This document shows positions 1 to 45,067 of a DNA stretch of 45,067 bases, piece by piece. The DNA lies in IMG/VR virus record IMGVR_UViG_3300037245_000415, positions 1 through 45,067 of that record; one strand, 5' to 3'. How positions within the stretch are numbered: the stretch's first letter is position 1; each line of letters starts with the position of its first letter. A program made the position numbers and the translations under genes. The DNA is from a virus. The notes under the pieces are model-generated. The model searched no databases. It was not told the DNA's origin and saw only the letters and a list, made by a program, of their open reading frames with translations.

Positions 1-646
1 TATGGGCGAAGAGAATATAGTAAGAGCTAAGCAGCTATTAGGCTTGCCGCGCTTCTGGTCTTATATGCAAGTAGCTGAATTTCTCTTAGAGCAGTTCCAT
101 AAACTATACCCTGGAATAAGAGAAGTATTCTATGCAGGTGTATTAGTAGAGATATTAGAGAGCAGGATGCTTACCTCTACTGCTTGGCATCATAGCTGGA
201 ACGGTCATATCATGGATGACTTACCTTGTATACATAACAGCTACGAAGAAGAGAGACTAAGACAGGAAAATACTGCATGGACTCGCTATTGCTTTGGATC
301 TCCTGAGAAAAACAAATCACATCTTAACTCTTACATATCACATCCCCCACAATCATTAAATGCACAGACATTAAATAAATCTTACCTATATGTATTCCAT
401 GATATAGCAATACATCCAGAGCACTCACATAACTTTAAATTACTTGCACAAATCCACGACTCTATTCTATTCCAGTATCGCATAGGTCACGATTATCTAT
501 GTGATATGGTTAAGGAAAGAATGGAGATACCTATCACACTTAAAGGGTATGATAAAGAAGTCCGTACCTTTGTAGTACCTGCTGGAATTAAAAGCGGTAA
601 GCATTTAGAAGCAGGTATTGCTACATATTGGAGTGAGACAGAATAG
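1..646 (+). CDS. Family A DNA polymerase, C-terminal part (5' end cut by window edge)
   Basis: This frame is open from the first base and encodes about 215 residues. It contains the polymerase motif C sequence LLAQIHDSILFQY, whose HD pair carries a catalytic metal-binding aspartate in family A polymerases. Near its start, GEENIVRAKQLLG fits the helix that follows motif B. The rest of the enzyme is at the right end of the window (43330-45067), which stops inside motif B at KPVNHG. The two pieces are therefore one gene cut by the way the circular or permuted molecule was opened. The ATG at base 2 is an internal methionine codon and not a start; base 1 is the third base of a codon. The stop TAG at 644-646 is followed after two bases by the next ATG. 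The enzyme would copy phage DNA in the cytoplasm. The family call is firm from motifs; no symbol is given because no specific homologue could be checked. Confidence 0.9.
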   Translation, partial: MGEENIVRAKQLLGLPRFWSYMQVAEFLLEQFHKLYPGIREVFYAGVLVEILESRMLTSTAWHHSWNGHIMDDLPCIHNSYEEERLRQENTAWTRYCFGSPEKNKSHLNSYISHPPQSLNAQTLNKSYLYVFHDIAIHPEHSHNFKLLAQIHDSILFQYRIGHDYLCDMVKERMEIPITLKGYDKEVRTFVVPAGIKSGKHLEAGIATYWSETE

Positions 647-648
647 AT

Positions 649-858
649 ATGAAAATAAGCGATATAGAGTTAGGTGACGCTTTAAGCAAGTCTGGCATGT
701 TAAGTATTACAATAGTAGATGACTATAATGGGACTGGTTGTAATACTTGTATGGATAAACAAAAGGCTATGGATCTTATACAGCATCTAATAACTGTCTT
801 CGATTATACTTTAGATGAAATTCACTTTGGTACTGTTAGAGAACCTTCCAATGACTGA
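649..858 (+). CDS. Small protein of unknown function (69 aa)
   Basis: I do not recognise this protein. It is acidic and has two adjacent cysteines in GCNTCMDK, but too few further ligands to claim a zinc site. It begins two bases after the polymerase stop and its last 8 bases overlap the start of the helicase-like gene. It therefore sits in a translationally coupled replication operon and is co-expressed with the polymerase. The main evidence that it is real is position: tight packing on the same strand between two clear genes. Confidence 0.65.
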   Translation: MKISDIELGDALSKSGMLSITIVDDYNGTGCNTCMDKQKAMDLIQHLITVFDYTLDEIHFGTVREPSND

Positions 859-2182
859 AAAGCTCCCTACTTCTGGGGAAGACTTCATATCTTTGTATCT
901 TACATATACTACTCAGACTGAATGCCCGACTTTCTTTCACAGATGGACTGCTGTTACTTCCTTATCAGCTTTCCTAGGTAGAAACATATTCTTTCGTCAT
1001 GGGCATTTTACCTTATATCCTAACCTATATACAATGCTTATAGGTAGCCCCGGCACTAAGAAATCTAGCGCAATAAAGATAGGGGCTAAGCTACTAAAGC
1101 AGGCAGGGTATGATACATTTGCTGCGAAGAAAACCAGACAAGAGAAGTTTTTACTTGATCTAGCTGAGCAGTCTGAGAGACTCCATGCCAGGAGAAATCC
1201 CGGCGATGCTATAGATCCTGAGTCTGGCTTTGATATACTAGATAAGAACTTATGGGGGGATGACCTAGATATGGACTCGGCAGATAACTATACTAACCAT
1301 CCACCAGCTGAATGCTTTATAGCAGCAGATGAATTCAATAACTTTATAGGTATAGGTAACTTAGACTTTGTATCTATACTAGGCGAACTATGGGACTTCG
1401 AAGGTATCTATGATTATAAGCTTAAAAATTCTAAGTCTGTTTATATCCCTAATCCAACTCTATCTATTCTGGGAGGCAATACGCCTACCGGCTTTAGTCA
1501 GGCTTTTCCCACAGAGTCGATTGGTCAAGGGTTTTTTAGTCGTCTCCTTCTTGTGTACGGCGAGCCTAGTGGTGTTAAGTATACTTTCCCTCCTGCTCCT
1601 GATACCGAGCTTCAATCTAAACTTATAGCTTTGTTACATAAGATAAAGGAGAATGTAATAGGCGAGTTAACTATGTCACGCCCCGCTATGGATTTATTAG
1701 ATAGCATATATAAGAAGTGGCCAGGGATAGATGATATACGCTTTGAACATTATGCTAACCGGCGGCTTACTCACCTATTAAAACTATGTCTGGTAGTTAC
1801 AGCATCAAGGCTAGGTACTGAGATAGAGAAACAAGATGTAGTATATGCTAACACATTACTATCTTTCACTGAGCAGTTAATGCCTAAAGCATTAGGGGAG
1901 TTTGGTAAGGCTAGAAACTCTGACATAACTCATAAGGTTATGATGGCAATAGATAATGCTAGGGAGCCATTAACCTTACAGGCTATATGGAAAGTAGTTC
2001 ACACTGACTTGGAAAATAGAAGTCAGCTTATAGAGATACTAAATAACTTGCAGGTAGCAGATAAGATACAGGTAGGAGGGGATGTTGCAGGATACTTACC
2101 TGTTAAGAAAGTAAGAGAGGAAGGAGTTAAAGAAGCAGTAAACTGGGATTTATTAACTAACGAAGAGAGAGATTTATTATGA
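851..2182 (+). CDS. DUF3987-type helicase/primase-like ATPase
   Basis: A protein of about 443 residues with a clear P-loop, GSPGTKKSS, at residues 65-73. A Walker B-like strand, CFIAADEF, puts the acidic pair near residues 160-161. The preceding segment, TLYPNLYTMLIGSPGT, and the overall order resemble phage and mobile-element proteins annotated as DUF3987, which are thought to be replicative helicases, often fused to or partnered with primases. No separate primase with a TOPRIM motif was found, so this may be the main replicative motor. The frame is open further upstream to 815, but the ATG at 851 is preferred because it gives a short overlap with the previous stop (856-858). The 3' end overlaps the DHH gene by ATGA. 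Helicase activity is inferred; the ATPase fold is supported by the motifs. Confidence 0.75.
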   Translation: MTEKLPTSGEDFISLYLTYTTQTECPTFFHRWTAVTSLSAFLGRNIFFRHGHFTLYPNLYTMLIGSPGTKKSSAIKIGAKLLKQAGYDTFAAKKTRQEKFLLDLAEQSERLHARRNPGDAIDPESGFDILDKNLWGDDLDMDSADNYTNHPPAECFIAADEFNNFIGIGNLDFVSILGELWDFEGIYDYKLKNSKSVYIPNPTLSILGGNTPTGFSQAFPTESIGQGFFSRLLLVYGEPSGVKYTFPPAPDTELQSKLIALLHKIKENVIGELTMSRPAMDLLDSIYKKWPGIDDIRFEHYANRRLTHLLKLCLVVTASRLGTEIEKQDVVYANTLLSFTEQLMPKALGEFGKARNSDITHKVMMAIDNAREPLTLQAIWKVVHTDLENRSQLIEILNNLQVADKIQVGGDVAGYLPVKKVREEGVKEAVNWDLLTNEERDLL

Positions 2183-3105
2183 ATGTATTAGTTGCTTATC
2201 ACAGCAATTGCATGGATGGCTTCACAGCTGCTTGGGTTGCACATAACGCATTAGTTAAAGAGGGTCACGTAGTAACGCTATTAGCTATGGACTACACACT
2301 GGAGTCTACAGAAGCATTGTATGAGGAGTTAACAGATACTCATTTTGCTCATCTATATGTAGTAGACTTCTCTCTTAAGATGTCTGTATTATCCAGACTC
2401 TTTGTAGAGCATGTCTATCTACTTATCACTATACTAGATCATCATAAGAGTGCGTTTAAAGAGTATGCGCCCAGCTTAGAAGTAAAAGACGATACCCGAT
2501 TTGTATCTAATAAAGGGAATACTAAAATCATATTAGATAACGGGAAGTCAGGTGCGGGTATGTGCTGGGAATGGTTTGCTAAGACAGACAGAGAGACAGA
2601 TTCTGTACCAGAGTTAGTTATGTTAGTGCAGGACAGAGATCTATGGAAGTTTAGGTGGGGGAATAAGGCTAAGCATTTACATCAATATCTGTTAACTCAG
2701 GAAAAGACTATAGCTAAGTGGGATGATATATCAGAGAACCTAGAGATTCCTGACGGGGCCGGCTGGATTCTAGGGCGAGGTAAGGATCTATTAGCCCATC
2801 ATAATAATAGAGTAAGCTTTGCATGCACTCAAGCAGAGGACATTGTATTAGGAGGTATAGTAGGGCTAGCAATCTGCTGTGAGCAGGACTTAGCTTCTGA
2901 TGTGGGGCATCAACTAGCAGAGAAGTCTGGTACATTCGGAGCTTGCTATACTATCGATCAAGGAGACCATTGTATTAAATGGAGTCTGAGATCTATAAAG
3001 GGAGGGGACTTTGATGTTAGTGACCTTGCAGCTAAGTATGGAGGCGGAGGACATAAGAATGCAGCAGGGTTTGTTTCTAAGCTCACTAGACAGGTAGGGA
3101 GATAA
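2179..3105 (+). CDS. DHH/DHHA1 family phosphoesterase
   Basis: The 308-residue protein has the order of motifs expected for the DHH superfamily (RecJ, NrnA and related enzymes). Near the N-terminus is H8-S-N-C-M-D13-G. D63 follows in VVDFS, and the name-giving D87-H88-H89 lies in ILDHHKS. A QDRDLW segment is at 151-156, and a C-terminal DHHA1 substrate-binding motif, GGGGHKNAAGF, starts near residue 288. Such enzymes use two manganese ions to degrade short nucleic acids, act as 5'-3' exonucleases, or hydrolyse pAp or cyclic dinucleotides. Length and a single DHH-DHHA1 pair fit the small NrnA-like type better than full RecJ. In phages it may recycle nanoRNA or process DNA ends, or destroy cyclic-dinucleotide immune signals; the sequence cannot separate these. 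It is coupled to the ATPase gene by an ATGA overlap. Confidence 0.88.
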   Translation: MNVLVAYHSNCMDGFTAAWVAHNALVKEGHVVTLLAMDYTLESTEALYEELTDTHFAHLYVVDFSLKMSVLSRLFVEHVYLLITILDHHKSAFKEYAPSLEVKDDTRFVSNKGNTKIILDNGKSGAGMCWEWFAKTDRETDSVPELVMLVQDRDLWKFRWGNKAKHLHQYLLTQEKTIAKWDDISENLEIPDGAGWILGRGKDLLAHHNNRVSFACTQAEDIVLGGIVGLAICCEQDLASDVGHQLAEKSGTFGACYTIDQGDHCIKWSLRSIKGGDFDVSDLAAKYGGGGHKNAAGFVSKLTRQVGR

Positions 3106-3111
3106 CTAGGG

Positions 3112-3378
3112 ATGGAAGATAAACCTAAAGTATATACTCAGCTAGAGTATTTTGATAACGCCAGAGTAGTATTAATGAGAGAGGTTAACCGGCACTCTAG
3201 TTTAATAGAGAGGCTGCAACACTATGATCCAGAGACTCAGTTTCCTGAGATGTTAGGAGAGATAGCAGCTGAATTAAATATACTAGTAGAGGGGATGTAT
3301 ATGCCAGCTGAGTTAGATAAGCTGTGTGAGATGTGCTATTGGAAGCTAAAGCACAGAAGGAATATTAAATTAAGATAG
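3112..3378 (+). CDS. Protein of unknown function (88 aa)
   Basis: I do not recognise a family. The protein is mostly helical in character, with charged and leucine-rich stretches (residues about 14-60) and a basic C-terminal tail, KLKHRRNIKLR. It starts 6 bases after the DHH stop, with TAGGGA just upstream as a modest ribosome binding site. Its stop lies just before the DUF3310 gene, so it belongs to the same operon. It could be a small DNA- or protein-binding accessory factor, but nothing specific supports that. Confidence 0.6.
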   Translation: MEDKPKVYTQLEYFDNARVVLMREVNRHSSLIERLQHYDPETQFPEMLGEIAAELNILVEGMYMPAELDKLCEMCYWKLKHRRNIKLR

Positions 3379-3387
3379 GAGTACATT

Positions 3388-3729
3388 ATGAAGGAGAAAA
3401 AAATGAATAGAACATTAAAGCAGTTACAAGACGCTATACGTACAGCACCGGTAGGGGGTTTAATTATAACTCCTGAAGAGCAGGAGATCCTAAATGCCGC
3501 TCCTCTTCCCCCTAAATCTAATCTAGAGACACAAATAGGAGGAGGTCACTATAAGAATAAAGGTATACAGCCTGTTGAATTTACCCATAGTAATGACCTC
3601 CCCTTCCTTGAAGGCTGTATAGTTAAGCGTGTGGCTCGTCATGCAGAGAAGAATGGATTAGAGGATATTAAGAAGATTATCCACGAAGCTAAGCTTATCG
3701 CAGAACTAACCTATGGAGTTATATTATGA
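3388..3729 (+). CDS. DUF3310 (SaV-like) protein
   Basis: The segment GGGHYKNKGIQPVEFTHSND followed by LPFLEGCIVKRVARHAEK is the hallmark of DUF3310. This is a small domain very common in phages and sometimes loosely annotated as a nucleotide kinase, although its activity is not settled. The rest (LEDIKKIIHEAKLIAEL) matches the usual C-terminal helix. Two in-frame starts each have their own Shine-Dalgarno sequence: ATG 3388 with AGGAG at 3377-3381, and ATG 3403 with AAGGAG at 3391-3396, both with 6-base spacing. The longer form is given, but the shorter one is equally plausible. The stop overlaps the next ATG. Confidence 0.85.
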   Translation: MKEKKMNRTLKQLQDAIRTAPVGGLIITPEEQEILNAAPLPPKSNLETQIGGGHYKNKGIQPVEFTHSNDLPFLEGCIVKRVARHAEKNGLEDIKKIIHEAKLIAELTYGVIL

Positions 3730-3953
3730 TTATAGGGAAAGTAGCACAATGGATGGCCGAGTTAGATAAAGGGCAGGCGGTTATCATATCAAGAGATGAC
3801 ATAATTGATTCGGCTGAGGCTTACAGGGATTCTGGCTTTGATCATGTTCGGCCTGAATATATAAAAAATGTGGTGGATGAGGTTAATAGCGAAGAGTGCC
3901 AAGGGTTTTCACTATGGGAACGGCCTGATGGGCGGTGGACGCTTGAAAGGTAG
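3726..3953 (+). CDS. Protein of unknown function (75 aa)
   Basis: No family recognised. The protein is acidic with aromatic residues near the C-terminus (FSLWERPDGRWTLER). It overlaps the DUF3310 stop by ATGA, so it is translationally coupled. Codon use changes towards the end (CGG, GCC, GTG appear) compared with the ATA/AGA-rich genes before it. This may mark the start of a small accessory cluster (3.7-4.5 kb) with a different history. Confidence 0.6.
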   Translation: MIIGKVAQWMAELDKGQAVIISRDDIIDSAEAYRDSGFDHVRPEYIKNVVDEVNSEECQGFSLWERPDGRWTLER

Positions 3954-4033
3954 TTTTAATTTGTTATACACATTTAGGAGGTGAATTATAACCACGAAAG
4001 CAGGCCCGAACGAATCAAATGGAGTGAGTGAAC

Positions 4034-4255
4034 ATGAGTGATTTGTTATACGCGACTTTATTTCTATTATTCGGTTATTGGCTTGGTGCATATTGGCCTA
4101 GACATTGGCGTTGGATTAAAAGCGCATGGCGCAAATATAAACTGGGCATTTGTTTTAAATATGAAGGCAAAGGTTTCAGAGAAACGATTAACGGCACTAA
4201 TAGCGAGTTTTGCAGGAAATGCGGTCATCCTGCTGGGTATCATTGGAAGCGATAA
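4034..4255 (+). CDS. Small membrane-anchored protein with a possible zinc site
   Basis: The ATG at 4034 is chosen because GGAG lies at 4021-4024, nine bases upstream; a GTG at 4028 is also in frame. The 73-residue product starts with a hydrophobic segment (LLYATLFLLFGYWLGAYW, residues about 4-21) that should cross or sit in the inner membrane, followed by a very basic stretch. The C-terminal half has CFKYEG, then CRKCGHPAGYHW. This C, C-x2-C and H pattern could bind a zinc ion in the cytoplasm. Function is unknown. A second frame through the same bases (4038-4274) is considered a shadow. Confidence 0.6.
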   Translation: MSDLLYATLFLLFGYWLGAYWPRHWRWIKSAWRKYKLGICFKYEGKGFRETINGTNSEFCRKCGHPAGYHWKR

Positions 4256-4287
4256 CCCCGAGCTAACCTGCTGAAGGAGTGATAGAG

Positions 4288-4488
4288 ATGAAGAGGCATG
4301 TAATAAAGTTCGAATATGACGACGGGGTAAAGCTTAAGCAGCCTCTTGTTTGGTGCGGCTACCCTATCACCTATAAGCAGTGGCTTTTTCAAGACGCCCA
4401 GCACGTAGCCCTTTCAGTGGGAGGCAGCATTGAGCCATGCGCAAACTGTATTAAATCAATAATATCCGAATTAGAGAAAGAGCTGTAA
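4288..4488 (+). CDS. Protein of unknown function (66 aa)
   Basis: The ATG at 4288 has AAGGAG at 4274-4279, eight bases away, and is preferred to the in-frame GTG at 4279. The protein has CANC near the C-terminus and one more cysteine (VWCGYP), a weak hint of metal binding. It is the last + strand gene of this block and ends 12 bases before the stop of the convergent 1657-residue gene. No role can be assigned. Confidence 0.6.
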   Translation: MKRHVIKFEYDDGVKLKQPLVWCGYPITYKQWLFQDAQHVALSVGGSIEPCANCIKSIISELEKEL

Positions 4489-4500
4489 CCACAGCCGCCC

Positions 4501-7500
4501 CTACTCAGTAAAGTCTCTAAGCTCTCTACCTCCCATTAACCTTTGCATACTTTCTGCATAGGGAGAAGTGAGACTTTTCTGAATTTCATTAGCTTGACTC
4601 AAGTTAGTAGTTCTATATAGCTGACTCATCCACCCACTAAACTCTTTCTGCCTCCCTCCTAACTTAGCATACTCAGTAGCAAAGTCTTCTATCTGCTCAG
4701 CAGTAGGCTCCTTCCCTGCAATCATATTAGTTTTAATAGCCTGCCCCAGCACTTGTCTCTTAGCTGCATCTGCTAAAGCATAAGCCTTATATCTATATGT
4801 AGCATCAATAGCAATAGCTTCATCAAGAGGCTTACCCCCAACTACTCTTCCTAGATTAGCCAGTGATAAGAAGTCATTAGCTGCAATTACATTACCTCTC
4901 TTAGAAGTACTATAGCTAGCACCGAGAGGATTCTCTAAGCCTTGAAGTGTCTGAGCTAAGCCAGCTAACGGGCGAGATAATCCATTATGCTCTAAGCCTT
5001 GCAGTAAGGTATTAGCCACATCCCCTCCCGCAGCTAGACTCTTAGCAGTATCAAATATATTACCTAAGACTTTAGCAGTAGCCTGAACTATAGGAATAGA
5101 GCTAGGGTTAGTAGGAACTATTGTAACATGCCTAGGGTTTATATCTCCACGAGTATATAGGTTCATCTTAAGATCAGGGTGAAGTAAACCTAAAGCATTA
5201 GAGGCCATACCATACATTAGCCAGTCTCCAGCTTCTTTACCTGCGATACCATACACAGAAGTATAAGCATCTTTGTGCTCTACATTACCAGAAGCAGTAC
5301 CGACAAGATGAGTATTTAAAGCATTGAATGCAGGTAGTCCATTCATTCCGTGGATAGTACCTTGTAATGCTAGTAGTGTCATACTATCCTTAGCGTGCCC
5401 CTCACCTACGTGGCGTAAGAGCTGCTGCATTAAGTTAAACTGGTAAGTCTGGAATAGACCTATAGCTTGACCGATTGGGCCACTAAACATCATAGGCCGC
5501 TGAGCTGCTAGATAGTTACCTTGAGTCCGGTTAACAAAAGTATTAATATAAGCCAGCTGCTCTTTAGCTGTCATAAGATTTCTAGTAACAGCTACGTCTG
5601 TCATTTGTTTCATTACATCAGCAGCAACAAACCTATTAAACTCTTCAGCTAACTTGTTACCTGTCCAGCGTTCACCTGCATCAGCAGCATCCCGCAATTT
5701 AATCTGTAACTTATTAATTCTAGCATCCCAGTTCTTTACTGACTCTTTACCTGAGAATGTAAGACTGTCTAGTGAATCTCTATACTGATCACTGATAGAA
5801 GTAATATAACCATTGTCTCTGTAGAATTGCATCTCTTTAGAAGTCCTATTAAACTTCTTCATAGCGTTAGCTATTAGCTTCTGAGGTGCAAAGATAAGTT
5901 CATCAGTACCAGGCACTTTAATCTTAGCGAGCTTGGCTAACGCACCTGCAGCTTCTGTGTCACCTCGGGCTATAGCTCTAACTACCGCATTAGTCTCTGC
6001 ACCTAAGAGCACATTAGCAGACACTGCATTATTCACTGCATTCAGTGCATCCCATCTTAATACTACAGTAGCCATTATACTATTAGCTTTCTGTACAGTA
6101 TTACTTAATGCGCCTTTAGCAGGCTGGGCATTAGCAAAGATCTCCATAGTCTCATCATAGTGAGCGCCTTTATAGCCTGCTTTCTCTAGCATACTATTCA
6201 CAGCAGCTAACTGTTCAGGAGTCTTAGCAGTCTCTACTGCTGCAGTGGCTCTCTTAAGAACACTACTTACAGCAGCATCTGCCATAGTATTAGTCCATAC
6301 CCACCAAGGATAGTTCTCTGCTTTCTTTAAACCTAGTGCTGTATCTACATAAGCTTTAAAAGGATTATTCTTAGCTTCAGGGATACCTAGCTTTTTCTTA
6401 GCTGCGCCGAACTTACTAAGAGCAGGCTTATCAAACTCTGCACCTAGCTTCTCTAGCTCTCTAAACTGTACCTCATACTTAGAGATAACCGCTTCTCTTA
6501 CTAGCCCTGACTCTCTCTGTAAATGCCAAGTCAGCATATCAGAAGTAATCTTATTAGGGTCAGTGGCCACTAAGAACGGGGCACTAACACCTTTCCTGTG
6601 AGCTTCCACATCTAAGTAATTATTAGATATAGTCTTCTCATAGCTATGCTGCCCTATAGACTCAAAGTACTCTTCAGCTTCATCTTTAAACAATATTCTT
6701 AACTGAGGATTCTCCTTAAGCTTTGTAGCCATAGCTTGTAGTTCTTCAGCAGTAGAAGCAAAGAGAGTTTTAGAATGATTACCCGAAGTAATACTCTCAT
6801 CTATAACCATTGCAAAGTGAGGAAACTCTTTAGGGTCAATAGGTATAGGATAGAAAGCATCAGGTGCTCTATTAAACTGAAGGCCTTGTGCAGTTCTAAT
6901 ACCAGCTAGCCCGGCAGTCCTTACATTATTAACTTCTATATGAGCCTTAGCTAGATCTCTGACTTCCTGAGTCTTAAGATTTATTCTCATCTCCATAGCA
7001 GGGTTAGATAATACAGGAGCTTTAGGTGCAGGTAAGCCAGCCTCAGCAGCTTCCGCAGCAGCAGCCTTCCAGCGTATAATAGCTAAGGGCTCTAAAGCAT
7101 CTCCTGCAGCATTCAATCCATACTGACCTTCTATAGCCCTGACTCTACTACTCAATGTACTCCATTCAATAGCAGCTTCCTGATTGTTACCTAGTTTATA
7201 TAGTAATGGCTCTAGTGTATCACGGGTCTTAGTTTTGGCTGCTTCAATTGCTCTACTTGTAACTCCTCCAATGTTCTCAACGCTAGCTGCAAGTGTTCCA
7301 TAATTAGAAGAAGCTGCACTAGCAAATCCATGACCTGCTCCAGAAGGTACTGCACCTGTGAATACTTTTCCACTGTTAATATCCTCTAGTTGATTATATA
7401 CTTTATCGCCTAATACACTAGCACTAGCGCGAGAGGTAGCTTCTTGATATAGCTTCTGCTGTTCTTTAATAATAGCCATGTTCTCTACAACAAAGTTATT

Positions 7501-9474
7501 AACACCAGCAAAAGGAGTAGTATCATAAGTAAGCTTAACTGTCTGAGGTACTGCCCAGATATCTACAACACCATCAGTAGGCTTTCTAGCTCCCTGATCT
7601 ATAAGCTTCTTAGTATAAGTTTCTGCATGAGACTGTAGGGCTAGCATATCATCTAAGTGATAAGCAGCAGAAGGATCGCGTAACAGCTCTCCCGAAAGTA
7701 AAGATGACTTAACATTAACTACAGCAGCTATCTCATCCTGTACCATAGCAGATACCTTACCACTGGCAGCTCCTGCTATAGTCTCTCCTCTGACATTAAG
7801 CAATCGGATAGCTAGTTGTATCTTCTTAGCCCCTATAAAGTCCTGTATAGAGCTACCTACAAACTCACCTGACTGTAAGCCTACAAAGTTTACATGCACT
7901 AAGTCTTCCTTAGCTACATCTGACATTACCTTTTCCATAAGAGGTATATCATCTACATGAACTGTAAGCGGCTTCTTAGCTGTGGGGATAAAGGTCTTAA
8001 GTTTAGATGCCCAGATATATCTAGCCTGAGCTTCAAATGCATCAGACTTAAGAATATCCCAGACCTTACCTTTAGCTGGAGTAGTATTAAATTTAGTATC
8101 AAACTTAAACTTCTTGCTACCCGCTTTAACTCCAGTAGGTGAGACTTTTAACTTCTGACCTTTTTTCAATGTATCCATGAGAGAAGTAACTGTAGGCTTT
8201 TCATATACTACTCTACCTGCGTCCTCTCCCCATGTTTTTACATAAGCTACTTTAAGAGAAGACGCAGCAAACTCCTCTACCTCAGCTATAGATGCTGTAC
8301 CGGCTTCTAGTTTAGCTTGCAGCTTCTCCATTCTAGCAGTCTCTTTAGAAGCTACGCCAAACTTATTAGTCTCAACTAAACCTATAAAAGCAGACTGCTG
8401 ATCTTCAAGCTTAGATCCCTTAAATGACCGGAACAATACTTCAGCTACATCCTGATCCCCCCCAGATAGCTCTCCCATTTCTTTTCTTAACCGGTTCTCT
8501 AAGGTAGTTCTCTTAGTAGTAGCAGCGGCACGAAGAAAGGCAGCTCTATCAGGACTGACATTAGTAGGAATAGGAGGGATATTATTTAGCTGCTCAAAGT
8601 CTAACACTACTCTTTCATAGCCTTTAGATGCAGAGGCAGCTTCAGCTACAGCAGTCCAAGGTCTAGCTTCTACAGCAGCTTTATCAGCAGCAGCTTTAAG
8701 AGAGAATGAGATCTTAGTAGCATCTATAGTACCACCTATAAAGCCAAAGACCCCAGCGCCGAATGCTACATTAGTCATGAAATCTCCGAAATCCTGGTTC
8801 TCCAGAATAGGGGAGTTAAACAAAGTAGCAGTAACAGCAGTCTCAAATGCCAGAGCCTCTAAAGCATTCTGACCAAAGCCCGCGCCAACTGCCTTAAGTG
8901 CATTACGATTTAATAGACTAGCAGCACTAGAGTTAGTAGCTACTTCTAATAATGCCTTATCTATATGAGCAGCTTTATTAGGAACAAGCAGACCTAGTGC
9001 CTTACCTGTATTCTCACCAAACTTACCTGCGCCTATAGCAGTGCGTAAAGACTTCTGCCCTGCATTAAGAATCTTAACCCCCGCCGCTCCTGGCACAACA
9101 CTACTTGCCATGAAACCTACTAGATCTATCCCTTCCTGATGCTCTTGATAGAACTGACCTAAGTCTGAATCTAAGCCAGCTATTAGCTCACCTGTATCAG
9201 AAGTCTCAAGATCACCTCCAAACATATTACCTATATCAGCAGGGATATTATATAACTGGTTAGCCCCAGAGATAACAGATAGCCCTATGAACTGAGGGAT
9301 AGCTTCTATTGTATCAATAGCGCTTTCTATAAAAGTCTTATTACCGTTAGCTGTGCTAAGAGTATCCCCCGCTGTCATATAGCTAGGAATAGAATTACCA
9401 GTAGGGTCTTTACCTTTCTCTATAAGAGATAAGGCTTCTGCGTAAGCTGTGCGAGATGTAATATCAGTGCTCAT
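4501..9474 (-). CDS. Giant putative internal virion/ejection protein (1657 aa)
   Basis: This is by far the longest gene. The protein is rich in alanine, lysine and leucine, with long helical stretches. A glycine-rich hydrophobic segment, NVAFGAGVFGFIGG (about residues 235-250), looks able to insert into membrane; another, MASSVVPGAAGV, lies near residue 120. No lysozyme, protease or polymerase motif was seen. Podophages typically carry one or two very long internal or pilot proteins at the end of the late operon. These leave the capsid with the DNA and help form a conduit across the cell envelope; length, composition and position fit that role. It overlaps the preceding coiled-coil gene by four bases (ATGA type), suggesting fixed stoichiometry. 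Alternatives are a polyvalent multi-domain protein injected with the genome. The gene is certain; the role is inferred. Confidence 0.8.
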   Translation of the reverse strand: MSTDITSRTAYAEALSLIEKGKDPTGNSIPSYMTAGDTLSTANGNKTFIESAIDTIEAIPQFIGLSVISGANQLYNIPADIGNMFGGDLETSDTGELIAGLDSDLGQFYQEHQEGIDLVGFMASSVVPGAAGVKILNAGQKSLRTAIGAGKFGENTGKALGLLVPNKAAHIDKALLEVATNSSAASLLNRNALKAVGAGFGQNALEALAFETAVTATLFNSPILENQDFGDFMTNVAFGAGVFGFIGGTIDATKISFSLKAAADKAAVEARPWTAVAEAASASKGYERVVLDFEQLNNIPPIPTNVSPDRAAFLRAAATTKRTTLENRLRKEMGELSGGDQDVAEVLFRSFKGSKLEDQQSAFIGLVETNKFGVASKETARMEKLQAKLEAGTASIAEVEEFAASSLKVAYVKTWGEDAGRVVYEKPTVTSLMDTLKKGQKLKVSPTGVKAGSKKFKFDTKFNTTPAKGKVWDILKSDAFEAQARYIWASKLKTFIPTAKKPLTVHVDDIPLMEKVMSDVAKEDLVHVNFVGLQSGEFVGSSIQDFIGAKKIQLAIRLLNVRGETIAGAASGKVSAMVQDEIAAVVNVKSSLLSGELLRDPSAAYHLDDMLALQSHAETYTKKLIDQGARKPTDGVVDIWAVPQTVKLTYDTTPFAGVNNFVVENMAIIKEQQKLYQEATSRASASVLGDKVYNQLEDINSGKVFTGAVPSGAGHGFASAASSNYGTLAASVENIGGVTSRAIEAAKTKTRDTLEPLLYKLGNNQEAAIEWSTLSSRVRAIEGQYGLNAAGDALEPLAIIRWKAAAAEAAEAGLPAPKAPVLSNPAMEMRINLKTQEVRDLAKAHIEVNNVRTAGLAGIRTAQGLQFNRAPDAFYPIPIDPKEFPHFAMVIDESITSGNHSKTLFASTAEELQAMATKLKENPQLRILFKDEAEEYFESIGQHSYEKTISNNYLDVEAHRKGVSAPFLVATDPNKITSDMLTWHLQRESGLVREAVISKYEVQFRELEKLGAEFDKPALSKFGAAKKKLGIPEAKNNPFKAYVDTALGLKKAENYPWWVWTNTMADAAVSSVLKRATAAVETAKTPEQLAAVNSMLEKAGYKGAHYDETMEIFANAQPAKGALSNTVQKANSIMATVVLRWDALNAVNNAVSANVLLGAETNAVVRAIARGDTEAAGALAKLAKIKVPGTDELIFAPQKLIANAMKKFNRTSKEMQFYRDNGYITSISDQYRDSLDSLTFSGKESVKNWDARINKLQIKLRDAADAGERWTGNKLAEEFNRFVAADVMKQMTDVAVTRNLMTAKEQLAYINTFVNRTQGNYLAAQRPMMFSGPIGQAIGLFQTYQFNLMQQLLRHVGEGHAKDSMTLLALQGTIHGMNGLPAFNALNTHLVGTASGNVEHKDAYTSVYGIAGKEAGDWLMYGMASNALGLLHPDLKMNLYTRGDINPRHVTIVPTNPSSIPIVQATAKVLGNIFDTAKSLAAGGDVANTLLQGLEHNGLSRPLAGLAQTLQGLENPLGASYSTSKRGNVIAANDFLSLANLGRVVGGKPLDEAIAIDATYRYKAYALADAAKRQVLGQAIKTNMIAGKEPTAEQIEDFATEYAKLGGRQKEFSGWMSQLYRTTNLSQANEIQKSLTSPYAESMQRLMGGRELRDFTE

Positions 9475-11441
9475 TGCTCAGTACCGGGGGAGTTAGTATC
9501 AACAGGAGGAGTGGTATCAGCCTTGTCAGGAGCTACACTAAGGAACTTAACTAGAGTAGATTTAATCTGCGTAGCATCCATGAGGTTAACAGTTATATGG
9601 GGAGATCTCAGTATCTGCAGTGCAGTCGTACCTATATCTTTAGCCCCTTTCACACCTATGAGAGTTCCCAGAAGAGTAGCTGATACTTTAGATCTAAAAG
9701 GTATAAGAGCTAGATCTAGAGTCTCAGCTGCTGTTCTAGGAGGTCTTTTAAATTGTACATTATAGCTAGCTTGGTTAGGTAAACCTAAGCGCCTATAACC
9801 TCCCTGAAGAGTGTTATTATAAGCAGCGGCAGAATCAAATATAGTTTCTATACCCAGCGAAGCTTCATCAGGAGACACAGTGCCAGCTCTTACACCTGCA
9901 ACAGCGGCTTCTACTATCTTCTCTGGATTAATCTCTTTCATTTCCATAGGAGCTAGCACAGTCTTATAGAACTTACTGTCCCTTATAGACTTCATAGCAT
10001 TAGCTAGCGTACCCATAGGAGGAGCATGATATGGATTAGAAGTATCACCTGTTACTATCTTAGATGCTGCATTAGCCATAAAAGTATTAGCAGTATTATT
10101 AAAGTCCTCTTCAACTATCGCATCATCTTTAGGGATACCTTCAGGAGACTGATTATATACTTCAATCTGCAAGCTGGTAATAGTATCTAAAGCCTTAGTA
10201 GCAGGAGTCTCAGCAAGACCTCCTTGAGGGGCTATAAGGTCTAAGGTAGACTTAGCTTCAAAAGCAGTCTGCCCGATTCTCATATCAGGTACGCCGCCTA
10301 ACTCTTGTAAGCGAGTATACTTTTCTCTAGTTACAGGATTAGACATGCCGAACTCTATAGTCTCTCTAGGCTCTATAGGTAATCCAACTAAGGCTTGACC
10401 CTGCTGAACAGCTTCAGAGATCTGCTGACCTGTAGCTACCTGATCACTAAAGTTCTTCTGAGCTGTAGCCAATGACTGCTCTGCTGAAGCTATCACAGTA
10501 GGCCCTAATGTCTGAGACTTACCTAAGTTAAACTTAGCTTGATCCAGTGCTACCTTAGCTGCAGGCAACTGTACTGCCCACTGCTCTCTAGTAAATGCCA
10601 TCTGCTCTCTAGCAAAGGTCTGTCTCTCTTTAGCTAGTTCCCGCGCTTCAGCTTCTCCCTCTAAGCGAAAGGCACTAACTAAGTTACTGACATTCTGGGA
10701 GTCAGCAGATACAAGGCGAGCCATAGCTGTAGCATTAGAGTTAATATTATCTAATTCTACCTTAGCTCCTTTTAACTTACTGTCAGCTTCTATGCCTTTA
10801 TAGTTAGCTTCAATAACTGCGCTATTAAGAGTTCGCTTAGTTAATGCATTCTGCCTAGCAAAGGATTCAGTAGCAGTAGTTGAATTTCTAATAGAGGTGA
10901 TAGTCTGCTGTTGCTGAGCTTGAGCTGCTTCTATTTCAAGAGAGGTTTGAATAGAGCGGAACTCATTAATCACAGCATCTACAACCTGAATGCCTGTGAA
11001 CTCATCGTCAACTATGTCTTGCTTCTCATCTAGTAAGGTGGCAACTCTCTCACTATCCTCTTTAAGAGTAGCAGCTAATGCTGTCTGCATTTCTACGCCA
11101 CCACTAACTTCAAAAGAATCAATGGTAGCATTCTGAGCCTGCAAGTCTACAGTGTCTTTAGTAGTTTGCACTATCTGATTGGCAGCAGCTATGTCAGCAA
11201 TAGCAGTAGCTGCTACATCGGTAGCTGTCTGAGTCTGTTTAACTGAAGCTTCTAGCTGCTGGATGTTAGTAGTGATACGCCCAGTAGACTCTTGCAGAGC
11301 TTGCTGCACAGCCTCTAATTTAGAGGTGCCCGCAACTGGAGACAAGTCTTCTATAGTCTCTGTAGATGCAGGGATAGCAGTCTGTACTTGAGTAGTAACT
11401 GCATCCTTTCTAGCTTGATCTAATATAGGATTAGAAGCCAT
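9471..11441 (-). CDS. Coiled-coil putative internal virion/ejection protein (656 aa)
   Basis: The protein is dominated by Ala, Gln, Thr and Glu. Long heptad-like stretches (for example around QQLEASVKQTQTATDVAATA and ELAKERQTFAREQMAFTREQ) predict extended coiled coil over roughly residues 40-360. The C-terminal 150 residues are more hydrophobic and glycine-containing (SATLLGTLIGVKGAKDIG). It is directly upstream of, and overlaps, the 1657-residue gene, and downstream of a small glycine-rich gene. This small-medium-giant trio is the usual arrangement of podophage ejection proteins. No enzymatic motif was seen. A tail-fibre or scaffold role is less likely from position. Confidence 0.75.
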   Translation of the reverse strand: MASNPILDQARKDAVTTQVQTAIPASTETIEDLSPVAGTSKLEAVQQALQESTGRITTNIQQLEASVKQTQTATDVAATAIADIAAANQIVQTTKDTVDLQAQNATIDSFEVSGGVEMQTALAATLKEDSERVATLLDEKQDIVDDEFTGIQVVDAVINEFRSIQTSLEIEAAQAQQQQTITSIRNSTTATESFARQNALTKRTLNSAVIEANYKGIEADSKLKGAKVELDNINSNATAMARLVSADSQNVSNLVSAFRLEGEAEARELAKERQTFAREQMAFTREQWAVQLPAAKVALDQAKFNLGKSQTLGPTVIASAEQSLATAQKNFSDQVATGQQISEAVQQGQALVGLPIEPRETIEFGMSNPVTREKYTRLQELGGVPDMRIGQTAFEAKSTLDLIAPQGGLAETPATKALDTITSLQIEVYNQSPEGIPKDDAIVEEDFNNTANTFMANAASKIVTGDTSNPYHAPPMGTLANAMKSIRDSKFYKTVLAPMEMKEINPEKIVEAAVAGVRAGTVSPDEASLGIETIFDSAAAYNNTLQGGYRRLGLPNQASYNVQFKRPPRTAAETLDLALIPFRSKVSATLLGTLIGVKGAKDIGTTALQILRSPHITVNLMDATQIKSTLVKFLSVAPDKADTTPPVDTNSPGTEQ

Positions 11442-11462
11442 GATAATATCTTCCTATAATAA

Positions 11463-11885
11463 TTAGAAACCGAATACTTTAGAGATTCCGCCTAGGATAG
11501 GATCTAATAGACCTCCCTCTTCTTGCTTCTGTTTACTAGTCTGAGTTGTGTCTGTCTCTTGAGTAGTCTCTTTAACAGCAGTTAGCTTAGCAATTTCACC
11601 TACAAGCTTAGAGGCTAGATCACCCGCAGCTTGAGCTGACACAGTACTATCAAAGATCCCTGCTGTCTGCTCACCTTGGAAGATGCTAGCTAAGCCCTCA
11701 GCCCCTCCTAAGACGTCAGCTATAATCTTCTCTATAGCAGCTTGATCTATTATTATCTGCTCAGTACCTTTAGTAGTACCTTTAGTTGTACCCGAGCCAG
11801 AAGTCGCTACATCTGAGCCAAGTAGAAAGCCACCCAGCTCACCTGCACCTGAAAGAAAGGAACCTGCATCACCTAATATACCCAT
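11463..11885 (-). CDS. Small glycine/threonine-rich putative internal virion protein (140 aa)
   Basis: The N-terminus, GILGDAGSFLSGAGELGGFL, is glycine-rich and hydrophobic. It is followed by a low-complexity Gly-Thr-Lys stretch with an imperfect repeat (TTKGTTKGT), a helical middle, and a Gln/Glu/Thr-rich linker before a C-terminal amphipathic tail. Small proteins of this kind sit beside the larger ejection proteins in many podophages and can associate with membranes. It is not recognised as a specific family. It lies 21 bases upstream of the coiled-coil gene in the same late operon. Confidence 0.65.
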   Translation of the reverse strand: MGILGDAGSFLSGAGELGGFLLGSDVATSGSGTTKGTTKGTEQIIIDQAAIEKIIADVLGGAEGLASIFQGEQTAGIFDSTVSAQAAGDLASKLVGEIAKLTAVKETTQETDTTQTSKQKQEEGGLLDPILGGISKVFGF

Positions 11886-11945
11886 AATCTTATCCTCTTA
11901 AATTTATATCTATAATCTAATACTATACTGCTAGTGCTAACTAAG

Positions 11946-12254
11946 CTAGGAGGGAATCACTTTGCCGGTTATATAAAAACTAATTCCGCCACTAGACCTA
12001 AGATACAAAGACTCTCCTGCTTTAAGCAGCTGCCCTACTATACCTGTACCTAGATGATTCTTATCCCTTACAATATATTGGCGCGGAACTATAGCTGCAG
12101 TAGCGCTACCTAAATAAGCATCATAATCCTGTACTACTTCTGTATTATTAGATGCAGTAAATGCCTCTATTCTTGTGTCTGCTGCAGCTGTAAAGAAATT
12201 TTCAATAACATCTACTACAGCGTTTACTTGATTATCTACTAGCACAGAGCTCAT
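11946..12254 (-). CDS. Putative structural protein, unknown (102 aa)
   Basis: The protein has an N-terminal helical part and a C-terminal beta-rich half (PRQYIVRDKNHLGTG ... SLYLRSSGGISFYITGKVIPS). That half resembles small beta-sandwich tail or decoration domains in general composition. No family is recognised. It lies between the fibre gene and the ejection-protein genes, so a minor virion role is likely. Confidence 0.6.
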   Translation of the reverse strand: MSSVLVDNQVNAVVDVIENFFTAAADTRIEAFTASNNTEVVQDYDAYLGSATAAIVPRQYIVRDKNHLGTGIVGQLLKAGESLYLRSSGGISFYITGKVIPS

Positions 12255-12277
12255 AATAAGTTCTTCCTATATATTCT

Positions 12278-13582
12278 TTAATGTTCTGTGATAACTAGTC
12301 TAGCATTACTAACCTCTACAGTGCTAGACCCATCATCTATAGATACCCATAACTGCAGCTCATCCCCGTTATTAACTGTGAGTAAGCCTGATGAATTTAT
12401 CTGGGTAGGGGTAGAGTTCTGAGTACATCCTATAGTCTTAGGTATTGTTGTAAACCCTGAACCTGTATCTACCGCGATTCTAGAACAGATAAGTGCGCTA
12501 CCTCCTCCCCCTTTTTCTACTGTAGCCGCTGCAATAACTTCTATGTTTGTAGGGGATATACCTATATATGTAGCTATACCTGCTGTACTGACCGTCCATC
12601 TATTAGTGAGATCAGCTAACCAGTCACTACCTGCAATAGGAGTATAGACACCTGAGCCTGCATTAGGTACTGATCTGTTAACTATGAGATAGGGGTCAGC
12701 ATCTACTTTAGTGTTTTGAGTTACATTGTCAGTAAATAGATTATCAGTAAATTCCCACTTTAAGTCTTGAGTAGTTATACCTGATACAGGCGTCCCATCT
12801 CCATTAAATATATTACCCTCAACTAATCCTATACCTGAAGCTGTAAGGTTAGCGCTACCGGCAGCTCCCGAAAGAATAGTAGTACCTGCAGGGGAGATCC
12901 ACCTGCTACCTACAGCAAAGTTAATTATAGCCCAGGTAGAAGTACCAAGGTCTATAAGTGTCCCTGTCCAGGATACTGCTAACATATTAGATATATTAAA
13001 GTTACTTAAGCCAGTACCTTCTATTAGCAAACCTCCGACACTAGTAGATACTACAGATAGTGTTCTAAGAGATACAGTATTAGTATTAGAGATTGTACCT
13101 ACAGATTTACAGTCTCTAATAACTACATTCTGAGATACAAATGCACTTGGAGCTAATCCAGAATTATCTACAGTGTAAATATCACCATTAACATTAGTAA
13201 AATTCATGAACTCATCAGCGTAAACAGCATTAATTATAGTTATTAAGGGGTTAGTTGAAGTAGATAGCAGTCCAGAAGTATATCTATTAGCCCCCATTAA
13301 AACTACTACTCCCCCGGTTATTCTTAAGGTGTAAGGGGATATATCTAAAGTAAGTCCACTGAACTTATAGACAGCTATACCGCCGCCGAGTTCTATATAC
13401 CCTCCGCCGTCTGGAGCAGATATAGCTATAAGATCTGCAAGAGAGTTAATATTAATAACATTATCTAAGGGGTTACCATAGAGTTCAGTAGTGTTATCAT
13501 TAATCTTAACTATAGCTTCTCTTAGATTATCACCTGTTCTATCATTAGCGAGTGTACCTATATTAATAAGTTGCTGTGCCAT
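12278..13582 (-). CDS. Putative tail fibre / beta-helix protein (434 aa)
   Basis: The N-terminal segment INIGTLANDRTGDNLREAIV followed by KINDNTTELYG is a motif I know from many phage tail fibre and virion proteins, where it lies at the virion-attachment end. The middle (about residues 60-290) is rich in Gly, Thr, Asn and Val with short strands and repeated turns, typical of a right-handed beta-helix fibre. The C-terminal 100 residues look like a separate beta-sandwich domain ending in NARLVITEH. The likely role is host-surface binding, though no catalytic residues were seen. It abuts the 99-residue gene. Confidence 0.7.
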   Translation of the reverse strand: MAQQLINIGTLANDRTGDNLREAIVKINDNTTELYGNPLDNVININSLADLIAISAPDGGGYIELGGGIAVYKFSGLTLDISPYTLRITGGVVVLMGANRYTSGLLSTSTNPLITIINAVYADEFMNFTNVNGDIYTVDNSGLAPSAFVSQNVVIRDCKSVGTISNTNTVSLRTLSVVSTSVGGLLIEGTGLSNFNISNMLAVSWTGTLIDLGTSTWAIINFAVGSRWISPAGTTILSGAAGSANLTASGIGLVEGNIFNGDGTPVSGITTQDLKWEFTDNLFTDNVTQNTKVDADPYLIVNRSVPNAGSGVYTPIAGSDWLADLTNRWTVSTAGIATYIGISPTNIEVIAAATVEKGGGGSALICSRIAVDTGSGFTTIPKTIGCTQNSTPTQINSSGLLTVNNGDELQLWVSIDDGSSTVEVSNARLVITEH

Positions 13583-13881
13583 TACATCTCATCCCTATCA
13601 CAAGTCATAAAAGTGTCATCACAGGTAATGCCTTCATCATCTACTGTAAGAAACTCACCACTACCTATCTGCTCTCTGATATCCGCTAGCTGAGTCAGAA
13701 GCTGCATACTAATAGGATCTAATAGCAGCTCCTTGCTTCCCGCATCACTACTAGTAAGTAACGTCTCTATAGCATTATGTATATCTAGCAATGCTGTATA
13801 CAATGCAGGATCATTTATATTAGTCAGCTGCCCTAAGCTAAGATCAGTTTTAGAATTATATGTATTAGTAGGGGCTGGCAT
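13582..13881 (-). CDS. Putative virion protein, unknown (99 aa)
   Basis: The protein is acidic, especially at the C-terminus, where DDEGITCDDTFMTCDRDEM holds two Cys-Asp pairs. The middle segment, ALLDIHNAIETLLTSSD, is a short helix of the type seen in phage tail accessory proteins. It overlaps the fibre gene by one base and follows the 505-residue tail protein by five bases. It is therefore co-translated with adsorption proteins and may act as a fibre adaptor or chaperone. No homologue is recognised. Confidence 0.6.
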   Translation of the reverse strand: MPAPTNTYNSKTDLSLGQLTNINDPALYTALLDIHNAIETLLTSSDAGSKELLLDPISMQLLTQLADIREQIGSGEFLTVDDEGITCDDTFMTCDRDEM

Positions 13882-13886
13882 ATATA

Positions 13887-15404
13887 CTATCTCCTAGCTG
13901 AGACTCTATAGCGCACTAATGCTGTAGTCAGATTAAACTTACCTATAAGTACTATAGAGTGATTCTTAGCATCCGCCCTAAAGGCGTACTCTCTTATATT
14001 CTCATCAGAGTTTCTTAACTCACTGGAAACTACAGTAAAGGTCTTACCATTAAGAGAGGCTTGATCAGATACAGTAAGCTCAGAACCAGTCTGTATATTC
14101 TCTAGCTCTACACCCAATAGCGTAACTAATCTACCATGTATGAATTGTATCTTACCTAAGATAAGAACACCCGCAGACTCTGCTGTAACTGAGAAGTCTA
14201 ATACTTTAACTTCCCCTGTAGGTAGTAAAAAAGCAACTGCTTCTTTGCTTACCTCATCCTGCTCACCTACGTATTCAAAGCAGTCTGTATGATCTATCCT
14301 GAGCTTACCTAGTTTCTTTAGTCCTATATCATACACTAAAGCATGAGTAAAAGAAGTTATACCGTAGGATATAATAAGATACCTAGAAGCTACATACTTA
14401 ATCTTCTTAAGCATAGTAGTTCCAGTAGGTAAGTCAGTTATCTCATATAGGTTAGTAGTTTCATTATAGTCCTCAAAGCGTTTGCCTGCTAAGAAGTCTG
14501 TAACTTCGGGTATTATGATCTCTGCTCTCTGAGAGTTTAGCTGCTGCATACCCGCCTTAGAGTAGATATACTGAAAAGCCCCGTTAGATTCATAGGCTAC
14601 TTTGTCTAAACTAAGCCCTCCCTCAGAGCCTTCTACCTCTCTGAACTTAAAGGGAAACTGGGTGTTACCTGTATAGGTACCTGCTAAAGTGTTACCTGCT
14701 GTATGGATAAATATACCTAGAGTGTTAGAGGTAGCAAAGATAATAGCCCCAGCTATACCTGCTACATTACCGCCGCCAGCGCCTGTTACCTCAGAAGGTA
14801 TAAAGTCGGTAGGATCTATAGTGCTGCTCCAAGCATTAGCCTGTGTAGTGTAAGCTATAAGATACCCTGAAGAGGCTACAACACCTAGGACTGTAGAGAT
14901 ATCTAAGCCTGTAAGAGTTACAGAATCAAGGGTATTATTAAGTTCATCATAGTTAAATGTACCTATAGTGGAGTAGTGTATATAGCTTACTCCGTTAACT
15001 GTGCCTATAGTAACTGATTCTGCAGAGAAGTTAGATCCTCCAGTAGAGGGAGAAGTAGCAGCTAAGGCAATCCAGGTAGTAGCCCCTTCTAGTAGTGCAT
15101 ATACATTACCTTCAGTATCCCATGCTAGATATAGCTTAGACTTAGCTGAGCCGTAAACTATCCTTACATCAGAAAAAGTTAGGCCATTAGGTAGATCAGA
15201 GGAAGCCTCTATAACAGATAGAAAGCCTACCGAATCATAGCCATATCTGGAGGGTATTACATTATGGCAGTAAGCTACCCCCGGACTACCCTCTGAGGTA
15301 GGGGCCTCTCTAGCAGTAGCACCTATAATAGTCCTAGTCTGCTGCTCAGATAGCATAGGAAAAGAAGCATCCTGCATATCTATAGGGTAATGTCTCTGTG
15401 CCAT
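13887..15404 (-). CDS. Beta-propeller-like tail hub/stabilisation protein (505 aa)
   Basis: The sequence is a run of short beta strands separated by Gly/Ser/Thr turns (YIHYSTIGTFNYDE, GYLIAYTTQANAWSS, IIFATSNTLGIFIHT). Near the middle, DPTDFIPSEVTGAGGGNVAG resembles the region conserved in podophage tail proteins of the P22 gp10/tail-nozzle type, which form a propeller-like ring below the portal. Length is typical for that group. Its place next to fibre genes agrees. This assignment rests on general pattern and could be another large beta-rich tail protein. Confidence 0.65.
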   Translation of the reverse strand: MAQRHYPIDMQDASFPMLSEQQTRTIIGATAREAPTSEGSPGVAYCHNVIPSRYGYDSVGFLSVIEASSDLPNGLTFSDVRIVYGSAKSKLYLAWDTEGNVYALLEGATTWIALAATSPSTGGSNFSAESVTIGTVNGVSYIHYSTIGTFNYDELNNTLDSVTLTGLDISTVLGVVASSGYLIAYTTQANAWSSTIDPTDFIPSEVTGAGGGNVAGIAGAIIFATSNTLGIFIHTAGNTLAGTYTGNTQFPFKFREVEGSEGGLSLDKVAYESNGAFQYIYSKAGMQQLNSQRAEIIIPEVTDFLAGKRFEDYNETTNLYEITDLPTGTTMLKKIKYVASRYLIISYGITSFTHALVYDIGLKKLGKLRIDHTDCFEYVGEQDEVSKEAVAFLLPTGEVKVLDFSVTAESAGVLILGKIQFIHGRLVTLLGVELENIQTGSELTVSDQASLNGKTFTVVSSELRNSDENIREYAFRADAKNHSIVLIGKFNLTTALVRYRVSARR

Positions 15405-15421
15405 AGTATATACCTTACATC

Positions 15422-15703
15422 TTACCAGTTAATCTGCTGTTGTAGCCAGTTAATAAATACGGCGATTAAAGCAAAGCCCGATGCCCACTTAATAAACTTT
15501 TGAAAGGTATTAGCAAACACCCATGCATCTACTACATCTTGAGTAGACTTAGTGAGCGCAGCTATAGCTTCCATATTCTGTCTATGTAGCTCATCCTGCC
15601 TTAAGTTTTTATCCAACTCTCTGCTTACGTTCACTCTGTAATCCTCTAAGTGAGTTTCAAACCTACGCTTAAGAGACTCTATTTCAACGCTATCTTTGCT
15701 CAT
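15422..15703 (-). CDS. Coiled-coil protein with C-terminal membrane segment; possible holin or spanin-like
   Basis: Residues about 1-55 are highly charged and heptad-like (EIESLKRRFETHLEDYRVNV). Residues about 70-88 form one hydrophobic helix (WASGFALIAVFINWLQQ) that could span the inner membrane with the N-terminus in the cytoplasm. The gene lies between the tailspike terminator and the 505-residue tail gene. A late single-pass membrane protein of 93 residues suggests a holin-type lysis protein, but the endolysin is 12 kb away and proof is lacking. Confidence 0.6.
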   Translation of the reverse strand: MSKDSVEIESLKRRFETHLEDYRVNVSRELDKNLRQDELHRQNMEAIAALTKSTQDVVDAWVFANTFQKFIKWASGFALIAVFINWLQQQINW

Positions 15704-15737
15704 TCTAATATCCCCAAATCCATATGTAGGTTAGATT

Positions 15738-15760
15738 AAAAAATGATGACCTGTCACCAT
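15738..15760 (-). terminator. Rho-independent terminator after the tailspike gene
   Basis: Read on the - strand, ATGGTGA pairs with TCATCAT (7 bp including one G-U) around a CAGG loop. Six T follow at once. It starts directly after the stop codon of the 716-residue gene (15761-15763) and would separate the spike from the downstream tail and ejection genes. Confidence 0.65.
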
Positions 15761-17911
15761 CTACTTTATCAAAGTGGAAAATACTTTCCACGTCGCTGCG
15801 TCATTATTGGTATAGGTTATATCAAAGCTTGAGCCATCGGTAGCTATGTTACTCACAACTAGTTCCATATCCTCACCACTTATACCAAATGCCCCCACTA
15901 CGCTCTCTTGGATGATACCTACAGCAACAGTCGCTCCGGCACCCTCTCTACTTTGAACCATATATATAATGCCATGACGAGTACCGCCTGATGTATTTCT
16001 TAGAGTGACCTGAAGAGTAAACAGGTTACGCTCAAAGGTACCTATAGCAGGTAGATTATACGATGCTAGAAAAGTTGCGGAGGTTGCTAAGTCGCTTGAG
16101 TTCTGCTTGTTATAGAATATCTCACCGTCAACTGTTTGCAGTAGATCAACATTATTATAATCCTCTATACCTAAATTGGAAGACTGCTTAGAGATTAACG
16201 TAGTGCCTTCGCGAAGCACCGATGTGACCGCCCCGCTTAAATCACTACCTGATCCTATGACTGTTGACGCAGTTGATTCAACAGAGATGGTATGATTAGG
16301 TGTAGTATCTCCTCCCCCTCCATCATCTGCGCCTGTAGTAGTTACAAGTGCAGAGTGAATAAGAGTTGAGCCTTCCATGTAGATATGAGTACACTCATCA
16401 GTACCTAATATAAATCTACCGTTCCGGCGTAATATTGTTCCGGTCATAGTTAAATCTGAATCTATTAGCCTAACACCCTCTTCCCCTTCACGGTCAATTA
16501 GTCCACCAATGATTGAGTTACCTCCGGCGCTACTTGAAACAAACCCTGGGCCTACATCAAATTCCCACCGGCACTCTACAAACTGATTGGCATTAGCACC
16601 CGCTTGAAGTAAGGTACCAAATTCTTGACTAGATTTAAATATAACAGCACCTAGTCTTGCATCAATAAGGTTCTGTGAGCCTCTATTATTATTGATAAAC
16701 TGGGTATTAAATACTTCTGCTACTCGTAGGTAGCCGCCAGTACCTAACCCTCTATCAAACCTATGGAAAGCTGAGTTAAGTATAGTTAAGTTAGCTCCTT
16801 GAGTATCATCAATCATCTGGCAACCATGAGATGACCTATCAACACCGTATAGAAACATAGAGTCAATAACGCATCTAGTTCCAAAACGAAACAAGTTTGT
16901 TGCTCCAGCTAGTTTAGCTACAGCTCCTCGCCCTTCTATCTCAGCTATAGTAGCAAAGGCTGTATTCTTACGATATACACACCCCTTTAATACAGTACCT
17001 TCAGGTACATCTACATCACCAACAACGTAATATGTATCTGTTCTAGGGAAAAATACACAGGGCGCAAAAATTACCGCCGCCTGTACCTCTGCGCTGTCAT
17101 CTGTACCAAGCCCTCCACCAGTTGCCGCCCACTGTTGGACGATATGTATACCTGCAGGAAATAAGCCCTTAGCTTGCAGTACATTAAGATCGATAAACGA
17201 GCCGCCATCATCGGTGCCAGTAGATGCCGCGACTATCTCGTAGGTGTTACTACCAAAATCTCCCTTGGTGAAATAACCTAGAGTTTGAACAGTCTGCCCA
17301 ACAATAAGAGTGATCACACTGCCGTCTGGAAGAGTGCCACTAATCATATCGGCGACGTTGGTGAATATAACTACGTTTTCCTTAGCTGTAACTCTATTAG
17401 AGATCCAGCCTATTGAGCCATCTCCTCCAGTAGGTACTATAACATTAAAGTTATTATCTAAGTAGAAACCGGGAGCTGCTCCTGTCTTCTTCTGAAAGAA
17501 ATTTTCATAACTATCTCCTGCAGTAATCTGCCCTCTAGCATATATAGTAGCTTCAACGCCTACATAGTCTCTGATAGCTTGAAAATTAGATATGTATATA
17601 TCAGTGTCTCTAACATCCACATCCCCAGTAATACCTACATAGCCAGTAGCTACAATCTGATCTCCCGCAGTAGCTCCTACAGTAAGACTGAATGTAGTGG
17701 TAGTATTCTCTACCCAGTCTATTCCTTTAGTAAGGAGTAAACCATTCTTGTGTACTTCTAGCGCACCAGTATTTACAGCGTAAGCAAAGGTAGTAATAAT
17801 AAATAATGACTGACCTTCAGTAGCCGTTAGGCGCTCTTCTATACGCTTAGTATCAGCAGACAACTCTAGTATAGTTCTAGGTTGCCATATATTAGCTTCA
17901 CCGTCCGACAT
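15761..17911 (-). CDS. Tailspike, beta-helix receptor-binding protein (716 aa)
   Basis: The N-terminal part (LEVHKNGLLLTKGIDWVENT near residue 52) resembles the particle-binding domain of phage tail fibres. Next comes a linker with NFQAIRDYVG and YARGQITAGDSYENFFQ, then TLGYFTKGDFGSNTYEIVA. The last two are typical of the transition into a pectate-lyase-like right-handed beta-helix, which occupies roughly residues 240-560. The C-terminal 150 residues form another beta domain. Such spikes often cut host polysaccharide, but catalytic Asp/Glu pairs cannot be picked out by eye. Base usage is less ATA/AGA-biased than in neighbours, with more GCC, GCG and CGG, which suggests that this host-range module was exchanged. 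It is flanked by the adaptor gene and a terminator. Confidence 0.75.
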   Translation of the reverse strand: MSDGEANIWQPRTILELSADTKRIEERLTATEGQSLFIITTFAYAVNTGALEVHKNGLLLTKGIDWVENTTTTFSLTVGATAGDQIVATGYVGITGDVDVRDTDIYISNFQAIRDYVGVEATIYARGQITAGDSYENFFQKKTGAAPGFYLDNNFNVIVPTGGDGSIGWISNRVTAKENVVIFTNVADMISGTLPDGSVITLIVGQTVQTLGYFTKGDFGSNTYEIVAASTGTDDGGSFIDLNVLQAKGLFPAGIHIVQQWAATGGGLGTDDSAEVQAAVIFAPCVFFPRTDTYYVVGDVDVPEGTVLKGCVYRKNTAFATIAEIEGRGAVAKLAGATNLFRFGTRCVIDSMFLYGVDRSSHGCQMIDDTQGANLTILNSAFHRFDRGLGTGGYLRVAEVFNTQFINNNRGSQNLIDARLGAVIFKSSQEFGTLLQAGANANQFVECRWEFDVGPGFVSSSAGGNSIIGGLIDREGEEGVRLIDSDLTMTGTILRRNGRFILGTDECTHIYMEGSTLIHSALVTTTGADDGGGGDTTPNHTISVESTASTVIGSGSDLSGAVTSVLREGTTLISKQSSNLGIEDYNNVDLLQTVDGEIFYNKQNSSDLATSATFLASYNLPAIGTFERNLFTLQVTLRNTSGGTRHGIIYMVQSREGAGATVAVGIIQESVVGAFGISGEDMELVVSNIATDGSSFDITYTNNDAATWKVFSTLIK

Positions 17912-17921
17912 AATATTTCTC

Positions 17922-18512
17922 CTAGTAACCTACGTCAGACAGAGCTGACAATTTAAGTAAACTAACTTCTTCTGCAAACATCTGAGTAAATGTAGCTGAC
18001 TGCTCATCAAATCCTATAGCTTTAAATAATACTCTGGCAGATTCATATATAATAACAAAGGGAAACTGCTCAGCTACCCATGAGACGTAAGCACCTTCTC
18101 TCACTACGGGTAATACATAAGCCCCTAGTAATGCTTTAGAGAATTCTACACTAGAGCGGATCTCTAATACTCTACCTGCTACATAAGCTATATCACTACG
18201 ATTACAGCCATAGTCATCTAATACAGACTCAGGAGCTATGATCTCTATAAAGGCACCTACATCATCTGTCTCGTCTTCTACCCGGCGGAAGTATTTAAAG
18301 GCGCGGAAATTAGAGAAGAGAGTTATATAGTCTAGTGACTGTCTAAAGTCAGCAGTAGGAAATTCTACTCCAGATTCAAATATGTCTTTAGAGTAGAAGT
18401 CTGTCTTGTGTGCTTTCAGAGTTGCAGCTTTTACAGCTGATTTAGTCTCTGCTACCAGATCGCGCCGGTTAGTAATCAGATATACTTCTTCTAAGAGTTC
18501 ATCGAAAGTCAT
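17922..18512 (-). CDS. Putative head-tail adaptor / tail completion protein (196 aa)
   Basis: The N-terminus, TFDELLEEVYLITNRRDLVA then ETKSAVKAATLKAHKTDFY, matches the general pattern of podophage connector proteins that dock under the portal (T7 gp11- or P22 gp4-like size class). In these, an initial helix pair with NRxDL and a following charged helix is common. Length around 190-200 residues fits. It sits between capsid-proximal genes and the tailspike. The family is assigned from pattern only. Confidence 0.65.
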   Translation of the reverse strand: MTFDELLEEVYLITNRRDLVAETKSAVKAATLKAHKTDFYSKDIFESGVEFPTADFRQSLDYITLFSNFRAFKYFRRVEDETDDVGAFIEIIAPESVLDDYGCNRSDIAYVAGRVLEIRSSVEFSKALLGAYVLPVVREGAYVSWVAEQFPFVIIYESARVLFKAIGFDEQSATFTQMFAEEVSLLKLSALSDVGY

Positions 18513-18513
18513 G

Positions 18514-20055
18514 TTATAAACCTATTTTTAAGCTTAAAGATAGTCTTTGATTACCACTAACGTCTCCAGGCACTGGAGCTTCTGATACATTCACCGTGTA
18601 GGTATCCTGCGCCTCATTGTAGTCGTCATCAGCTGCTTTGGTGGCGGTAATTATGCTAGAACCTTCAGCTACGGCAGTAACTTCCCCGGTAGTGACATTA
18701 ACTGTAGCTACACTTCCGGTTCCAGATGCATAAGTAATAGCTCCTATACCTGCACCTCCGCTGGCGGTATTAGTCTGCGTATCTGGAACCGTCATAGCAA
18801 TGGGGCCGGCATCTGCAAAGCTAATCGTTTGATCTTCTTTTGCAAGATCAATAGTAAAATCAATTGAAGACCATTCTTGGTTAGCTGGACTTAAGTATCT
18901 TACTTCTATAGTTTCAGTTTGATTAGCGTCTGTAGTAAATGTACCATCAGCTGCCCAAGTAATATTCATGCCATTAGCGCTGTCAGGAACATACGCTTGC
19001 ATATCGTCTTCTACTGTAATATAGCTAGATCCAAATATAGACTCGTCATCGTCAGTGTTAGCTACTGCTATCGTAGTCTGTATAACATCAAAACCTGATT
19101 CTGGGTTTAGAGTAATGTTACGACTATCTGTATCTGTTCCGTCATCTGCCTCTTGCTGGATTTGATAAGCTGTAGTACCAGCAGCAGCTATAGTAGCTTC
19201 TACAGGAATACCATTAACTGCGCCACCAGATCCCGGTGTAACTACATCATTAACTCCAGACTCAGCATCGTAATCTAAAGTAGTAGCTGTAGCTGCATCT
19301 ATTGTCTGCTCAATAGTAAATGCATCATCGTCAGTTTTTAGAGAGAATGTTGTTACTGTATCTAAGTCTGTTCCAGCTGCTACGGTGGCTGCCTGTTCTG
19401 TAGTAGTATCTGGCCCTGATAATGTAGGCCCTGAAGAGAAACTAATGTCTATAAGAACGCCATACATTTGCTCTGCACTACCAGTATAACTATACTCAGG
19501 TGACTGCGATCCTGTACGGTTAGTATGTTTACCTACTGCTGTTATAGAACTATCATTAATGACATCTATATCTAAAGTATAAGAGCTAGTCCATGCCTCC
19601 GCTGACGCTATATCCCCTAGACCATCTGTAAAAGCAAAGCCTAGCATTATGTTTGTTGAGCTTACTGGAGTTAGTGTACCTGCAGTTTGTGTATTAGTGT
19701 CACTAGAAATATTATCTGTATTTTCGGCACTAGTTATTGTAGGGGAAGTGTTACCATCAACATCGTATTCTGCATAAGTTGCACCTACAGCATTTGTATT
19801 ACCATGTACATGACCTGCAGTTTGCTCTGTACCATTAGATAGCTTCCAATAAACAGCAGCAACGAATGTTGTAGTATTTATTTCCAGTAGAGTCATTCCT
19901 GAAGGAGGAGTTACTATTGATTGACCCCCCGAGCCGCCATAAGCACAGAAAATAAGTATGTTACCTGATGTAGGATTAGACCCTAGATCACAAGATGTAG
20001 TATCACCTCCGCCTATTGTATCAACATCAAATTTTACTAGATCGCCGAAAGCCAT
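18514..20055 (-). CDS. Ig-like-domain virion protein / adhesin (513 aa)
   Basis: The N-terminal 200 residues form a beta-rich domain with SGNILIFCAYGGSG and GATYAEYDVDGNTSPTI. An acidic Asp/Thr-rich middle (residues about 205-420) follows. The C-terminal part (DQTISFADAGPI ... YASGTGSVATVNVTTGEVTA, then AEGSSIITATKAAD) is a bacterial Ig-like (Big_2-type) domain. Ig-like domains on phage virions bind surface sugars or decorate the capsid or tail. It ends with NQRLSLSLKIGL. It is separated by only 4 bases from the upstream 599-residue gene, suggesting joint assembly into an adsorption structure. A head-fibre role is also possible because the capsid genes are close. Confidence 0.7.
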   Translation of the reverse strand: MAFGDLVKFDVDTIGGGDTTSCDLGSNPTSGNILIFCAYGGSGGQSIVTPPSGMTLLEINTTTFVAAVYWKLSNGTEQTAGHVHGNTNAVGATYAEYDVDGNTSPTITSAENTDNISSDTNTQTAGTLTPVSSTNIMLGFAFTDGLGDIASAEAWTSSYTLDIDVINDSSITAVGKHTNRTGSQSPEYSYTGSAEQMYGVLIDISFSSGPTLSGPDTTTEQAATVAAGTDLDTVTTFSLKTDDDAFTIEQTIDAATATTLDYDAESGVNDVVTPGSGGAVNGIPVEATIAAAGTTAYQIQQEADDGTDTDSRNITLNPESGFDVIQTTIAVANTDDDESIFGSSYITVEDDMQAYVPDSANGMNITWAADGTFTTDANQTETIEVRYLSPANQEWSSIDFTIDLAKEDQTISFADAGPIAMTVPDTQTNTASGGAGIGAITYASGTGSVATVNVTTGEVTAVAEGSSIITATKAADDDYNEAQDTYTVNVSEAPVPGDVSGNQRLSLSLKIGL

Positions 20056-20059
20056 TAGA

Positions 20060-21859
20060 TTAAGTTCCTATTGTCTCTACGCCAGTTAAATAAACGCCTT
20101 TATCAGTATCACTTATCCCGGATGCTATTAAAGGACTTCCTGCCTGTAATGTTATGTCGTCATTTGCTAAGTCAGTGAACAGAGAATCTCCTGAACTTTG
20201 GTTACCTGCAAACTGAGAGAAGGCTGTATTAAACGCTGCAGTATCAGCATAAGTTGTATCTTGATATTGATACTGCACATTAGTATCACCGTTAGTCACA
20301 CCGTCATCATGGTTATAATCTATGTACTCAGCTAAGCCGTCATCAAAGCGTAAAAATCCTGCAGTATCTACAAATACATTTCCAAACATTATGTGGTCAT
20401 CAATACTATCATCTGATCTGAAAGGGTAGCTGTTAGCAGATCCTTGTACACCTAACGATTCTATAACATTATTAGTTATCCAAGCTTTCTTACCTTTAGC
20501 CCCCGAACCTGTATTCCAGTATACAGCTATACCGTGGTCTACACCTCCTGTATACAAGCCGCTATTTCTTACTAAGTTGTTAGAGAATATAGTGTAAGTG
20601 CTAGCGTCATTAGTTCCTATAACTTTATACCTAGTTATTTCATTAAGCAGACAGAAGCGAACAGACACACTAGTGTTCCCAGTATCAGGAGAATCTTTTT
20701 CGTGGATAATCCCAGTAATAAAATTACAGCGCTGTATAGAATGATTACCTCCGTCATAGTATTCAATTGCATTGGGCAATGTACTATTAGACTTCTCTAC
20801 GCCGTCTATTGTACAGCGCCAGATGTTAGCTCCAAAGTGATTACCTTCATGGCTAAAAGCAGAAGTAGATGATGTAGCTTTAGAGAAGCATCCATCAACA
20901 GTTATATGCTCTCTGTGATTACCATGATTACTTGTACCTCCTGAGCGATGTGCAATAGCCCAGCACATTCCTGTACCTGATGCATTAGCTGTAGTAAGGT
21001 CAACAAAAGATATGTGTTTAAAGATTAAATAATCATAGTCAAGGGCACATACAAACCCGCAAGATGTTAATGCAGCGTTAGAATTGATTATTGGAATTGT
21101 CTCACCGGGCCAGCCTCTTACAATTAGAGGACTAGTTACAGCTGATCCAGTAAGGGTACCTCCCCCATCTAATTTGTTATCAAATACTGGAATCCCCGCT
21201 TCCCCGTCATTATCATTAGTATGCTCTCCGACATTGGTAGTACCTTTTAGATAAATGTGACGATGACTAACAAAGTCATTTCTAGCTTCTGTCCAGTTAT
21301 TATAAGGATCTGCTAATGTACCTGATCCACTAGGAGAGCTAGTACCTGCATCAAAGTCAACAAAGATAGCATTAGAATCACTAGCTATCATAGTAGCATT
21401 ATCGATTACACCGTGAGCTACGGTATCAGTTAAGCGATGTAAAATTAATCCGCTAGTCGGATCAGATAAAGTCATTACTAATCTATGCTCACCTAAACCG
21501 GCTGAATCGTGAGTAGTGAGATTACCTGCTGTTACTGGAACCTCTACTTTATGTATACTGGCGTCTCCATCTATCCAGTTAATAGTACCACTAACAGTTG
21601 TGTGAGTATCCCCTGTCGTTTCATAATCTACGCTAACTGCGCCCGCTGTGCCATGAGTTCTGCATATATAAAATGCATGAATACCATTAGTAGTTAACTC
21701 AGAATAGTCAATATAAAACCCTGCTCTCCCTGCAGTATCTAGATCTATATCTATAGCTAAGGGAAATACAGAAGGCTCAGGCGCGGGAGCTGACCCCCAC
21801 GTACCTCCCCCATGATCTTTTAGAGTAATATCTGCTGATGATACTAATACATTGCTCAT
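20060..21859 (-). CDS. Right-handed beta-helix fibre or lyase-like protein (599 aa)
   Basis: Residues 1-170 form an N-terminal beta domain. FVDFDAGTSSPSGSGTLADP followed by YNNWTEA near residue 185 is the usual entry to a DUF1565-like parallel beta-helix. Many coils follow, carrying repeated N-x-F/V and G turns (ITVDGCFSKATSS, HSIQRCNFITGIIHE, AWITNNVIESLG). The end, DDITLQAGSPLIASGISDTD, is the common closing motif of secreted and phage beta-helix proteins. It probably binds or trims a glycan on the host surface; catalytic residues were not identified. Histidine and glycine content is high in residues 300-350. The gene stands between small structural genes and the Ig-like protein. Confidence 0.7.
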   Translation of the reverse strand: MSNVLVSSADITLKDHGGGTWGSAPAPEPSVFPLAIDIDLDTAGRAGFYIDYSELTTNGIHAFYICRTHGTAGAVSVDYETTGDTHTTVSGTINWIDGDASIHKVEVPVTAGNLTTHDSAGLGEHRLVMTLSDPTSGLILHRLTDTVAHGVIDNATMIASDSNAIFVDFDAGTSSPSGSGTLADPYNNWTEARNDFVSHRHIYLKGTTNVGEHTNDNDGEAGIPVFDNKLDGGGTLTGSAVTSPLIVRGWPGETIPIINSNAALTSCGFVCALDYDYLIFKHISFVDLTTANASGTGMCWAIAHRSGGTSNHGNHREHITVDGCFSKATSSTSAFSHEGNHFGANIWRCTIDGVEKSNSTLPNAIEYYDGGNHSIQRCNFITGIIHEKDSPDTGNTSVSVRFCLLNEITRYKVIGTNDASTYTIFSNNLVRNSGLYTGGVDHGIAVYWNTGSGAKGKKAWITNNVIESLGVQGSANSYPFRSDDSIDDHIMFGNVFVDTAGFLRFDDGLAEYIDYNHDDGVTNGDTNVQYQYQDTTYADTAAFNTAFSQFAGNQSSGDSLFTDLANDDITLQAGSPLIASGISDTDKGVYLTGVETIGT

Positions 21860-21868
21860 AGTATACTC

Positions 21869-22147
21869 TTAAAATAATGCTACGATAAGAGTAGCTGTAG
21901 TCGTAGTTCTAATCTGAGCTGCTCTAATATTCAATGTAGACCCAGCAGGAACGGCTGGAAATGTGACTACAGTAGTACCTCCTCCGGCGTGCTCTTTAGC
22001 CATGATAACATCTAAGTTACCTGCGCCTCCTACATAAATACTTCTAGTATAAGCTTGAAGATCCGTATTAGCTGGAGTAATCTCTTCAGCGTCTCCTGCA
22101 GGGTCTTGTATCCCAGAAGCTGAATATGTTGAAACATCGATTGTCAT
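21869..22147 (-). CDS. Small virion protein, unknown (92 aa)
   Basis: A short beta-rich protein. PANTDLQAYTRSIYVGGAGN and LDVIMAKEHAGGGTTVVTFP followed by AVPAGSTLNIRAAQI resemble small phage proteins found next to the neck or fibre genes, which form a single beta sandwich. It lies 10 bases upstream of the beta-helix gene and has its own ribosome binding site (GAGGAAAC). No named family can be given with certainty. Confidence 0.65.
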   Translation of the reverse strand: MTIDVSTYSASGIQDPAGDAEEITPANTDLQAYTRSIYVGGAGNLDVIMAKEHAGGGTTVVTFPAVPAGSTLNIRAAQIRTTTTATLIVALF

Positions 22148-22225
22148 AATAGTTTCCTCTACTAGTATAAATAACTTAATTTAGCCTACTAGTATTAAGT
22201 AATAGGCTATATAAATTACCTAAAA

Positions 22226-22684
22226 TTAGTTAGCTACCTGATTAGTGTTAGTCGGGTTAATAGAAGCAGCACCAGGAGCTTTATTATTGCCCATGTCAGG
22301 TATAATGCCTTTAGCTGCGTTTACCTTTTTCTTTTCTTCTTCAGCTAGATACTCAGCAATATGCTTACGCTTCATAGCAGCTACGGGATCAGCTTCGTCA
22401 GAAGTAAGTAAGGCTCCTTTAATAATACCTACTAAGCCGTTTGCGATTTCAGTATCTAAGTATTCGATAATAGACTTATCACGAGTAATGAACTCATAAC
22501 CAGTAAAAGTAATACGTCCTCCAGTATGAGTTATAAGACGTACAGATACACGAGCTGATGTGTAATGCTGATACTTAACAGGTTCAGGAACAATGGCAGG
22601 TTTAGCAGTAGCTTGCTCTTCAGGCTTAACTGCTACAGGGTTAGCAGGTGCTTCGGGGGTTTTTTGTACTTTAGTAAGATCCAT
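22226..22684 (-). CDS. Putative structural protein, unknown (152 aa)
   Basis: The N-terminal 38 residues are Pro/Ala/Lys-rich and likely disordered. The core (SARVSVRLITHTGGRITFTG then YEFITRDKSIIEYLD, residues about 44-85) looks like the small beta-alpha fold of head-proximal phage proteins that start with a strand pair and end with the statement of a residue window. A Lys/Glu-rich helix and an Asn-rich tail complete it. It follows the major capsid gene after the strong terminator at 22728-22762, so it needs read-through or its own promoter. Confidence 0.6.
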   Translation of the reverse strand: MDLTKVQKTPEAPANPVAVKPEEQATAKPAIVPEPVKYQHYTSARVSVRLITHTGGRITFTGYEFITRDKSIIEYLDTEIANGLVGIIKGALLTSDEADPVAAMKRKHIAEYLAEEEKKKVNAAKGIIPDMGNNKAPGAASINPTNTNQVAN

Positions 22685-22727
22685 GGGAGTTCCTTAAAGG
22701 GTAGGTATAGGGGGATAACTGGCACCT

Positions 22728-22762
22728 AAAAAGCCCTGCATAGAATAACTATACAAGGCTTT
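22728..22762 (-). terminator. Strong rho-independent terminator after the major capsid gene
   Basis: On the - strand, AAAGCCTTGTATAG pairs with CTATGCAGGGCTTT: 14 bp including two G-U pairs, loop TTATT. A run of five T follows (the A run 22728-22732 on the + strand). It lies 26 bases downstream of the capsid gene stop and would lower expression of tail genes relative to capsid, a common phage strategy. Confidence 0.85.
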
Positions 22763-22787
22763 AAGATAAAGCAGTTAGGGTTAAGTG

Positions 22788-24017
22788 TTAGCCGGTAGCT
22801 GCTGCAGTCAAGTTGCGAATAACAACATTCGCTGGAGTATTTTTAATAACAGTTGTAACTTCAGTAGTAAGCGTACCACCTACTGCGTCAATACCATTAT
22901 CCTGAGCTTGATCGCCTTTAGTATTAAACTCTAAGTTCTGAGTCTTACGTCCGGCAAGGTAAGCAAGGCGGAAGGTAGGAAGATCTACACCTACTGCCAT
23001 CTTAGCCCAAGTTGAGTTAGTATTAAACAAGGGGTGCTCAATGATACGGAACTTACCACGAGGAGTAGTAAGAGTAGAGAAGTTAAGACCAAAGTTAGTC
23101 TGTCCGTCCACTAAGTGATAAGTACCATTTAAGCGGCCAATCTCGTTAATGACTAGCTTAGCTGATCCACCTACAAACAGAACTCGCTCATTAGAGCCTT
23201 TAGGGTCAGTAGCCTGATCAAAGACAGGATCTAAGAAACCTAATAACTGAGTCCAGTTAGTAGTACCTCCAGCCGTAAAGCTGTTAGTAGCGCCGCCATA
23301 GCTAGGAGGATAGAAGCTAGGAGTCTCTACCATATTAATCAAACCATCCATAGTGCGGAAAGGTTGACCATTACGAGTACCCTGTGACTTCTGACCGAAG
23401 AAGATAGCTTTCTCAATGTCACCAGCATGGAACGCTGCGGCATCTTGACGACTCTCTGCATCAGTAGCATTTCCTGCAATAACCTTAGTAGCTTGTGCTG
23501 AACCAGAGATCGCCCAAGTGTTACGGAAGATCTGAGTAAGGTTAGTAACTCGTACAGGGATAATGTTATTAGCATTAGGACGATCAGAGCTTTCCTCAAA
23601 TGCGTTACCTACCTGAAATAGGTCATCGTCATCTAAGATAGCAGCTGCTGCCACTGTACCTACGCTACGGTTAACAGAGATCTGAGTAGAGTTAGGTACA
23701 GTATTGATGATAATATTCTCACCAGTACGTTCTACTCGCATGATCATACCGGGTAGCAAATTGACAGTAGTATCTAAGTCAAGCACTACGTCAGTAGCTA
23801 GGTGATCACCCGCGTTATTAATCTTACCTTCTGGAAAGATCATGGTCTTAGTGAAGAAGCCGTGCTCAACTTGCAGCGCAGTTTCATCAGTAAGCATGGA
23901 GGTAAGGCCAAATAACGGCGCTGTACCATTAGGCATCAACCGCGTGATCATGGAAGCAAATGACTTCTCCGCTAGATCAGTTGTGAAGTTACCTGTATTA
24001 AATACACCTGTAGTCAT
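22788..24017 (-). CDS. Major capsid protein (HK97-like fold expected)
   Basis: The 409-residue protein follows the scaffold and decoration candidates and is followed by a strong terminator. Its sequence (SFASMITRLMPNGTAPLFGL near the N-terminus; NLTQIFRNTWAISGSAQAT near residue 165; EKAIFFGQKSQGTRNGQPFR near 215; and a glycine-rich C-terminus) matches the pattern of the DUF5309-like capsid group, in which the IFR-x-x-W/V-x-x-SG segment is recognisable. Length is typical. Codon use is shifted from the rest of the window (more CGT and ATC), as expected for the most abundant virion protein. The start has a good ribosome binding site (AGGAGAAC). Family assignment is by pattern, so the exact group is uncertain. 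Confidence 0.85.
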   Translation of the reverse strand: MTTGVFNTGNFTTDLAEKSFASMITRLMPNGTAPLFGLTSMLTDETALQVEHGFFTKTMIFPEGKINNAGDHLATDVVLDLDTTVNLLPGMIMRVERTGENIIINTVPNSTQISVNRSVGTVAAAAILDDDDLFQVGNAFEESSDRPNANNIIPVRVTNLTQIFRNTWAISGSAQATKVIAGNATDAESRQDAAAFHAGDIEKAIFFGQKSQGTRNGQPFRTMDGLINMVETPSFYPPSYGGATNSFTAGGTTNWTQLLGFLDPVFDQATDPKGSNERVLFVGGSAKLVINEIGRLNGTYHLVDGQTNFGLNFSTLTTPRGKFRIIEHPLFNTNSTWAKMAVGVDLPTFRLAYLAGRKTQNLEFNTKGDQAQDNGIDAVGGTLTTEVTTVIKNTPANVVIRNLTAAATG

Positions 24018-24088
24018 AATAGTTCTCCTGCTAGTTTATGCTAGCAATAATAAAAGATTAAAAGATTAAAAAGATAGCTAACTAGCTG

Positions 24089-24505
24089 TTAATAGAGATC
24101 GTAAGTAGCGGCTGCAGTTTTAACTAATGTAAACATCTTACCTGATTGAGGAGCTACAGTTAAGTTGTTGTTAGTACCAACAGCAGTAATACCTGTATCT
24201 ACTGCAACGATAACATCAAATGCAGCAGCTTGGTTATTAGCTACATAGAATGTATAAGCATCACCTACATCCATCTCAGGCCACTCAGATACAAGAATAG
24301 TAGCAAGGGGTAGAGTGTAAGTAACGTCACTAGTAAGAGTTAAGCCTTGTAGAATAGCGCCACCACTAAGCATAGCTATGGTGATATCCTCATCAGACTC
24401 TGTATTAAAGTTAGCAGGAATTACATTAGCTGTAAAGCCAACTCCTGCACGCGAAGGTGCTGCTAAACGGCTGCCGTCATCGACAGGAACACGGTGAAAT
24501 CCCAT
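24089..24505 (-). CDS. Putative capsid decoration protein (138 aa)
   Basis: A small beta-rich protein (ILQGLTLTSDVTYTLPLATI, DAYTFYVANNQAAAFDVIVA) with composition and position typical of decoration or head-stabilising proteins: just upstream of the capsid gene and downstream of the scaffold candidate. It has its own ribosome binding site (AGGAGAT). Codon use is also of the highly expressed type. Its role is inferred from synteny only. Confidence 0.65.
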   Translation of the reverse strand: MGFHRVPVDDGSRLAAPSRAGVGFTANVIPANFNTESDEDITIAMLSGGAILQGLTLTSDVTYTLPLATILVSEWPEMDVGDAYTFYVANNQAAAFDVIVAVDTGITAVGTNNNLTVAPQSGKMFTLVKTAAATYDLY

Positions 24506-24546
24506 GGTGTATCTCCTAGAAGTATTAAAAGTTAATAAGAATAAAA

Positions 24547-25293
24547 TTAAACAAACTTAGACCAATCTTCTTCCCCAGCAGGTAAATCTGAAGCAGGTGT
24601 CTGCGGATTAAAAGCGGCTCCCATAGCTACTATATACTCTTGAGTCATTTTAGTTAACTCAGCTTGCGTAGCATCAGGGTATTTCTGTAACAGTTGTGCT
24701 TGTGTAGCATCTATTACAGGCTTAATAGCGGGGTTAGAAAACAAGGGGTTAGATGTAACTAGATGGTCAGAAGCTGCTTGACTTCTAAGTAATGCGGGGA
24801 GTGAATCAGTATGGGTTTTAAGGGCTTTTTGTACAGCTTGATCAGTTAACTTGCTGTTTACTAAAGTAGATTGTACCATTACTTGTTGAGCTACTGCATT
24901 CATTGCTTGAGTAAATGCAGCTTCTGCACCTTCACCTCCTGCGGATATAGCTGCTAACGTCTCGGGGGTTACTTGCTGAGAGAAGTTAACATTAGCTACT
25001 ACCTTTTGAATGGCAGCTGCATCTAATTCTACGGGCTTAGCTGGGGCTGGTGCGTTTGGGTCAGTAGGAGCAGTATCCCATAAACTCTTAAACTCAGCCA
25101 GCGGGGAATCATCTTTAGGTGTTACAGGCTCAACGGGAGTAGGTTGTAATACTGGAGCAGTAGGATTACCGGGCTCAGCTACTACTTGCTGCACAGGAGG
25201 TATATTACCTTGACCTCCGGGAGCTGGCTGGGGAGAAGCTGCTTGGGCAGGGTGCTGTGTATCAGGTGATCCAAAGATATTAGGGAATTGCAT
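24547..25293 (-). CDS. Putative scaffolding protein (248 aa)
   Basis: The first 90 residues are Pro/Ala/Gln-rich and probably disordered (SPQPAPGGQGNIPPVQQVVA). The remainder is helical, alanine- and glutamine-rich (TPETLAAISAGGEGAEAAFT, AAFTQAMNAVAQQVMVQSTL). It lacks cysteine and large hydrophobic blocks. A helical, partly disordered protein between portal and capsid is the standard position and character of a phage scaffold that guides procapsid assembly and is then removed. No protease motif was seen in it or next to it. It would act in the cytoplasm during head assembly. Confidence 0.75.
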   Translation of the reverse strand: MQFPNIFGSPDTQHPAQAASPQPAPGGQGNIPPVQQVVAEPGNPTAPVLQPTPVEPVTPKDDSPLAEFKSLWDTAPTDPNAPAPAKPVELDAAAIQKVVANVNFSQQVTPETLAAISAGGEGAEAAFTQAMNAVAQQVMVQSTLVNSKLTDQAVQKALKTHTDSLPALLRSQAASDHLVTSNPLFSNPAIKPVIDATQAQLLQKYPDATQAELTKMTQEYIVAMGAAFNPQTPASDLPAGEEDWSKFV

Positions 25294-25338
25294 AATAATG
25301 TACTCTCTTAAGTAGGAAGGTTGGGACGTAACTAAGGG

Positions 25339-25623
25339 TTATACTTCGGGGTTTTCTGCTCGGTACTGTAACTCTATCTCTGCAGCATCTGAGCAATCAA
25401 GCCTATACTTTAGAGCCTGAATCTGCCCTGCTAGTTTAGCTTCTTGCTGCATAAAGACATTAGGGTTATTAGGGTCATACTCTAAGTTTAACTTCTCAGC
25501 TGCAGATATAGCTATGTCATTCTGTATAACTTGCTTCTGAGTTAAAGTTAAAATAGACCCTTGCGTCATCTCTTCTGTAGTTAGCTCATAACTAGAGAAT
25601 TCGTTATCTAATAAGTGTGCCAT
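25339..25623 (-). CDS. Small head-associated protein (94 aa)
   Basis: The sequence ELTTEEMTQGSILTLTQKQV then IQNDIAISAAEKLNLEYDPN resembles a class of roughly 90-residue phage proteins found right after the portal gene. These have a T-Q-x-x-V/L-x-N-x-I-A-x-x-A-x-E-K-L helix and an acidic DPN turn, then a second helix (FMQQEAKLAGQIQALKYRL). Function in that group is unknown. It overlaps the portal stop by one base, so it is translationally coupled. Confidence 0.65.
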   Translation of the reverse strand: MAHLLDNEFSSYELTTEEMTQGSILTLTQKQVIQNDIAISAAEKLNLEYDPNNPNVFMQQEAKLAGQIQALKYRLDCSDAAEIELQYRAENPEV

Positions 25624-27644
25624 TACTGGGCTCCAGGAGTGTTAGAAGTATCGGGCGCGTTACCTTGCTTGTCAGTTGTACCTTCTGGGGTAGGTGTGTT
25701 ACCTGCTGGATCATATCCAAACTGCTCAGGTAAAGGTTGAGGTTGGTTAAACTCATGACCTTTTTCTATAGCTAACTGAGCTAGTGCTTGCCATGAACCT
25801 AAAGCTTGCTCATAGGCTAGTTGCTCGGGAGACTTCTCAAAGGAGTCAATAGTAGCTCCTTGTGATTTCATAAAGTAAGAGAATAGTGGAGCTATGTTAT
25901 AACCTGCAGCTATCTCAGGAGATGAACCGAAGACCTGTAATGCAGCAGTAAAAGTTTCAGGCTTAAGCAGACGCTCTTTAGAAGTTAGTCCGTCCGACAC
26001 TCTAAAATCTAATACAGCCTTTCTTAAAGCTACAGGATCTATCTCTACAGAGACTTTCTTATCTCGGTTATAGATAGTAGTACCACCTTGAAACTGTAAG
26101 GTATTAAGCTTAAGTATTAGTTTCATAGGAGTAAAGCACTGAGACTCTAACATAGTAGATGCTAGTTGATCTCTACCCGCAGCACTCTGTAAAGTAGCTT
26201 CAAACTGCGAGTCAGTCTTATTACCTTTAACAAACTGGCCTTGAGCTACCTGATTCTGTCCAGATAGTTTATTAGATAGCTCTAGCAATACAGAGATCTG
26301 AGACATAGATACTGCAGCCTGGTCTTCCTTATAGGGAAACTGGTAGACTGCATCAGAGATGTTCTTACCATAGGCAGCTGGCCTTACTGGAATCTTAGCA
26401 GAAGGGTTAGAGCTATTAATATGCTCAGAGGTTATGCGGGAGGGGTCATATAACACTCTGTCAGTAGTAGCGCGTCTACGGGAAGCTATAATAGAGTTCA
26501 TATATGCAGAAGCTAACTGCTGAAAAGGTGCTCCATTATCTGTAAGTGACTTAGTTTGATAATCTAAGCCATCTTCTAAAGGTGCCCCTACTAAGATAGG
26601 TAGATAGTTATGAGCATTAGTCTGTAATTCCGCGTATATAATCCACTCATGGTTTACTATATGTAGCTTATATATTTGCGGGGTGTTCTGATTAGGTACA
26701 GATAAGGCAAACTCACTAGGTAATACTTTACAATATATAGTAGTTACTTCATAGCCATCTTTATAATCTATAGGATTCTTACGCCCTTCAGTTAACCCTG
26801 CCCACCGCATCCAGTTAGTACCAGCATTATGGTAGTTCTCTTCTGAGATGTCAGTGTTAATATTAGGTATATAGAAACTCATAGCACTAGAGTCTTTAGC
26901 TCCGGTAGTAGTACCTAAGCCAGACTCAAATGCAGGTACTATATTAGCTATAATTTTATCAGGTAAGGCAGCTATAAAGGACTTAAGCTTAATACGAGAC
27001 ATAAACTCAGTATACCCTGAAAACTCCCCATCTTTATAAACTTGAGTAGGAGGTACACGGGTATCTACAAAAGTATTATAGGGATCTAAGCGACGTAGCT
27101 TATTGCCTGTCCAGATAACTTCTTTAGGTACACCTTCTTTAAGATTAGCTTTTATGTTAGTATCTACTGAATAAGTTACCTCTGCTCCCCAGGATACTTC
27201 TATAGGTGCAAAGTTATACTTAAAGCCATCACGAAAGAACATTATAAGCTCTCTTGTCCAGCCTCCTCTAATAGCGTTATCCTCAAATACAGACTCCATC
27301 TGCACTGCTTCATCTATAAACTCAGGATCAGCTACTACACCAAATAAGGGAGTATCTGTTAGATATACTGATGATTGATGAGTTACTGCAGCTTCTACTT
27401 GAGGCATTACTACAGGTACAGTCATATTCTGGAAGCGAGAAGTATCTCCTGCACGGTTAGCTTTCTTAGCTCGCAAGTGTGCCTCAGACCTATCTACTTC
27501 CCGCTGATACTCTCTATCTGAGTGCTCATAGCGAGACCTAGAATCTATGCGAGAAATATTCTGCAAAGACTGTATGCTTCTATAGTACTCCATAAAAGCT
27601 TTCTGAGACTTCTTAGATAAAGGAACTGCAGTAGAAGCTACCAT
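25623..27644 (-). CDS. Portal protein (673 aa)
   Basis: This large protein lies between the terminase-lysis block and the scaffold. It contains features of podophage portals: an Arg/Tyr-rich N-terminal region (about 20-60) and a wing-like beta region with INHEWIIYAEL-type strands. A conserved-looking middle (NKLSGQNQVAQGQFVKGNKT, around residue 455) is followed by SQFEATLQSAAGRDQLASTM. The tail is low-complexity Pro/Gly/Thr/Asp (last 40 residues). Twelve copies would form the ring through which DNA enters and leaves the head. Length (673) is within the range of the larger portals of podophages. It overlaps the gene before and the gene after by one base each. Confidence 0.8.
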   Translation of the reverse strand: MVASTAVPLSKKSQKAFMEYYRSIQSLQNISRIDSRSRYEHSDREYQREVDRSEAHLRAKKANRAGDTSRFQNMTVPVVMPQVEAAVTHQSSVYLTDTPLFGVVADPEFIDEAVQMESVFEDNAIRGGWTRELIMFFRDGFKYNFAPIEVSWGAEVTYSVDTNIKANLKEGVPKEVIWTGNKLRRLDPYNTFVDTRVPPTQVYKDGEFSGYTEFMSRIKLKSFIAALPDKIIANIVPAFESGLGTTTGAKDSSAMSFYIPNINTDISEENYHNAGTNWMRWAGLTEGRKNPIDYKDGYEVTTIYCKVLPSEFALSVPNQNTPQIYKLHIVNHEWIIYAELQTNAHNYLPILVGAPLEDGLDYQTKSLTDNGAPFQQLASAYMNSIIASRRRATTDRVLYDPSRITSEHINSSNPSAKIPVRPAAYGKNISDAVYQFPYKEDQAAVSMSQISVLLELSNKLSGQNQVAQGQFVKGNKTDSQFEATLQSAAGRDQLASTMLESQCFTPMKLILKLNTLQFQGGTTIYNRDKKVSVEIDPVALRKAVLDFRVSDGLTSKERLLKPETFTAALQVFGSSPEIAAGYNIAPLFSYFMKSQGATIDSFEKSPEQLAYEQALGSWQALAQLAIEKGHEFNQPQPLPEQFGYDPAGNTPTPEGTTDKQGNAPDTSNTPGAQ

Positions 27645-28021
27645 TAGTTTAAAGCCTCGGGCCTTTTAGGTTGGTATTCAATATGAATGTGGTGGCCCTC
27701 TAGGATAATCTCTATCCAGGAAGCAGGGATACCTTTACGATTACAAAAGTCTTTAGCTACTGCTTTTAGTTCTGTAGCCTGTACTTCTGCACTAGGTACA
27801 TAACCTCTATGATGTATGTTTCTACACCAGCTTCTTATATCTACAGCCTGCGCGGGAGTAGCATAATGTAGAGATGTGTACCCATGCTTAACTGTAGTTT
27901 CAGAGCCAGAGGTAAGAACTAACTCATCTTTCCACTCTCTGTACTTATGATCTGCCTCAAATAGAAAGGCAGTAAGCATAGGATGCAGCTCTAACTCTAC
28001 TGAGGAGTCTTTACGTCTCAC
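27644..28021 (-). CDS. M15-like peptidoglycan peptidase (endolysin)
   Basis: The 125-residue protein carries LVLTSGSETTVKHGYTSLHY followed by ATPAQAVDIR. It ends its core with HHIHIEYQPKRP. This is the zinc-binding pattern of M15/VanY-type and related peptidases: H46 or H52, D61 and the final H113, where the family has H-x6-D/H and HxH. Such enzymes cut peptide bonds in peptidoglycan and in phages act as endolysins. There is no signal peptide, so a holin would be required. The start is GTG at 28021, which overlaps the stop of the 50-codon gene upstream (GTGA), implying coupled translation. Unusually, it sits between the large terminase and portal genes. Confidence 0.8.
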   Translation of the reverse strand: MRRKDSSVELELHPMLTAFLFEADHKYREWKDELVLTSGSETTVKHGYTSLHYATPAQAVDIRSWCRNIHHRGYVPSAEVQATELKAVAKDFCNRKGIPASWIEIILEGHHIHIEYQPKRPEALN

Positions 28022-28170
28022 TTTAACGCCTCCTTTACATCCTCTAAAATAGCGTTATCAATTTTATTATCTGTGCTATTAACATATTCAGTAAGTAGGC
28101 GTATAACAATAAGCTTACCTATCTTTCTTAGTAGCTTATATGCAAGTAGCTTTGCTATAATTGCGCTCAT
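28018..28170 (-). CDS. Mini-protein (50 aa) coupled to the endolysin gene; possible holin/antiholin
   Basis: The ATG at 28170 opens a 50-codon frame ending in TGA that overlaps the endolysin GTG. The product begins SAIIAKLLAYKLLRKIGKLI and continues VIRLLTEYV, a long amphipathic or weakly hydrophobic helix with several lysines and arginines; an acidic tail (NKIDNAILEDVKEALK) follows. It starts 17 bases after the large terminase stop with a GAGGTAAT ribosome binding site. Small genes with this hydrophobic-to-acidic layout beside phage lysis genes are often membrane-active, but charge in the helix makes a true transmembrane segment doubtful. Confidence 0.6.
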   Translation of the reverse strand: MSAIIAKLLAYKLLRKIGKLIVIRLLTEYVNSTDNKIDNAILEDVKEALK

Positions 28171-28187
28171 GGGTATTACCTCTGCAG

Positions 28188-29759
28188 TTAAAATTCTGAA
28201 TTATACTCAGGGACATCTATTGCATCAAACTCTTGGGACTCTATTATACTAGATGCTATTACAAACTCCCCGAATTCTTGTACTACTCTAGGGGCGTATG
28301 TCATTAAATCTAAGATGCCGTCAGTATTATCTCTCTTCATAGGATTAAACTGAGTTATCTGGAGATGGAGACACAACCTAGCTTCATCATAAGCGTACAT
28401 CTCTCCAGCAGCATATCCTTTAAACATATCTAAGATTCTAGCATTCTTATTGCGGCTACCTGAGTATATAGGCACAGCTTCTATTCCTACTATACCCATC
28501 TGCTGACATATAAAGTCAAACCAGTATAGGAGAGAGTATTGATAAGCATTTGCCTCTACTGCTATAAGCCTGCAATTATGAGTAAGAGCAAAAGTTAATG
28601 CCTTCTTAATAGTCTCACCGGGAGAGAATCTACCCTCTTCTAATTCCATTAATATAGGAGAGGCGTCATGTACTTCAAAGTAACCTACAGATACTGCATC
28701 AGATCCTAGTTTATCAGTCGCCGGATCTATTACTATAAAGTTACCGGCAGCTATATCTCCAGGTTCATAGGGTACAGGAGGTAGCTTAGATAGATCTATT
28801 AAATTATTAGCAGATACATTCTCATCATTAAGTACTTCTGAATAAAAGATCTCTGGGTGACCCATAGCAAGGTCATTCTTAAACTCTTCAGTAAGCTGCT
28901 TTATAGGCTGTAACTCTTCCCATAGCGATGTACCGTCTGCTAATATACCCCCAGTAATAAACTTAATCCAAGTGGGGTTTGTTTTTAGCTTTCTTAATAT
29001 AGAGTACTTAGTAGGATACATATTAGCTACGAATAAAAACATACATCCGCTAGGGGACTTAGCTTTCATTAATGTACCTACCATCCAGCTCTCTAAGGAC
29101 TTAGACTGTACTTCTGAATCCGCGCACTCTCTAGATTGTATATCGTCCATAAGAATAACATCAGGACGCTCATTCTTTATATTAAGTCCCCTTACAGAAG
29201 TCTCTGCTCCAGCTGCAGCTAGGGTAATGTTTCTACCTCTATACCCGAACTTCTTTAGTGCTTGAGTATCTTTTTCTACTCCTAGTTTCCAGTCACCAAA
29301 TACAGCTTTTATATTTGGCTCTTCTAACATATCTACTACATCAGATAATATGTTCTCTGCCAGCTTAGCGGTAGCTGCTACTACTAATATAAACTTACGG
29401 TTAGTAAATAGGATACAGTACATTAAGAATATTTTCATTAATGTAGACTTACCGAAACCACGGGGTAGACCTAGCGCTAGCTGAGGGAATATACGAGGTT
29501 TATGGATATAAGATAATAGCCAAGTCCAGACTCCTCTTTTAAATACATCAGGGAAGCAGAACTTAAATACAAGAGGCATTATTAACGCAGCTAAGAAATC
29601 TAAATCCCCTTTAGCTACTTCTTGTATTTCCTCAGAAGATGCCCCTAACTGAGTTATGCTATCTGCTTCATCTGTCGCTAATGAGTTAGCTGGGGAGTTA
29701 GAAGTTGGTACCTCTATACCCCCTAGCGACTCTAATAGATCGTCTTTCTTATACTCCAT
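28188..29759 (-). CDS. terL: Terminase large subunit
   Basis: The 523-residue protein has the two expected halves. The ATPase half holds a Walker A variant, GLPRGFGKST, at 97-106, and Walker B, VILMDDIQS, at 201-209. The nuclease half starts with FIVIDPATDKLGSDAVSVGY (D345 and D354 as metal ligands), followed by AVEANAYQY (about residue 398) and a late acidic DNTDGILDLM. It drives DNA packaging through the portal and cuts concatemers. It is preceded by a 58-codon gene and the small terminase and followed by the lysis pair. The 5' region has an Asp/Ser-rich 50-residue extension before the ATPase domain. Confidence 0.93.
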   Translation of the reverse strand: MEYKKDDLLESLGGIEVPTSNSPANSLATDEADSITQLGASSEEIQEVAKGDLDFLAALIMPLVFKFCFPDVFKRGVWTWLLSYIHKPRIFPQLALGLPRGFGKSTLMKIFLMYCILFTNRKFILVVAATAKLAENILSDVVDMLEEPNIKAVFGDWKLGVEKDTQALKKFGYRGRNITLAAAGAETSVRGLNIKNERPDVILMDDIQSRECADSEVQSKSLESWMVGTLMKAKSPSGCMFLFVANMYPTKYSILRKLKTNPTWIKFITGGILADGTSLWEELQPIKQLTEEFKNDLAMGHPEIFYSEVLNDENVSANNLIDLSKLPPVPYEPGDIAAGNFIVIDPATDKLGSDAVSVGYFEVHDASPILMELEEGRFSPGETIKKALTFALTHNCRLIAVEANAYQYSLLYWFDFICQQMGIVGIEAVPIYSGSRNKNARILDMFKGYAAGEMYAYDEARLCLHLQITQFNPMKRDNTDGILDLMTYAPRVVQEFGEFVIASSIIESQEFDAIDVPEYNSEF

Positions 29760-29763
29760 TAGG

Positions 29764-29940
29764 TTATAGTTCCTTTATCTCCTCAACCACAAGTCGTGTT
29801 AAGAGTCTGTCTAATACAGTTTTAGCAGAGGCTATATCAGAGGAAGAGAATACCAGTTCTCTAGGTAGCGGCTTAGGCTCCCCTCTTAGCTTAGCTAATA
29901 CATTCTGTAATTTAATATTAGCTCCCCTGACTTCGTGCAT
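29764..29940 (-). CDS. Small unknown gene between terminase subunits (58 aa)
   Basis: A frame from ATG 29940 to TAA 29764 fills the gap between the two terminase genes. It would give a lysine/arginine-rich helical protein (MHEVRGANIKLQNVLAKLRG, then EPKPLPRELVFSSSDIASAK and a helical end VVEEIKEL). GAAGGAGTATATAAC, just upstream, provides a ribosome binding site. It has no recognised family. Tight fit and codon use like the neighbours support a real gene, perhaps a terminase accessory protein. Confidence 0.6.
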   Translation of the reverse strand: MHEVRGANIKLQNVLAKLRGEPKPLPRELVFSSSDIASAKTVLDRLLTRLVVEEIKEL

Positions 29941-29954
29941 GTTATATACTCCTT

Positions 29955-30596
29955 CTATTCTATCTGTTTAGGTTCACCAGCACTGCTAGCGGCCTGAGCT
30001 TCTTCTACTTGTTTAAGTAAGTTACCAGAGGGCATAGTAAGTAACTCCTGCTCCCCCGCTTTTACAACTTGATTATTTATGTCTATAGAAAACTTATCAG
30101 CTATGACATTAGGTAATATTAAGTTAACTATATTCTGCTGGTTATTAACTTGCGGGGGTGCTGACTGACCTCTACGCTTAGCATTGTTAACCTTAGTAAG
30201 AGCGTCAATAATATCTCTAGGGCGAACTAATAATGGCATAGCTCTCTCTAGCTTAATTATTAAATTGTCTTCTAAGCTATCATACTTCCCATCTCTTACA
30301 TTATGAGACTGTAATGCTTTATATCTTAAGTCAGATACTTTACTTGAAAAAGACTTTTCAGCTAACATCTGAGATATGCGGCCGGGGGTAACTCCTAATG
30401 CAGAAGCTACAGAATCAGAACCTACGCCGGAACCTAATAACGCCAAGGCTCTTTCTTCTACGCTAGAAGAGATACCGGGAGAGTAGTGGTTACTAGGGGC
30501 AGAAGGTTCTATAGCTACTTCAGGGGCTTCTATTACTTCTACACCTAAGCTAGCTAATAGTTCTTCATTACTTTTCGAGGGGGTTAATGTATTCAT
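29955..30596 (-). CDS. Putative terminase small subunit
   Basis: The 213-residue protein contains a helix-turn-helix-like region at about residues 45-80 (SVEERALALLGSGVGSDSVA followed by SALGVTPGRISQMLAE), as expected for DNA recognition by a small terminase. A helical middle is the likely oligomerisation part. The Ala/Glu/Lys tail could contact the large subunit. It is the first gene of the late - strand operon. No Shine-Dalgarno sequence precedes the ATG; instead a TATAAT box lies 6 bases upstream (see promoter), so translation may be leaderless. An alternative is that it is a DNA-binding regulator. Confidence 0.75.
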   Translation of the reverse strand: MNTLTPSKSNEELLASLGVEVIEAPEVAIEPSAPSNHYSPGISSSVEERALALLGSGVGSDSVASALGVTPGRISQMLAEKSFSSKVSDLRYKALQSHNVRDGKYDSLEDNLIIKLERAMPLLVRPRDIIDALTKVNNAKRRGQSAPPQVNNQQNIVNLILPNVIADKFSIDINNQVVKAGEQELLTMPSGNLLKQVEEAQAASSAGEPKQIE

Positions 30597-30602
30597 ATAC
30601 TT

Positions 30603-30631
30603 ATTATAGATATTGTATCTTATATAGTAAA
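30603..30631 (-). promoter_or_regulatory. Candidate sigma70 promoter for the late operon
   Basis: On the - strand, TTTACT (30626-30631), 17 bases, then a perfect TATAAT (30603-30608). Transcription would start at about the A of the small terminase ATG (30596), giving a leaderless or nearly leaderless mRNA. The -35 matches 4 of 6. Confidence 0.5.
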
Positions 30632-30788
30632 TCGGGGAATCAGGTATAGGTTCTTATCTAACTACTAGCTTTTATTACTTCTTATATAAGTACCTCTTAA
30701 AAAAGTTTAGGAATATATTATACGCTCCTTAGGATAGGACACCTCTCAATTTCTAAAAAGGCCTTGGCCCCCTCCCTAAAGATATAGA

Positions 30789-30809
30789 TGCGAATGAGAA
30801 TCATTAGTG
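30789..30809. promoter_or_regulatory. Fur-box-like palindrome
   Basis: The sequence TGCGAATGAGAATCATTAGT matches 14 of 19 positions of the classical Fur box, including the whole AATGAxAATCATT core. This core is used by many gammaproteobacterial ferric uptake regulators. Whether the host repressor binds here is not known. Confidence 0.4.
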
Positions 30810-30861
30810 GTTAGATTTAGAGCTTAGCTAGGAGATAGGTATAGATAGAGGGATAGATGCT

Positions 30862-30983
30862 GGGGGTGGCGGGGGTGGCGCGCGAAAGATTGCTTAAGAT
30901 ATAAGCAGTTAGCTAGATATAGATACACAGTCTATATATACAGGGGTATAGCGGGAATATAGCTGGCCATACTGGGGGTGGCG
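30862..30983 (+). repeat. Three copies of GGGGGTGGC
   Basis: GGGGGTGGCG occurs at 30862-30871, 30871-30880 and 30974-30983. The first two overlap and form G5-T-G2-C-G5-T-G2, which fits a two-tier G-quadruplex. The surrounding DNA is AT-rich, so these G runs stand out. Confidence 0.6.
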
Positions 30984-31075
30984 TGATAGTATAAGTATAG
31001 ATAGAGAGATACACACACAGATACACACACTTAGGCATAGATAGGGCAGATAGGCAGATAAGGAGTGATAATCTA

Positions 31076-31267
31076 ATGACTAAAAAACAAGCTATATTCG
31101 CTAAACAGCATGACTGGTTTAGATTAGCAGTTAACACTAAAGCATCTGGCTTCGCTGTTATTGTAGAAGATAATGGAACTAAAGAAGTCACTTGTTTTAC
31201 TAGTTTTTATGATATGTGTAAATGGGCAGGTTATATAATGCTTGGGTACTCAAATGAATATATCTGA
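31076..31267 (+). CDS. Small early protein, unknown (63 aa)
   Basis: The ATG at 31076 has AAGGAG ten bases upstream. The product (TKKQAIFAKQHDWFRLAVNT at the N-terminus, then beta-like strands GFAVIVEDNG and EVTCFTSFYDM) is a small alpha/beta protein not recognised as a family. As the first gene of the + strand block it is a candidate early host-takeover protein, which is typical for such positions but not shown. It overlaps the next small gene by 14 bases. Confidence 0.6.
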   Translation: MTKKQAIFAKQHDWFRLAVNTKASGFAVIVEDNGTKEVTCFTSFYDMCKWAGYIMLGYSNEYI

Positions 31268-31415
31268 TAGTAAACTAGCTTATAAACTAACTTATAAACT
31301 TAAACTTATCCTTGCTGTAACTAAATGCGTTGTTATCATCTGGTTACTAGGTTTAAGAGACTTATTAATATTAGCTGCTCGCTGTGTAAGAAGGAAGAAG
31401 GAAGTTAGAAGCTAG
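31254..31415 (+). CDS. Small putative membrane protein (53 aa)
   Basis: The frame ATG 31254 to TAG 31415 encodes 53 residues. A central hydrophobic stretch (LKLILAVTKCVVIIWLLGLR, followed by DLLILAA) could span the membrane once. A strongly basic C-terminus (RRKKEVRS) would stay in the cytoplasm by the positive-inside rule. It starts inside the preceding gene, in another frame, and has no clear ribosome binding site, so it would depend on coupling. Confidence 0.4.
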   Translation: MNISDSKLAYKLTYKLKLILAVTKCVVIIWLLGLRDLLILAARCVRRKKEVRS

Positions 31416-31472
31416 AAGCTAATAGATAAGAGTTAGTTTTGTAAGTAGTTAGTTAAAAGAGGAAAATAAATA

Positions 31473-31533
31473 TGGCACGAAATGGCACGGTTTGGCAGGA
31501 TTTGCCCGATTGTGCCAAAATGCCATTGTGCCA
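31473..31533. repeat. Pentamer array 1 (TGGCA/TGCCA), phased
   Basis: TGGCA at 31473, 31483 and 31493, a degenerate TGCCC at 31503, then TGCCA at 31513, 31521 and 31529. Steps are 10,10,10,10,8,8 bases. Because TGCCA is the complement of TGGCA, the two halves face each other. Confidence 0.8.
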
Positions 31534-31598
31534 CGAACAATTCGGGTCGGTATTTGTGTATATTCCTCCCTTTTGGGCATCGCTCTTATCTAACTACT

Positions 31599-31742
31599 TG
31601 TGTATATATCTCTTATCTATAACTATGTATATTAGTAAGTCTATTAGTATGTATGTATTAGTGAATGAAAAACAATATATACCCCATTAGAATAGACATC
31701 AATCAGATATACAGGCATAGCTAGATAAGAGATATATACACA
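31599..31742. repeat. 21-base perfect inverted repeat
   Basis: Arms 31599-31619 and 31722-31742 are exact reverse complements over 21 bases. The core GTGTATATATCTCTTATCT reappears reversed. The centre is near 31670 with a 102-base spacer. Outside the arms, CTTATCTAACTACT (31585-31598) has a near-complementary copy at about 31766-31779 with one mismatch, extending the dyad. Confidence 0.8.
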
Positions 31743-31834
31743 CTTATAGATAACTACTTGTATATGGTAGTAGTTAGGTAAGAAGGAAGGATAGAAATAG
31801 GGCCATATACAGGGAAATAGGGCTTGACATCCGA

Positions 31835-31895
31835 TGGCACTATGGCACAATGGCACGATATGGCAGCATTTGGCACACTTTGGCAGATCGTGCCA
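31835..31895. repeat. Pentamer array 2 (TGGCA), phased
   Basis: TGGCA at 31835, 31843, 31851, 31861, 31871 and 31881, then TGCCA at 31891. Steps are 8,8,10,10,10,10 bases, the exact mirror of array 1. TTGACA at 31824-31829 with CACAAT at 31846-31851 (16-base spacer) could be a weak promoter covered by the array. Confidence 0.85.
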
Positions 31896-31936
31896 CGAAA
31901 AGCCTCAATTTCTTAACTAAGAGGGAGTAAAACATC

Positions 31937-32485
31937 ATGTTAAATAAGACATCAACAAATGTAAATAGTATTGACGCTGCTAAGTATAATACAGTAGACC
32001 ATCCTGACGTATTGCCTATGGATTGGGATTTACATAAATATAAAGAAGCAGATAATATAACAATAGCAAATGCTATTAAAATACTAGAATCAAGAATTAA
32101 CACCGGCCCACTTTTTAATAGTCCTAATCAAATTAAGGAGTTCTTGCGTTTAAAATTAGCAACTAGAAAAGAAGAAGTGTTTGCAGCTGTGTTTGTGGAT
32201 ACTCAATATAGACTGATTGAATACCGAGAAATGTCAGTAGGTACAATAGATCGCTGCGCTGTATACCCTAGAGAAGTGGCTTTAGCGGCATTAGAGCTTA
32301 ATGCTAAGGCTGTTATCTTTTGCCATAATCACCCTAGTGGTGATACAACGCCTAGTGAAGCAGACAAGCGCATGACTAAAGACCTTATTAGCTCGCTTGG
32401 GCTTCTTGATATTAAAGTACTTGATCACATCATTGTAGGCTGCGGCGATGCAACTAGTTTTGCTGAAAGAGGGCTAATATTATGA
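31937..32485 (+). CDS. RadC/JAB-domain (JAMM) protein
   Basis: The 182-residue protein ends in a complete RadC-type JAB domain. The segment VGTIDRCAVYPREVALAALE is followed by AKAVIFCHNHPSGDTTPSEA, with zinc ligands H130, H132 and D143, and then VLDHIIVG at 161-168. RadC-like proteins are widespread on plasmids, phages and islands. Despite the old name they are not proven DNA-repair enzymes and may be JAMM-type hydrolases acting in anti-defence or recombination. The first 75 residues are phage-specific and contain an Asn/Asp-rich start. The ATG at 31937 follows GAGGGAG. It is the first gene after the mirrored arrays and overlaps the next gene by four bases. Confidence 0.88.
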   Translation: MLNKTSTNVNSIDAAKYNTVDHPDVLPMDWDLHKYKEADNITIANAIKILESRINTGPLFNSPNQIKEFLRLKLATRKEEVFAAVFVDTQYRLIEYREMSVGTIDRCAVYPREVALAALELNAKAVIFCHNHPSGDTTPSEADKRMTKDLISSLGLLDIKVLDHIIVGCGDATSFAERGLIL

Positions 32486-32721
32486 GCACTAAAAACCCTA
32501 ATACTCATTATATAGTGCGCTATAAAGACGGCAGACCTATAGAAGCTTCTCCTATTCCTTGCCCTAAAGAGATGGCAATGAAATTAGCTTATGATACAGA
32601 ATACGAATATAGCGTTTATACTTATGGTATATTAACTATAGAGGCTGTAGAACTACAAGGCATTCCAGTTAGTACTATGACTATGGAAGAAGCTAACAAG
32701 GCAGCTAAAACAAAACACTAG
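32482..32721 (+). CDS. Protein of unknown function (79 aa)
   Basis: The ATG overlaps the RadC stop (ATGA). The protein has strand-like segments (HYIVRYKDGRPIEASPIPCP) and ends basic (NKAAKTKH). It shares its first bases (ATGAGCACTAAAAA) with the gene at 33541, both after the same ATTATG context. Its tight coupling to the RadC gene suggests a partner role, but no family was recognised. Confidence 0.6.
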   Translation: MSTKNPNTHYIVRYKDGRPIEASPIPCPKEMAMKLAYDTEYEYSVYTYGILTIEAVELQGIPVSTMTMEEANKAAKTKH

Positions 32722-32744
32722 TAATATTATAGGAGTATATAGCC

Positions 32745-33032
32745 ATGACTAATCAATCAGGTGATAGCCCATCTAAAACATATACACAAGAGCAGCTAAC
32801 AGATTTAGCTTTAGAGTTAGCTGCTACCTTACCTAGTCCTAAATATGGTGTACATAGGGCCACTATAGGTATGGAGTTAGATTTAGCTGTTAAGTATGAT
32901 AATTATCTCACTGAGCGCCCTTTTTTAATGCGCCGCGCCGAGCTGAAAATAAGAACTAAAAGCTATGAATGGCTAGAGCTTTTAGATTACGAACAAAAGC
33001 AGCTAGATATACTAGATAAGTTTTTTAGTTAA
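32745..33032 (+). CDS. Protein of unknown function (95 aa)
   Basis: Begins after TAGGAGTATATAGCC. The product is helical and charged, with a Ser/Thr-rich start and a middle segment HRATIGMELDLAVKYDNYLT followed by aromatic and charged helices to the end. It has no recognised motif. It belongs to the early operon by spacing and strand. Confidence 0.6.
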   Translation: MTNQSGDSPSKTYTQEQLTDLALELAATLPSPKYGVHRATIGMELDLAVKYDNYLTERPFLMRRAELKIRTKSYEWLELLDYEQKQLDILDKFFS

Positions 33033-33062
33033 CATCCCTTTATAGATTACGAGCAAATTATT

Positions 33063-33536
33063 ATGGCTGATATATTGGATCTTACAGAAAAACTAGCTGA
33101 AAAAGCAAAAACAGAAGTGGATGAGATAGTGGGTGAAATCACCGCTGACATGGTAGATGAATTAGTCGCTGAATTTGAAGCTGGATTTGAAGCTGAATTT
33201 GGGAAGAGTGTGGTCACATTTAAGAAGGATGTATTATTTATTGATGATTTAGAGTGTGGTATAGAATATGACTTAACCTATTCTATGGGCATAGGCGGCT
33301 TAATGAAAGAAGAAAACATTTCTATGGATTCTATAAATCTATTAGTAAATGGCTATGCATTACATATGAAAGGGAAAATCTCATTGTATAGTTTATGTGA
33401 TTTGTTTTTAGAAAAAACTGGCTTAGAGATAATGCTATTTAATAGCGTTAAAAATATGATGTATTTAAGAAAAGCTGAATGTGGATCATGTTTTTATGTT
33501 ACATTCCCTGTAATATCTTACGATAGCGAAGGTTAA
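33063..33536 (+). CDS. Acidic protein of unknown function (157 aa)
   Basis: A very acidic N-terminal third (about residues 10-60, with EKLAEKAKTEVDEIVGEITA and DELVAEFEAGFEAEFG) forms likely helices and could mimic DNA charge. The remainder is mixed alpha/beta (GIEYDLTYSMGIGGLM). Acidic early phage proteins sometimes block host DNA-binding defences; here this is only a suggestion. Four bases separate it from the next gene. Confidence 0.6.
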   Translation: MADILDLTEKLAEKAKTEVDEIVGEITADMVDELVAEFEAGFEAEFGKSVVTFKKDVLFIDDLECGIEYDLTYSMGIGGLMKEENISMDSINLLVNGYALHMKGKISLYSLCDLFLEKTGLEIMLFNSVKNMMYLRKAECGSCFYVTFPVISYDSEG

Positions 33537-33540
33537 TATT

Positions 33541-33954
33541 ATGAGCACTAAAAATAAACTAAACAAATACCGGCCTTCTCTTACCTCGGATGACATATTA
33601 CATATTATATCATTAGCTAAATTAGAGCAGCCGGCTATATCAACTGCATCTATATCAGTTATTTCTAAACTAGCGCCATTTCAAGCTAAGATAGAGAATG
33701 AAGGGCTTACAGCGTCTAATGCTAATACTGAACTGATAGATATAGCGGAGACTGTATTTAATTCTGCTATAAAAGCAGGTCATTTATCAAAAGAAGTCTA
33801 CTGGCAAAACTGCTACAATAAATGGGAAGATACCCCCACTTTTTGCAGCTTAGATGAAATAATAGGGGCTAATGAACACCGCTATTTAAATGATCTAATG
33901 TCACCAGAAGAAGCGGTAGAGTTTGAGGCTAAATCTGATAAGGATAAAATCTAA
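33541..33954 (+). CDS. Protein of unknown function (137 aa)
   Basis: Helical protein with a Ser/Thr/Ile-rich middle (QPAISTASISVISKLAPFQA) and an acidic end. It overlaps the 329-residue gene by one base (TAATGG). No motif was recognised. Conserved coupling with the following gene suggests that both work together. Confidence 0.6.
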   Translation: MSTKNKLNKYRPSLTSDDILHIISLAKLEQPAISTASISVISKLAPFQAKIENEGLTASNANTELIDIAETVFNSAIKAGHLSKEVYWQNCYNKWEDTPTFCSLDEIIGANEHRYLNDLMSPEEAVEFEAKSDKDKI

Positions 33955-34943
33955 TGGCTACTGTGACGTGCGCTATATCGGGCTTACGGTTTAAAACTTG
34001 CTATCTAAATAATCTATCTATCTCTCATACCGCCGGATACTTTCATCCAGTGTTTGCATTATCCTATACTCAGCTACATGCTTTATATTCCCAACATTGC
34101 AAAGGGCAGCTACCGGCTAAAGATAGCTATCTTTTATTCCTTGCTTTTCTTAATTCTTCTGATCAAATAGATTGGCAACATCCAGTAACATTAGACCCCA
34201 ATAAAGACTCTACTAAAAAGCTTATAGAAAACTATTTAGCTCAGCTAGTGAGTGTTTTAGAGAAGACTGGGCTTATAAGACATCCCTCATTTTCTCAACC
34301 ATCTTTTAAAGTAACCTTACATACAGCCTATCTTGAGCAAATACCTTGCTGGATAGAAGCATGGCAAGATAATATCGATAGCTTTTATACTGGGCGCGCT
34401 GATCTTAAAACTCAGCAAGATTTACAGGCAGTGGAAAATAGATTATCCAGACTTATTCTTTCAGGAGAGAAGCCAGAAAAATTCGCTCATGTAATAGCTA
34501 ATTGGGCTAATCAGGCGGCTATATTTCCAGAAATAAAAGCAGAGCTGTACATGAAAACTATAAGATCTTGTTTTAATATTAATAAAATGTTTAATACTCC
34601 GCTGCCTTTGCTTAAAGAGATAAAAGATTGCTGCGAATGTAATATAGAAGTGGGCAGTATACATTTTCATACTCTCATGCATGTATTAAAAGAGGGTATA
34701 GCAAGACACGTAGACTATTTAGGCGGCAGCAGTTTAGCATTAGGTTATACATTACTTGATTCTCCTATAGGGCAAAAACCTACTGTAGCAATGAGGCAGG
34801 CAGAAGCTAAAACAGATGATGATTTACTCGCACTGGCAGCTAATGCACCTAGTGAAGAACCTAAAGCAGCAGATTATGATAGCTCCTTAGAGTTATTAAA
34901 AGCTAAGCTAGCTTATAGAGTAGCTAAGAAACTGAAAAACTAA
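33954..34943 (+). CDS. Protein of unknown function (329 aa), possible replication accessory
   Basis: The N-terminus has CAISGLRFKTC, an isolated Cys pair, then TAGYFHPVFALSYTQLHALY. The long middle is helical with aromatic residues. Around 205-250 are several cysteines and histidines (CFNINKMF; CCECNIEVGSIHFHTLMHVL), which could bind zinc. The last 60 residues are Ala/Asp/Glu/Lys-rich and probably flexible. This N-terminal pattern resembles unknown proteins near replication genes in other phages, but I cannot name a family. It lies upstream of the paralogue pair and the helicase. Confidence 0.6.
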   Translation: MATVTCAISGLRFKTCYLNNLSISHTAGYFHPVFALSYTQLHALYSQHCKGQLPAKDSYLLFLAFLNSSDQIDWQHPVTLDPNKDSTKKLIENYLAQLVSVLEKTGLIRHPSFSQPSFKVTLHTAYLEQIPCWIEAWQDNIDSFYTGRADLKTQQDLQAVENRLSRLILSGEKPEKFAHVIANWANQAAIFPEIKAELYMKTIRSCFNINKMFNTPLPLLKEIKDCCECNIEVGSIHFHTLMHVLKEGIARHVDYLGGSSLALGYTLLDSPIGQKPTVAMRQAEAKTDDDLLALAANAPSEEPKAADYDSSLELLKAKLAYRVAKKLKN

Positions 34944-34974
34944 AGAATTAGTTAACCCTCGGAGTAATATTATT

Positions 34975-35334
34975 ATGGATAACTATTATTGTAGCTACAG
35001 ATTAGTAAATAAAAAATATAAAGAAACTATCATTGCCCATTTAAAGAAATTAGGTACAGGAGAAATAAAACCTAAAAAATGGGTGTTTGGTATATGCCGA
35101 GAATTAGATGAGGTGTGTAATATAGGGGGTGACCCCCTAGTTAGAAATTATGCAGCTGATTGGCCTAAATTTAGTGGACATAGCACCTTTCCTGTACCTC
35201 ATAGCCGCAAGAGCGCGACTGATGCTTTTATATATACCTCTAATCTATGGGAAGCTACTCAATATGGCGATGATAGAAGAGAATTATGTTTATTTTTAGC
35301 AGATAGGCTAGAAGCAGAATTAAATAAGGAGTAA
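34975..35334 (+). CDS. Unknown protein, first of two tandem paralogues (119 aa)
   Basis: Shares with the next gene the order GICxEL, WPKFxG, a Tyr/Phe-Pro-x-Pro turn, W-x-A-x-QYGxDRRxLCLFLA and an acidic helix. The conserved tryptophan, arginines and cysteine suggest a small binding domain, known to me only as an unnamed phage family. The spacing to the next gene (6 bases) and the similarity show a tandem duplication. Confidence 0.7.
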   Translation: MDNYYCSYRLVNKKYKETIIAHLKKLGTGEIKPKKWVFGICRELDEVCNIGGDPLVRNYAADWPKFSGHSTFPVPHSRKSATDAFIYTSNLWEATQYGDDRRELCLFLADRLEAELNKE

Positions 35335-35340
35335 TATATT

Positions 35341-35712
35341 ATGCCGTATTGTTACACTAATTTATCTAAAAGAAAGCAGCTATGGCTTATTAAACATTTA
35401 AGGCAGCTAGGTAATAGAGAAAGACATCCAACAGAAGACGATGCAGGTATATGCTACGAATTAATGTATACATGCCGGGTATACCCTAGTCTAGTAAGAG
35501 AGCTATGCCTTACATGGCCTAAATTTAATGGCGACCCCATATATCCTATTCCGGGCAGCCCTACTAAATATATTCCGGGGCGGAATGTATGGGGAGCTGA
35601 TCAGTATGGAAATGATAGGCGCGATCTATGTTTATTTTTAGCAACTGCTATAGAAGATAAATTAATAGAAGCAGAATTAAAAGCATTAAATAAGGATAAG
35701 GAATACTACTGA
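35341..35712 (+). CDS. Unknown protein, second tandem paralogue (123 aa)
   Basis: Same framework as its neighbour (GICYEL, WPKFNG, YPIPGSP, NVWGADQYGNDRRDLCLFLA) with divergent loops. Its stop overlaps the helicase ATG (TGATGAGC). Divergence at most positions shows that the duplication is old, so both copies are probably kept for different partners. Confidence 0.7.
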   Translation: MPYCYTNLSKRKQLWLIKHLRQLGNRERHPTEDDAGICYELMYTCRVYPSLVRELCLTWPKFNGDPIYPIPGSPTKYIPGRNVWGADQYGNDRRDLCLFLATAIEDKLIEAELKALNKDKEYY

Positions 35713-37553
35713 TGAGCGATAAAAAATTAAATATGGCAGAACTATTAGCAAAAGCTAGAGCAGCTAATGTAATTCCTGTTGCTAAGCCTGCTTTTACTTC
35801 TGCCGGTAAACCTGATACCTCTGGTCTAATGGCTAGATTAAAGGCAGCGGGAACTATACCCGCAGAAAAACCCACCACTAACCCTATAGAAAAGGTAATA
35901 TCTAATGAGAATACACGTAATAGGATTAATATTAACCTCCCTAATCTGTCTGTTTCTAATGGCACACATAGTATCGGATATAAGAGTGCACAGAGTACTG
36001 GATCAGCAGAAGCTAGAGCTACAGGTATGTCGGGAGAAGATATAACCTATAACTCAAAGCAGCAAGAGTTTATAGATCTAGTTTCTTCTGGTAAATCATG
36101 CGTTTTAATAGGGGCAGCCGGCACAGGTAAAACTACTTGCTCTAAAGGAGCTAATGCATCTCTTATTGCTGCCGGTACAGTCCCTATATTACAGTCAGAT
36201 GGGCATAGGTATCTAACTTCTGGGTCTCCAGGCATAGTTATCACATCTTATACTCGCCGCGCTGTTAATAACATAAGAAAAGTACAGTCTAAAGACTTAC
36301 AATCTAACTGTATAACCTCCCATAAACTGTTAGAATATCAGCCAGAATATTATGAAATAACAGACCCGGCAACGGGAGAAGTTAAGCGCACTATGCGATT
36401 CTTACCTACTCGCTGCGCCACTAATACTTTACCTACCTCTATACACACTATAGAAGTAGAAGAGGGTTCTATGATGAGTGTAGAACTGTATAATGAAATA
36501 GCAGCTGCATTAGATCACGATGTACAATGGATTTTTATAGGTGATATTCAACAGCTGCCCCCAGTTTTTGGCTCAGCTATACTAGGTTTTAAGATGCTAG
36601 AATTGCCGGTGATAGAACTAACAGAAGTATATCGGCAGGCCTTAGAGTCTCCTATAATCCGCTTAGCTCATAGAATCCTATCTGGTAAGCCTATCCCTTT
36701 AAAAGAATATCCAGAATGGAAGCATGAAGACCAGCTTACTATTCACCCTTGGAAGAAGAAACTATCCTTCGATGATGCTGCGCGTACATTAGTATTATTC
36801 TTTAATGATGCTATAGATAAGGGCGTCTATAAACCTGACGAAGATATGATATTAATCCCTTATAATAAAGCTTGCGGTACTATAGAATTAAACAGCGGTA
36901 TAGCTAACCACTTAGCAAGAAAGCGAGAAGCTATCACTTATGAGATAATGGCAGGATTTGAGAAGCTTTATTTCTCAGCAGGTGATAAGATATTATACGA
37001 CCGAGAAGACGCTGACATAATAAGCATAGAAACTAATCCTGCTTATACTGGCTATAAAGTACAGCCGCCCTCTAAAACTTTAGATTACTGGGGGCATAAT
37101 CCTAATCTAGCAAATGAGCGTGCTAATTCTTATAGTGACAGCCTCGACTTAGACGTAGATATGTTATTAGATTCTATAGTCTCTAGTGAAGATCGCGTCA
37201 CTCAAGCGTCACATAAAATGGTTATCCGTCTAGTCGATACAGGCCGCGAGATAACTATATCTAAAGCATCAGAAATAAATAGCCTCTTACATGCTTACGC
37301 ATTAACTGTGCATAAATCACAAGGCTCTGAATGGCGAAAAGTATTCTTCTGTCTGCATCAATCGCATAATACAATGTTACAAAGAGAGCTATTATATACC
37401 GGCGTCACTAGAGCTAGAGAAGAACTATATATAATATGTGAGCCAGAAAGTTTTACTAAAGGTATTATATCCCAGCGTATTAAAGGAGATACATTAGCAG
37501 AGAAAGCCGAATTTTTTAAAGGTAAGTTAGAAAAGAAAATCACTAGAAGCTAG
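35712..37553 (+). CDS. RecD/Dda-like SF1 DNA helicase
   Basis: A 613-residue protein. Residues 1-110 are Ala/Pro/Ser-rich and low-complexity, an unusual flexible extension. The motor follows: Walker A VLIGAAGTGKTT at 131-142; motif II, IEVEEGSMMS, near 247-256, where the usual DE is EE; motif III GDIQQLPPVFG at 277-287; motif V/VI HKSQGSEW at 534-541; and TGVTRAREELYI at 563-574. This order marks SF1B helicases (RecD2, Dda, Pif1 type), which move 5' to 3' on single strands. In phages they start or rescue forks and help recombination. The unusual motif II (VEEGS) is common in the DEAD-like variants of phage Dda relatives, so activity is still likely. Confidence 0.88.
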   Translation: MSDKKLNMAELLAKARAANVIPVAKPAFTSAGKPDTSGLMARLKAAGTIPAEKPTTNPIEKVISNENTRNRININLPNLSVSNGTHSIGYKSAQSTGSAEARATGMSGEDITYNSKQQEFIDLVSSGKSCVLIGAAGTGKTTCSKGANASLIAAGTVPILQSDGHRYLTSGSPGIVITSYTRRAVNNIRKVQSKDLQSNCITSHKLLEYQPEYYEITDPATGEVKRTMRFLPTRCATNTLPTSIHTIEVEEGSMMSVELYNEIAAALDHDVQWIFIGDIQQLPPVFGSAILGFKMLELPVIELTEVYRQALESPIIRLAHRILSGKPIPLKEYPEWKHEDQLTIHPWKKKLSFDDAARTLVLFFNDAIDKGVYKPDEDMILIPYNKACGTIELNSGIANHLARKREAITYEIMAGFEKLYFSAGDKILYDREDADIISIETNPAYTGYKVQPPSKTLDYWGHNPNLANERANSYSDSLDLDVDMLLDSIVSSEDRVTQASHKMVIRLVDTGREITISKASEINSLLHAYALTVHKSQGSEWRKVFFCLHQSHNTMLQRELLYTGVTRAREELYIICEPESFTKGIISQRIKGDTLAEKAEFFKGKLEKKITRS

Positions 37554-37562
37554 GAGATAATT

Positions 37563-37748
37563 ATGTCAGTATTAAGCGCACAGTTCCCTCTTACTATGCC
37601 TGAGGTAGTAAAATATTTAGAGGATAACCCGCGACTAACAATGCTAGATTTGGATAAGGCGCATCTAGTAACTATTATAGATGCATTGTATGATAAAATA
37701 GCTGATATGGAAGTAGCTATTAAAAGCTTAGAGGATAGTATATTATGA
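37563..37748 (+). CDS. Small coiled-coil protein, unknown (61 aa)
   Basis: Starts after TAGGAGATAATT (good ribosome binding site). The C-terminal half (DALYDKIADMEVAIKSLEDS) is a clear heptad helix that could dimerise. The protein ends by ATGA overlap with the next gene. Function unknown. Confidence 0.6.
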   Translation: MSVLSAQFPLTMPEVVKYLEDNPRLTMLDLDKAHLVTIIDALYDKIADMEVAIKSLEDSIL

Positions 37749-38005
37749 AAAAGAAAGCAGCTACACCTGAGCGCTCATTCTTACAGAGGCTACATTCCAT
37801 CACTAACTGGGCATTACACTTTCAGCTACAGCCTTTTAGATGCTGCGACTTAGGGCATGAGATACACCTTAGTAGTGATACTTACCGCCTTATAGATGAG
37901 TATGAACTAACTAGACGCCGCTTAAGAGCATCTATCATAGTAGATAGAGATAGAAATAAAAAATTATACTTAGCTAACAGAAAGAAACTTGTTGACACTA
38001 AATAG
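37745..38005 (+). CDS. Basic protein of unknown function (86 aa)
   Basis: Rich in Arg and Lys (RRRLRASIIVDRDRNKKLYL), with likely nucleic-acid affinity. The -35 box of the next promoter (37992-37997) lies inside its last codons, so the promoter for the following gene overlaps this coding end. Family not recognised. Confidence 0.55.
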   Translation: MKKKAATPERSFLQRLHSITNWALHFQLQPFRCCDLGHEIHLSSDTYRLIDEYELTRRRLRASIIVDRDRNKKLYLANRKKLVDTK

Positions 38006-38019
38006 CCCCATGATATAGT
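37992..38019 (+). promoter_or_regulatory. Strong sigma70-type promoter
   Basis: A perfect TTGACA (37992-37997), 16-base spacer, TATAGT (38014-38019; one mismatch from TATAAT). Transcription would start near 38026. It is the best sigma70-like promoter noticed in the window and serves the 248-residue gene. Confidence 0.8.
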
Positions 38020-38028
38020 GAATGTCCT

Positions 38029-38054
38029 GATTCGGAATAATCCGCAATCTTTTT
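38029..38054 (+). terminator. Terminator-like hairpin at the 5' end of the transcript
   Basis: GATTCGGA (38029-38036) pairs with TCCGCAATC (38041-38049) with one bulged C, loop ATAA, then TTTTT. It begins only about three bases after the predicted start of transcription. It may be a 5' stabilising stem, an attenuator, or the terminator of the upstream operon. Confidence 0.55.
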
Positions 38055-38081
38055 ATCCCTACCCTTAGCGAGTAAAACCCT

Positions 38082-38828
38082 ATGAATGATCACGCCATCG
38101 AAGAAGTAACCCAAGACGTAGAAACTATTGACCAACCGACCCAGATTGTAATCCCAGCGGTTAATCCCACAGCCGAAGATATGACCGGCATCATTGAACA
38201 TATTAATGTTAACTATAATTTTAAAGTTAATACTAAGCCTGTTAACTTTAACTTTAAAAAAACTAAAGATAAAATTACAGGCATTGAAACCATCCGTGAC
38301 ACTGTACAACTAGCTATCCCTTACCCCTCTGTGGACGGTATTGTTGAAATCTTACAGAAGGGTGAAAAAGGATTAGAGTTGCTAATTGAGGCAATGGAAA
38401 ATGTTGTTAATACAGCAGCCCGTGATCTATTATCTGATGGGCCAGAAGGACATGCTCTTAATGCTGCTACCTTCCCAACTGAAAAAGTGTCGTGGGAAGC
38501 TATCGCTAATCAGCCTAAAGCACAGCGTCGAGGCGGCGGTATTCCTAAAGAGACTTGGGAAGCATTCGCTACTGATTACGTTGAAGTTATGCCCGAAGCT
38601 ACTGGTAAGTCTATCGAGCAAGTGGCTAACATGGCTAAAATCTTAGTAGGTAAGCTTTCAGCGTGCCGCACTCGTGAAGTTGTACTTAACCTAGTTGTTC
38701 AACAGCTGGCTTTATATGCTGAGCATTCGCCTAATATTGAAGACTATCAAGAGTGTGTTGCATTCTTGCTCAATAAAGCGGAAACTTTCCTTAATGTTTC
38801 GGACGAAGAGCTAACTGCTAACCTATAA
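38082..38828 (+). CDS. Highly expressed protein of unknown function (248 aa)
   Basis: The protein is acidic, with a strand-rich N-terminal half (TGIIEHINVNYNFKVNTKPV, then FNFKKTKDKITG) and a helical C-terminal half. Codon use differs from the other early genes: CGT, ATC, GAA and AAC are frequent while ATA and AGA are rare, as in the capsid gene. The gene has its own near-consensus promoter and terminator, so it is a separate, probably abundant transcript. No catalytic motif or membrane segment is visible. An abundant DNA- or RNA-binding protein is possible; the short glycine/arginine-rich loop RRGGGIPKE (about residue 149) could touch nucleic acid. I do not recognise its family. Confidence 0.75.
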   Translation: MNDHAIEEVTQDVETIDQPTQIVIPAVNPTAEDMTGIIEHINVNYNFKVNTKPVNFNFKKTKDKITGIETIRDTVQLAIPYPSVDGIVEILQKGEKGLELLIEAMENVVNTAARDLLSDGPEGHALNAATFPTEKVSWEAIANQPKAQRRGGGIPKETWEAFATDYVEVMPEATGKSIEQVANMAKILVGKLSACRTREVVLNLVVQQLALYAEHSPNIEDYQECVAFLLNKAETFLNVSDEELTANL

Positions 38829-38860
38829 TTAGATAACAGGAAACTCCACAGTCACCCTTT

Positions 38861-38909
38861 GCTGGCAGCTATATATAATTAATAATCGTATATAGTTGCC
38901 AGCCTTTTT
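38861..38909 (+). terminator. Strong rho-independent terminator
   Basis: GCTGGCAGCTATATA (38861-38875) pairs with 38889-38903 over 15 bases with one G-U pair; 13-base loop; then TTTTT at 38905-38909. It ends the 248-residue gene's transcript. Confidence 0.85.
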
Positions 38910-38980
38910 ATAAAGTCCCTCTTGCCTTCTCCCCGCCTAGGTTTGCCTGCCCTTTCCTAGGTGTAAGAGGGACTCTATAA
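38908..38980 (+). other. Second long hairpin with nested CCTAGG palindrome
   Basis: Arms 38908-38923 and 38965-38980 pair over 16 positions with one mismatch (core AGTCCCTCTT with AAGAGGGACT). Inside, CCTAGG at 38936-38941 can pair with CCTAGG at 38956-38961. The first arm overlaps the T-tract of the terminator just before it. There is no T-tract after it, so it may be an RNA processing or protective structure in the leader of the next operon. Confidence 0.6.
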
Positions 38981-39005
38981 GAAGTAGGATACCCCCTAGG
39001 AGACA

Positions 39006-39236
39006 ATGCGTAAGTATCAGCCCATATGGGAGACAATAATAAATTCACCTAACAAAACTGCATCCCTAATTGCGCCCATAAAAGATCACCCGAAAATCAT
39101 ACAAGCAGTGAGAAAAGAAAAGACTAAAGATAGTGGCTGGCGATTACTTCAATCCGAGGCCGGCAACAAATACGAGCTTAAAGAAAAAACAAAAGGCAAA
39201 TTAATAATCTTTTACTTGGTGGATATATCATTATGA
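39006..39236 (+). CDS. Protein of unknown function (76 aa)
   Basis: Follows CTAGGAGACA (ribosome binding site). A basic protein (AVRKEKTKDSGW; YELKEKTKGKLIIFYLVDIS) that looks like a small alpha/beta nucleic-acid-associated domain. It overlaps the next gene by ATGA. Family not known. Confidence 0.6.
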   Translation: MRKYQPIWETIINSPNKTASLIAPIKDHPKIIQAVRKEKTKDSGWRLLQSEAGNKYELKEKTKGKLIIFYLVDISL

Positions 39237-39532
39237 ATACAGATACCCCCTCCGTTAACCTTGACTCTAATCAAGCATATGAAATTAGAGAGAAGCTAGC
39301 CCAGTTAGAAGAGGCGTTATTACAAGCTACTCCTAATATGCCTACCTTATTAAAAGACATCCACAAAGCGCTTAAAGCTGATCCAGATGTAGTCACTATT
39401 CTTACAGAGGAAGAGTGCAGTATTTTAGTTCGTGGACTGAAAAAGCAGACTGCTACAGAGATAGCCACCAGTGCTGTTAAAGGCCACAAGAAAAAAGCAG
39501 TTAAAAATATGCAAGTTGGTACAGATTTATGA
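39233..39532 (+). CDS. Protein of unknown function (99 aa)
   Basis: A helical protein with a leucine-rich coiled segment (EIREKLAQLEEALLQATPNM) and a lysine-rich C-terminus (VKGHKKKAVKNMQVGTDL). It overlaps its neighbours at both ends, so translation is coupled in the order 39006-39233-39529. No family recognised. Confidence 0.6.
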   Translation: MNTDTPSVNLDSNQAYEIREKLAQLEEALLQATPNMPTLLKDIHKALKADPDVVTILTEEECSILVRGLKKQTATEIATSAVKGHKKKAVKNMQVGTDL

Positions 39533-39798
39533 ACTGGTTGGATAAATGGCTGCGTAAGGGGCGCTACTGTCAACATCCTGTAGACAAGCTAAAAATAAAA
39601 GGTGAAGTAATTAGTAACCCTCTACCCAAAGGTCAATATATAAGGCATTATATGACTTTTATATGCGCCGACTGCCAAGGAACAATTACAAAAGACTGGG
39701 ATTCTATGACCCCTAAGTTTTGTAGGTTTATTGAGGATTATAAAATCGACATTGAAGAGTCTTTATTCTATGGCGCACCTCCCAATGAAAAGCCCTGA
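39529..39798 (+). CDS. Small protein with possible zinc-ribbon half-sites (89 aa)
   Basis: CQHPVDKLKIKG near the N-terminus and FICADCQGTITKDW in the middle give C-x-H and C-x2-C, followed by a further cysteine, a pattern that could bind one zinc. The rest is acidic and aromatic. It overlaps the next gene by about 30 bases. Function unknown. Confidence 0.6.
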   Translation: MNWLDKWLRKGRYCQHPVDKLKIKGEVISNPLPKGQYIRHYMTFICADCQGTITKDWDSMTPKFCRFIEDYKIDIEESLFYGAPPNEKP

Positions 39799-40102
39799 TC
39801 TAGCTGCTAGCTTAGCATCTCTTAAAGCCGCGCAAATTCCTGTACCTCTATATGTATTTATAACTATATATAACAAAGCTACTCGTGATTGCTATATAAA
39901 CTATATGGAAGGCGCAAAGATATTGCATGACTGGCTTACAGATAAAGGCAAGATTCCGTTAGAATTACCCGCCGATACCCCAGAAACTAGAGTACCTAGA
40001 TTACTAAAAGGATATGAGATGCAACAAGTAATTAATATAATAAACCCTGACAAATACCATAGAATAGAGCGCGCAATATATAATATAGCTAAAGAAATAT
40101 AA
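39770..40102 (+). CDS. Protein of unknown function (110 aa)
   Basis: The ATG at 39770 has GAAGAG ten bases upstream. The ATG at 39785 is also possible, and the open frame extends back to 39731. The protein begins with an Ala/Leu helix and has aromatic residues (YVFITIYNKATRDCYINYME) and a basic end. The overlap with the previous gene is unusually long for this genome. Confidence 0.6.
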   Translation: MAHLPMKSPDLAASLASLKAAQIPVPLYVFITIYNKATRDCYINYMEGAKILHDWLTDKGKIPLELPADTPETRVPRLLKGYEMQQVINIINPDKYHRIERAIYNIAKEI

Positions 40103-40113
40103 GGTATAATATT

Positions 40114-41190
40114 ATGACAGATACTATTCCCCCTACAGATACTATAGGTGATCTATTAGATAGCATCTCTTTAGATATGCAGGCAGATTCAGAAGCTCCA
40201 TTAGATACTACCTCCCCTACTGAGCTTATAAATATTATCACCTTACCTGACGATCAAATCGACCCCCGTTTACAGCTTCTATCTCATAGCTCTAGGACTA
40301 CTCTCCATAAATGCCCTCGCAAGTATCAGTTATATAGATTATCATCGCAGCAAATATCTTTAGCTTCTGAAAAAGAAACTGAGCAGGGAGTTACATTTGC
40401 TTACGGTACAGCTGTCGGTGTTGGCGTACAATCTGTATTAGAAAAGAAAACTATTGATCAAGTCTTTCTGGATACCTTCTTAGCTTGGGATGTAGATCTA
40501 CTAGATAATAATCCTAGACAGAAAAAGTCTTTCTGGTTAGCTATGTTCGCAGTCCAAAAGTTTGCATCTCTACAGGAAGATGGCTTCTTAGAAGATTATG
40601 AATTAGTATATTATAAAGGCAAACCGGCGGTAGAACTCAGCTTTCAGATAGTATTACCTAATGAGTTTAAATATCGCGGCTTTGTAGATGCAGTATTGCA
40701 GCATAAAACTACCGGCAAAGTAATGGTATTAGAATGTAAGACTTCTTCTGGTACAGCTAACCCTGCTACGTTTAAGAACTCAGGACAGGCATTAGGATAT
40801 AGTGTTGTATTAGATATACTATTCCCTGCACTATCCTCTTATGAAGTACTCTATTTAGTCTATGAAACTAAGAGCTATGAATATAAAGAGCTACCTTTTG
40901 AGAAGAGTCTATTACAAAGAGCGCTATGGTTACAAGAATTATTAGTAGATTGCCAGATGGTAGAGCTGTATGAAAGCTATAAAACTTATCCTATGCACGG
41001 AGAGAATTGCTTTGATTTCTTCCGTGAGTGTGAGTATCTAGGCTTATGTACATTAAATACAGCTAATCTAACTAAGCCATTAACGCAGGATATATTAGAT
41101 AAGATAGAAAAAGATGCAGAGAGCTATGATTTTAATGTAGATTTCTATGAACTAGTAGCCGCGCAAGTAGCTAAGGGAAAAGAGGTATAA
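40114..41190 (+). CDS. PD-(D/E)XK nuclease with probable Fe-S cluster (RecB/Cas4-like)
   Basis: The 358-residue protein has the core of the PD-(D/E)XK_1 family: SSRTTLHKCPRKYQLYRL (C67) at the start of the domain, E174, D192 in GFVDAVLQ, E207-x-K209 in VMVLECKTS, and Q225 in SGQALGYS. Three C-terminal cysteines (C299, C306, C312, in ENCFDFFRECEYLGLC) together with C67 could hold a 4Fe-4S cluster, as in AddB and Cas4. Such exonucleases resect DNA ends. It is followed after four bases by the Sak4-like ATPase and then the SSB-like gene, so a phage recombination module is likely. The first 50 residues are acidic and probably disordered. Cas4 in the narrow sense is unlikely because no cas genes are present. 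Confidence 0.85.
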   Translation: MTDTIPPTDTIGDLLDSISLDMQADSEAPLDTTSPTELINIITLPDDQIDPRLQLLSHSSRTTLHKCPRKYQLYRLSSQQISLASEKETEQGVTFAYGTAVGVGVQSVLEKKTIDQVFLDTFLAWDVDLLDNNPRQKKSFWLAMFAVQKFASLQEDGFLEDYELVYYKGKPAVELSFQIVLPNEFKYRGFVDAVLQHKTTGKVMVLECKTSSGTANPATFKNSGQALGYSVVLDILFPALSSYEVLYLVYETKSYEYKELPFEKSLLQRALWLQELLVDCQMVELYESYKTYPMHGENCFDFFRECEYLGLCTLNTANLTKPLTQDILDKIEKDAESYDFNVDFYELVAAQVAKGKEV

Positions 41191-41194
41191 TCTA

Positions 41195-42088
41195 ATGGCT
41201 AAACTATCAACTAAAAAATCATCGCAAACACATAGAATTATTATCTACGGCGCACCTAAAACAGGCAAGTCATTAATAGCAGGTAAGTTAGCAGAGCATT
41301 ATAAATTAATCTGGGTAGATATGGAAAACGGTCACGAGACTTTATTCCAACTCCCCGAAGAATGGCAGGAGAGAATAGAGTTAATAGATTTGCCTGATAC
41401 CCGCAGCTATCCTATAGCTATTGAGACTGTGCTTAAGATGGTTAAAGGGCCAGTTAATATATGTGAAGAGCATGGTAAAGTTACTTGCCTGTTATGTAAG
41501 AAAGAAGAGAAAGCCACAGTAGATGTAAACCTTCCCCAGTTAGATCATAATACAGTAGTAGTATTTGACTCTCTTACCCAACTAACTAACAGCGCTATAA
41601 GTTTTATAACTAAAAAGGAAGCGGATGACTATAAACTTAGCTATAATGATTGGGGTAACTTAGGTAAGCTGTTAGATATATTCTTATCTCATGTGCAGCA
41701 GGCAGGGTATAATGTAATAGTTATCTCCCACGAAACAGAAGCAGAGACAGAGGGTAAAAAGAAAACTCTTGTTCCTGTAGGAGGTACTAGAAACTTCTCC
41801 CGCAATGTAGCTAAGTACTTTGATCATGTAATCTATGCAGAGAGGAAAAACAAAAAACATGTATTCGCATCTTCTACTCAATACGCTACTAATATTCTTA
41901 CAGGATCTAGGACAGATGTATCAATGGAAGATGGCGATGAGCCTAGTCTTCTTTGTATATTTAAGCCTGAACTGTATAGCAGCAACTCCGCCGCTAGTGA
42001 TAATAAAGGAGGTAATATTAGTAAGGCTTTACAAGGTAATAAACCTGTTAAGGCAGGGGATATTTTAGCCAGACTAAAACAGAAATAG
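41195..42088 (+). CDS. Sak4-like RecA-fold ATPase with zinc-knuckle insert
   Basis: Walker A GAPKTGKS at 19-26; Walker B VVVFDSLT at 121-128; ISHETEAE around residue 180 as the sensor region. Between them, C90-EEHGKVTC98-LLC101 with H93 forms a probable zinc knuckle. A single-domain RecA core of about 300 residues without the RecA N- and C-terminal domains fits the Sak4 group of phage annealing or recombination factors (often annotated as phage nucleotide-binding proteins). It likely works with the nuclease upstream and the SSB-like protein downstream on single-stranded DNA. Confidence 0.85.
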   Translation: MAKLSTKKSSQTHRIIIYGAPKTGKSLIAGKLAEHYKLIWVDMENGHETLFQLPEEWQERIELIDLPDTRSYPIAIETVLKMVKGPVNICEEHGKVTCLLCKKEEKATVDVNLPQLDHNTVVVFDSLTQLTNSAISFITKKEADDYKLSYNDWGNLGKLLDIFLSHVQQAGYNVIVISHETEAETEGKKKTLVPVGGTRNFSRNVAKYFDHVIYAERKNKKHVFASSTQYATNILTGSRTDVSMEDGDEPSLLCIFKPELYSSNSAASDNKGGNISKALQGNKPVKAGDILARLKQK

Positions 42089-42127
42089 AAACATCCCTTA
42101 AGCACATCAAACTAAAGGTATAAAACT

Positions 42128-42316
42128 ATGAAATATTTACACGTAAGTAAAGAAGGGTACACTGATTCGATCTCAGGTAAGACGTATTTGCGCCCCGGCA
42201 AAACTTTAATCCTCGGAAGGAATGCCAAGAAGCGTGAATTGCGAAAAGGGTTAGCTAAAAAACACTGGCCTGTATTAGATAAAAAGTATGGATGGAATAC
42301 TGTAGATAGATTATGA
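42128..42316 (+). CDS. Small basic protein, unknown (62 aa)
   Basis: Strongly basic (GRNAKKRELRKGLAKKHWPV). It starts 40 bases after the ATPase gene and ends ten bases before the three-way-junction element. It could be a nucleic-acid-binding protein. Family not recognised. Confidence 0.55.
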   Translation: MKYLHVSKEGYTDSISGKTYLRPGKTLILGRNAKKRELRKGLAKKHWPVLDKKYGWNTVDRL

Positions 42317-42325
42317 GCACTAGGG

Positions 42326-42372
42326 CTTATCCTGCTTGTAGTTAAGCAGCAGACTAATAATCTGCGGATAAG
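42326..42372 (+). ncRNA. Candidate structured RNA: perfect three-way junction
   Basis: Outer stem CTTATCC (42326-42332) with GGATAAG (42366-42372); hairpin 1 TGCTT-GTAGTT-AAGCA (42333-42348); hairpin 2 GCAGA-CTAATAA-TCTGC (42349-42365). All 17 pairs are Watson-Crick and no base is unpaired at the junction. Hairpin 2 has the size of a tRNA anticodon arm and hairpin 1 of a short D-arm, but there is no T-arm or usable acceptor end. It lies in a 146-base gap between genes, upstream of the SSB-like gene. Function unknown. Confidence 0.5.
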
Positions 42373-42462
42373 TAACAGACCGCTAGTATATCGGCCTTAA
42401 CAAAATAGTATACTAAATATAAACTGTAACTTAAATCTTAAACTAAAATATAGGAAACTATT

Positions 42463-42894
42463 ATGTCTGAATTAGACTCTTTACTAGATGCAACTCTTGA
42501 TGATCTAGCTGATCTCCCCTCGTTCCAGCCTTTCCCCGCTGGCGCTCACAAAGTATTAGCTACGATGGAAGCTAAGACTATTAATAATAAGTCTACTATC
42601 GAACTTACTCTTAAGCACATTGAAGCTATGGAGTATGCCGGTATTGTTGCAGAAGCTGATATGGCTAAGCCTGGAGACACTGCTAATACTCTTTACTTCC
42701 TTGACAATGACATTGGCCAAGGTAAGTTTAAAAATGTAGCTCGTGTATTTGGTGAAGCATTAGGTGGGTCTAGCTTGCGTGAGATTGTAGAGCAGGTTAC
42801 TGATATTGAGTGTGTTGTTATCACTAGTGTCAGTATAGATAAGAATGACCCTGATAAGAAGTATCTTAATATTAAAGAGCTGCAAGTAACCTAG
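42463..42894 (+). CDS. Single-stranded-DNA-binding-like protein (143 aa)
   Basis: The sequence DDLADLPSFQPFPAGAHKVL, then INNKSTIELTLKHIEAMEY, NTLYFLDNDIGQGKFKNVAR and a C-terminal KKYLNIKELQV follows the pattern of a phage OB-fold SSB group found next to Sak4 and RecB-like genes. Length fits. Codon use is of the highly expressed kind (CTT, GCT, CGT). It would coat single-stranded DNA during replication and recombination. The gene starts after TAGGAAACTATT and is followed by a terminator. Confidence 0.75.
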   Translation: MSELDSLLDATLDDLADLPSFQPFPAGAHKVLATMEAKTINNKSTIELTLKHIEAMEYAGIVAEADMAKPGDTANTLYFLDNDIGQGKFKNVARVFGEALGGSSLREIVEQVTDIECVVITSVSIDKNDPDKKYLNIKELQVT

Positions 42895-42929
42895 CAAGGA
42901 TTAGCTATTAGCTTTTAGCTCTTAATATT

Positions 42930-42962
42930 AGCCCGCTGCTAGAGATAGTATGTGGGCTTTTT
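42930..42962 (+). terminator. Rho-independent terminator after the SSB-like gene
   Basis: AGCCCGC (42930-42936) pairs with GTGGGCT (42952-42958) with one G-U pair; 15-base loop; five T in a row to 42962. It lies 36 bases after the stop codon. Confidence 0.75.
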
Positions 42963-43022
42963 AGGTAGTAAGATATATACATATACATAATCCAAACCAC
43001 AACTAAATAGAGAGAATATATT

Positions 43023-43319
43023 ATGAGTTTCTATATACCTAAAAAAACTAAACCTAAGTTCACAACAGCAGAAGATGATATTATATTACAGAAAATAGCA
43101 GACTTAACGAGTCACGAAGCAGATGCCTTTCACCTATTTATAAATGGTGTACCTACAGTGCAGATAGCTATTGATCTAAATTTATCCATTAACTATCTTA
43201 ATCATGTTAATTCGTATATGAGACATAACTTTAGCGTCAAAAGCCTAACCGCTCTAGCTGTGTTAGTTATACCTGCTATGATTAGAAAAGAGTGCGAAGA
43301 ATTTTTAGAAGAAGAATAA
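43023..43319 (+). CDS. GerE/LuxR-type helix-turn-helix protein (98 aa)
   Basis: Residues about 28-83 follow the LuxR/GerE DNA-binding pattern closely: LTSHEADAFHLFINGVPTVQ then IAIDLNLSINYLNHVNSYM and HNFSVKSLTALAVLVI. It keeps LT-x-x-E, the glycine before the first helix pair, IA-x-x-L-x-x-S, the histidine after the recognition helix and V-x-S-x-x-x-L. There is no receiver or ligand-binding domain, so it is a stand-alone regulator. It lies directly before the polymerase gene, which starts 11 bases later with its own ribosome binding site, and after a terminator, so it is the first gene of its operon. Likely a transcription factor for phage or host genes. Confidence 0.75.
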   Translation: MSFYIPKKTKPKFTTAEDDIILQKIADLTSHEADAFHLFINGVPTVQIAIDLNLSINYLNHVNSYMRHNFSVKSLTALAVLVIPAMIRKECEEFLEEE

Positions 43320-43329
43320 GGAGTAAGGT

Positions 43330-45067
43330 GTGATAGACTTATCTGAACATATAGCTAATCTAAAAGCTAAAGAAGCAGCAGCCCCGGCAGACTCACCCTT
43401 AGCTCAAGCTGATAATGCTATCTTATTCTGGGGTACTTCTTTTGATAGAAACTACCTCCCTCACCTTAAAGGCTGCGTAGGTTCTGCTACTACATTCATT
43501 CGCTTAGAGCCTGTAACTACATTAGTTACTGTAAAGATGTATTGTAGTAAGAAGAAGATTACCCGCGTTATATCTACCAGCGTAGAGCTATTAAAAAAAC
43601 TATTACACTGGGATAAAAAGAAAGCTCCTAGCCTAGCTAATTATGCGGGCAGTTATTTTAAAATCCCAGGGCATACTGACACTGACCCTGAGATAGAGAT
43701 AGTATTCATACAGCCATTGAAGCAGCTAACCACAGTTACCTATGGTAAGTTCATGGCTACAAGACTTATAAGTAAGCTGACTAAGCCAGAGAAGTGGTAT
43801 CAAGCTACTGAGTTTAGTTGGAGTATACTTACCCCTGAGAATGAGGAGCTTTACTTCTTAAACTTTCTTAATGCTTTCCTTATTTGTATAGACATAGAGA
43901 CATTCAAAGAGAATGCTACTATACGTTGTTTGTCTTATACAGCTTTCTACTTTAAGCGAGGTAAGATAATATCAGATAGTGTAGTCCTACCCTTAGACTC
44001 AGAATATAATCTATCAATCATGCGCAAGTGGAACTGGCAGCTACAAGCGCCCAAGGTATTTCAGAATGGAAAATATGACATCGCTTACCTTACTAGATAT
44101 AACGCTCCTGTATATAACTATCTATATGATACTGCTAATCTCTTTCATTGCTGGTATAGTGAACTCCCTAAAGATCTCGGATTCCTTAACTCTTTCTTTA
44201 TCCGAGAGGCGGTGTATTGGAAAGACCTTGCTGAAACTAATGATCTGCATGAGTACTACCGTTACAATGCTCTTGATACTTGGGGTACTGGTAATGCATT
44301 TCTGGCAATGATGCTTGAAGCCCCAAGCTATGCTATATCTAACTACCTCTTAGAGTTCCCTCTTACATTTCCTTGTCACCTATCAGAGATGACAGGCATA
44401 GACAGAGACATGGATAAGTTTGAAGTAGCTAGAAAGCAGCAGCAAGAGATAGTAGATATAGAATCTGCCAGCCTTAATGCTATGTTAGGTGTACCTAAAG
44501 GGGAGACATTTAATGTTAAGTCTTCTCCTCAGATGAAAGCATTATTTAAAACTCTAGGCTGCTCTGATCTTAAATCACAAGATGAAAAGAATCTTAAGAA
44601 AGCTAGGTTCCGCCATCCCTTTAATGCAAGAATATTAGGCAAAGTATTAAAGATAAGAAAGGCTAGGACTCTTGTATCTAATTACCTCACAGCAGGTAAA
44701 GAGTTCCCCCGGCTAGATGGCACAGGTAACAGATTTTTATACAGCCTTAACCCTCACGGTACTGATAGTAGCCGCCTAGCTTCTAAGTCTCACCACTTCT
44801 GGTGCGGCGATAACATACAGAAGATACCGCGTGGCCCTATAGTTAAGCAGACATTTCGCGCTGACCCTGGATTCCTATTAGCTGAAGTGGATCTGGAGCA
44901 GGCAGAATCAAGAGACACTGGTTATATATCTGGAGATGAACAGCTAATACATAATGTAGAGCACAGCCCTGACTTTCATAAATCAAATGCATCAGGCTTC
45001 TTTGGTGTACCTTTCGAAGAAGTAACTAAAGGGTTAAGACAGCTAGGTAAGCCAGTTAACCACGGCG
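43330..45067 (+). CDS. Family A DNA polymerase, N-terminal part with 3'-5' exonuclease (3' end cut by window edge)
   Basis: The start is GTG 43330 with AAGGAG just upstream. The 579 residues present hold a full proofreading domain: motif I ICIDIETF (D188, E190), motif II FQNGKYDIAY (N246, D250) and motif III YRYNALDTW (Y312, D316). The polymerase domain starts with RKARTLVSNYLTAG; motif A is AEVDLEQAESRD with D521. It is cut in motif B (R570, K574, ending KPVNHG at the edge). The remaining piece is at 1-646, giving roughly 800 residues in all. The frame at the edge requires a number of missing bases equal to 1 modulo 3. The N-terminal 185 residues form an extra domain of unknown fold. It would replicate the phage genome together with the helicases and SSB-like protein. 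Confidence 0.92.
   Translation, partial: MIDLSEHIANLKAKEAAAPADSPLAQADNAILFWGTSFDRNYLPHLKGCVGSATTFIRLEPVTTLVTVKMYCSKKKITRVISTSVELLKKLLHWDKKKAPSLANYAGSYFKIPGHTDTDPEIEIVFIQPLKQLTTVTYGKFMATRLISKLTKPEKWYQATEFSWSILTPENEELYFLNFLNAFLICIDIETFKENATIRCLSYTAFYFKRGKIISDSVVLPLDSEYNLSIMRKWNWQLQAPKVFQNGKYDIAYLTRYNAPVYNYLYDTANLFHCWYSELPKDLGFLNSFFIREAVYWKDLAETNDLHEYYRYNALDTWGTGNAFLAMMLEAPSYAISNYLLEFPLTFPCHLSEMTGIDRDMDKFEVARKQQQEIVDIESASLNAMLGVPKGETFNVKSSPQMKALFKTLGCSDLKSQDEKNLKKARFRHPFNARILGKVLKIRKARTLVSNYLTAGKEFPRLDGTGNRFLYSLNPHGTDSSRLASKSHHFWCGDNIQKIPRGPIVKQTFRADPGFLLAEVDLEQAESRDTGYISGDEQLIHNVEHSPDFHKSNASGFFGVPFEEVTKGLRQLGKPVNHG

Follow-up and report, generated by a model that had tools for sequence, protein, structure and literature searches.

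The analysed window is the whole of one podovirus-like IMG/VR contig (IMGVR_UViG_3300037245_000415; 45,067 nt, ~45 kb). A PolA-type DNA polymerase gene runs across the junction of the two contig ends (ORFs 43330-45066 and 2-646), indicating a nearly complete phage genome in circularly permuted form. From a probable small terminase gene (TerS, HTH; 29955-30596, minus strand) the late genes run leftward, and early and replication genes run rightward. Two short-repeat arrays lie in the divergent gap, and the genes on both sides all point away from them. The gene set is of lytic type, with no integrase seen, and the terminase is 34-38% identical to those of Fredfastierviridae (PaP2, 119X, PaMx41) and Aeromonas phage P5, to whose counterparts the portal, primase, polymerase and helicase are also related. 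TerS is the next late gene to the arrays, and the first annotated gene to the right of array 2 is RadC-like (PF04002; 31937-32485, plus strand). The adjacency to this gene pointed out in the original prediction is real but incidental, as none of the relatives checked has RadC, which was dropped as a functional partner. A GC-skew minimum near 30-31 kb falls where transcription diverges and proves nothing about an origin. We also noted a G-rich element, TGGGGGTGGCG, that is present three times among TAGATA/GATA repeats at 30857-30983, in noncoding DNA between TerS and small early-side ORFs.

The left array (array 1, 31473-31533) comprises seven units of TGSCA, the self-complementary pentamer of which TGGCA and TGCCA are the two forms, starting at 31473, 31483, 31493, 31503, 31513, 31521 and 31529 (steps of 10, 10, 10, 10, 8 and 8); the unit at 31503 is degenerate (TGCCC). 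The right array (array 2, 31835-31895) has seven perfect units starting at 31835, 31843, 31851, 31861, 31871, 31881 and 31891 (steps of 8, 8, 10, 10, 10 and 10). Neither array is assigned to a strand. The exact site list agrees with the seven occurrences per array originally predicted, the unit coordinates bear out a mirrored order of spacings around position 31684, and the letters between the pentamers differ, as had been said. Orientation is inverted too, with an inner triple of TGCCA on the left (31513, 31521 and 31529) and of TGGCA on the right (31835, 31843 and 31851). Array 1 scored 34/35 and array 2 35/35 against their spacing templates, whereas no score exceeded 24 when the entire contig was simulated 100 times (Markov-1), and the longest 8/10-step chain of any XYSY'X' word was seven units long, compared with three or fewer in the simulations (n=100); the mirrored arrangement is therefore far beyond chance in these simulations. 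A mirrored triple scoring at least 27/30 occurs at a single place in the 45-kb genome, the array locus itself.

Judged from its sequence, the array region is noncoding. The ORF overlapping array 1 (31472-31690) matches just 43 aa, partially, in one relative, in line with the original placing of the locus outside any convincing gene. An Rfam scan of positions 30500-32500 gave no match, nor did a DNA BLAST of the locus against the phage collection. Sigma54 promoters (TGGCAC-N5-TTGC) were rejected on inspection, as the GG-GC spacing falls short by one base and relatives vary in their word.

Relatives, all of them metagenomic contigs, were recovered by array-independent searches using the terminase and a conserved 329-aa early protein, p329 (33954-34943, plus strand); pattern scans containing TGGCA are circular and served solely for collecting examples. 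The common layout among these relatives is two inverted arrays around an AT-rich core with a central ACCCC/GGGG element. Array 2 steps of 8, 8, 10, 10, 10 and 10 recur in L031/L081 and steps of 8, 8, 10, 10 and 10 in L068, so that the conserved spacing on which the original prediction had been made to depend is found at related loci; elsewhere 10, 10, 8, 8 is mirrored by 8, 8, 10, 10 (L017/L153) and, in a second clade, 8, 8, 8, 9 by 9, 8, 8, 8. Irrespective of word, mirrored 8-bp triples scoring at least 27/30 were present in 43 of 80 p329 loci, compared with 1 of 77 unrelated loci and none of 80 shuffles, while same-orientation triple pairs were found in just 8 of the 80. Four near-complete relatives (G001, G002, G003 and G005) have a mirrored triple at one place each, and two more (G006 and G007) failed this strict test with weaker arrays visible. 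Among 50 loci spanning TerS to p329, 30 passed the strict 8-bp test and 20 failed; looser spacing rescues some of the 20 and suggests 9-bp versions in a few.

The array words found across the group were TGGCA, CAGTC/CGGTC/AGTCT (RGTCT), GGATA/TAGGA/CGGGA, CATTG, GTTAT and TGTCA; GTTAT, CATTG, CTATT and AATTG were each seen at one locus, and the best-word choice can be off at single loci, some windows being shifted by one base (e.g. GCATT for TGGCA). Both arrays of one phage share the same word, which switches in both together, and on a p329 tree the word labels need six changes, with TGNCA not forming a single clade. Spacing and mirror symmetry are thus kept while spacers, core length and word vary, and this comparison of loci gives good support to conserved protein-contact phasing rather than a recent copy event, as had been proposed from the contig. 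The steps fit helical phase in the outer, 10-bp parts of the arrays in the contig's clade; the inner 8-bp steps and the 8, 8, 8, 9 clade do not.

Between the arrays lies a noncoding core (31534-31834, no strand assigned). Across the group the core length is 210-411 bp, with a median of 301 bp, and the inter-array distance varies from 231 to 432 bp. The least stable 100 bp of the 45-kb genome falls within the core (start 31583), as it does in four of six further near-complete relatives (G001, G002, G005 and G006); core instability in the other two (G003 and G007) is above the 99.8th percentile of the genome. An AT-rich 25-mer, usually followed by ACCCC or GTGGGG, lies no more than 15% from the core midpoint in 89% of 44 loci compared with 35% expected. 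Left and right half-core lengths around the AT centre showed no correlation, thus the element is near-central but not exactly centred. In the contig this central element (31660-31705, plus strand) consists of an A/T stretch, ACCCC and an ACATCAA-type end; its ACCCC (31681-31685) sits on the mirror centre at 31684, and the counterpart in relatives is AATTTTGATACCCCCTAAATATACCG / AATTTTAAGTGGGGGTATAAA. The core halves share inverted repeats longer than expected in the group, that of the contig being a perfect 21-bp repeat with its left arm at 31599-31619 (plus strand) and its right arm at 31722-31742 (minus strand). Purine excess changes sign between the core halves in 32 of 42 loci (p=0.0009) with no switch in the outer flanks, and the contig's core resembles the group in having a pyrimidine-rich left half and a purine-rich right half. 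The inter-array distance exhibited no helical phase (Rayleigh R 0.09 at 10.5 bp), and a rigid DNA loop was rejected on this ground.

Five nucleotides before array 2 we found TTGACA (31824-31829, plus strand), the candidate -35 box of a rightward early promoter; after a 16-bp spacer, a weak candidate -10 (CACAAT, 31846-31851, plus strand) is composed of array-2 units. Of 44 loci, 37 have TTGAC within 50 bp on the inner side of the right array and one has it at the mirrored left position (shuffles: mean 2.0, maximum 7). The distance of TTGAC from the array is 4-8 nt in many loci, including the contig, and up to 35 nt in others. As array units make up the candidate -10, occupancy of array 2 would cover the promoter.

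The candidate reader of the arrays is p137, a 137-aa early protein (33541-33954, plus strand) whose gene is upstream of p329, with p329 directly downstream. Its N-terminal K-Y-R-P-S-L segment is followed by two predicted helices. This segment is mostly K[YF]RP[VS]L in phages with TGGCA arrays and K[YF]RPY[FL] in those with CAGTC/AGTCT arrays. Word distance was correlated with p137 distance most strongly over the 7-residue N-terminal segment (Mantel rho 0.68), followed by the first 46 residues (0.62) and the rest of the protein (0.56), and the corresponding partial correlations given p329 were 0.63 (p=0.002), 0.57 and 0.49; Mantel tests treat related sequences as exchangeable, so these p values are approximate and the covariation rests on related sequences. 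When only profile-found p137 sequences were used the correlation with word distance was 0.67. After p137 was accounted for, the word correlation left was 0.11 for p329, -0.09 for TerS, 0.12 for the helicase and -0.03 for p248; p137 had been picked after the word was seen to correlate with its presence, among three proteins first profiled, and these four controls were tested after that choice. p329, whose correlation vanishes given p137, was discarded as a word reader. It is helical with no known relative (the AF2 model and PDB search were uninformative) and is a possible replication partner.

Comparisons of p137 with Pfam, PHROG and PDB identified no family match. An AF2 monomer model (46 sequences, pLDDT 85.5) has an extended segment at residues 8-15, helices at 16-27 and 35-52 and then a linker, a predicted topology whose resemblance to ribbon-helix-helix proteins is only suggested, and a Foldseek search with the model returned no significant match. 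The ribbon-helix-helix reader of the original prediction is therefore no more than suggested by the modelled extended segment and two helices, and finds no significant counterpart in the fold and family searches. The profile did not pick up the small p137-like proteins of L226, L233, L256 and L257, which were identified by visual inspection. The p137-like N-termini of L024/L277 (VYRMTI), L256 (HRLTI) and L257 (VFRPVI) go with TGGYA, AATKG and TGTCA-type arrays, respectively, and these divergent N-termini are useful natural variants for a recognition code. Two p329 loci without p137 (L215 and L218) may carry 9-bp-spaced mirrored ATGAT units together with a different early protein of ~214 aa near the arrays. 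A 98-aa GerE/LuxR-like ORF before the DNA polymerase gene (43023-43319) was dismissed as a reader, its Pfam match being sub-threshold (E 0.013), and no counterpart was found in relatives by tblastn.

A scan of contigs for the array pattern returned three, among them L195 (JAJCYU010000427.1), which sits in an Anaerolineae MAG bin. It has the TerS, p137 and p329 of this phage group, indicating that it is a phage contig binned with a bacterium; as a phage of the group is filed under an Anaerolineae MAG in this way, no host was inferred. Another array-bearing contig, L194 (JAKLHL010000111.1), sits in a Bdellovibrionales MAG bin.

Since the layout recurs while the word and p137 change together, the site probably serves to start replication of the viral genome or to switch the genome on. 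We lean, with some caution, towards an iteron-type mirrored origin bound by p137 that would also auto-control an early promoter. At known origins an initiator on multiple sites opens an adjacent A+T-rich region (PMC5043065). The locus described here has multiple copies of a short site (two arrays of seven, conserved in relatives and presumably protein-bound), an adjacent unstable A+T-rich region, and a putative initiator in p137, which covaries with the word better than four control proteins. Origin iterons had been one of the functions suggested by the original prediction and form the best-supported reading, given the instability maximum, the AT segment, the strand-composition switch and the covarying protein; this part of the prediction is thus favoured rather than proved. 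We propose that p137 would bind the 8/10-bp-spaced units of both arrays cooperatively, creating two facing nucleoprotein blocks that strain the AT-rich core until it melts near the central ACCCC/GGGG element. The melted core could then load the phage primase-helicase, the PolA-type polymerase and possibly p329, with forks leaving in both directions. Array 2 would also cover the candidate sigma70-like early promoter, which would fire away from the core, so that p137 would damp its own operon. Transcription in this direction would leave negative supercoils at the core, as in lambda, where negative supercoils can let an outward-directed promoter activate the origin (PMC5043065).

The main rival is an operator, with or without a loop, that has no origin function, an explanation we regard as possible and less probable than the mirrored origin. 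The arrays would then be high-affinity repressor sites through which p137 or another early protein shuts off early transcription, with array 2 over the early promoter, array 1 ~300 bp upstream and perhaps looped to it, and the core mere upstream promoter DNA. The TTGAC at the inner edge of array 2, the overlap of array units with the would-be -10 and the position of p137 in the early operon downstream are what an operator calls for; a one-sided promoter covered by an array fits it as well as it fits an origin, and a divergent promoter region would likewise be expected to contain AT-rich intergenic DNA. Looping sits poorly with an inter-array distance that lacks helical phase, and upstream promoter DNA with an AT-rich element that stays near the core midpoint while core length doubles, with the genome's instability maximum and with a skew switch inside the core. 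Moreover, a full second array with exactly mirrored spacing exceeds the needs of a looping operator. The near-central unstable element and the skew switch in a noncoding core tilt the balance towards an origin over an operator, only moderately.

The other explanations are much less probable. In phage SPP1, two protein-binding regions (pacL and pacR) lie around a central site (pacC) near the terminase genes. By analogy, TerS rings could occupy both arrays on either side of a cleavage site, and TerS is indeed the next late gene; ring-shaped TerS proteins with HTH arrays are known pac-site readers (PMC4737164). We disfavour such a packaging site and consider it improbable, since phages with different words have an identical TerS recognition helix (GV..SRISQLLS) and hence TerS is not the word reader. 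TerS specificity is not matched to the repeats: its distance does not track the word (rho 0.13 at 22 loci, 0.27 at 23 loci). The arrays are also mirror-symmetric, as one-way packaging need not be. We consider it still less probable that a ribbon-helix-helix protein coats the arrays into a segregation complex, even though the split parC of plasmid R1, with two repeat clusters around the par promoter and a ribbon-helix-helix binding protein that represses it (PMC5016525), demonstrates that such an arrangement can serve segregation and p137 is modelled with two helices after an extended N-terminal stretch. The early proteins scanned (Pfam, PHROGs) included no ParA/ParM/TubZ-like partner, and thus no segregation NTPase beside the binding protein as in type II (ParMRC) systems, the gene set is lytic in type, and the promoter lies at the inner edge of one array, not centrally as in R1. 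For the centromere-like site of the original prediction, the layout of the arrays is consequently all the support there is. Slippage does produce short tandem units, and L217 contains TAGGATAT in five perfect copies; chance or a mutational by-product, whether a short unit duplicated in tandem or one array duplicated in inverted form, could in principle yield repeats of this kind. The conserved layout already refutes such an origin of the arrays, to which we give almost no weight: they are unmatched in 100 simulations, their spacers are not copied, mirrored pairs occur in 43 of 80 p329 loci against 1 of 77 controls, and words change in concert with p137.

The mirrored origin that we favour shares parts with several known systems. 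Like the lambda origin, it has repeated sites beside an A+T-rich opening region, a putative initiator in an early operon and, close by, a promoter possibly directed outwards (PMC5043065). The four 19-bp iterons of lambda are one-sided and lie within gene O, whereas in the phage described here a core is flanked on either side by one of two mirrored, noncoding arrays of 8/10-bp units, and no O/P homologue was recognised in this phage. Short direct-repeat arrays beside an A+T-rich stretch, with cognate initiator specificity, are also found in iteron plasmids (P1, RK2, R6K gamma); their iterons are generally in helical phase (PMC5043065), whereas many steps here are 8 or 9 bp, the arrays face each other and no Rep-family protein was recognised. 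In the PLE satellites of Vibrio cholerae the DNA-binding domain of a RepA_N initiator changes together with the origin repeats, the remainder being conserved, and several swaps of specificity have taken place (PMC8263062), similar to the covariation of word and p137. The PLE iterons are three semi-palindromic copies of ~30 bp, in contrast to the mirrored double array of the phage, and p137 is not RepA_N by any search run. R1 split parC likewise has two repeat clusters near a promoter and a small dimeric repressing binder (PMC5016525), but here the arrays are inverted, the promoter is at the edge instead of the centre, no segregation NTPase was found among the early proteins scanned and the ribbon-helix-helix fold of p137 is putative. 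Unlike SPP1 pac, the arrays are mirror-symmetric, and TerS does not covary with the word.

More tentatively, and with rather less confidence than in the origin itself, we suggest a new kind of phage origin in which mirror-image iteron arrays facing each other across a melting core are read by small proteins of a new family, with the word determined by their N-terminal segment, and in which origin and reader have switched together many times within one uncultured family. If so, repeated joint switching could serve escape from superinfecting relatives or satellites. Dozens of natural p137-array pairs link a short protein segment to a DNA word across the whole family in a testable way; they suffice for a recognition code and allow testing of how phage replicons change specificity. 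An origin would also be placed in a phage group that has no cultured representative among the 50,697 phage records searched, from which p137 and p329 were both absent, and a protein family of unassigned function would be given a concrete job to test.

Fredfastierviridae and P5 share with this group a two-arm divergent genome plan as well as the related terminase, portal, primase, polymerase and helicase, but in the same tests showed neither mirrored 8-bp arrays nor a p137-like N-terminus; the mirrored-triple test likewise found no such arrays in the cultured distant relatives PaP2, P5 and Tiera. In PaP2 (L174), CAAGGT units spaced at 10-11-bp steps and, on the opposite side, ACCTTG units (43649-43694 and 199-226) were noted by eye. 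These CAAGG/CCTTG units flank an AT-rich stretch across the record junction and may be a distant counterpart; as they failed the mirrored-triple test, we regard them as suggestive and do not claim them as analogous arrays. Contig ends of near-complete relatives in our own group fall at varied places, and the arrays were accordingly rejected as genome termini. In Polaromonas phage Tiera (L175), a segment of ~70 bp (CAGTATCCGGTGGGCGCGTCGATAATGGGG...) is duplicated in tandem in a divergent noncoding region at ~43980-44110.
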